From: Bacteroidales bacterium
GTDB taxonomy: Bacteria; Bacteroidota; Bacteroidia; Bacteroidales; UBA932
NCBI GenBank assembly: GCA_024398095.1
Contig: JAKSJK010000015.1
Span: 1 to 38,009, forward strand
Direction of reading: 5' to 3'
DNA length: 38,009 nucleotides
The notes beneath the pieces are model-generated. The model searched no databases, was not told the DNA's origin, and worked only from the letters and a program-made list of their open reading frames with translations. This document shows positions 1-38,009 of the stretch, piece after piece. Positions within the stretch are counted from its first letter, which is position 1. Each line of letters starts with the position of its first letter. The translations under genes and the position numbers were made by a program.

Positions 1-466
1 AACCGAAACGCGGACTGTCGCTGATATGCATATTACGGATCTTCCACGGCGTATGAGCCTTGTATTCACCGGACCAGATCTGCTCGGGCATCAGCTGCTT
101 GAGGGTCTGTATGCCGTAGACAAATCCATTCAGTCCACTGGCTTTGATGCATACTCCACGGGTCCTCACGTCAAGTGTGTAAGCTTCATCCGCCATTGTG
201 GTGTCCAATTGGAAACGGATCTTGCCCGGACGGCGTCCTTCTGGATTTACTGCGGCCAGCTCTTCCCTGAATGTTGCGATGTAAGCCGCCGCAGCACTTC
301 CTTCCAGAGCCGCATCTACAACCACCCTGGCACCGATACAGTTGAAATGTCCGCACCTGAGGCTGACGCTTTGCGGCTGTGGGATGACTGATACTGTTGT
401 CTGTGAACAAGACACAAGGACAACGCAAGCAAGCATGGCCCCACATAAATAAAAACAGTTCTTCAT
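1..466 (-). CDS. GH20 beta-N-acetylhexosaminidase lipoprotein, N-terminal part (runs off left edge)
   Basis: About 155 codons of a secreted glycosidase are visible; the catalytic barrel lies outside the window. The start at 466 gives a lipoprotein signal peptide with lipobox L17-V-S-C20. After it comes VSVIPQPQSVSL, the usual opening of the GH20 N-terminal domain (GH20b fold), then GLNGFVYGIQTLKQLMP and PWKIRNMHISDSPRFG, the family signature at the entry to the catalytic barrel. GH20 enzymes remove terminal GlcNAc or GalNAc from glycans, and the lipobox places this one on an outer or periplasmic membrane face. It starts 3 bp after the stop of the M28 peptidase gene, so the two are very likely co-transcribed. 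The catalytic Asp-Glu pair cannot be checked here. Confidence 0.88.
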   Translation of the reverse strand, partial: MKNCFYLCGAMLACVVLVSCSQTTVSVIPQPQSVSLRCGHFNCIGARVVVDAALEGSAAAAYIATFREELAAVNPEGRRPGKIRFQLDTTMADEAYTLDVRTRGVCIKASGLNGFVYGIQTLKQLMPEQIWSGEYKAHTPWKIRNMHISDSPRFG

Positions 467-469
467 ATT

Positions 470-1909
470 CTAGAAATAATAGCTGATGCCGGCAAAAGTG
501 GTGATGGGATCGGCAGAAATTGATTTGTCGGTGAAGGCATCCGCTCCCATCATGACATTCACACTGAATCCAAGGTGTGAAATCTTCGCGCCCAGACTGA
601 AGGCAACGCCGAAGGTGTTGCGTTTGAAGTCAAAGCCTGCACCCTGCCCTTCAATCAGATAAGAGTAGAAGGCGCCGACACCGAAATAGCCTCTGGATGG
701 ACCCTGCGTCTGAAAAAGCACCTGCAGAGGCACAGTTACGGTAGAGTAGCGGAAAGGTATATTAGATGAGTAAACATCTGCAGGATCCGGAAGAGTACTG
801 TTGTTCCTTGTATATAACGCGTCTGCCCGCAAGCCGAAATGCTTGAAATTGAACTGTCCGGACACTCCGGCACCTATTGATGACCCGGACTTGGTTGTCA
901 GGCCTGACTTGGTAAAATTCATATTAGTGCCGCCAGCATATGCCGTAACCGCAGCTTCAAAGAGTCTTGACTTGCCGCTGTGTTTCTCAGCCACACGTCC
1001 GCTGCCCCTGAAAGTCGTATCGGAAGCAGCCAGTACGGTGAAATCTGCAATGTAGTCAGAAACCTTTCCAAGTCCCTGGTAATCAATAAGCTGCGGATCG
1101 TCACCAGGCTTGTGATAAGGAGATTTTGTGCCCGTGGTGACGGCCAGTGTAGGAATTCCTGCCTTTGCAAACGCCTCAGTATCTGTCGCGGTAAAGACAG
1201 AATTCTCAAACTTCTTGAGTTTAAGGTTGATGTCATCGGCTTCAGCCAGTTCACGGACAATCGACTTGCCAGATTCAATCGTACCTATGCCTTCGAGTTT
1301 CAGATAATGGCTCTTCCCGTACCATCCAACCATATCCACACTCATCATCAATTTCACCTTGCCCAGAAGTTCCTCCTTTGAAAGAAGGGAACACAAGGCT
1401 TCCGAACCGTATAGTCCAAGTTCCTCAGCATCGAAGGCGGCAATGATCACATTGCGTTTGAGTTCAGAGCCTCTTGCGATCAGTTCTCTCGCCACTTCGA
1501 TAATTGCCGCTGTGCCTGACGCATTGTCATCAGCCCCATTGAAGACCTCCCCTCTGCCATTGATTCCGAGGTGATCATAATGCGCACCGACAACGATGTA
1601 TTCGTCTGAATAACCGTTTCCAAGAATGATTCCTGCAACATCGGTATAGGTCACACCCTGACGCTGGAACTGATACTCGTACCCGTTTGTGAATAGAGGC
1701 TTGAGTCCCATCTCCGTAAACTGTCTCTCTATATAATCCCGGGCACGGGCGGCATCTGGCGAGCCTGCCTTCCTGCCTGACATATCATCCGCAGCCAAGG
1801 TATAGACATGGTCCTGGAGTCTTTCCACACGACCATTGTCACGGCTCTGCGCAAAGGAGCAGACCGGAAGCATGACGGTCAAGGCAAGCGCGATTGATCT
1901 TAATTTCAT
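470..1909 (-). CDS. M28 family zinc aminopeptidase fused to an outer-membrane beta-barrel
   Basis: 479 residues. Signal peptide 1-21 (cleavage near SFA-Q). Residues about 30-290 form an M28 peptidase: H110-x-D112, D127 in GADDNASG, the catalytic/metal pair E162-E163 in DAEELGLYGSEAL, D192 in SVDMVGW and H266 in PYHKPGDD, which is the complete two-zinc set. Residues about 313-479 are different: alternating hydrophobic strands rich in Gly, Tyr and Phe, ending in SYYF with a terminal Phe as in outer-membrane barrels (PorT/OMP_b-brl type, roughly eight strands). M28 enzymes are usually about 300-450 residues without such a barrel. I infer an exopeptidase anchored in the outer membrane by its own C-terminal barrel. 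It has its own promoter upstream and is followed closely by the GH20 gene. Confidence 0.9.
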   Translation of the reverse strand: MKLRSIALALTVMLPVCSFAQSRDNGRVERLQDHVYTLAADDMSGRKAGSPDAARARDYIERQFTEMGLKPLFTNGYEYQFQRQGVTYTDVAGIILGNGYSDEYIVVGAHYDHLGINGRGEVFNGADDNASGTAAIIEVARELIARGSELKRNVIIAAFDAEELGLYGSEALCSLLSKEELLGKVKLMMSVDMVGWYGKSHYLKLEGIGTIESGKSIVRELAEADDINLKLKKFENSVFTATDTEAFAKAGIPTLAVTTGTKSPYHKPGDDPQLIDYQGLGKVSDYIADFTVLAASDTTFRGSGRVAEKHSGKSRLFEAAVTAYAGGTNMNFTKSGLTTKSGSSIGAGVSGQFNFKHFGLRADALYTRNNSTLPDPADVYSSNIPFRYSTVTVPLQVLFQTQGPSRGYFGVGAFYSYLIEGQGAGFDFKRNTFGVAFSLGAKISHLGFSVNVMMGADAFTDKSISADPITTFAGISYYF

Positions 1910-1940
1910 TTTTATACTGTTAATTATTACAAACTACACA

Positions 1941-1972
1941 CAAAGATATGCGTTTGTTTGCAATAATAGCAA
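1941..1972 (-). promoter_or_regulatory. Bacteroidetes-type promoter of the M28-GH20 unit
   Basis: Minus-strand TATCTTTG (1948-1941) matches the Bacteroidetes -7 consensus TAnnTTTG. A TTGC at 1972-1969 lies 20 bases upstream, the right distance for the -33 box (consensus TTTG, one mismatch). The expected start of transcription is about 25 nt before the M28 start codon. The 81-bp gap 1910-1990 holds nothing else that I can see, and no terminator for the receptor gene. Confidence 0.65.
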
Positions 1973-1990
1973 CATATGGCCTAGTCGGAA

Positions 1991-4456
1991 CTACTTGCCG
2001 GCTCCGAAGCCGCTGCCGCCAAGGCGCGAAGACTCTTCGAGACTGCCGACCTTGCGGTATTTGGTGCGCTGTGCCTGGCCGAAGTTCCACTGGAGACCTA
2101 ACTTGACCTTCTGCATCAGGAACCTCTGGTTCATGACCGAGTTTAGGACGCCTTCCTGGGCAGGAATCATAGTAATGTCTTCCCTCATGGTTCTGAACAG
2201 GTCGTTGACACTCAATGAAAGAACAAGCTTGTTGTCCAGCAGGTTCTTCTTCACAGCAAGATTGCTCAGATACAATGGATGCATCTTGAAATAGCCCCAG
2301 CTGATTGGCGAACGGTAGGTGAAGTCCGCCTGGATCTTCCAGTCCTGAGGCAGCAGGAAACTGAAATCCGTGTAGACCTGCGCAGTCCAGCTGGTATTGC
2401 GGGAATTATCGTAAGCCTTGTTATCCATCATCATACCTGTCACATTGAAGGTCCACATGAGCCACTTGGTCACCGGCAGGGCGGAAACTGCAAAATTCGC
2501 ATATGCGGACTGACTGTTTCCGAAGTTGCTCCAGACCAGATACTGGTCGCCGTTAGGCTCGTAGGTAGGAGTCTGATTGATCATATTCTGGGTGTAGTCA
2601 TAGCCCAGTGTGAATGACAGGTAACTGAGGAATACGGAAGTAGCAGAGACTGAATGTGAGAACTGCGGAAGGAGATCCGGATTGCCCTTGGTAAAACTGT
2701 GCGCATCCGCAAATTCGATAGCCGGATTGAGGGCATAATAGCCAGGGCGGCGGATCCTGCGGGTATAATTCACGGAAAGCATGAATTTCTGTGACGGGTT
2801 GTAGCCCAGATAGAAAGTCGGGAAGAGATTGAAGTAGTTGCGGCTGGTCTTCTCCCCTGCCGACTTCCAGTCGCCGGCAGAATGGGTGAATTCGCCGCGC
2901 AGCCCGAGCTTCATGCTAACCTGGGGATGGAGCTGCTTGGCCGCACTCACATACAGGGCCGCAACATGCTCATTGTAGCTGAAGTCGTTCCTGCTGTCAG
3001 GCATTCCTGTCTCTGTGCTGAGCATCTCATTGTCGGTCATGGACAGCGAGTACTTTCCGCCGGCCTCCAGCATGGCATTCTTCCAGAAAACGGTCTGGTA
3101 GTCCACCTTGGCCGAATAGATGTTTACACTTGCATCGTTGTCCACATCTCTGCGTCTCCAGACCACATCCGGCTGACCGGTCACATAGGCAAACTCATTG
3201 ACCAGATTATCCTTGCGGTTATTTGTTCGGTAATAATCGAGGTTGGCAGTCAGTTCGGAAGCCTTGGTCTCGTCGAAGATATGGGTATAATTGACATTTC
3301 CGCTCGCCTGAATGTCGCGGCTTCGGTTGTCAGTCAAGGAACTGGATGAGCTAAGCTGCATGCCGTTGAGATACTGGCTGGACCAGCTGGCGTAGCCGTC
3401 GCCACCCACAGTGTGCATGCCGCCCCAGTTGCCAGGCACGGAAACGATCATACCGAAAGTGTTCTTGTCGTCGATGAACCAATCGTTGCCGAGCTTTATG
3501 TTCATATTGGTATAGCCGTAGTTGAGCAGAGAAGCAGTCTTCTGCTGAAGCCTGCCGGCTGCACTGTCCATCTCGAGTTCGGTGTCGAAATCGAAAAGTA
3601 TGTCCTCGTGGCCGGTATAGAGATTCAGGAAGGTATTGGTATTCCTGCCACGGTAATTCAGATTGGCATATGCACTGCCGGAAAACTGTGTACGGTCGTA
3701 CTCTTCAAAGTACATACCGCCTCCATCGATGCCGACGGTACCGTTGAAGCCGGCCATGAAGTTGCGTTTGGTCTTGATGTTGATGATACCACCCTGGCCC
3801 TCGGCGTCATACTTTGAAGACGGGTTTGCCATCAGTTCGAACTTCTCGATGCTGGAGCCGTCGGTGGAGCGAAGCAGGGCCTCCAGGCTTTTGCCGTCCA
3901 GATGTGATGGTCTGCCGTCGATCCACACGCTCACCTGCTTTCCGTTGAGCATGATGTTGCCGTCTTTATCCACCGTCACACCGGGAGCCTTCTTGACAAG
4001 GTCCAGAGCAGTGTTTCCCTGGGCGAAAGCGCTCTGTGACACATTCATCACTATCTTGTCCACCTTCATCTCCACGAGACTCTGACGGGAGGTAAGGACG
4101 GCGCCCTCGAGCATCCGGGCGTCCTCTGTCAAGGTTATAAGCGGCAGTTCCGTAGACGGAGCCACCAAAGTAGCAGCGATTGTCTCGGTTCCATACCCGA
4201 TCAAGGATGCCTGCACGAGATAATCCCCCGCAGGTGCAGTAAATGAATAGGTACCATCCTCAAGAGCCGCTGTACCGGTAACTATGGTACTGTCAGCCTT
4301 CATCAAGGCCACGGTTGCAAAACCGAGAGCCTCCCCTTTCGCGTCACATACGCGCCCCTTCACCTGCACCGTCGACTGACGTGCGGCATTCAAAGAAACC
4401 GGGCTGCCGAAAGCAGCAACCACGGCTATTGCGATAACATAAAATATCTTTTTCAT
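1991..4456 (-). CDS. TonB-dependent-receptor-like outer-membrane beta-barrel protein
   Basis: 821 residues. Signal peptide about 1-24; a carboxypeptidase-regulatory-like Ig domain about 30-115 (VKGRVCDAKGEALGFATV); a plug domain about 120-230 with ALDLVKKAPGVTVD, VWIDGRPSHLDG and the conserved IEKFELMANPSSKYDAEGQG, GGIINIKTK; then a long barrel with the OMP_b-brl_3 features NYTRRIRRPGYYALNP and FTKGNPDLLPQ. The last barrel strand (KLGLQWNFG) is followed by a tail with SLEESSRLGGSG, typical of this family, so the protein appears complete. There is no SusD partner, so it is not a classical polysaccharide-utilisation pair; substrate unknown. It lies 51 bp after the ABC ATPase gene and may share its transcript. 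A perfect 8-bp inverted repeat overlaps its start codon (separate entry). Confidence 0.92.
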   Translation of the reverse strand: MKKIFYVIAIAVVAAFGSPVSLNAARQSTVQVKGRVCDAKGEALGFATVALMKADSTIVTGTAALEDGTYSFTAPAGDYLVQASLIGYGTETIAATLVAPSTELPLITLTEDARMLEGAVLTSRQSLVEMKVDKIVMNVSQSAFAQGNTALDLVKKAPGVTVDKDGNIMLNGKQVSVWIDGRPSHLDGKSLEALLRSTDGSSIEKFELMANPSSKYDAEGQGGIINIKTKRNFMAGFNGTVGIDGGGMYFEEYDRTQFSGSAYANLNYRGRNTNTFLNLYTGHEDILFDFDTELEMDSAAGRLQQKTASLLNYGYTNMNIKLGNDWFIDDKNTFGMIVSVPGNWGGMHTVGGDGYASWSSQYLNGMQLSSSSSLTDNRSRDIQASGNVNYTHIFDETKASELTANLDYYRTNNRKDNLVNEFAYVTGQPDVVWRRRDVDNDASVNIYSAKVDYQTVFWKNAMLEAGGKYSLSMTDNEMLSTETGMPDSRNDFSYNEHVAALYVSAAKQLHPQVSMKLGLRGEFTHSAGDWKSAGEKTSRNYFNLFPTFYLGYNPSQKFMLSVNYTRRIRRPGYYALNPAIEFADAHSFTKGNPDLLPQFSHSVSATSVFLSYLSFTLGYDYTQNMINQTPTYEPNGDQYLVWSNFGNSQSAYANFAVSALPVTKWLMWTFNVTGMMMDNKAYDNSRNTSWTAQVYTDFSFLLPQDWKIQADFTYRSPISWGYFKMHPLYLSNLAVKKNLLDNKLVLSLSVNDLFRTMREDITMIPAQEGVLNSVMNQRFLMQKVKLGLQWNFGQAQRTKYRKVGSLEESSRLGGSGFGAGK

Positions 4457-4493
4457 TGCGTCTTTTTCTGTTGTAACACACCAATAGACGCAA
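4456..4493 (-). promoter_or_regulatory. Inverted repeat overlapping the receptor start codon
   Basis: On the minus strand TTGCGTCT (4493-4486) and AGACGCAA (4463-4456) form a perfect 8-bp inverted repeat with a 22-nt loop. The last A of the second arm is the first base of the receptor ATG. A hairpin here would hide the ribosome landing zone of the 821-residue barrel gene. I see no TAnnTTTG box in the 51-bp gap, so transcription probably arrives from the gene upstream. A regulatory role is inference. Confidence 0.4.
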
Positions 4494-4507
4494 GAAATCC
4501 TGATTTG

Positions 4508-5932
4508 CTACAAAATATTCTTCTGCAAAATAAGATGGTGGTCGATGCAGTCCGGCATCTCGTCGAGGTAATGCGTGACCATGATGAGGGTCTTGTCCGG
4601 ATTTTCAGTAAAGTAAGAGTCCAGGAAACTGCGTACAAAAGCCTTGCGGTTGTCATCCAGACCATGCATAGGCTCATCCAGGATCAGCAGCGGCGGTTCT
4701 TTCACAAAAGCGCGTGCAAGCAGGCACAGGCGCTGCTCTCCGCTGGAAATCTGCATAAAGCTGCGTCCTTCCAGTTCTGCGATGCCGAAACGCTCCATCC
4801 ACCTGCGCGCAATCTCCATATCAGCCTCTGAAGGCGGAAAATAGAGACCCGCGCGGTCATAAAGGCCGCTGGCCACTATCAGCTCGGTAGGCATGTCCTT
4901 GCTGTAGGCGCGGTGCATCTCCGGGCTCACATAGCCGATATGCTTCTTGATGTCCCAGATGCTCTCGCCAGTTCCCCTCTTGCGACCGAAAAGCTCTATG
5001 TCGCAGGCATAGGCCTGAGGATTGTCGGCACAGACCAGACTCAGCAGAGTACTCTTGCCGCAGCCGTTCTGACCGCTCAGTATCCAATGCTCACCCTGAC
5101 GCACAGTCAGGTTAAGATCCTTCAAGATGGTGCGGGAGCCGTAGCGTATAGATATATTATTGAACTTCACCACATTGGCACGGTTCTCATCCACCGGTGC
5201 TTCAACTATCTGCCGTTCATCTGAAGCCTTCTCTGAAGGCACGAAAGGCAACTTAGGACCCACTGTCAGGCCGTCCACCTCGACAACATGGGTAATGAAG
5301 GAAGGGATCTCATCCCTGCGGCTGACCACCAGGATAACCGACAGTCCCTTCCTGGTCAGGTCTGCCAGAAGCTCCGAAAGCTGGCTGCGGGTGTCCACAT
5401 CCAGTCCGAGGAACGGATTGTCTATGATGAGCAGGCTAGGAGCCGTGATGAGCAGCTTGATCAGCTGCATCTTGCGCAGCTCGCCGCTCGAAAGGGAAAT
5501 CACATACTTGTCCAGGGAATCTCTCAGTCCGAAGGCATCCACCAGCGAATCCACATCGGCTCCGGCAGTGCGGTACTCGTCGAGGACCTTCCCTGCGGTC
5601 GGGGTGAACTCAGGGTCTATCTCTGCCTGGTTCCAGCGCTGCTGGTAGTAATAGCCGGCGTCGGCGATGCCATAAGAATCCCTGAAGGTGATATACTTTA
5701 TATTATCACTTACATACTTGTGGGCGGAGCCGCTGAAGTCGTAGGTGATGCTGCCACCAGGTTTCAGGCGGTGGCGGCCTGTAATTATCTCGACAAAGCG
5801 GGTCTTGCCGGCGCCGTTCGGGCCGTAGATGGCAATCTGCTCGCCTTCACATAACGAAAAGTTGACGGGCTGCGCCATCTGGTAGCGTCCATCCGTCAAC
5901 TGTCCGTTCTGTATGTCAATAATCTTTCGCAT
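4508..5932 (-). CDS. Twin-domain ABC ATPase (ModF/PhrA-like), soluble
   Basis: 474 residues with two nucleotide-binding domains and no membrane segment. NBD1: Walker A GPNGAGKT (37-44), signature LSSGE (147-151), Walker B LLIID (167-171). NBD1 looks degenerate: the catalytic Glu after Walker B is Asn172 and the H-loop His is Arg205 (VVSRRDE). NBD2 is canonical: GQNGCGKS (287-294), ISSGEQ (396-401), LILDE with E420, and H454 (VTHYLDE). The layout matches the ModF/PhrA type of tandem ATPase rather than ABC-F translation factors, which carry a characteristic linker. No permease gene is nearby. Its ATG directly follows the stop of the LeuA-like gene with no spacer, so it is part of the ilv transcript. 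The physiological substrate or partner cannot be told. Confidence 0.85.
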   Translation of the reverse strand: MRKIIDIQNGQLTDGRYQMAQPVNFSLCEGEQIAIYGPNGAGKTRFVEIITGRHRLKPGGSITYDFSGSAHKYVSDNIKYITFRDSYGIADAGYYYQQRWNQAEIDPEFTPTAGKVLDEYRTAGADVDSLVDAFGLRDSLDKYVISLSSGELRKMQLIKLLITAPSLLIIDNPFLGLDVDTRSQLSELLADLTRKGLSVILVVSRRDEIPSFITHVVEVDGLTVGPKLPFVPSEKASDERQIVEAPVDENRANVVKFNNISIRYGSRTILKDLNLTVRQGEHWILSGQNGCGKSTLLSLVCADNPQAYACDIELFGRKRGTGESIWDIKKHIGYVSPEMHRAYSKDMPTELIVASGLYDRAGLYFPPSEADMEIARRWMERFGIAELEGRSFMQISSGEQRLCLLARAFVKEPPLLILDEPMHGLDDNRKAFVRSFLDSYFTENPDKTLIMVTHYLDEMPDCIDHHLILQKNIL

Positions 5933-7465
5933 CTAGTACTCGAGATTCTCCACGATGTTGAGCATCTTGAGGGTAGCCTTGATGGCGGCCTCAGTCTGGT
6001 CGGAATCCACACCGCGGGTACGGAAATGATGCTCCCCGCTCTCCCAGGAGATGGAAGTCACGACGAGGGCATCGGTCTTGCCGCCGGCCGGAATCGAAAC
6101 GCGGTAGTCAGCAAGGCGCGGAAGTTCGCGGCCGAGACCGGCATAAATCTTCCTCACAGCCTTCATGAAGGCGTCGTACTGACCGTCTCCCACACAGGAA
6201 TCCTCGTACTGCCTGCCGTTGATTTCGATCTTCACCACAGCCACAGGATGCATGCCCCTGGCGAGCTGCAGAGTGTAATTGATGATGTGGATGCGGTCAT
6301 GGGCAGCACTGTAGCCCCCTTTGAGCACATCGGCGATGATGAAAGGAAGGTCCTCCTTGGTGAGGTTCTCCTTCTTGTCACCAAGCTCCACTACCCTGTC
6401 GGTCACAAGCTTGACCTGCTCCGGAGTGAGGGTGATGCCGAGTTCGTCGAGGTTCGCGATGATATTGGCCTTGCCGCTGGTCTTGCCCAGGGCATACTCG
6501 CGCGTTCTGCCGAAGCGCTCCGGCATGAGCGGGTTCATGTAGAGTTTGCCCTTGCGGTCGCCATCTGCGTGGACTCCGCTGCTCTGGGTGAAGACGGCAT
6601 CGCCAACAAGAGGCTTGTTGTCTGGAATCCTGATGCCGGAAATGCTCTCCACATACTTGCAGACGTGGTTCAGCTTTGCCTCGACAAGGCTGTTGCCGAC
6701 CTTCAGATGATCGTTGAGCACGGCCACCACCGAAGCCAGAGGCGTATTGCCCGTCCTCTCTCCGAGGCCGTTCACGGTCGTATGGAGACCGGAGAAGCCA
6801 GCCTTTGCGGCCATATAGGTATTTGCTGCCGCCAGGTCGTAGTCATTATGACCGTGGAAGTCGAACATCAGATCCGGGTAGCGCTCCACCATTGCGGAAC
6901 ACAGTTCGAAGGTCTGGTCCGGATTCAGGATACCTAAAGTATCCGGGCACATGAAACGGCGTATGCCGCTGTCTTTCAACACATCTACCAGTCCGAAGAC
7001 ATAGTCGCGTGAAGACAGCATGCCGTTGGACCAGTCCTCCAGATAGAGGTTGCAGGACATGCCCTTCGAAGTGGCGTATTCCACCACGGAAAGTATGTCG
7101 GCGGCGTGCTGGGCCGGAGTCTTCTTCAACTGTTTGGTAACATGGAGCAGACTGCCCTTCGCGAGGATGTTGATCACCCTGCAGCCGCAGTCATATATCC
7201 AGTCCACAGACCTGTTGCCGTCTACGAAACCGAGAGCCTCGATGGCGTCGATATATCCATTGGACGCAGCCCAGGTGCATATTTTTTCAAGAGCAGCCTT
7301 CTCGCCGGCGGACACGCGTGACGATGCGACCTCGAGACGGTTGACCTTGAGTTCGCAAAGCAGCAGACGCGCGATGGCGAGCTTCTCGTCCGGGTTGAAC
7401 GAGATGCCCGCCGTCTGTTCGCCGTCGCGGAGTGTGGTGTCAAGTATTTCTACCGACTGCCTCAT
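5933..7465 (-). CDS. 2-isopropylmalate/citramalate synthase family enzyme with regulatory domain
   Basis: 510 residues of the DRE-TIM metallolyase family, which condenses acetyl-CoA with a 2-oxo acid. Catalytic barrel 1-280: LRDGEQ (R13, D14), metal ligands H204 and H206 in FHGHND, and GLGERTGNT (N240). Residues about 395-505 are the LeuA C-terminal regulatory (dimer) domain that binds the feedback amino acid. If it uses 2-oxoisovalerate it is LeuA and starts leucine synthesis; if it uses pyruvate it is CimA and feeds isoleucine synthesis. leuB, leuC and leuD are absent and the neighbours are all ilv genes, so context does not decide; I leave the symbol empty. The start codon immediately follows the ilvC stop. 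Confidence 0.9.
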   Translation of the reverse strand: MRQSVEILDTTLRDGEQTAGISFNPDEKLAIARLLLCELKVNRLEVASSRVSAGEKAALEKICTWAASNGYIDAIEALGFVDGNRSVDWIYDCGCRVINILAKGSLLHVTKQLKKTPAQHAADILSVVEYATSKGMSCNLYLEDWSNGMLSSRDYVFGLVDVLKDSGIRRFMCPDTLGILNPDQTFELCSAMVERYPDLMFDFHGHNDYDLAAANTYMAAKAGFSGLHTTVNGLGERTGNTPLASVVAVLNDHLKVGNSLVEAKLNHVCKYVESISGIRIPDNKPLVGDAVFTQSSGVHADGDRKGKLYMNPLMPERFGRTREYALGKTSGKANIIANLDELGITLTPEQVKLVTDRVVELGDKKENLTKEDLPFIIADVLKGGYSAAHDRIHIINYTLQLARGMHPVAVVKIEINGRQYEDSCVGDGQYDAFMKAVRKIYAGLGRELPRLADYRVSIPAGGKTDALVVTSISWESGEHHFRTRGVDSDQTEAAIKATLKMLNIVENLEY

Positions 7466-8515
7466 TTATTTCTTGAGATTCTCAGGGCGGAGCTGACGCA
7501 CAACTGCGCCGGTACGCCACATTTCGCTCTCACGGAGTGCCTTGAGCTCAGCCTCGAGGCCATCACGATAGTCTGGCTTTGAGTTGGCGTCGATGGAGAT
7601 CTGAGCCTCGTTGCCGGTCTTCACGCTCATGTAGAGCCACTGGCAGATAGGCTTGATCGCATCGTGGAAGCGAGGATACCAGTCGAGGGCACCGCGCTGT
7701 GCGGTGGTAGAGCAGTTTGCATACATCCAGTCCATACCCTTTGCTGCGAAGAGCGGCATAAGGGACTGAGTGAGCTCCTCTACGGTCTCGTTGAATGCCT
7801 CTGAAGGAGTGTGGCCATTCTCGCGGAGCACCTCGTACTGTGCGAGGAGGAGGCCCTGGATGGCGCCCATGAGGGAGCCGCGCTCACCGGTGAGGTCTGA
7901 GGTAGCCTCACGCTGGAAGGTGGTCTCGAAGAGGTAGCCTGAACCGATACCGATGCCGAGTGCAAGGGTCTTGTCCATTGCATTGCCGGAAACGTTCTGG
8001 TAAACTGCGAACGAAGAGTTGATGCCGCGGCCCTCGAGGAAGAGGCTGCGTACAGTGGTGCCTGAACCCTTAGGAGCGACCATGATCACATCGATGTCTG
8101 CAGGAGGAACGCAACCGGTGCGGTCGTTCCAGGTAATTGCGAAACCGTGTGAGAAGTAGAGGGTCTTGCCTGGGGTGAGGTATGGCTTGATAGTCGGCCA
8201 TACTGACATTACAGCTGCATCAGAAAGAAGGCACATGATGATGGTACCCTTCTGGCAGGCCTCCTCGATGCCGAAGAGGGTCTCGCCCGGTACCCATCCG
8301 TCTGCAACGGCCTTCTCATAGGTCTTGCCCGGACGCTGTCCAACGATTACATTGAAGCCATTGTCACGGAGGTTGAGTGACTGGCCAGGACCCTGCACAC
8401 CGTAGCCGATGACTGCGATGGTCTCGTCCTTGAGGATTTCACGTGCTTTCTCAACTGGGAATTCTTCGCGGGTAACGACGGTCTCGTCGACTCCGCCAAA
8501 ATTGATTGTTGCCAT
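7466..8515 (-). CDS. ilvC: Ketol-acid reductoisomerase
   Basis: 349 residues, close to the usual class I length. It converts acetolactate or acetohydroxybutyrate to the dihydroxy acid with NADPH and Mg2+, the second common step of valine, leucine and isoleucine synthesis. The N-terminal Rossmann motif is GYGVQGPGQSLNLRDNG, followed by GQRPGKTY whose Arg fits NADPH preference. The C-terminal knotted domain has the Mg-binding DLTGERGSLMG and a conserved ETVEELTQ. It lies 18 bp after ilvN and abuts the LeuA/CimA-like gene. Family assignment is secure. Confidence 0.98.
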   Translation of the reverse strand: MATINFGGVDETVVTREEFPVEKAREILKDETIAVIGYGVQGPGQSLNLRDNGFNVIVGQRPGKTYEKAVADGWVPGETLFGIEEACQKGTIIMCLLSDAAVMSVWPTIKPYLTPGKTLYFSHGFAITWNDRTGCVPPADIDVIMVAPKGSGTTVRSLFLEGRGINSSFAVYQNVSGNAMDKTLALGIGIGSGYLFETTFQREATSDLTGERGSLMGAIQGLLLAQYEVLRENGHTPSEAFNETVEELTQSLMPLFAAKGMDWMYANCSTTAQRGALDWYPRFHDAIKPICQWLYMSVKTGNEAQISIDANSKPDYRDGLEAELKALRESEMWRTGAVVRQLRPENLKK

Positions 8516-8533
8516 AAGTTTTAAGTTTATATA

Positions 8534-8818
8534 CTATTTATTGATATAATCGAAAATATCGCTGTCGTGGGTGTACTCTGCCTTGATCACATCCACCTGC
8601 TTCTCAATCTGCTTCACAAGGTTCTGAATGCTGTGCTCGTCAGCGTTTACCGCCACGATCGCAATCCTGTGCACTCCTGGTACAGGGGTCGCACTCGCCA
8701 CGAGGTTCCATATGCTGATGCCTCGGCGGGTGAAGAGAGAACAGATCGTCACGAGCAGACCGATCTGGTCTTTCGTGAAGATGGTCACTGTGTACTGTGA
8801 GTTGATGTTATTTTCCAT
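8534..8818 (-). CDS. ilvN: Acetolactate synthase small (regulatory) subunit, short form
   Basis: 94 residues from the start at 8818 (MENNINSQYTVTIF). A start at 8836 would add MMSGLE but has no family support. The protein is a single ACT domain (KDQIGLLVTICSLFTRRGI, then the VPGVHRIAIVAV strand), which binds the feedback amino acid and activates the catalytic subunit. Many bacterial small subunits are about 160-185 residues with a second C-terminal domain; this one stops after the ACT domain, like the short E. coli IlvN and IlvM. Its ATG lies inside the end of ilvB, giving an 11-base overlap and probable translational coupling. Confidence 0.93.
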   Translation of the reverse strand: MENNINSQYTVTIFTKDQIGLLVTICSLFTRRGISIWNLVASATPVPGVHRIAIVAVNADEHSIQNLVKQIEKQVDVIKAEYTHDSDIFDYINK

Positions 8819-10526
8819 TTCCAAACCACTCATCATTGTTCAACATAATTTCGTCCACGCTCTTTCCCGGAGGAATCATCGGATAGACCATTCCCATCTC
8901 GGTCACATGGACGTTCAGAATCCAGGCCTCATCGTCAGCGAGCATCTTCCTGACAGCTGCGTCTAGTTCCTCACGGGTCTCCACCACAGCGTTCCTGATG
9001 CCGTACGCATCGGCGATCGCGTTGAAATCTGGATTGAGCATCCTGGTGCAGGAATATCTCTCGTTCCAGAAGAGCTGCTGCCACTGGCGTACATTGCCGA
9101 GCCAGTTGTTGTTCAGCAGCACGACCTTCACGCCGAGCCTCTCCTGCATGATCACGCCGAATTCCTCGATGGTCATCTGCATGCCGCCGTCACCCAGGAA
9201 GAGAACCACAGGACGCTCAGGGACGGCCACCTTGGCACCGATGGCAGCCGGAATGCCGAAGCCCATGGTGCCGAGTCCGCCGGATGAGACGAAACTGTTG
9301 CTCTCCACAAAACGGGAGTAGCGCGCACTGATCATCTGGTTCTGTCCCACATCGGTTACGACCACAGCCCTGCCGCCGGAAACTTCCGCCACCTTGGCTA
9401 CGACCTCACCCATATTGAGAGTGCCCTCGCCCGGCTCCGTTTCAGGCTTGATCACCTTCTCGGACTCCACGTCGAAGCAATTCTTCACGTCTGCCTCCCA
9501 GCCGTTGTCAGCCTTGCGGTTAACCAGCGGAATCAGTTTGGAGAGCGCAGCCTTGGCGTCTGAAACGATGCCGAGGTCCACGTTTATGATCTTGTTGATC
9601 TCGGCCGGATCTATGTCTATGTGTATCTTCTTAGCCTGGGACGCATACTCGCTGACCTTGCCGGTCACACGGTCGTCGAAGCGCATGCCCACCGAAATCA
9701 GCAGGTCGCACTTCTGTGTGAGCGCGTTAGGAGCTATATTGCCGTGCATACCCAGCATGCCGACGTAATTAGGGCAGTCGGACGGCAGGGCGCTGAGGCC
9801 TAGCATGGTGGCACCGGCCGGGATATTTGTCTTGGCGAGGAACTCCTGCAGTTCCTGCTCCGCATGGGAGATCAGTATGCCGTGGCCATATACCACGAAA
9901 GGATACTTCGCCTCGTCTATCATTTTCGCAGCCTCGGCGATTTCCTCGTCTGAAGCCACCGGCACCGGATTGTAGGTGCTGATTTCCTCTATCTTCTCGT
10001 GGCTGTACTCTGCCTTGCCAACCTGTGCGTCCCTGGTGAGCACGACTACTACCGGGCCCGGACGGCCTGTGTTGGCAATGAAGAATGCCCTTGCGATGGT
10101 CTTGGAAACCTCTTCCGCAGACTTGCACTGGCAGGACCACTTCGTCACAGGAAGGGTTATGCCGAGGAAGTCAGCCTCCTGGAAGGCATCGGTTCCCAGC
10201 ATGGCGTTACCCACCTGGCCGGCTATCACGACGAGAGGAGTCGAGTCCATCATGGCGTCCACGATACCGGTTACCACATTGGTCGCACCAGGACCTGAAG
10301 TCACCATGCAGACACCCGGCACGCCCTTCTCGCGGGCATAGCCCTGGGCAGCATGAACAGCACCCTGCTCATGACGCACCAGAATGTGGCGGAGCCTGTC
10401 CTGATAGTCATAAAGGGCGTCATACACAGGCATGATCTGGCCGCCCGGATAGCCGAAGACGGTTTCTACGCCTTCCGCGATTAAGGATTCCAGCAGAATC
10501 TGCGAACCTGTCAATATCTGTTTCAT
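8808..10526 (-). CDS. ilvB: Acetolactate synthase large (catalytic) subunit
   Basis: 572 residues. This thiamine-diphosphate enzyme condenses pyruvate with pyruvate or 2-oxobutyrate, the first committed step for valine, leucine and isoleucine. It has the N-terminal Pyr domain with catalytic Glu53 in VRHEQGAVHAAQGYA, a central FAD-binding domain (GMLGMHGNIAPNAL, RFDDRVTGK), and a C-terminal ThDP domain with GDGGMQMTIEEF and NNNWLGNVRQWQ. The start is 2 bp after the ilvD stop. Length and motifs match biosynthetic AHAS rather than catabolic acetolactate synthase, and the adjacent small subunit supports this. Confidence 0.98.
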   Translation of the reverse strand: MKQILTGSQILLESLIAEGVETVFGYPGGQIMPVYDALYDYQDRLRHILVRHEQGAVHAAQGYAREKGVPGVCMVTSGPGATNVVTGIVDAMMDSTPLVVIAGQVGNAMLGTDAFQEADFLGITLPVTKWSCQCKSAEEVSKTIARAFFIANTGRPGPVVVVLTRDAQVGKAEYSHEKIEEISTYNPVPVASDEEIAEAAKMIDEAKYPFVVYGHGILISHAEQELQEFLAKTNIPAGATMLGLSALPSDCPNYVGMLGMHGNIAPNALTQKCDLLISVGMRFDDRVTGKVSEYASQAKKIHIDIDPAEINKIINVDLGIVSDAKAALSKLIPLVNRKADNGWEADVKNCFDVESEKVIKPETEPGEGTLNMGEVVAKVAEVSGGRAVVVTDVGQNQMISARYSRFVESNSFVSSGGLGTMGFGIPAAIGAKVAVPERPVVLFLGDGGMQMTIEEFGVIMQERLGVKVVLLNNNWLGNVRQWQQLFWNERYSCTRMLNPDFNAIADAYGIRNAVVETREELDAAVRKMLADDEAWILNVHVTEMGMVYPMIPPGKSVDEIMLNNDEWFGNGK

Positions 10527-10528
10527 GT

Positions 10529-12385
10529 TTAATCTTCTATTATCCTGACCGCACCCTTGTCTGCGGAGCTTACCATTGCGGCATATGCCTTGAGAGCCTT
10601 GGACACTTCCCTTTCGCGGAAAGGAGGGGTGAAGGCCTTCTTGCCTCTCGCATTTTCCCCGTTGCGTCGGGCATCGAGTTCCCCGTCGCTAAGACGAACG
10701 CTGATGCTGCGCTGCGGGATGTCGATCTCGATGATGTCGCCGTCGCGTACCAGACCGATATTGCCACCGGCCGCTGCCTCTGGCGAAATGTGTCCGATGC
10801 TTAGTCCTGAAGTGCCGCCGCTGAAGCGTCCGTCGGTTATGAGGGCGCATTCCTTGCCAAGGTGGCGGGACTTTATGTAAGAGGTAGGGTAAAGCATCTC
10901 CTGCATGCCCGGACCGCCCTTAGGGCCTTCGTAGGTGATCACAACCACATCGCCGCTCTGTACCTTTCCGTCGAGGATGCCGTCGCAGGCTGCCTCCTGG
11001 GAGTCGAAGACCTTTGCAGGACCGGAGAACTTCCAGATGCTCTCATCCACACCGGCAGTCTTCACGATGCAGCCGTCGAGGGCGATATTGCCCTTCAGCA
11101 CTGCGAGACCGCCGTCCTTGGTGTAGGCGTGGTCCACGCTTCTGATGCAGCCGTTTTCACGGTCGGTGTCGAGAGTCTCGTACCAGGTCGTCTGGGAGGC
11201 CATCACATTGCTGAAACGGCCAGCCGGAGCACAATGATAGATCTGGGTGCATGCGGCGTCAGCCTCAGGGCTGGTGATGCAGTATTTAGCTATTTCTTCT
11301 GCGAGAGTCATTCCGTCAACCCTCACGAGCGAGGTGTCCACGAGACCCGCCTTGGCGAGTTCGGCCATGATGGACACGATGCCACCGGCGCGGTTTACGT
11401 CGCAGATGTGATATTTCTGGGTGTTTGGAGACACCTTGCAGACACAAGGCACCTTGCGTGAGAGTGCGTCGATATCAGACATCGTGAAGTTCACGCCTGC
11501 CTCGTTGGCAACAGCCAGCAGGTGGAGCACCGTGTTGGTGGAACCGCCCATCGCGATGTCGAGGGTCATGGCGTTGAGGAAGGCCTCGCGGGTCGCAATA
11601 CTCTTCGGAAGCACGCTCTCGTCGTTGTCCCTATAGTATTTATATGCGTTTTCCACGATCAGCTTTGCAGCCTTTACGAAGAGCTGCTCGCGCTCGGTGT
11701 GGGTGGCGAGGATGGTGCCGTTGCCAGGCAGGGAGAGGCCGATCGCCTCAGTCAGGCAATTCATGGAGTTTGCCGTGAACATACCAGAGCAGCAACCGCA
11801 GCCAGGGCAGGCGTTCTCTTCGATAGCGGCTACGGCCTCGTCGCTCATGGAGCTGTCGGCAGACTTCACCATGGCATCGATGAGATCGAGTCTTGCAGCG
11901 CCTTCAACAGGCTTTCCTGCCTTGTCGCGGAGAATTCCAGGTTCCATCGGGCCGCCGGACACGAATACAGTCGGGATGTTGAGCCTCATGGCAGCGATGA
12001 GCATGCCAGGGGTGATCTTGTCACAGTTGCTTATGCACACGAGGGCGTCTGCCTTGTGTGCGTTGCACATATATTCTACGCTGTCGGCGATGATGTCGCG
12101 GGATGGAAGCGAGTAGAGCATGCCGTCATGGCCCATTGCGATGCCGTCGTCGACTGCGATGGTGTCGAATTCAGCGGCATAGCAGCCGAGTTTCTCGATT
12201 TCGGCCTTGACCTTCTGACCTATTTCATGAAGGTGGGTATGTCCAGGTACGAACTGGGTGAATGAGTTCGCTATGGCAATGACAGGCTTGCCCATCTGGG
12301 ATGGCTTCATTCCGTTAGCTACCCACAAAGCTCTGGCTCCTGCCATTCTGCGTCCTTTTGTCGTTATATCACTTCTGAGTTTCAT
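10529..12385 (-). CDS. ilvD: Dihydroxy-acid dehydratase
   Basis: 618 residues from the start at 12385 ([20 protein letters not shown]). An upstream in-frame ATG at 12409 would add MIIPSFLI, which is not part of the family and lies within the probable leader. The enzyme dehydrates dihydroxy acids to 2-oxo acids, the third common step of branched-chain synthesis. Iron-sulfur ligands are visible as C121 in NCDKITPGM and C193/C196/C199 in [17 protein letters not shown], with an extra Cys198 inside that motif. It opens the operon ilvD-ilvB-ilvN-ilvC with a -7 promoter box about 40 bp upstream. Confidence 0.98.
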
Positions 12386-12422
12386 AATCAAAAATGAGGG
12401 GATTATCAAAAAGTGTGAATTT

Positions 12423-12430
12423 CAAAGTTA
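12423..12430 (-). promoter_or_regulatory. -7 promoter box of the ilv operon
   Basis: Minus-strand TAACTTTG matches TAnnTTTG. No good -33 TTTG is visible at the expected distance. Predicted transcription starts near 12416, leaving a leader of only about 30 nt before ilvD. There is no room for an attenuator peptide or T-box, so control would be at initiation or by the IlvN ACT domain. Confidence 0.55.
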
Positions 12431-12522
12431 TAAACTTATTCTTATAATTCCTAATTTTATTTTCATTTTTAACACCCGTCAGATTCAACCCGAAAAGCAT
12501 GGGCAAATAAGCCATAATTTAT

Positions 12523-12530
12523 TACCTTTG
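12523..12530 (+). promoter_or_regulatory. -7 promoter box of the hydrolase-SGNH unit
   Basis: TACCTTTG on the plus strand matches TAnnTTTG and lies 21 bp before the hydrolase ATG at 12552. The -33 region is weak. The 166-bp gap between the divergent ilvD and hydrolase starts is AT-rich and otherwise shows nothing beyond the two promoter boxes. Confidence 0.55.
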
Positions 12531-12551
12531 TATGAATATACACATATTTCA

Positions 12552-14465
12552 ATGAAGACATTGAAGAAGCCAATCGTTCTATCGCTGCTCGCATGTCTGC
12601 TGCTGAGCGCAAACCTGCAGGCACAGCCATGCCAGGGGAAACTGGATCCCGAATGGATCAAAGCCAACTACACAAAACGAGAGACCATGATCCCTATGCG
12701 CGACGGCGCCTGTCTGAGCACTGCCATATACGAACCGGTCGACAAGCCTGAGGGCGGCTCCCCAGTCATGATGACCAGGACGCCATACGGACTCAAGCCA
12801 TACGGCCCGGACGAATACGCCAGCGACCTCGGCACCACCTACAAGAATTACGTAGCCAACGGATATATAATTGTATATCAAAGCGTTCGCGGAACCTATC
12901 TCAGTGAGGGAGAATATGTGAACATACGTCCGGTAGTCAGCGACAACGGCTGTCATGTGGGCAGCATCGCATATGACGAAGACGGCATGGTGATCGTCGA
13001 CGACGCGTCCGACTCATACGACACGATTGAATGGCTGACACGCAACACCAAGAACAACGGACGAGTCGGGATCAAGGGAGTATCCTATCCGGGCTACTAC
13101 TCCACAATCGCGGCCATTTCTTGCCATCCGGCCCTGAAGGCAGCCTCACCGCAGGCTCCGGTGACCGATTGGTGGAAAGGTGATGACTTCCACCACAACG
13201 GCGAGCTGATGATGGCAGACTGCGCCTCGTTCGGAGGCAGTTTCCTTGTAAGCCGCAAAGCTCCTGCCGCCGACGGAGGAAAGACCAGGGTCAGGGGCAT
13301 GCTGCCTGGAGAAGGTGAAAATCTCTATGACTTCTACCTCTCGAAAGGATCCATCGGCGAAATCTTCAAACCTTTCGCCGACAGCGTGGTATTCTGGAAC
13401 GATGTACTCGCCCACCCTGACTACGACGCCTACTGGGAAGCCTGCGAGCCGACATCCCACTTCACCGCAAACATGCCGGCTATGCTGGTCGTAGGCGGAC
13501 TTTTCGATGCCGAAGACTTCTACGGGCCATACAAGACCTACAGGGACGCGTTGGCAGTCAAGCCTGACGATGTCTTCTTTGCGACCGGCCCCTGGTACCA
13601 CGGGGCATGGCGCAACTTCAGCTACGACCACATGGACAACGCCTGGTTCGGTACCCACAGCCCGGAATTCTTCCTTGACGAAATCGAATACCCTTTCTTT
13701 GCATACTACCTAGAAGGAAAGGGAGAGAAGCCGCAGCCGGTATGGGTGCTGCCTTCCGGGGAGAGTGATCCTGCTATCATGGACGGAGTCTGCACCGACA
13801 GCATGTGGGAACATTACGATTCATGGCCGGCAGCAGACGCCAAGGGCAAGAAACTCTATCTGCGAGCTGACGGCAGCGTTTCGGCAAAACACCCGTGGGC
13901 CTGGTTCAAGGGCCGCAGCTATGTTTCCGACCCGGCCTCCCCTGTCCCATATTTCCACAAAGTATTCGAACAGAAAAAACGCGACAGAGACTATATGGTC
14001 GGAGACCAGAGCTTTGTTGAAAATCGCAGCGACGTGCTTACCTACAAGGCTGAGATCCAGACAGACACCACCCACTTCATGGGACCTGTCAAAGTACATC
14101 TCAGACTCAGGCAGAGCACTCCGGACGCCGACTACATAGTCAAGCTGATCGACGAGCGCCCAGACGGATACCAGATGCTGGTACGCGCCGAAGTGATGCC
14201 TGCGAGATACCGCAAAGGCTTCACCGAAGCCTGCTACGTCAAACCTGGCAAGACCTTCACACTGGATTATGCGATGCCGGACATCGCCCACCGTTTCCTG
14301 CCCGGACACCGTCTCGTGGTCCAGGTGCAGAGCAGCTGGTTCCCGCTGGTGGCAATGAACCCTCAGAACGCGGTCGACAACTATTACAAAGCCGTGGCAG
14401 AAGACTATCAGAGCGCAGAAATCAAGGTCCTGAACGGCTCATACATAAGCATACCTATTAATTAA
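12552..14465 (+). CDS. Secreted CocE/NonD (X-Pro dipeptidyl-peptidase S15) family hydrolase
   Basis: 637 residues from 12552, the start that begins a signal peptide (MKTLKKPIVLSLLACLLLSA, cleavage near LQAQ) and lies just after a promoter box. An open frame continues upstream to 12258 but would begin inside ilvD. The alpha/beta-hydrolase domain has the nucleophile S178 in GVSYPGYY, the probable acid D319 in VVGGLFDAEDF and H350 in GPWYHGAW, the S15/CocE triad. The C-terminal third (about 400-637) is the jelly-roll domain of X-Pro dipeptidyl-peptidases. Characterised relatives cleave X-Pro dipeptides, beta-lactam or glutaryl acyl groups, or cocaine; the substrate here is unknown. It is followed 7 bp later by the SGNH lipoprotein gene, so the two probably act together outside the cytoplasm. 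Confidence 0.92.
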   Translation: MKTLKKPIVLSLLACLLLSANLQAQPCQGKLDPEWIKANYTKRETMIPMRDGACLSTAIYEPVDKPEGGSPVMMTRTPYGLKPYGPDEYASDLGTTYKNYVANGYIIVYQSVRGTYLSEGEYVNIRPVVSDNGCHVGSIAYDEDGMVIVDDASDSYDTIEWLTRNTKNNGRVGIKGVSYPGYYSTIAAISCHPALKAASPQAPVTDWWKGDDFHHNGELMMADCASFGGSFLVSRKAPAADGGKTRVRGMLPGEGENLYDFYLSKGSIGEIFKPFADSVVFWNDVLAHPDYDAYWEACEPTSHFTANMPAMLVVGGLFDAEDFYGPYKTYRDALAVKPDDVFFATGPWYHGAWRNFSYDHMDNAWFGTHSPEFFLDEIEYPFFAYYLEGKGEKPQPVWVLPSGESDPAIMDGVCTDSMWEHYDSWPAADAKGKKLYLRADGSVSAKHPWAWFKGRSYVSDPASPVPYFHKVFEQKKRDRDYMVGDQSFVENRSDVLTYKAEIQTDTTHFMGPVKVHLRLRQSTPDADYIVKLIDERPDGYQMLVRAEVMPARYRKGFTEACYVKPGKTFTLDYAMPDIAHRFLPGHRLVVQVQSSWFPLVAMNPQNAVDNYYKAVAEDYQSAEIKVLNGSYISIPIN

Positions 14466-14472
14466 GTCATAA

Positions 14473-17400
14473 ATGAAAAGATGTTTTCTGGCAGCAGCGG
14501 TACTTGCAACCATCTGCTCCTGCGACAAAATCCCGAAACAGAACTATCTCAACAACTTCACGGCTGAGATAGAATCCCTCAGTACCAAGGCTGTAACCAA
14601 CCTGGAAAGCGGTAAGGCTACATTCGAAGAATTGGACGAGATTGCCGTCAGCAACGGCACAGAGACCAAAGGCTACCTCTACGAAGGTGGCAAGTTTGAC
14701 AATGTCAGTCCCCTCGTCGAGGCGGAAAGCTACACAGCGGTCTACCCTGCACGCATCTGCGAAAGCATCGATCCGGACGGCACTGCCTACCTCACCTTCA
14801 AAGGCAGCTACGCCTGGTCTGACAAAGTCTTCAACGAGATTCCGGTGATCGCCCACACCACTTCCGGAGAGCATTTCACCTTCAGCCAGGTATGCGGCTT
14901 CATCAGTTTCAATCTCGAAGCCGGAGCGGGCTTGGATCACATCTTTATCGAAACCCACGGGGTTCCGGTTTGCGGAAAGGCGAAGATTTCCCCACGCAAT
15001 GTCATCACCATGCTTGACGAAGGCAATGACTGGATCAATGTCGAATTCCCGGAAGACATAGCCGGCAGCAGAACAGTTCTCGTTCCGGTGCCTAGCAAGA
15101 GCTACAAGAACGGCATCACCGCGAAGGCATGCTACAAAGACGGCACCACCTTCGAGAATTCAGTATTCGAAAACGTGACCGTACTGCCTGGCAGAATCAT
15201 CAGCGGAACAGATTTCATTGCTTCATACTTCAGTGGCGGAAACGGCTCCGAGGGCAATCCTTACATCCTTGCAGACATGCAGGATTTCAAGGATTTCGCT
15301 GCTGCAATGGTTGACAGCGAGCAGAGGAAGACCTTCGGAAAGTCCTTCTTCAAACTGGCCTGCGATCTCAATCTGAGCGGCGAGGCAATTGCTCCTATAG
15401 GCAGCGAAACCCTTCCGTTCGAGGCTTCTCTCGACGGTGACGGACATACAGTCAAGGGTCTGAAATTCACCGGCACAGCAACTCCTGCGGCACTTTTCGC
15501 AAAGATTTCAGGTACAGTAAAGAACCTCAATGTCGAGGTGGACATCAACACCGCCGGATACAATGTCGGAGCAATTGCAGGACATGCAGTCAAGGGCGCA
15601 CTCATCGAGAATTGCCACGTAAACGGCTCTGTCTTCGGAACCGGTGCCAACAGCAACAAGGCTTATCTCGGTGGCCTCGTCGGCTGGTCTGAAGGCGCAA
15701 CTATCAAGGGTTGCTCGTTCACCGGCCAGGTTTCATCCACATCCAACCACGTCGGCGGCATAGTCGGCGAGGCTGTGGGAGGATCCTACATCAACTGCAA
15801 GCTCACCAAGGGATCATCCGTTACCGCCATCTACTACGGCGGCGGCATCGTGGGATGGTCCTCAGGTCCTGACTTCGTCTGCAAAGGCTGCGTCTGCGAA
15901 GGCAATGTCAGCACAGGCGCATGGACTGGCGGCGGTATAGTATCCTACATGAGTCAGGGTCTTCTCGAAGATTGCGTCCAGAGCAGCAGTTCATATGTAA
16001 CAGCCAGGACCTATAATGTGGGCGGCATTGTCGGCGCCATCGAAGGCACTGCAGATGTGACCGTAAATAATTGTGCATGCTACGGTACCGTTCTCGGGCA
16101 GTACCAGGTTGGCGGCATCGCAGGCTTCACAAAGATAGCTGCAGGATACAAGCTCCTCTTCGAAAACTGCGCGGCTGTTGGTGCCAATATCACCTCTTCT
16201 CAGAAGAACGCCAGCAATTACGCCCTTGTTGCAGGCATTGCATCATGGCTTTCCGGCGCAGGTGCCGTACATGTTCTGAACTGCTGCAGCGCTCCTGAAA
16301 GCATCAGCGGACTCACCACCTCAATAGGCGCCATCGGCGGTATCGCAGGCTACCACAACAGCACCAGCGGCTCAATTGTGAACTGCTACAGCGCAACAAG
16401 CGCAAACGAGCTGCTTTACAAGAATGCCCCGATCAGCGGAGCCGGATTGACCTACTGGGGTGGCATTACCGGACGTTGCACCATCTCTCTGCCTTACTCA
16501 GGCAACTGGTACAACGAGGGAGTCCAGATGACTTCCAACCAGAGCACCTGCACCGTAAGTGGCGGAGGAGCACTCAGCGACGCCCAGATGAAGGACGGTA
16601 CCCTGCTTAGCAAGCTTAATTCCGGCATCAGTGCGGCCAATTCGGCATGCAGCGGTGCAGTCTGTGCAAACTGGGCTGCAGCTTCCGGAAAATACCCTCT
16701 TCCAGAAAACCTCCCTGCCGACACCACCCCGGGTGCACTTGCCGGCAAACTTAGAGTCAGCATCATTGGCGACTCCATCTCTTCATTCGCCGGCTGGCAG
16801 CCTTCTGGCTACACCTACCACTACCCTAACGCTTCCAACTGCGACGTGACTTCCGTTGAGAAGACCTGGTGGTGGAGACTCATCTACGATTTCATGAAGA
16901 ACGCCCGTCTGGACATGAACATTTCCTTCTCGAACTCCACCGTGACCCAGAACACCAAGGGCGATTCCAGCCAGTACTGGTACGGCCACGATTTCTGTTC
17001 CCGTTTCGTGGAGTGCAGCGGTATAGGCAAGCCTGACGTGATCGTGATCCACGGCGGTACCAACGACTATGGACACAACTACGGCGAGCTTCTGGCTCCT
17101 GGCATAGCGATGAGGAGCGATTCCGCCATCCCGGACAATGTTCTCTCCCCTATCCTAGCCGCTGCTGATGCTGCGACCACGATTGAAGATTCTGAGGCTC
17201 TTCCTTTTGATAATTTCGCAAATGCCTACACCAAGCTTGTACGCATGATGAAGGTGCGCTATCCGAATGTGAAGATTGTCTGCCTCGTGGGCGATTCTGT
17301 TACCCCTGGCATCCAGAGCGTGATCACCAAGGTTGCTGCCCACTACAATTGCAAGGTGGTCGATTTCCTGAAGGTGAATGGTTTCCGCGACACAGTCTAT

Positions 17401-17505
17401 ATGACCAAGTACGACACCGGACATGTGCATCCGGATTCGAACGGCATGCTTTTCATGGCCGACAAGATCTACACCGAGTGCGGGGCCTGGCTCGAAGCTA
17501 AATAA
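14473..17505 (+). CDS. Multidomain lipoprotein: fimbrillin-like domain, GLUG repeats, SGNH/GDSL esterase
   Basis: 1010 residues. Lipoprotein signal peptide ending in TICSC. Residues about 25-250 resemble Bacteroidales fimbrillin/Mfa-like proteins (ATFEELDEIAVSNG, then a Gly/Ser-rich beta fold). From about 258 comes the module that introduces GLUG proteins (GNGSEGNPYILADMQDF, CDLNLSGEAIAPIG, SLDGDGHTVKGLKF), then about nine GLUG-type repeats over 356-670 of the pattern VGGIVG...I.NC...G. Residues about 757-1010 form an SGNH hydrolase: block I IIGDSIS with Ser768, block III GGTND with Asn864, and block V HVHPD with His986. The predicted activity is ester hydrolysis such as deacetylation of glycans; substrate unknown. 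The repeats and fimbrillin-like part probably serve as surface stalk or adhesive module. Confidence 0.88.
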   Translation: MKRCFLAAAVLATICSCDKIPKQNYLNNFTAEIESLSTKAVTNLESGKATFEELDEIAVSNGTETKGYLYEGGKFDNVSPLVEAESYTAVYPARICESIDPDGTAYLTFKGSYAWSDKVFNEIPVIAHTTSGEHFTFSQVCGFISFNLEAGAGLDHIFIETHGVPVCGKAKISPRNVITMLDEGNDWINVEFPEDIAGSRTVLVPVPSKSYKNGITAKACYKDGTTFENSVFENVTVLPGRIISGTDFIASYFSGGNGSEGNPYILADMQDFKDFAAAMVDSEQRKTFGKSFFKLACDLNLSGEAIAPIGSETLPFEASLDGDGHTVKGLKFTGTATPAALFAKISGTVKNLNVEVDINTAGYNVGAIAGHAVKGALIENCHVNGSVFGTGANSNKAYLGGLVGWSEGATIKGCSFTGQVSSTSNHVGGIVGEAVGGSYINCKLTKGSSVTAIYYGGGIVGWSSGPDFVCKGCVCEGNVSTGAWTGGGIVSYMSQGLLEDCVQSSSSYVTARTYNVGGIVGAIEGTADVTVNNCACYGTVLGQYQVGGIAGFTKIAAGYKLLFENCAAVGANITSSQKNASNYALVAGIASWLSGAGAVHVLNCCSAPESISGLTTSIGAIGGIAGYHNSTSGSIVNCYSATSANELLYKNAPISGAGLTYWGGITGRCTISLPYSGNWYNEGVQMTSNQSTCTVSGGGALSDAQMKDGTLLSKLNSGISAANSACSGAVCANWAAASGKYPLPENLPADTTPGALAGKLRVSIIGDSISSFAGWQPSGYTYHYPNASNCDVTSVEKTWWWRLIYDFMKNARLDMNISFSNSTVTQNTKGDSSQYWYGHDFCSRFVECSGIGKPDVIVIHGGTNDYGHNYGELLAPGIAMRSDSAIPDNVLSPILAAADAATTIEDSEALPFDNFANAYTKLVRMMKVRYPNVKIVCLVGDSVTPGIQSVITKVAAHYNCKVVDFLKVNGFRDTVYMTKYDTGHVHPDSNGMLFMADKIYTECGAWLEAK

Positions 17506-17512
17506 TAAATAA

Positions 17513-17546
17513 AAAAGGTGCGATTGAGAATTCAGTCGCACCTTTT
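17513..17546. terminator. Bidirectional intrinsic terminator between SGNH lipoprotein gene and pta
   Basis: AAAAGGTGCGA (17513-17523) pairs perfectly with TCGCACCTTTT (17536-17546); the inner bases GATT and AGTC can extend the stem. A-run and T-run flank the stem, so it can stop transcription on both strands, as expected between convergent genes. Confidence 0.9.
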
Positions 17547-17565
17547 ATTATATATATTGATACTG

Positions 17566-18576
17566 CTATTTGGCGTCCATGGCCTGGCAGGCGGTGATAG
17601 CTACCATCTTGTAGATGTCATCTACGGAGCAGCCGCGGCTGAGGTCGTTTACCGGACGTGCGATACCCTGGAGGATAGGGCCGATGGCGTCGGCATTGCC
17701 CAGACGCTGTACGAGCTTGTAGCCGATGTTGCCGACTTCGAGGTTAGGTGCGATGAGGACGTTTGCCTTGCCTGCAATCTCTGAACCCGGAGCCTTCTTC
17801 TGACCCACTGATGGAACGAGAGCTGCATCTGCCTGGAGTTCACCCTCGATCTTGAGATCAGGAGCAAGTTCCTTTGCGAGACGGGTTGCCTCTACGACCT
17901 TGTCCACAACCTCGTGCTTTGCAGAGCCCTTGGTAGAGAATGAAAGCATTGCCACGCGTGGATCGGCAAAGCCAGCAACGCTCTTTGCTGTCTGTGCTGT
18001 GCAGACAGCTATCTGTGCGAGCTGTGCTGCGTCCGGAGCCGGAGTCACAGCGACGTCACCCATTACGAGAACGCCTTCCTCGCCGTACTGAGGAGTCTTT
18101 GTTATAAGGAGCATGGCACCGCTGACGCAGCTGATGCCAGGGGCACACTTGATGATCTGGAGGGCAGGACGGAGAGTGTCGCCGGTGGTTGAAAGCGCAC
18201 CGCTGATCTGGCCGTCTGCGTCGCCGCTCTTGATGATGAGACAGCCGAAGTAGAGAGTGTTGGTCTTAACGAGCTTCTCTGCCTGCTCTGGAGTCATGCC
18301 CTTGTTCTTGCGAAGTTCATAGAGAAGGTTGATGTACTCAGGAGTCTTCTCTGAAGTTGCAGGGTCGATGATGGTTGCCCTGCTGATGTTTTCGAGGCCA
18401 AGTTCTGCAGCCTTTGCGAGGATTTCCTCACGATTGCCTACGAGGATGATCTCTGCGAGTTCGTCCTTGATGGCAAGGTCTGCGGCCTTGATGGTGCGCT
18501 CCTCAAGAGACTCTGGGAGCACGATGCGCTGCTTGTTTGACTTTGCACGCGCAATGATATTGTCGATAAGTGCCAT
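17566..18576 (-). CDS. pta: Phosphate acetyltransferase
   Basis: 336 residues, the compact single-domain form without the N-terminal DRTGG extension of E. coli Pta. It interconverts acetyl-CoA and acetyl phosphate. Family landmarks: LPESLEERTIKAADLA at the N-terminus, SGDADGQISGALSTTGDTLRP across the CoA/phosphate pocket, FADPRVAMLSFSTKGS and, near the C-terminus, PNLEVGNIGYKLVQRLGNADAIGP. The partner acetate kinase gene, commonly adjacent, is absent on both sides here. It has its own promoter with a palindrome just upstream. Confidence 0.97.
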   Translation of the reverse strand: MALIDNIIARAKSNKQRIVLPESLEERTIKAADLAIKDELAEIILVGNREEILAKAAELGLENISRATIIDPATSEKTPEYINLLYELRKNKGMTPEQAEKLVKTNTLYFGCLIIKSGDADGQISGALSTTGDTLRPALQIIKCAPGISCVSGAMLLITKTPQYGEEGVLVMGDVAVTPAPDAAQLAQIAVCTAQTAKSVAGFADPRVAMLSFSTKGSAKHEVVDKVVEATRLAKELAPDLKIEGELQADAALVPSVGQKKAPGSEIAGKANVLIAPNLEVGNIGYKLVQRLGNADAIGPILQGIARPVNDLSRGCSVDDIYKMVAITACQAMDAK

Positions 18577-18602
18577 ATTGGGTGTGATTTATATTCTGCA
18601 CG

Positions 18603-18628
18603 CAAATATAAGGACTTTGCGGCAAAGT
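18603..18628 (-). promoter_or_regulatory. pta promoter with upstream palindrome
   Basis: Minus-strand TATATTTG (18610-18603) is a perfect TAnnTTTG -7 box, 26 bp before the pta ATG. Right upstream, ACTTTGC (18614-18620) and GCAAAGT (18622-18628) form a perfect 7-bp palindrome around one central base. It covers the spacer between -7 and -33, a usual place for an operator. The regulator is unknown. Confidence 0.6.
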
Positions 18629-18647
18629 TCCCACCCTGCAGGACAAC

Positions 18648-18770
18648 TTATTCCTCGATGCTTACACTGACGAGTTCGAGACCGAGATCGTTGATCATGT
18701 CGTTGAGCGCGTTGAAGGTGTTCTCGGTTGAGAAAAGGTCGCTGAGGATTGCTGAATCAAGATTTTTCAT
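18648..18770 (-). CDS. Small 40-residue acidic protein (hypothetical)
   Basis: An intact frame of 40 codons that begins MKNLDSAILSDLF and ends ELVSVSIEE. It is acidic, has no Cys, no signal peptide and no membrane segment; it looks like one or two amphipathic helices. I do not recognise a family. Support for it being real: a perfect TACCTTTG promoter box 24 bp before its ATG, a 10-bp inverted repeat just upstream of that box, and its position in an otherwise empty gap. Against: it is short and no homology could be tested. Readthrough into pta is possible, but pta has its own promoter. Confidence 0.5.
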   Translation of the reverse strand: MKNLDSAILSDLFSTENTFNALNDMINDLGLELVSVSIEE

Positions 18771-18794
18771 GGTGTTTTCCGTTTTTGTTTGATG

Positions 18795-18834
18795 CAAAGG
18801 TAGAGCCTTGATGTGCCAAACCACGGCACATCAA
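18795..18834 (-). promoter_or_regulatory. Promoter and inverted-repeat operator of the 40-residue ORF
   Basis: Minus-strand TACCTTTG (18802-18795) matches TAnnTTTG. TTGATGTGCC (18808-18817) and GGCACATCAA (18825-18834) form a perfect 10-bp inverted repeat with a 7-bp centre, starting 5 bp upstream of the -7 box and covering the -33 region. This is the size and position of a binding site for a dimeric regulator. On the plus strand it is followed by a T-run, so a plus-strand terminator is the alternative reading. Confidence 0.55.
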
Positions 18835-18866
18835 CAACTTTTTTCTAATTTTTTTCTCATTTTTTT

Positions 18867-18920
18867 CCAACAGTCAGCAAAAAAATGACTGTTGGAGCGA
18901 AAAACGCCGCAACAGTCATT
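18867..18920 (-). terminator. Terminator of the fimbrillin gene with a competing hairpin
   Basis: On the minus strand AATGACTGTTG (18920-18910) pairs perfectly with CAACAGTCATT (18894-18884), with inner GGCG/CGCT pairs and a TTTTT loop, followed by the T7 tract 18885-18879: a textbook intrinsic terminator 24 bp after the fimbrillin stop. A third copy of the arm, TGACTGTTGG (18876-18867), can instead pair with the middle arm (18895-18886), placing the T tract in a loop. The second structure would compete with the terminator. Confidence 0.85.
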
Positions 18921-18943
18921 CAAATGTCAGTGATATATTCCTG

Positions 18944-20383
18944 TTATTCCAGGATGCTGAGCTTAAGGTTGCTTATCTTCCAGTGGGCATTGCCGTTGTT
19001 TCCGCCATTGTACTCGAAGTAAATGTCGTACGGTCCGGTTCCGATTCCAGTCAGGTCGAAGATCATGGTGGTGTGACCGCTCGCTTTTGAACCGCTTTGT
19101 ACAAAATTCGTGGTGGTGATTTTTGGATAGGTAGTACTATTGTTGGTATAGTTGACACCTTCGCCATTTGCCGGTTGATTGTAGAGAATATGATTCAGAG
19201 GTGTAAAAGTTTTATCTCCGTCGCGTAAAGTCTGGCGGACACTGATAATAATGAGATCCTTGGAGTTTCCGACCTCGAAATCCCACTCGAGCTTGAGTAC
19301 TGTCGAAGGATTCAGATCCAGTTTCTCATATACCACGTTCTGGCCCTTCTTACCAACAAAATCGTAGCCTCCTTCACCGTCAACGACAACCTCATGCGCC
19401 TTCGGGATCATGCTGACTCTATAAGTATAGGTGTAGCCAGGCTTCCATCTGTGACCTGCAGCAGAAACTGCCATTGTGTCCTGATGTTTGGTACCATTGC
19501 TATCGGTAGTGACGAAGGTCATCTCTATCTTTGCACTGCTGCCGAGAGTCTGAGGAATGAAGAAGAACATCTTTTCTTCGTCCGCCTGAAGCATGTCCTT
19601 GGTAACGAAATAACCCTTTTCAAGATTCTGGCTGAAGGTACCCAAAGGAGAGCCGGACAGATTCCAGTTGAAGCCAGCCTTGCTGTTTCCGCTTACGCTG
19701 CAGGTACCGCTTGTTGCGACATCGATGATCCTTACATTGACTACCTCGGAGCCGGCCGGCAGCAGACGGATATCAAACCTCACGGCAGCCAGGGCATGAT
19801 ACATGTGTACATCAAAATCGCCGCCTTCGCCATCTTTATAGGTTGAGGTACTGTATGCAATCACTATATCCTTCTGGTCATCAGGCGAAGCCGGGGTCTG
19901 ATAGGAGAAGCTGGCATTGCCTGACGCTCCGGCAGCCAGGGAAAGATTCTCCGGCTTGTAGCACCAGAAATGAAACGGGATGTCATTGAGCCAGTAGTAT
20001 GGCTCGCCGCCGGTAGAGAGTATAGATCCATCAGGGTTCAAGACTCCCCCGTCGATATATTTCTGAGGAAAGTTTTCGACTGATTTTCCAAGATAGGCAT
20101 CCACCTTGGCAGAACCGAAGTTGGCAGTTGTATAGAGCGAGCCCTTGGTCAAAGGAGCGTTTTCGATCGACTCAGAAGCGATCAGATCAATACGGAAATC
20201 GCCTGCAGTCTCAGAGGCAACAAGTTCCTCAGAAGGCGACAGTGACGCCTTCGTCTTCACATTTGCTTCGGTATTGACATTGGCTTTGATCACATCCGAA
20301 CCAAGAGTGGCAAAGATTTCCTTCTGACATGATACAGCCGAGAACACAATCGTAGCGGCCATGAGGATTTTCAAAGTCTTCAT
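18944..20383 (-). CDS. Fimbrillin family (Mfa/FimA-like) lipoprotein
   Basis: 479 residues from 20383, where MKTLKILMAATIVFSAVSC forms a lipoprotein signal with lipobox A-V-S-C. An in-frame ATG 48 bp upstream (20431) would place 16 extra residues before the signal and lies inside the preceding small ORF. The mature part shows the Bacteroidales fimbrillin pattern: a Lys-Thr-Lys-Ala-Ser region after the lipid Cys (where proprotein cleavage occurs in pilins), APLTKGSLY, YYWLNDIPFHFWCY, and MYHALAAVRFDIRLLP. The C-terminal about 120 residues (from about 365) look like a separate beta-sandwich, with YDIYFEYNGG and WKISNLKL near the end. It may be a pilus tip or anchor subunit, or a stand-alone surface adhesin. 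A terminator follows. Confidence 0.85.
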   Translation of the reverse strand: MKTLKILMAATIVFSAVSCQKEIFATLGSDVIKANVNTEANVKTKASLSPSEELVASETAGDFRIDLIASESIENAPLTKGSLYTTANFGSAKVDAYLGKSVENFPQKYIDGGVLNPDGSILSTGGEPYYWLNDIPFHFWCYKPENLSLAAGASGNASFSYQTPASPDDQKDIVIAYSTSTYKDGEGGDFDVHMYHALAAVRFDIRLLPAGSEVVNVRIIDVATSGTCSVSGNSKAGFNWNLSGSPLGTFSQNLEKGYFVTKDMLQADEEKMFFFIPQTLGSSAKIEMTFVTTDSNGTKHQDTMAVSAAGHRWKPGYTYTYRVSMIPKAHEVVVDGEGGYDFVGKKGQNVVYEKLDLNPSTVLKLEWDFEVGNSKDLIIISVRQTLRDGDKTFTPLNHILYNQPANGEGVNYTNNSTTYPKITTTNFVQSGSKASGHTTMIFDLTGIGTGPYDIYFEYNGGNNGNAHWKISNLKLSILE

Positions 20384-20387
20384 AGCG

Positions 20388-20567
20388 TTATTTGGATTGA
20401 AAATTGAAGGTAATATCGAGGAAGTCAGCATCGGGGTCTTCAGTCATATTTTCAATGACAACACCCTTCGCAGAAATCACTTCCTCCGTCTGCGAACCCT
20501 CCAGAAATGAGGATTCAGCCATCACAAAAAAAGAGTCCAATCGCATCGGACTATACACACGTTTCAT
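20388..20567 (-). CDS. Small 59-residue protein opening the fimbrillin transcript (hypothetical)
   Basis: 59 codons starting MKRVYSPMRLDSFFVMAESS and ending LDITFNFQSK. Its stop is 4 bp before the fimbrillin ATG, and it is the first gene after an excellent promoter, so it is very likely translated and coupled to the fimbrillin. No signal peptide, no Cys, acidic C-terminal half (TEDPDADFLD). I do not recognise the family. A cytosolic helper or leader-type regulator of the fimbrillin are possible roles, but this is speculation. Confidence 0.65.
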   Translation of the reverse strand: MKRVYSPMRLDSFFVMAESSFLEGSQTEEVISAKGVVIENMTEDPDADFLDITFNFQSK

Positions 20568-20590
20568 TACAATTCTTTCTGATTACTGCG

Positions 20591-20622
20591 CAAAAATATA
20601 ACTATTTTAATAACATAACAAA
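20591..20622 (-). promoter_or_regulatory. Strong Bacteroidetes promoter of the fimbrillin unit
   Basis: Minus-strand TTTG (20622-20619), 20 bases, then TATTTTTG (20598-20591): both boxes and spacing match the Bacteroidetes housekeeping consensus. The ATG of the 59-residue ORF is 23 bp downstream. The -33 box lies within the T tract of the upstream purC terminator. Confidence 0.8.
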
Positions 20623-20647
20623 AAAAAGCGACCGGTTGGCCGCTTTT
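20619..20647 (-). terminator. Terminator of the purT-pyr-purC operon
   Basis: On the minus strand AAAAGCGGCC and GGTCGCTTTT pair (one G-U) around an AACC loop, followed by a run of T. It begins about 23 bp after the purC stop and marks the end of the eight-gene nucleotide operon. Confidence 0.88.
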
Positions 20648-20670
20648 GACATAAATAATGGTATTTCTTT

Positions 20671-21609
20671 CTAAAGAGTTGACAGACAAGTCTGTATATT
20701 AGCCTCAATTTTAGCGGAATCATAGTCTTCACGCACAAATGGCTCGCCTACAATCTGCTCGTAAAGCTCGACATAGCGATCTGTGATACCGGCAACAACC
20801 TCAGGTGTCATCTCCGGAACCTTCTGGCCTTCCTGGCCCTGGAAACCGCCAGCCATGAGCCACTCGCGTACGAACTCCTTGGAGAGCTGCCTCTGGTGTT
20901 CACCCTTTGCAAGACGCTCTTCGTAGCCCTCGGCATAGAAATAGCGTGAAGAGTCCGGGGTGTGAACCTCATCCATGAGGTAGATCACGCCGTCCTTCTT
21001 GCCGAACTCATACTTGGTGTCCACGAGGATGAGTCCCTGCTTTGCAGCAATCTCGGTACCGCGCTGGAAGATTGCGAGAGTGTACTTCTCGAGCTCTGCG
21101 TAATCCTCTGCGGAAACGAGTCCGGAAGCGATGATCTCCTCACGGGAGATATCCTCATCGTGACCCTCTGCAGCCTTGGAGGTTGGGGTGATGATAGGAT
21201 GTGGGAACTTCTGGTTTTCAACCATTCCCTCTGGAAGCTCGACACCGCAGAGTGTGCGCTTGCCTGCCTTGTACTCTCTCCATGCGTGACCTGCGAGATA
21301 GCCGCGTACGACCATCTCCACCTTGAACGGCTCACATTTGTGGCCGATGGTGACTGCTGGATCCGGAACAGCTATCTTCCAGTTAGGAAGGATATCGGCG
21401 GTTGCATCGAGGAACTTGGCGGCAATGCGGTTGAGCACCTGGCCCTTGAAAGGAATACCCTCTGGCAGAACCACGTCAAACGCTGAAATACGGTCAGAAA
21501 CGACCATCACGAGATACTTGTCATCGATGTCGTAAACATCGCGGACCTTGCCGACATACTTGCCAACCTGCTTAGGGAAGTTGAAGTCGGACTTTACGAG
21601 TGCTTTCAT
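20671..21609 (-). CDS. purC: Phosphoribosylaminoimidazole-succinocarboxamide (SAICAR) synthase
   Basis: 312 residues, the longer SAICAR synthetase form (E. coli PurC is about 237). It joins CAIR and aspartate with ATP in purine synthesis. Motifs: [30 protein letters not shown] at the N-terminus (read as GKVRDVYD and SDRISAFD), the central [17 protein letters not shown], and [13 protein letters not shown] with [15 protein letters not shown], the ATP/metal site. It is the last gene of the purT-pyr operon, 21 bp after pyrB, and is followed by an intrinsic terminator. Confidence 0.97.
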
Positions 21610-21630
21610 CTATAATGATATTAAATAGTT

Positions 21631-22710
21631 TTACTTGATCTTGCTTTCGCAGTAGACGCAGTGGAGTTCGCCGTTCTCATCGCGTCGTACCAGATGATCC
21701 ACATTCTCCACATTGGAGATGCACTTGCGGTTAGGGCAGACATACTCTCCCTTGATGGCATCTGAAGGACCGTTGAAGTGTACGGCAGGATCCTGCTTTG
21801 CCCACTCGAGGAGCTTCACGATGAGAGCCATACGCACGAATTTGCCGTTCTCAACCTGGCGGAAATATGCTGCACGCGGATCTTCGTCCACTTCCTTGAG
21901 AATCTCGTTGACGCGTGGAAGCGGGTGGAGTACAACCATGGACTGCTTTGCGAGAGCCATCTTGGCGTTGTCGAGCACGAAGCTGTCCTTCACTCTCTCG
22001 AACTCCGCCTCGTCGAGGAATCTTTCCTTCTGCACACGGGTCATGTAAAGGACATCGAGATCGGCCATCACGGATTCCATATTGTCAACTTCCATGTAGT
22101 CAATACCATAGCGGTCACAAACCTCATACTTCATGTAGCCTGGGAGCTGAAGCTCTTCAGGGGCGATGAGTACGACCTTGATGCCCTCATAGCGGGACAG
22201 GGCCTTGATAAGTGAATGAACAGTACGGCCGAACTTGAGGTCGCCGCAGAAGCCTATGGTGAAATTATCCAGGCGGCCGAGCTCACGCTTGATGGTGAGG
22301 AGGTCGGTAAGAGTCTGGGTAGGATGCGCATGGCTGCCGTCACCTGCATTGATCACAGGAATGGTAGAAACCCTGGTGGCATTGAGAGGAGCTCCCTCGA
22401 TAGGATGGCGCATCGCGATGATGTCAGCGAAGCAGCTGATCACGCGGGTGGTATCCTCGATGGTCTCACCCTTTGAAACGGAGGTGTTGCGGGCGTCGGA
22501 AAAACCGATCACATTGCCACCGAGTTCCATCATTGCGGATGTGAAGCTCAGACGCGTTCTGGTGGATGGTTCATAGAAAAGAGTAGCGAGCTTCTTTCCC
22601 TTGCAGGCGCCTGCATAGCGGTCGCGGTGTGCGACGATATCCTCACCGAGAGCGACGATTTCGTCTATTTCGCTCTTGCTGAGATCAAAAGGATCAATAA
22701 GATGTTTCAT
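21631..22710 (-). CDS. pyrB: Aspartate carbamoyltransferase with a C-terminal PyrI-type zinc ribbon
   Basis: 359 residues. Residues 1-310 are a complete catalytic chain: S49-T-R-T52 for carbamoyl phosphate, K80 of the mobile loop (SVSKGET), H129 in HAHPTQ, R162 in FGRTVH, R225 and HPLPR (262-266). The E. coli chain ends near 311. Here about 48 residues follow with C325-x4-C330 and C351-x2-C354, plus NRKCISN and CVYCESK, the zinc-binding half of the regulatory chain PyrI. The N-terminal nucleotide-binding domain of PyrI is missing, and no pyrI gene lies nearby. In E. coli that zinc domain makes the contact with catalytic chains. I infer a self-assembled enzyme with no CTP/ATP control through PyrI. 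The gene is preceded by pyrE (14 bp) and followed by purC. Confidence 0.97.
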   Translation of the reverse strand: MKHLIDPFDLSKSEIDEIVALGEDIVAHRDRYAGACKGKKLATLFYEPSTRTRLSFTSAMMELGGNVIGFSDARNTSVSKGETIEDTTRVISCFADIIAMRHPIEGAPLNATRVSTIPVINAGDGSHAHPTQTLTDLLTIKRELGRLDNFTIGFCGDLKFGRTVHSLIKALSRYEGIKVVLIAPEELQLPGYMKYEVCDRYGIDYMEVDNMESVMADLDVLYMTRVQKERFLDEAEFERVKDSFVLDNAKMALAKQSMVVLHPLPRVNEILKEVDEDPRAAYFRQVENGKFVRMALIVKLLEWAKQDPAVHFNGPSDAIKGEYVCPNRKCISNVENVDHLVRRDENGELHCVYCESKIK

Positions 22711-22724
22711 CGATCAACAGTATA

Positions 22725-23366
22725 TTACTTTATCCAACTTTCGTCTGAAGGATTGTCGCGGAAAGAAAGGATGCGCTCCTTCCAGCCCTCGGCAATATAC
22801 TTCTCCTCCTCTGCAACCTCTACGAGTGCGTCGAGGTCGGAAAGAGACACATTCTTTGCATTTGCTGCGGCAAGCCTCTCGATACCCTTCTTCATGCCGT
22901 AGGTGAAAATGCTGGCAACGCCGAGCACCTCAGCACCCTCTTCACGCAGAGCCTCGACTACGTCGATGCAGCTGCCGCCGGTAGAGATAAGGTCCTCGAT
23001 CACAACAACCTTGGTACCAGGGGCCATCTTGCCCTCGATACGGTTTGCGCGGCCGTGATCTTTGGCACTTCCGCGTACATAGCCCATAGGCATATTGAGC
23101 AGGGAAGCAGTGATTGCGGCATGTGCGATGCCTGCGGTACTGGTACCCATGAGCATCTCAGCCTCAGGGTATTCCTCCTTGACTACAGCTGCCAGGCTCT
23201 CCTCGATCACATCCCTTACGGCCGGAGCCGAAAGAGTAAGGCGGTTGTCACAATAGATAGGGCTTTTAATGCCGCTAGCCCAGGTAAACGGCTGCTCCGG
23301 ACGAAGGAATACTGCCTGGATGGAAAGCAGATTCTTCGCGATTTCTTTTTTGCTGGAACGTTTCAT
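22725..23366 (-). CDS. pyrE: Orotate phosphoribosyltransferase
   Basis: 213 residues. It transfers ribose phosphate from PRPP to orotate, giving OMP. The PRPP loop is VVVIEDLISTGGS (about 120-132) and the catalytic flexible loop is KDHGRANRIEG (103-113). IYCDNRL (37-43) lies at the orotate pocket. The start is 5 bp after the pyrF stop, within the pyrimidine operon. Confidence 0.97.
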   Translation of the reverse strand: MKRSSKKEIAKNLLSIQAVFLRPEQPFTWASGIKSPIYCDNRLTLSAPAVRDVIEESLAAVVKEEYPEAEMLMGTSTAGIAHAAITASLLNMPMGYVRGSAKDHGRANRIEGKMAPGTKVVVIEDLISTGGSCIDVVEALREEGAEVLGVASIFTYGMKKGIERLAAANAKNVSLSDLDALVEVAEEEKYIAEGWKERILSFRDNPSDESWIK

Positions 23367-23371
23367 ATATT

Positions 23372-24073
23372 TTATTCTCCTAAAAATTCATTTACGCATC
23401 TCATGTACGCAGCCACAGGATCGGCAGCCGCGGTAATAGGGCGGCCGACAACGATGTAGTCGGAACCGATCTCGCGTGCCTTGGCAGGAGTGGTGATACG
23501 TACCTGGTCGTCTGCAGCCGCATCAGCGAAACGGATGCCCGGAGTCACGGTCATGAAGCCGGCACCGCAGCGTCCCTTCACGAGAGAGGCCTCAAGCGGT
23601 GAGCAGACAACGCCGTCCAGACCAGCAGCTGCAGCATTGGCAGCGTACTGAGAAATGGTGTCGGCGATGGTGGCGTTTATGAGCAATTCCTTCTGCATTC
23701 TCTCCTCGCTGGTAGAGGTCAGCTGGGTAACTGCAATAAGCTCTGGGCGGGTGCCGTCGGCACGGGTAAGACCTTCGAGAGCAGCCTTCATCATATCGAT
23801 GGTACCTGCAGCATGCACGTTGGTCATATCCACATCAAGCGCGCTGAGCACAGCCATGGTCTTGCGCACAGTGTTAGGGATGTCGTGAAGCTTGAGGTCG
23901 AGGAAGATCTTGTGTCCCCTCTTCTTGATTTCGCGCACGATCTCCGGACCGGCTGCGTAGAAAAGCTCCATACCGATCTTCACGAATGGTTTGCGGCCCT
24001 GGAACTTGTCCAGGAACTCAAGTGTCGCAGCTGCGCTGCTGAAGTCACATGCAATGATAACGTCCTTTGCCAT
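23372..24073 (-). CDS. pyrF: Orotidine 5'-phosphate decarboxylase
   Basis: 233 residues, the short bacterial class. It decarboxylates OMP to UMP. The catalytic array D59-x-K61-x-x-D64 is in [14 protein letters not shown], and the C-terminal phosphate-binding segment is [16 protein letters not shown]. It begins 1 bp after the pyrD stop. Many Bacteroidetes carry a longer, roughly 270-residue type 2 enzyme; the motif here fits type 1. Confidence 0.96.
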
Positions 24074-24074
24074 A

Positions 24075-24989
24075 TTACTTAACTATACCTATTATTTCGT
24101 TGAGTGAATTGATTCCCAGTCTTTCCATCACCTTCGGGAGATCTTCTATTATCTCCTTGCAGGCAAATGGGTTACGAAGGTTCTCGGCGCCCACCTGAAC
24201 GGCAGTTGCGCCTGCCATCATCATCTCGATGACATCCTCCGCAGTGGCAACTCCGCCGCAGCCCATCACAGGAATGGAGCAGGCATTCGCCACCTGGTAG
24301 ACCATCCTGACAGCTACAGGGAATACAGCCCTGCCGGAAAAACCGCCCATCTTGTTGGCGATCACCGGACGTCTGCGGGCAATATCGATGCGCATACCCA
24401 GCATGGTATTGATGAGGGTTATACCATCCGCACCGGCCTCTTCACAGGCCTTTGCGATGGAAACGATGTCAGTCACATTAGGACTCAGTTTCACGAACAC
24501 CGGCTTTGTAGTAACGGCCTTCACAGCCCTGGTTACCTCGGCAGCAGCCTCAGCCGATGTGCCGAAAGCCATGCCCCCGTTGTGTACATTCGGGCAAGAC
24601 ACATTGACCTCGAGGATCTGCACATCGTCCACCTTGTCCATCTTCGAGCAGCACTCGACATATTCTTCGACAGCAAAGCCGCTGATGTTTGCAATTATCG
24701 GCTTGGAGTAGACCTTGCGCAGGGCCGGGATCTCGTGGGCGATAACAGCATCCACACCCGGGTTCTGCAGGCCCACGGAATTGATCATGCCCATCTCGCA
24801 CTCGGCGATACGTGGAGTCGGATTGCCGAAACGCGCGTCCCTGGTGGTTCCCTTGATGGAAATTGCGCCGAGGCAGTTGATGTCGTAAACCTCGGCCATC
24901 TCGAGACCGAAGCCGAAAGTACCGCTGGCTGGCACGACAGGATTGTCGAGACCTACGCCGCAGAGATTAACGCTGAGATCCTTTACCAT
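24075..24989 (-). CDS. pyrD: Dihydroorotate dehydrogenase B (NAD+), catalytic subunit
   Basis: 304 residues of the class 1B enzyme, which oxidises dihydroorotate to orotate with FMN and passes electrons to PyrK. Catalytic Cys132 is in [11 protein letters not shown]; the FMN/substrate sites are [22 protein letters not shown] and the C-terminal [13 protein letters not shown]. The last codons of pyrK overlap its start by 7 bp, which fits subunits of one complex made in equal amounts. Cytoplasmic, NAD-linked. Confidence 0.97.
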
Positions 24990-25708
24990 ATTACCTCCTT
25001 CCTGTCAAACACAGGTCCGTCCTTGCAAACTCTTTTGGCTCCGAGCATGGTCTTGCAGGTGCAGCCCATGCAGATGCCGGTGCCGCAGCCCATTCTTTCC
25101 TCGAAGCTGTACTGGCCTTCGGTGCAGACCTTGCCTTCCAGTGCGCGGAACATAGGCATCGGGCCGCAGGCGTAGAAGAAGTCGTAGTCCACGGCAGGCA
25201 GGGCGTCGGTCACAAAACCCTTCACGCCCAGGGAGCCATCTGCGGTTGCGACAGTAACCTTCGCACCAAGAGCCTCAAACTCCGCCACATAAATAACCTC
25301 ATCGGCCTTATTGAAGCCCAGAATCACATTGACCGGCTTGCCGACTTCGATGAGTTTCTTGGCCAGATAGTACATTGGAGCGGTGCCGATACCGCCGCCT
25401 ACGAGCAGCGGCTTTGAACCGGCGGCCTCGAGATTGAATCCGTTGCCGAGCCCGGTCAGCACGTCCAGTCTCTCCCCTGCCGTCATGGCTGCCATCTGGG
25501 AAGTACCCTTGCCTACAACCTTGTAGAGCAGAGTCAGCACGCCAGCGTTCCAGTCGCACACGGAGATAGGACGACGGAGAAAACGGCCGTCGAGGGCGAT
25601 GTTCACGAACTGGCCAGGCCTCTGTTCGGCACAGCCTGAGAGCTTCATCTCCCAGACGGTCGCATTGACCTGACGGTTCGAAATTATTGTGAGTTTTTCT
25701 CTATTCAT
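24983..25708 (-). CDS. pyrK: Dihydroorotate dehydrogenase B, electron-transfer subunit
   Basis: 241 residues. FAD-binding N-terminus with RRPISVCDW, NAD-binding GGGIGTAPMYYLAKKL, and a [2Fe-2S] cluster set C208-x4-C213-x2-C216-x11-C228 near the C-terminus, with an additional Cys218. It moves electrons from PyrD to NAD+. It overlaps pyrC by 8 bp upstream and pyrD by 7 bp downstream. Confidence 0.97.
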   Translation of the reverse strand: MNREKLTIISNRQVNATVWEMKLSGCAEQRPGQFVNIALDGRFLRRPISVCDWNAGVLTLLYKVVGKGTSQMAAMTAGERLDVLTGLGNGFNLEAAGSKPLLVGGGIGTAPMYYLAKKLIEVGKPVNVILGFNKADEVIYVAEFEALGAKVTVATADGSLGVKGFVTDALPAVDYDFFYACGPMPMFRALEGKVCTEGQYSFEERMGCGTGICMGCTCKTMLGAKRVCKDGPVFDRKEVIW

Positions 25709-26930
25709 ATATAAGTTTGCCGTCTTTATATGTTCTGACGCAGCGTCCCTGCACCTTCCAGCCGTCGAACGGAGTGCTGTGGCCCATGGACACGAAGTCT
25801 TTGCTGTCTATTACATATTCGCCGTCGAGGTCGAATACGGCGATATCTGCCGGCTGTCCAGGCTCGAGAGCGCCCCCGAAGCCGAAGATACGGCGAGGAT
25901 TGTCGCACATCAGTTCGAACAGTTTGCCAAGACTGATCACACCCGGCTTGACGAGTTTCGTATACATTACCGGGAAGGCAGTTTCAAGACCGACTATACC
26001 CATCAGGCTCTTGTCGTAGCCACGGGACTTCTCTTCTGCCGTATGAGGAGCGTGGTCGGTGGCAATCACCTCCACTGTTCCGTCCTGGATACCGGCAATA
26101 AGAGCATCCCTGTCGGCGGCTTCCCGCAGTGGCGGGTTCATCCTGAAGCGGCCCTCGTCATTGCGATCCGCCTGGGTCAGGGTAAGATAATGCGGTGCAG
26201 TTTCGCAGCTTACGCGTGCACCGGCAGCCTTGGCCTTGCGGATAGCTTCCACACTTTCCTTTGTGCTGACATGGCAGACATGGTAGCGGCAGCCGATCTC
26301 AGTTGCCATTTCGGCATCCCTTGCCACCTGCACCCACTCGCTTTCCGGTCCGAATGGCACCTGGTCCATATCCTCGCAGTGAGCAGAGATAACGACATCC
26401 TCCCTGAGAGCCTGCATCATGGCCTCCTTCATGACATCGGCAGTCTGGATACCGCTGCCGTCGTCAGAGAAACCTGCGACCTTATCCTTGAGAGCTGCCA
26501 TATCCACTACAGCACCGCCCTTGCGGCCGGAAGTGATGGTGGCAAAAGGACGCACGTCCACCTTTGCCTGCTCGGATCTTATAAGGTCAAGCTGTACCTG
26601 GAGTGTCTCAGGGGCGTCCGGAGCCGGATTGAGGTTAGGCATCGGACAGACAAGGGTATATCCACCCTTCGCCGCCGCTGCAGAACCGCTCGCGATAGTC
26701 TCCTTGGCACTGAATCCAGGCTCGCGGAAATGAACATGGACATCGACCAGGCCGTAGCTGACTACGCAACCGGTGATGTCCACAACTTCCGCCTCTGGAT
26801 GGGCTTCTGGAGCTATATTCTCAGAAATGAGAGTGATGACGCCGTCTGAAAACAGAATATCGGAAGGGAACAACTCGCCTCTTTGAACGATCTGTCCACC
26901 TTTGAGGATGATGCTTCCGTTTTCTGCCAT
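25701..26930 (-). CDS. pyrC: Dihydroorotase (class I type)
   Basis: 409 residues of the amidohydrolase family; closes carbamoyl-aspartate to dihydroorotate. Metal site H65-x-H67 in DVHVHFREPG, then VVISAHCED, YHVCHVST and the metal Asp in VIATDHAPHTAEEK. The carboxylated Lys common in this class is not obvious where I looked. Length and motif order match the class I enzymes of Gram-positive and Bacteroidetes genomes rather than the shorter E. coli form. It is 5 bp after the purT stop. Confidence 0.96.
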   Translation of the reverse strand: MAENGSIILKGGQIVQRGELFPSDILFSDGVITLISENIAPEAHPEAEVVDITGCVVSYGLVDVHVHFREPGFSAKETIASGSAAAAKGGYTLVCPMPNLNPAPDAPETLQVQLDLIRSEQAKVDVRPFATITSGRKGGAVVDMAALKDKVAGFSDDGSGIQTADVMKEAMMQALREDVVISAHCEDMDQVPFGPESEWVQVARDAEMATEIGCRYHVCHVSTKESVEAIRKAKAAGARVSCETAPHYLTLTQADRNDEGRFRMNPPLREAADRDALIAGIQDGTVEVIATDHAPHTAEEKSRGYDKSLMGIVGLETAFPVMYTKLVKPGVISLGKLFELMCDNPRRIFGFGGALEPGQPADIAVFDLDGEYVIDSKDFVSMGHSTPFDGWKVQGRCVRTYKDGKLIYE

Positions 26931-26935
26931 ATCAA

Positions 26936-28120
26936 TTACAATATTTTAATTTCAAGTTTGTTATATGCCCGTTCGGCTTTTGCAAGCGCCTTTTCGACCG
27001 TCTCGTCCGTGGCGAGGATGACTCCGAAGCGTCTGTGGCCGTGGACTTCAGGCTTGCCGAACAGTCGGATCTGGACACCTTCTTCCTCGAGCACCTTCTC
27101 GAGATTGCCGAACTCTACCTTGTCAGTGTCTCCTTCCACAACGATCGCCTTGCTGGCACTAGGACCGAAGAAGCGTACCGAAGGGATCGGGAGACCGAGG
27201 AGAGCCCTCGCATGGAGAGCGAACTCGGAAAGATCCTGGGAAATCATGGTCACCATTCCGGTGTCGTGAGGACGAGGGGAAACCTCGCTGAAGATGACCT
27301 CATCTCCCTTGACAAACATCTCCACGCCGAAGATTCCGTAACCGCCGAGGGCATCGGTGATTGTCTTTGCAATCTCGCCGGCCTTTTCGAGAGCGGCAGG
27401 GCTCATGGTCTGAGGCTGCCAGGATTCGCGGTAATCACCGTCAACCTGATGATGTCCGACAGGCTTGAGAAGAGTGGTTCCTGCGCAGTGACGTACTGTC
27501 AGAAGGGTTATCTCGTAATCGAAGTTCACAAATCCCTCGACTATCACGCGTCCGGCCCCTGCACGGCCACCTTCCTGGGAAATCTCCCATGAACGATCTA
27601 TATCCTCTTCCTTGCGGATGACGCTCTGGCCGTGGCCCGATGAACTCATTACAGGCTTGACAACGCATGGGATGCCGACCGTCTTCACACCCTCGCAGAA
27701 CTCCTCATAGGTGTCGGCAAAGACATACTTGCTGGTCGGGAGTCCGAGAGTCTCTGCAGCGAGGCGGCGTATGCCTTCCCTGTCCATGGTAAGGCGTGCA
27801 GCCTTGGCTGTAGGAGTTACATGGTAGCCTTCCTTCTCGAGTTCCACGAGAGTGTCGGTCGCGATGGCTTCAACTTCCGGGATGATGTGGTCAGGACGCT
27901 CTTTCTCGATTATGGAACGCAGAGCGGCGCCGTCCAGCATGGAAAGTGTATGGGAACGGTGCGCAACCTGCATCGCAGGAGCATTTTCATATCTGTCGAG
28001 AGCAATGACTTCAACCCCATAACGCTGGAGTTCGAGTGCGACTTCCTTTCCGAGTTCGCCGGAGCCGCAGAGAAGGGCTTTTCTTGCAACGCTGGTAAGC
28101 GGGGTGCCAATTTTAGTCAT
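26936..28120 (-). CDS. purT: Formate-dependent phosphoribosylglycinamide formyltransferase
   Basis: 394 residues from 28120 ([20 protein letters not shown]). A longer frame opens at 28150, but its ATG lies inside the -7 promoter box (28148-28155), so it would not be in the mRNA. PurT uses formate and ATP to formylate GAR, step 3 of purine synthesis. Motifs: [20 protein letters not shown], the ATP-grasp stretch with [12 protein letters not shown] and [26 protein letters not shown], and [15 protein letters not shown]. It is a purine gene at the head of a mainly pyrimidine operon. Confidence 0.97.
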
Positions 28121-28147
28121 AAGTTCGGATCGGTTTATTACCGCCTG

Positions 28148-28178
28148 CAAATATACGCAGTATCGCTCGTTTTTGAAA
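28148..28178 (-). promoter_or_regulatory. Promoter of the purT-pyr-purC operon
   Basis: Minus-strand TATATTTG (28155-28148) is a perfect -7 box, and TTTC (28178-28175) lies 19 bp upstream as a one-mismatch -33 box. The leader before the purT ATG at 28120 is about 20 nt, too short for an attenuator. Confidence 0.7.
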
Positions 28179-28206
28179 GTATTTCAGCCCCGCGTACGCA
28201 CACATT

Positions 28207-28240
28207 TTATCCACAATCCAGGCCTGCCGATTGTTAACAA
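28207..28240. promoter_or_regulatory. DnaA-box sequence and TTGTTAACAA palindrome between divergent nucleotide operons
   Basis: TTATCCACA (28207-28215) equals the consensus DnaA box. Sixteen bp further is the perfect palindrome TTGTTAACAA (28231-28240). Both sit between the -7 boxes of the two operons. The 219-bp gap 28121-28339 contains no gene that I can support. Any regulatory role is untested. Confidence 0.4.
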
Positions 28241-28279
28241 CTTTTCTTTCAGCATACCTTTTTTTCCGATTGCTTGGAG

Positions 28280-28287
28280 TAACTTTG
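28280..28287 (+). promoter_or_regulatory. -7 promoter box of the purine operon
   Basis: TAACTTTG on the plus strand matches TAnnTTTG, with a T-rich CTTT about 19 bp upstream standing in for the -33 box. It lies about 50 bp before the purE ATG, giving a leader of roughly 45 nt. Confidence 0.65.
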
Positions 28288-28339
28288 CGTGCGTATTTTT
28301 TTTGACACCGAAACACAGAAACATTTACAGATACTCTAT

Positions 28340-28813
28340 ATGAAGGTAGCAATCATCATGGGGTCAACAAGCGACTGGGGCACAATGTCAGCCGCTGCCG
28401 AAACCCTCAAAGAATTCGGCATTGAGAATGAAGTCAGCATCATCAGCGCACACAGGACTCCGGACCTGGCAGCCGATTTTGCAAAGAACGCAAAGGCCAA
28501 CGGAATCAAGGTCATCATCGCAGGAGCAGGCGGAGCCGCCCATCTCGCAGGCGTGATCGCAGCCATGACCACAGTCCCTGTCATCGGAGTGCCGATCAGG
28601 TCAAAGGCTCTCAACGGAATGGATTCCCTACTTTCCATCGTCCAGATGCCTTCAGGAATTCCTGTTGCGACAATGGCGATCGACGGTGCAAAGAACGCGG
28701 CCCTCTATGCTGTCCAGATGCTCGCACTCTCAGACGAGACTCTCAGCGCTAAGCTCGACGAGTTCCGCCGCAAGCAGACCCAGAAGGTAATTGACGCGAA
28801 AATCGAACTTTAA
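28340..28813 (+). CDS. purE: N5-carboxyaminoimidazole ribonucleotide mutase
   Basis: 157 residues from 28340 ([16 protein letters not shown]); the in-frame ATG at 28289 falls at the promoter. It moves the carboxyl group of N5-CAIR to C4. Motifs: MGSTSDW, SAHRTPD with catalytic His38, [14 protein letters not shown] and [16 protein letters not shown]. It resembles class I enzymes such as E. coli PurE, which depend on PurK; purK is not in the window. First gene of purE-L-M-D-H-HD. Confidence 0.96.
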
Positions 28814-28817
28814 CAAT

Positions 28818-31800
28818 ATGAACACACGCCTATTCGTTGAAAAGAAGCCTTCCTTCCGTGTGGAAGCGGAGAGCCTTCTCAAAGACCTCAGAGAAAATCT
28901 CCAGCTCAAGGTTGACGGGCTCAGGCTCGTAAACGTTTACGACCTCTTCGGCTTTTCGGAAGAGCTCGTGGAGAAATGCCGCTACAAAGTTTTCGGCGAG
29001 ATCGTAACCGACAATGTCACCGATGAGTGCAATCTCGAGGGCTGCAGCTACGTTGCAATCGAATCGCTTCCGGGACAGTTTGACCAGAGAGCCTCGTCAG
29101 CCGTGGACTGCGTAAAGCTCATAGACCCTAACGCAGACATCCGCATCAAGAGCGCAAAGCTTCTGATATTCGACGGAATCCTAAGCGACAAAGATCTTGA
29201 AGCTGTAAAGAAATATACCATCAACGCCGTTGAGTGCCGCGAGAAAGACCTCAGCAAACTCGTAGAAAACGAAAATGCAGATGTCAAGCCTCTCCAGGAC
29301 CTCAGCGGTTTTACTTTGATGAAAGAGGAAGAGCTCGCACCGTTCTGCAAGGCCAACGGACTCGCCATGAACGCAGACGACCTCCGCGAAGTCGTGAACT
29401 ACTTCAAGGCTGAAGGTCGCGACCCTAGCGAGACCGAACTCCGCATCCTCGACACCTATTGGAGCGACCACTGCCGCCACACCACCTTCACCACCGAACT
29501 CACCGAGATCAATGTCGAGGACTCATTCATCAAGACTGACATCGACGGCACCATCAAGATGTACCTCAAGATGAGGGAAGAGCTCGGACGCAGCAAGAAG
29601 GGCCTGAACCTCATGGATATGGCGACCATCGGCGCACGCTACCTCAAGGCCAAGGGCATACTCGACGACATGGAAGTGAGCGAAGAAAACAACGCCTGCA
29701 GCATCTATGTCGATGTTGACGTGGACGGCACCATGGAAGAATGGCTCCTCCAGTTCAAGAACGAGACCCACAACCACCCTACCGAGATCGAACCGTTCGG
29801 CGGTGCTGCTACCTGCCTCGGCGGTGCGATCCGCGACCCGCTTTCCGGCCGTGCATATGTCTACCAGGCAATGCGTGTGACTGGTGCGGCAGACATCTGG
29901 AAGGAAGTAGCCGACACCATCCCTGGCAAGCTTCCTCAGAAGGTCATCTCCAAGAAGGCCGCACAGGGCTACTCGTCATACGGTAACCAGATCGGCCTCG
30001 CGACCACCCTCGTGAAGGAGATCCACCATCCCGGCTATGTTGCCAAGCGCCTGGAGATCGGCGCCGTTGTAGGCGCAGTGAAGGCGGAGAATGTCAGGAG
30101 GGAGTCCCCTGCCCCTGGCGATGTGATCCTCATGTTTGGCGGCAAGACCGGACGCGACGGCATCGGCGGCGCAACCGGTTCATCAAAGGAGCACACCGAG
30201 GCTTCCCTCGAGACCTGCGGCAGCGAGGTGCAGAAGGGTAACGCACCTGAAGAGCGCAAGATCCAGCGTCTCTTCCGCCGCCCTGAGGTCACCAGACTTA
30301 TCAAGAAATCCAACGACTTCGGTGCAGGCGGTGTCTGCGTGGCTATCGGCGAGCTTACCGACGGCCTGGACATCTACCTGGACCGCGTCCCTACCAAATA
30401 CAGCGGCCTGAACTCCACCGAGCTCGCAATCAGCGAGTCCCAGGAGAGAATGTCAGTGGTCGTAGAGGCCAAAGATCAGGCAGAGTTCGAGGCATACTGC
30501 CGTGAGGAGAATCTCGCAGTCACCCATGTGGCTGATGTGACCGACCGCGGCCGCATGAGGATGTTCAACGGAGATGTCTGCGTAGCCGACCTCTCCCGTG
30601 CATTCATCGACAGTGCAGGCGCTACCCACTACGCAAAGGCTGCCATCGCTCCGGTAAGCAAGGAGATGCCTCAGAACAACTACAAGAGCCTCACCATGCT
30701 CGGCAAGTTCAAGGACCTCCTCTCCCGTCCTAACGTATGCTCGCAGAAGGGCCTCGTCGAGATGTTCGACGCAACCATCGGCCGTTCTACCGTGCTCATG
30801 CCTTACGGCGGAAAGCGCCAGGCCAGCGAGACCCAGGTTTCAGTCCAGAAGCTCCCTGTGGACGGTTATACCGACACAGCCAGCATGATGGCCTACGGCT
30901 TCAACCCTGTGATCAGCAGCTGGAGCCCATATCATGGTGCTGCATACGCAGTTGTCGACGCCTGCGCAAAGGTAGTCGCAGCCGGCGGACGCTACAACCG
31001 CATGCGCTTCTCCTACCAGGAGTATTTCGAGAGAATGACCAGCGATCCTCACAGCTGGGGCAAGCCTATGAGTGCAATCCTCGGTGCCCTGAAGATGCAG
31101 GTTGCCCTCGGTCTTCCGTCAATCGGCGGCAAGGACTCCATGAGCGGCACCTTCGAGCACATCAGCGTACCTCCTACCCTCGTAGCCTTCGGTATCACAC
31201 CAGTCAATGCGAACAAGGTCATATCCACCGATTTCAAGAAGGCCGGCGACAAACTCTATGTCGTACGTCACAACCCTAAGAGGAACCACATGCCTGACAC
31301 CGATGCCCTCGCAGCTTCATGGAACGCCCTCCAGGACGCAATCGCAGCCGGCAAGGTGAAGGCAGCCTACGCTCTCGGCGAAGGCGGTCTGGCAGAAGCA
31401 ATCTGCAAGATGGCATTCGGAAACTGGCTCGGAGCCCTGGTAAGCTCGACCGAACGCGACCTCTTCAAATACAGCTACGGTTCCATCCTTATCGAGACTT
31501 CCGGCACTGTGGATATCCCGGGTGCAGAACTCATCGGCAAGGTCATCAAGGATCCTGAGATCGTAGTAAACGGCAACACCATGCCGCTCGCAGATCTCGA
31601 GGCCGCCTACCTGGGCAAGCACGACAAGATCTACGCACAGACAGCAAAGGCTGACACTCCTGTCGCTGTCGAGCCGGCGAAGATCGAAAAAACTGCAAAG
31701 ACCAAGACATATCCAGGCGAGGCAGTCGAGACCCCGAAGGTCTACATTCCTGTCTTCCCGGGAACCAACTGCGACTATGACACCGCAAAGGCTTTCCGCA

Positions 31801-32534
31801 AGGCTGGCGCTGAGGTTACTCTCGGAGTGTTCTGCAACCAGACTCCGGAGGACGTGCTCAACTCCATCGCAAAGATGAAGGCAGCCATCGACGGCAGCCA
31901 CATCCTTATGCTTGCCGGCGGATTCTCATCCGGTGACGAGCCTGACGGCAGCGGCAAGTTCATCGCGAGCGTGCTCACCAACGACGAGATTGCAGCGTCC
32001 ATCGACGCCCTTCTCGACCGCGGCGGCCTCATCCTCGGCATCTGCAACGGTTTCCAGGCACTCGTGAAGTCCGGCCTGCTTCCATACGGACGCAGCGGCC
32101 ACCTCACCGCAGAGTCTCCTACCCTCTTCCGCAACAACATCAACAGGCATATCTCCCAGATGGTTACCACCCGCGTGGCATCCGTGGATTCTCCATGGCT
32201 CCGCGGCTTTGGCGAGGGCGAGTTGCACAGCATCGCCATGAGCCACGGCGAGGGCAAGTTCACCGTAAGCGAGAAACTCGCGGCAGAACTCTTTGCAAAC
32301 GGCCAGGTTGCCTTCCAGTATGCAGATCCGGAAAGCGGAGAAGCAACCATGCAGTCGCCTTTCAATCCTAACGGTTCAAGCTATGCAATCGAGGGTATCA
32401 TCAGTCCTGACGGACAGATCCTCGGCAAGATGGGCCACTCGGAGCGCTGGGAGCAGAACGTCTTCCGCAACATAGCGGGCAACTGCCGTCAGAAACTCTT
32501 CGAGAATGCAGTAAGCTATTTCAGGAAAAAATAA
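28818..32534 (+). CDS. purL: Phosphoribosylformylglycinamidine (FGAM) synthase, single-chain
   Basis: 1238 residues, the large one-chain form rather than the PurLQS complex. It converts FGAR, ATP and glutamine to FGAM. The start at 28818 (MNTRLFVEKKPSFRVEAESL) is 4 bp after purE. Synthase core: DTYWSDHCRHTTF, FKNETHNHPTEIEPFGGAAT and IGGATGSSKEHTEAS; a second half has FNPVISSWSPYHGAAYAVVD and GGKDSMSGTF. The C-terminal class I glutaminase domain (about 980-1238) has Cys1076 in GICNGFQAL with His1143 and Glu1145 in MSHGEGKF, the complete ammonia-releasing triad. A short Lys-rich linker precedes it. Confidence 0.98.
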   Translation: MNTRLFVEKKPSFRVEAESLLKDLRENLQLKVDGLRLVNVYDLFGFSEELVEKCRYKVFGEIVTDNVTDECNLEGCSYVAIESLPGQFDQRASSAVDCVKLIDPNADIRIKSAKLLIFDGILSDKDLEAVKKYTINAVECREKDLSKLVENENADVKPLQDLSGFTLMKEEELAPFCKANGLAMNADDLREVVNYFKAEGRDPSETELRILDTYWSDHCRHTTFTTELTEINVEDSFIKTDIDGTIKMYLKMREELGRSKKGLNLMDMATIGARYLKAKGILDDMEVSEENNACSIYVDVDVDGTMEEWLLQFKNETHNHPTEIEPFGGAATCLGGAIRDPLSGRAYVYQAMRVTGAADIWKEVADTIPGKLPQKVISKKAAQGYSSYGNQIGLATTLVKEIHHPGYVAKRLEIGAVVGAVKAENVRRESPAPGDVILMFGGKTGRDGIGGATGSSKEHTEASLETCGSEVQKGNAPEERKIQRLFRRPEVTRLIKKSNDFGAGGVCVAIGELTDGLDIYLDRVPTKYSGLNSTELAISESQERMSVVVEAKDQAEFEAYCREENLAVTHVADVTDRGRMRMFNGDVCVADLSRAFIDSAGATHYAKAAIAPVSKEMPQNNYKSLTMLGKFKDLLSRPNVCSQKGLVEMFDATIGRSTVLMPYGGKRQASETQVSVQKLPVDGYTDTASMMAYGFNPVISSWSPYHGAAYAVVDACAKVVAAGGRYNRMRFSYQEYFERMTSDPHSWGKPMSAILGALKMQVALGLPSIGGKDSMSGTFEHISVPPTLVAFGITPVNANKVISTDFKKAGDKLYVVRHNPKRNHMPDTDALAASWNALQDAIAAGKVKAAYALGEGGLAEAICKMAFGNWLGALVSSTERDLFKYSYGSILIETSGTVDIPGAELIGKVIKDPEIVVNGNTMPLADLEAAYLGKHDKIYAQTAKADTPVAVEPAKIEKTAKTKTYPGEAVETPKVYIPVFPGTNCDYDTAKAFRKAGAEVTLGVFCNQTPEDVLNSIAKMKAAIDGSHILMLAGGFSSGDEPDGSGKFIASVLTNDEIAASIDALLDRGGLILGICNGFQALVKSGLLPYGRSGHLTAESPTLFRNNINRHISQMVTTRVASVDSPWLRGFGEGELHSIAMSHGEGKFTVSEKLAAELFANGQVAFQYADPESGEATMQSPFNPNGSSYAIEGIISPDGQILGKMGHSERWEQNVFRNIAGNCRQKLFENAVSYFRKK

Positions 32535-32552
32535 TAATACCTTATATATAAT

Positions 32553-33581
32553 ATGGCACAAAGTTATGAGAAAGCCGGTGTAAACCTCGAGGCCGGCTAC
32601 GATGTGGTAAGACGCATCAAGAAACATGTAGCATCCACCAACCGTCCCGGTTCAATGGGCAACATCGGAGCGTTCGGCGGAATGTTCGACCTCGCATCAC
32701 TCGGCTATAAGGAGCCGGTGCTCGTAAGCGGTACCGACGGTGTTGGAACCAAACTTAAACTTGCCTTTGCGATGGACAAGCACGACACTGTCGGCATCGA
32801 TGCTGTCGCAATGTGCGTCAACGACGTGCTCGCACAGGGCGCAGAGCCTCTCGTATTCCTCGATTACGTAGCAGTAGGCCACAACGAGCCCGCAATGGTC
32901 GAGGCCATCGTCGCAGGTGTTGCCGAGGGCTGCCGCCAGGCAGGCTGCGCACTTGTAGGCGGCGAGACCGCTGAAATGCCGGGCATGTACACAGAAGGCG
33001 AATATGATATCGCAGGCTTTACTGTAGGCTGCGTCGAGAAATCAAAGCTCATCGACGCATCCAAGGTCAAGGCCGGCGACGTCCTCGTAGGCATCGCTTC
33101 CACCGGCGTTCACTCCAACGGTTTCAGCCTCGTGCGCAAGGTCGTTGCCGATGCCGGTTTCCAGTACACCGACAAGTGTCCTGAATTCTTCGGTGACAAG
33201 ATGATCGGCGAGGTGCTCCTCACCCCTACCCGCATCTATGTGAAGCAGGTTCTCGAGGTGATCCGCAACTGCGATGTACACGGCGTGGCTCACATCACCG
33301 GAGGCGGTTTCGATGAGAATATCCCACGTATCCTCCACGAGGGACAGGGTCTCGAGATCCACGAGGGCAGCTGGGAGATCCTCCCTGTGTTCGGCTTCCT
33401 CGAGAAGTACGGAAACATTCCTCACCGCGAGATGTTCAACATCTACAACATGGGTATCGGCATGGTGATCGCACTCGATGAGTCTGAGGCTCAGAAGGCA
33501 ATCGACATCCTCGCAGCAAAGGGCGAGAAGGCAAGCGTCATCGGCAAGGTTACCGAGTCTGGAATCGTTGACATCAGGTAA
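32553..33581 (+). CDS. purM: Phosphoribosylformylglycinamidine cyclo-ligase (AIR synthase)
   Basis: 342 residues. It closes the imidazole ring of FGAM with ATP, giving AIR, directly after the PurL reaction. Motifs: [48 protein letters not shown] and [15 protein letters not shown], the ATP-binding pattern of the PurM/PurL/SelD superfamily. The start is 18 bp after purL and its stop is 2 bp before purD. Confidence 0.97.
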
Positions 33582-33583
33582 GG

Positions 33584-34837
33584 ATGAAGAAGAAAGTACT
33601 CGTAGTTGGCAGCGGCGGTCGCGAGCATGCGATCGTCGACGCCCTCAGCCGTTCCCCTCAGGTCGGCACAATATATTGCGCTCCGGGCAACGCCGGCATA
33701 GCCACACAGGCTGAGTGCGTGGCCATCAAGGACACAGATGTCAAAGGTCTGCTCGAGTTCGCCAAGAGCAAGGACATCGACCTCACCGTGGTAGGTCCGG
33801 AGGCGGCCCTCGCAGTGGGCATCGCGGACGAGTTCCGTGCGGCAGGTCTGAGCATCTTCGGCCACAGCAAGGCTGCAGCCAGGATAGAGACCAGCAAGGA
33901 GTTCGCAAAGGTCATCATGGAGAAATACAATGTCCCTACCGCAGCCTACAAGTCCTTCTCCGAATACGAGGAGGCGCTTGCCTATGTGCTCGCACGTCCT
34001 TTCCCTGCAGTCCTCAAGTATGACGGACTCGCAGCCGGCAAGGGTGTTGTGATCGCCCAGGACGCTGCAGAGGCTACCGAGGCCCTCAAGGATATGCTCC
34101 TCGACACCCGCTTCGGCAAGGGCAAGGTCGTGGTGGAGGACTATCTCGAGGGACCTGAATTCTCATTCATGTGCTTCGCAGACGGCAACCGCATCTGGCC
34201 GATGCCTCTGGCACAGGACCACAAGCGCGCCTTCGACGGCGACAAGGGTCCTAACACCGGCGGCATGGGTGCATACTCACCTCTCCCATTCATCACAGAG
34301 GAAGACAAGGCTTTCGCCGTAAAGAATGTGCTCCAGGCTGTCGCAGACGGCATGGTCGCAGAAGGCTGTCCACTCAAGGGCGTGCTCTACGGCGGCCTAA
34401 TGAAGACCGCACAGGGAGTCAAGGTTATCGAGTTCAACGCCCGTTTCGGTGACCCTGAGACCGAGGTCGTGCTGCCTCTGCTCAAGAGCGACATCTACGA
34501 TATATTCAGTGCTGTCGCAAACGGAACCACATGTGCTGAGCCAGAGTGGAGCAACGAATCCATCCTCGGCATCGTACTCGCTTCCAAGGGCTATCCCGGC
34601 AGCTACCAGAAAGGCTTTCCTATCGTCATCGACCCGGAGATCGACGCCCACATCTATCACATGGGTACCGCAGTGGATTCAAACTGCAACCTCGTGACAG
34701 CCGGCGGACGTGTCATCATGGCAGTATGCAAGGGCAGCGACATCAAGGATGCGCGCGCAAAGGCAAATGTAGCCGCAGACCTGATCAAATGCGAGAATCT
34801 CTTCCACAGGAAGGATATCGGTTGGCAGATTAAATAA
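33584..34837 (+). CDS. purD: Phosphoribosylamine-glycine ligase (GAR synthetase)
   Basis: 417 residues. Joins phosphoribosylamine and glycine with ATP, step 2 of purine synthesis. VGSGGREHAIVDAL at the N-terminus, VGPEAALAVGIADEF, an ATP-grasp domain with KYDGLAAGKGVVIAQD, DHKRAFDGDKGPNTGGMGAYS, and VIEFNARFGDPE, the metal/ATP signature. Standard length for a monofunctional enzyme; no fusion to PurM or PurN. Confidence 0.98.
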   Translation: MKKKVLVVGSGGREHAIVDALSRSPQVGTIYCAPGNAGIATQAECVAIKDTDVKGLLEFAKSKDIDLTVVGPEAALAVGIADEFRAAGLSIFGHSKAAARIETSKEFAKVIMEKYNVPTAAYKSFSEYEEALAYVLARPFPAVLKYDGLAAGKGVVIAQDAAEATEALKDMLLDTRFGKGKVVVEDYLEGPEFSFMCFADGNRIWPMPLAQDHKRAFDGDKGPNTGGMGAYSPLPFITEEDKAFAVKNVLQAVADGMVAEGCPLKGVLYGGLMKTAQGVKVIEFNARFGDPETEVVLPLLKSDIYDIFSAVANGTTCAEPEWSNESILGIVLASKGYPGSYQKGFPIVIDPEIDAHIYHMGTAVDSNCNLVTAGGRVIMAVCKGSDIKDARAKANVAADLIKCENLFHRKDIGWQIK

Positions 34838-34846
34838 GTAAAAGAT

Positions 34847-36403
34847 ATGGCAAGAAGAGCATTATTCAGTGTAAGTGATAAGGCTGGCGTAGTAGAATTC
34901 GCAGCCGCACTCGTAGACCTCGGTTGGGAAATCATCGCCACCGGAGGCACCCAGAAACTCCTTGAGAGCAACGGAGTAAAAACTATCGGCATCAGCGAGA
35001 TCACCGGTTTCCCGGAGATCTGTGACGGTCGCGTGAAGACCCTTCATCCAAAGGTTCACGGAGGTCTCCTCGGCCGCCGCGACCTGCCTGACCACAAGCG
35101 TCAGCTCGACGAGAATGGCATCGAGTACATCGATCTCGTTTGCGTCAACCTCTACCCTTTCGCAGCTACCATCGCGAAGCCTGACGTAACCATGGAAGAC
35201 GCCATCGAGCACATCGACATCGGAGGTCCATCAATGGTCCGCTCAGCAGCCAAGAACTGGGAGTCTGTGACCATCGTGGTGAACCCGGAGGACTACGCAG
35301 TCGTGCTCGACGAGATGCGTGCCAACGGCGACACCAGCCGCGAGACCCGTCTCCAGCTCTCTGCAAAGGCATATACCCACACCGCAGAGTACGACATGAT
35401 GATCGCAGGCTGGATGCGTGAGAAGGCCGGTCTGAACGAGAAACTCTTCCTCGAGTATGACCTCAAGCAGACCCTCCGCTACGGCGAGAACCCTCATCAG
35501 GACGCAAAGTTCTACTCTGCCCTCGAGCCAGTTCCATACTCTCTCGCTACCGCAGTACAGCTTAACGGCAAGGAACTCTCCTACAACAACATCCAGGACG
35601 CAAACGCAGCTCTCAACATCGTACGCGAGTTCGACGAGCCATTCTGCGTAGGTCTGAAGCATATGAACCCATGCGGCGCTGCAGTAGGTGCAAATGTGGA
35701 AGAGGCCTGGGCAAAGGCATACGAGGCTGACAAGGTCAGCATCTTCGGCGGCATCGTGGCTGTGAACCGCGAGCTTACCAAGGAGGCTGCAGAGGCTATG
35801 AAGCCTATCTTCCTTGAGATCATCATGGCTCCTTCATTCTCTGAGGGCGCACTCGAGGTTCTCTGCACCAAGAAGAATCTCCGCCTCCTCCAGGTGGACA
35901 TGACTAAGAGCGACAAGGTTCAGAAGCAGTATGTTTCCATGAACGGAGGCATGCTCGTCCAGAACCAGGACCTCACCACCAAGGGTTCCGCAGACTGGGA
36001 CTGCGCTACCGAGTGCAAGCCTAGTGACCGGCAGCTCGCAGACCTCGATTTCGCATGGAAGGTTGTGAAGCATGTCAAGTCCAACGCAATCCTCGTGGCA
36101 AAGGACGGCATGACCCTCGGCGTAGGCGCAGGCCAGATGAACCGCGTGGGTTCCGCAGAGATCGCCCTCAAGCAGGCTGCAGCATCTCTCGCTGAGGCCG
36201 GCAAGGACATCAAGACTGCAGGCATAGTCCTCGCTTCCGACGGTTTCTTCCCATTCGGTGACAGCGTTACCATGGCAGCTGAGTATGGAGTTGCTGCAAT
36301 CGTTCAGCCTGGCGGCAGCGTACGCGACCAGGAGTCCATCGACAAGGCGAACGAGTGCAAGATTCCTATGATGATGACCGGCGAGCGCCACTTCAAGCAT
36401 TAG
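34847..36403 (+). CDS. purH: Bifunctional AICAR formyltransferase/IMP cyclohydrolase
   Basis: 518 residues, normal for this bifunctional enzyme of the last two steps to IMP. N-terminal cyclohydrolase (MGS-like fold) with ALFSVSDKAG, ATGGTQKLLES, VKTLHPKVHGGLLGRR and VNLYPF. C-terminal transformylase with RYGENPHQDAKFY, the catalytic KHMNPCG (K271-H272) and, near the end, SDGFFPFGDSV. It lies 9 bp after purD and 7 bp before the HD gene. Confidence 0.98.
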   Translation: MARRALFSVSDKAGVVEFAAALVDLGWEIIATGGTQKLLESNGVKTIGISEITGFPEICDGRVKTLHPKVHGGLLGRRDLPDHKRQLDENGIEYIDLVCVNLYPFAATIAKPDVTMEDAIEHIDIGGPSMVRSAAKNWESVTIVVNPEDYAVVLDEMRANGDTSRETRLQLSAKAYTHTAEYDMMIAGWMREKAGLNEKLFLEYDLKQTLRYGENPHQDAKFYSALEPVPYSLATAVQLNGKELSYNNIQDANAALNIVREFDEPFCVGLKHMNPCGAAVGANVEEAWAKAYEADKVSIFGGIVAVNRELTKEAAEAMKPIFLEIIMAPSFSEGALEVLCTKKNLRLLQVDMTKSDKVQKQYVSMNGGMLVQNQDLTTKGSADWDCATECKPSDRQLADLDFAWKVVKHVKSNAILVAKDGMTLGVGAGQMNRVGSAEIALKQAAASLAEAGKDIKTAGIVLASDGFFPFGDSVTMAAEYGVAAIVQPGGSVRDQESIDKANECKIPMMMTGERHFKH

Positions 36404-36410
36404 GATTGAA

Positions 36411-37049
36411 ATGCCAAACGACGCAAATATCAATAAAGGTCTCTGCAACTATGTGGAGACCTTTATCATACCACGATACGACGCCTTCGACAAGGGACAT
36501 CAGCGCGACCACGCGCTCACGGTGATAGACCAGGCGCTGAAACTGGCGGCATACTACGACGTAGATCTGAATATGGTCTATGCCGCTGCTGCGTACCACG
36601 ACACCGGTCTCTGCAAGGACCGCAAGACTCATCATATGGTCTCAGGCGAGATCATCAGATCTGATGAGAAGCTTAAGGAATGGTTCAGTGCCGACCAGAT
36701 CGAAACTATCGCACAGGCAGCAGAAGATCACCGCGCGTCCTCGGATCATGAGCCTAGGAGCATCTACAGCCGTCTGATAGCTGAAGCCGACCGCGTGATC
36801 ATCCCTCTGACAGTCATCCGCCGCACCATCCAGTACGGCCTCTCCCACTATCCGGAACTGGACAAGGAAGGCAACTGGAGACGCACCCTCGAGCACATTC
36901 ACGAGAAATATGCAGAAGGCGGCTACCTCAAGCTATGGATACCGGAATCGCCGAACGCCGCAAAACTCGAAGAACTGCGGGCTATAATCCGCAACGAGCA
37001 GCAGCTCCGGGAAATCTTCGACAAACTCTATGACGAGGAGACAAAATAA
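36411..37049 (+). CDS. HD-domain phosphohydrolase (function unknown)
   Basis: 212 residues. Metal ligands of the HD superfamily are present: H34 (QRDHALTV), H63-D64 (AAYHDTGLCKD), H107 (EDHRASS) and D127 (AEADRV). HD proteins hydrolyse phosphate esters of nucleotides or other small molecules. The gene is last in the purine operon, 7 bp after purH, and a hairpin follows, so it should be co-expressed with IMP synthesis. A housekeeping role on a purine nucleotide or a damaged intermediate is inference. There is no RelA/SpoT synthetase or sensor domain. Confidence 0.88.
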   Translation: MPNDANINKGLCNYVETFIIPRYDAFDKGHQRDHALTVIDQALKLAAYYDVDLNMVYAAAAYHDTGLCKDRKTHHMVSGEIIRSDEKLKEWFSADQIETIAQAAEDHRASSDHEPRSIYSRLIAEADRVIIPLTVIRRTIQYGLSHYPELDKEGNWRRTLEHIHEKYAEGGYLKLWIPESPNAAKLEELRAIIRNEQQLREIFDKLYDEETK

Positions 37050-37050
37050 T

Positions 37051-37076
37051 TAAGGCAGCCTGAGCGGGCTGCCTTA
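37051..37076. terminator. Bidirectional hairpin between the HD and LOG genes
   Basis: TAAGGCAGCC (37051-37060) pairs perfectly with GGCTGCCTTA (37067-37076) around a 6-base loop, filling the 29-bp gap between convergent genes. T-tracts are weak on both sides, but the position supports a two-way terminator. Confidence 0.75.
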
Positions 37077-37078
37077 GT

Positions 37079-37615
37079 TCACTCAAAGAGTAATTTCTCC
37101 GCCTCTTCCGCCGAAGATGCAAACAAACAGGCGTCCGCATCACTCTGCGCCAGCATTCCCGTAGCGACAAAGTGCTCCAGAAGAGCCTTGAGCGGATCGT
37201 AGAAGCCTTTGGGGTTCATCACGATGATACGGCCGTTCCACCTCTTGAGTTTGATCAGCACGAGAGTCTCGAAGAACTCGTCCATGGTACCGATTCCTCC
37301 AGGCAGAATCACCGCCAGCGAAGAAATGCTCCTCAGGAGCTCCTTGCGTTCGGACATGGTCTCCACCCAGAAGGTACGTGTCTGCTTTGGATGTTCCAGA
37401 CCGTTCATGAAGCGTGGAATCACACCGACATGCTCGGCTCCAGCCTCATCGGCCGCGTCTCCAACTACACCCATGGTGCCCCTCCAGCTACCGCCGGAAG
37501 TAATGCCATAACCGTGTCTTGCGACCATCAGCACCATCTCGCGTGCGAGAACATTAAACGCCGGATCGATACCGGCGTTTGATGAACAGAAAAATATAGC
37601 TCTCTTGTTATCCAT
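37079..37615 (-). CDS. LOG family (TIGR00730-like) nucleoside 5'-monophosphate phosphoribohydrolase
   Basis: 178 residues. The LOG fold is marked by FFCSSNAG, SGGSWRGTMGVVGDAA, MSERKELL with R90-K91, and PGGIGTMDEFFE with Glu113. The family releases a base and ribose 5-phosphate from nucleotide monophosphates such as AMP or cytokinin ribotides; in bacteria nucleotide recycling is a common role. The start codon overlaps the stop of the upstream acyl-CoA synthetase gene (TAATG), so its translation is probably coupled to it. Confidence 0.92.
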   Translation of the reverse strand: MDNKRAIFFCSSNAGIDPAFNVLAREMVLMVARHGYGITSGGSWRGTMGVVGDAADEAGAEHVGVIPRFMNGLEHPKQTRTFWVETMSERKELLRSISSLAVILPGGIGTMDEFFETLVLIKLKRWNGRIIVMNPKGFYDPLKALLEHFVATGMLAQSDADACLFASSAEEAEKLLFE

Positions 37616-38009
37616 TATTTGTACATGAAACGCTTGATACTCATCTTAGGAGTCTTGACGAATGGTTCGTCGACAGCTTCGATCTTGGTAAGCTGGCTGT
37701 ACTTAGGGAGAATCTTGTTGGAAAGCTTCATCACATCGAGCTTGACAGCCTCGACAGCTGCTGCATCAAGACCGGCCTTGCGCATGCCTGCCTGATCGAA
37801 GTACACAAGCGCCACGAGCTTGTGCTCACGTGAAACTACTACAGACTCCACAACCCACTCCTGTGCGTTGATAACCGCCTCGACCTCTTCCGGATAGATA
37901 TTCTGTCCGTTAGGGCTGAGGATCATATTCTTGCTGCGGCCGCGGATGACGATATTGCCGTCCTTGTCCATGGTACCGAGGTCACCTGTGTGGAGATAGC
38001 CGTCATCGG
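37615..38009 (-). CDS. AMP-forming acyl-CoA synthetase (ANL family), C-terminal part (runs off right edge)
   Basis: The last about 131 codons of an adenylate-forming enzyme. GYLHTGDLG at the window edge and IRGRSKNMILSPNGQNIYPEEVE form the hinge and core motifs of the family; the catalytic Lys of the C-terminal lid is likely in KTPKMSIKRF near the end. This part activates a carboxylic acid as an acyl-AMP and transfers it to CoA; long-chain fatty acid is the most likely substrate. The start lies outside the window. The stop overlaps the LOG start by one base. Confidence 0.92.
   Translation of the reverse strand, partial: DDGYLHTGDLGTMDKDGNIVIRGRSKNMILSPNGQNIYPEEVEAVINAQEWVVESVVVSREHKLVALVYFDQAGMRKAGLDAAAVEAVKLDVMKLSNKILPKYSQLTKIEAVDEPFVKTPKMSIKRFMYK

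Follow-up and report, generated by a model that had tools for sequence, protein, structure and literature searches.

A gene in the pyrimidine operon of a Bacteroidales bacterium was confirmed from its sequence to encode a complete aspartate carbamoyltransferase (ATCase) catalytic chain, followed by a single part of the regulatory chain PyrI, its zinc domain. ATCase is a textbook allosteric enzyme. The gene lies in a window of 38,009 nucleotides, which is the whole stretch of DNA that was analysed. The best explanation, with a probability of about 0.6, is that its product is a functional ATCase carrying only the zinc (coupling) domain of PyrI as a covalent appendix, i.e., a homotrimer with the domain docked on it and without control by CTP/ATP. 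The fused gene, its parts and its neighbours are the following:

21631..22710, minus strand: fused gene, aspartate carbamoyltransferase catalytic chain plus PyrI zinc domain, 359 aa
21808..22710, minus strand: catalytic core, residues 1-301 (OTCace_N 2-141, OTCace 149-298, TIGR00670)
22396..22398, minus strand: Glu105, equivalent of E. coli cGlu109, the partner of rAsn111 (contact as given in the accessible part of PMC6056424)
21742..21807, minus strand: poorly conserved linker, residues 302-323 (mean pairwise identity 0.315)
21640..21741, minus strand: PyrI zinc domain, residues 324-357 (PyrI_C 7.9e-9)
21736..21738, minus strand: Cys325, presumed zinc ligand, invariant in alignment A1
21730..21732, minus strand: Asn327, equivalent of rAsn111, Asn in 122 of 123 fused tails
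21721..21723, minus strand: Cys330, presumed zinc ligand, invariant in A1
21658..21660, minus strand: Cys351, presumed zinc ligand, invariant in A1
21649..21651, minus strand: Cys354, presumed zinc ligand, invariant in A1
20671..21609, minus strand: purC (SAICAR synthetase), first gene after the fused gene
22725..23366, minus strand: pyrE (orotate phosphoribosyltransferase), a phosphoribosyltransferase domain named from its context
23372..24073, minus strand: pyrF (orotidine 5'-phosphate decarboxylase)
24075..24989, minus strand: pyrD (dihydroorotate dehydrogenase)
24983..25708, minus strand: pyrK (iron-sulfur subunit of dihydroorotate dehydrogenase B)
25701..26930, minus strand: pyrC (dihydroorotase)

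The reading frame of the fused gene starts with ATG and is free of internal stops. Its product matches OTCace_N (3.5e-45), OTCace (2.1e-28) and, over residues 319-358, PyrI_C (Pfam PF02748; 7.9e-9, 35.7 bits against a cut-off of 23.4). The PyrI N-terminal domain (PF01948) is absent from its Pfam matches. An earlier note on this DNA had claimed that the catalytic chain is complete and runs on into a PyrI zinc domain with the motif C-x4-C-x20-C-x2-C, and that the allosteric domain is missing. The motif corresponds to Cys325, Cys330, Cys351 and Cys354. Alignment A1 joins the window with 59 of 80 loci from named genome contigs; each of its 60 members matches PyrI_C, the four cysteines are invariant in it, and both claims were borne out. 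The protein scores 330.5 bits with the equivalog TIGR00670 for the ATCase catalytic chain, above the cut-off of 236.95. It stays far below the cut-off of TIGR00240 for the whole PyrI regulatory chain including the allosteric domain (24.5 bits, cut-off 148.55), and below that of NF009916 for the full PyrB-PyrI fusion (114.8 bits, cut-off 800). The positions which we take to form the active site (Ser52, Thr53, Arg54, Thr55, Ser80, Lys84, Arg105, His134, Gln137, Arg167, Arg229, Gln231, Pro266-Leu267-Pro268) are all unchanged in the window and 100% conserved in 41 fused rows. When the 44-residue tail alone was compared with the PDB, the ten best matches were ATCase chains of regulatory-chain length (E 0.0043-0.099), eight named regulatory chain and two named only aspartate transcarbamoylase. 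With matches up to E 10 admitted, there were 14 in total, and 3 of the weaker ones are neuroplastin.

The fused gene is the last of an operon with the order pyrC-pyrK-pyrD-pyrF-pyrE-pyrB, in which neighbouring genes overlap or are separated by at most 14 bases. No pyrI is present in the window at the place where a pyrB-pyrI operon would have one. Instead, purC begins 21 bases after the fused pyrB, in agreement with the statement in the earlier note that pyrI does not follow. Further along, between pta and purC, a 495-aa open reading frame (18944-20431, minus strand) is without a Pfam match at 1e-5.

The earlier note had named a separate full PyrI that binds the enzyme as one finding that would overturn its reading. 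A separate PyrI was sought in the own genome and in 46 same-genus genomes with the fused kind of tail, and did not appear. Within the 149 contigs (2.45 Mb) of the own genome, PyrI_C exceeds its cut-off only in the fused gene itself, and no PyrI N-terminal domain exceeds its own; as this assembly is 82.2% complete, the absence there is not proof when taken alone. In the 46 genomes, no second PyrI_C lies above the cut-off. PyrI N-terminal domains were searched in 61 genomes, and the 13 of them that carry the fusion have none. A regulatory chain with a nucleotide-binding domain was thus found neither in the own genome nor in these 13. Two candidates for a hidden PyrI were ruled out by their scores: C71:13646, the sole match to the N-terminal domain in the own genome (15.1 bits, cut-off 25), and C95:16906 for PyrI_C (13 bits, cut-off 23.4).

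As for the contact between the two parts, the E. coli enzyme provides the reference. There, the R state has a bond between rAsn111 and cGlu109, and the Asn111Ala exchange abolishes both cooperativity (homotropic) and the effector (heterotropic) responses, according to PMC6056424. In addition, cAsn132, beside Arg167, meets rGlu142 and rLys143, as far as described in the available text of PMC6981877. Among 123 fused tails, which are not independent because the 80 named-contig loci and 40 other same-genus loci overlap in source genomes (L130 and G089:C22, for instance, lie on contigs of equal length), the rAsn111 equivalent is Asn in 122; the four cysteines, Ile115 and Glu119 are conserved at 100% and Tyr140 at 99%. 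At r142, Asp (57%) and Glu (42%) prevail. The rLys143 position holds Ser in 74%, Ala in 14% and Thr in 8% of the tails; Lys is found there in 88% of 34 PyrI. The position of E. coli rSer116 is Ser in 51% and Cys in 49% of the tails, and Thr in 97% and Cys in 3% of the 34 PyrI.

The catalytic partner largely follows the presence of the zinc domain. cGlu109 is Glu or Asp in 97 of 97 PyrB rows having a zinc domain (43 fused and, counting E. coli, 54 with a separate PyrI), and it is replaced by Ala or Ser in 18 of the 23 PyrB rows without one; the five that keep Glu are L153, L157, L162, L168 and L170. L192 (G246), whose PyrI lies about 3 kb away and outside the extracted stretch, was counted with the PyrI-bearing rows here and in the column counts, which leaves 23 PyrB-only rows. 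Fisher's test of fused against PyrB-only rows (41/41 vs 5/23) gives p 9e-12, a value uncorrected for relatedness, and the acid/non-acid trait at c109 changes only 3 times on the tree. The strongest evidence, c109, is a single position with a small number of independent branches behind it. Of 158 columns that are conserved elsewhere, the PyrB-only rows have lost 15. These include 5 of the 9 at c106-117 (p 0.0004, for a stretch picked after the columns had been seen), and the losses in this stretch mark a contact helix that decays once PyrI is lost.

The fused rows retain 8 of these 15 columns, no better than their own overall 110 of 158. cArg113 is replaced in 41/41 of them and cGlu117 retained in 25/41. 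The fused PyrBs of family f113 have Asp at c109 and Leu at c113. In the f2 PyrBs, which are unfused, cHis132 and cPhe165 are already present, and cArg113 and cGln133 are still present; cHis132 and cPhe165 are therefore not due to the fusion. Covariation between tail and core in the 123 fused rows (Neff 48) gave a weak signal for 10 contact columns against 129 others, with a one-sided p of 0.029 that is uncorrected for relatedness; the top covarying pair, c200-r142, lies outside the contact set. Judged by these residues, the anchor of the catalytic contact is kept and its surroundings are remodelled or partly relaxed. The conservation of cGlu109 and rAsn111 suggests that the zinc domain probably still docks at the old PyrI site. 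The suggestion in the earlier note of a regulatory-catalytic contact through the zinc domain gains indirect support from this pair, although residues around it, such as cArg113 and rLys143, have changed. Given the state of cArg113 and cGlu117, docking could be weaker or shifted.

Alternatives to a docked domain must be weighed against the conservation of the tail. In the fused proteins, mean pairwise identity is 0.776 in the core, 0.544 in the zinc part and 0.315 in the linker, with dN/dS values of 0.157, 0.327 and 0.341, respectively (1183 unsaturated of 7503 pairs). These values indicate that the zinc domain is under purifying selection. The lower conservation of the zinc part, the loss of cArg113 and the tail of G174, which lies in another frame, would also suit a remnant, namely the by-product of a deletion joining pyrB to the end of pyrI, tolerated, slowly decaying and roleless. 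It is an unlikely origin for a tail in which the four cysteines, Ile115 and Glu119 never vary (100%) and Asn111 and Tyr140 hardly do (99%), with a dN/dS well under 1 and a distribution over 46 of 151 genomes and a second family. Moreover, lower conservation is also seen in separate PyrI, where the zinc domain (identity 0.752 in 29 same-genus loci) lies below the allosteric domain (0.834).

The zinc ribbon might instead be a docking handle for a pathway enzyme, e.g., the PyrC of the operon or carbamoyl phosphate synthetase, and provide substrate channelling. pyrC stands in the same operon, the contact around cGlu109 is partly remodelled, and reviews describe class A ATCases that form complexes with dihydroorotase (PMC6022934; PMC4581275). 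However, the conserved tail residues are those facing the catalytic chain in E. coli, and cGlu109 is conserved along with the zinc domain, which makes such a handle quite improbable. A metal or redox switch, in which zinc loss or cysteine oxidation alters activity and replaces nucleotide control, seems very improbable. It would gain from the Cys right after Cys114-Ile, a fifth cysteine beside the zinc site that is present in 49% of fused tails vs 3% of 34 PyrI, but the window itself has Ser at this position, as do 51% of the tails.

The docked homotrimer is the preferred reading. Each ribbon would lie folded against a carbamoyl-phosphate domain, either that of its own chain or that of a neighbour, at the site that PyrI occupies in E. 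coli. Docked in this way, it may stabilise both the trimer and the region of the active site behind Arg167. Two trimers would not be bridged and CTP/ATP would be unable to act, because the allosteric domain, the maker of PyrI dimers, is absent. The enzyme would be non-cooperative and held in a fixed, probably R-like state, and control would fall to gene expression. rLys143, presumably a T-state contact between trimers, is mostly lost, and this suits an enzyme whose trimers stay unpaired.

The fusion is not confined to the window. In its genus (151 genomes), PyrI_C is found above the cut-off in 76 genomes, 46 of the fused kind and 30 with separate PyrI-sized frames. The 46 include G017 (fragment at a contig end), G174 (tail in another frame) and G166 (gene in two pieces). 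A PyrB match at 1e-25 is present in 102 of the 151. One further genome, G126, has a fused-type core whose match covers just residues 1-286, and no tail is seen there. At 23 loci of the genus, PyrB occurs in a genome without PyrI above the cut-off, the exception being G017, which also has the fused fragment. Its PyrB-only gene (G017:C9) and fused-gene fragment (G017:C133) are in one bin with 5% contamination, and G017 is probably a mixed bin. Compared with near-full-length unfused PyrBs from the same genus, the catalytic chain of the window reaches an identity of only 47-53%.

On named genome contigs, 80 loci were kept of 444 relatives, every one matched to residue 357 or beyond. Their labels are Bacteroidales, Bacteroidia or families and genera of these, and disagree among themselves; one of them reads Candidatus Cryptobacteroides avistercoris, and the genus of the window may be Cryptobacteroides. 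Locus L054 shares 95% identity with the window. In the order (295 genomes), 12 genomes match the fused protein at 1e-90. Besides the own genome, only two of these matches are full-length, both from one genus of family f113 (62-63% identity). The nearest unfused PyrBs in the order are those of f2 (58-60%). In 168 genomes of the order, PyrI_C lies, among the matches listed, in frames of at most 211 aa. In the phylum (395 genomes), no further match reached 1e-90. By these matches, the fusion is a clade in one genus and occurs also in a second family.

A PyrB match at 1e-25 is absent from 17 of 62 high-quality genomes (at least 90% complete), namely G005, G019, G023, G061, G069, G071, G078, G081, G094, G100, G105, G106, G112, G113, G129, G130 and G148. 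OMPdecase (PyrF) is matched at 1e-5 in 0/17 of them vs 4/4 comparison genomes, and six of the 17 sit in 5 places on a uvrB tree. Repeated loss of pyrimidine synthesis is probable.

The surroundings of pyrB give hints on its history. Among 180 extracted loci (L054-L233; 122 fused, 34 with PyrB next to PyrI and 24 with PyrB alone), pyrE stands directly before pyrB in at least 112 of the 122 fused loci. serC comes directly after in 29 of the 34 PyrB-PyrI loci and 21 of the 24 PyrB-only loci, and in 0 of the 122 fused ones. The PyrB-only state looks like an in-place loss of pyrI, because serC comes next in both unfused kinds. For instance, pyrI has apparently dropped out between pyrB and serC in L153 (PyrB-only) as compared with L134 (PyrB-PyrI), and the contact helix c106-117 changed afterwards. 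The pyrF type of the window occurs in 48 of the 151 genus genomes. These are every genome with a fused tail except G017 (45 of 46), plus G126, G022 and G120. In G022 (L184) and G120 (L186), pyrK-D-F-E is joined by an ordinary Bacteroidales-type PyrB-PyrI pair that replaces the fused gene, and the pyrF of G120 is 81% identical to that of the window. The pyrB place of the operon has therefore probably been exchanged. f2 as the state before fusion, with pyrB-pyrI inside the pyr operon, was rejected, since the operon-borne pairs proved to be those of G022 and G120, in the genus of the window. No other pyr genes were found in the 6-kb stretches around the f2 PyrBs.

Trees of PyrB and of a marker differ in the number of changes that they require. 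On the PyrB tree (120 rows, quick method), 43 fused rows group together with the two PyrBs of f2 at a support of 100; how deep this group lies is unsure because long branches meet at the E. coli root. One change suffices for the fused rows, with a support of only 63. The uvrB tree covers 60 of the 141 genomes with a match (20 fused, 20 PyrB-PyrI, 14 PyrB-only and 6 lacking PyrB) and requires 10 changes for the fused state, or 8 when only well-supported branches are counted. Movement of the fused operon between species, or its loss on many occasions, is therefore probable.

With 46 of 151 genus genomes, the fused PyrB is a known enzyme in a new form, beyond a single odd gene. In the literature searched, which left out most subscription journals, no PyrB fused to the zinc domain only was noticed. 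The role of the zinc domain apart from the nucleotide-binding domain has so far been probed with fragments and mutants. Full PyrI, the zinc domain only, or neither coexist in one genus and offer a natural three-way dissection of allostery. This contrast makes the domain's own role testable apart from nucleotide sensing; trimer stability, substrate affinity and the R/T balance are among the things it may contribute without nucleotide control. The loss of cGlu109 is confined to rows without a zinc domain. Furthermore, the fusion warns against taking every PyrB that lacks a pyrI gene for a plain class C trimer.

Bacterial ATCases are grouped in classes A, B and C in the available text of the reviews (PMC6022934; PMC4581275). 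The fused enzyme stands between class B and class C. Like the class B PyrB-PyrI dodecamer of E. coli, it has a homologous catalytic chain over residues 2-301, and its zinc domain is homologous to PyrI residues ~103-144, with the cGlu109/rAsn111 pair kept. Unlike that enzyme, it has no allosteric domain, no separate PyrI was found, the zinc domain is covalently fused, and rLys143 (mostly) and cArg113 are missing. A full PyrB-PyrI fusion is known in Thermotoga maritima. It is an allosteric enzyme according to the title of Chen et al. 1998, as cited in the accessible parts of PMC4581275 and PMC6022934. Both fusions have PyrB first and PyrI sequence at the C-terminus of one chain, but the allosteric domain is missing here (NF009916, 114.8 bits vs 800). 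Class A, a stable dodecamer with dihydroorotase, has a counterpart here only in the operon neighbourhood with pyrC.

Class C is the bare catalytic trimer, e.g., in Bacillus subtilis. The fused enzyme is like it in having no regulatory chain and in being probably a trimer without effector response. In contrast to class C, it has a conserved zinc domain (PyrI_C 319-358) and so falls outside that class; the true class C comparison is with the 23 PyrB-only rows of the same genus, mostly without cGlu109. The chances are about even that it represents a further class of bacterial ATCase, a homotrimer with a built-in zinc coupling domain as a permanent clamp and no allosteric domain, outside A, B and C as these are drawn in the reviewed excerpts. 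If so, it would be the natural counterpart, spread among gut Bacteroidales with the pyr operon, of an experiment that combined a catalytic trimer with a zinc fragment. Markby, Zhou and Schachman (1991) reportedly added a 70-residue zinc-binding fragment of PyrI to the E. coli catalytic trimer and obtained a stable complex with altered activity. The fused enzyme would share with that complex a catalytic trimer and a zinc domain in the absence of the allosteric domain. Their fragment was added in trans, whereas here the chain and the zinc domain share one gene and have evolved together.
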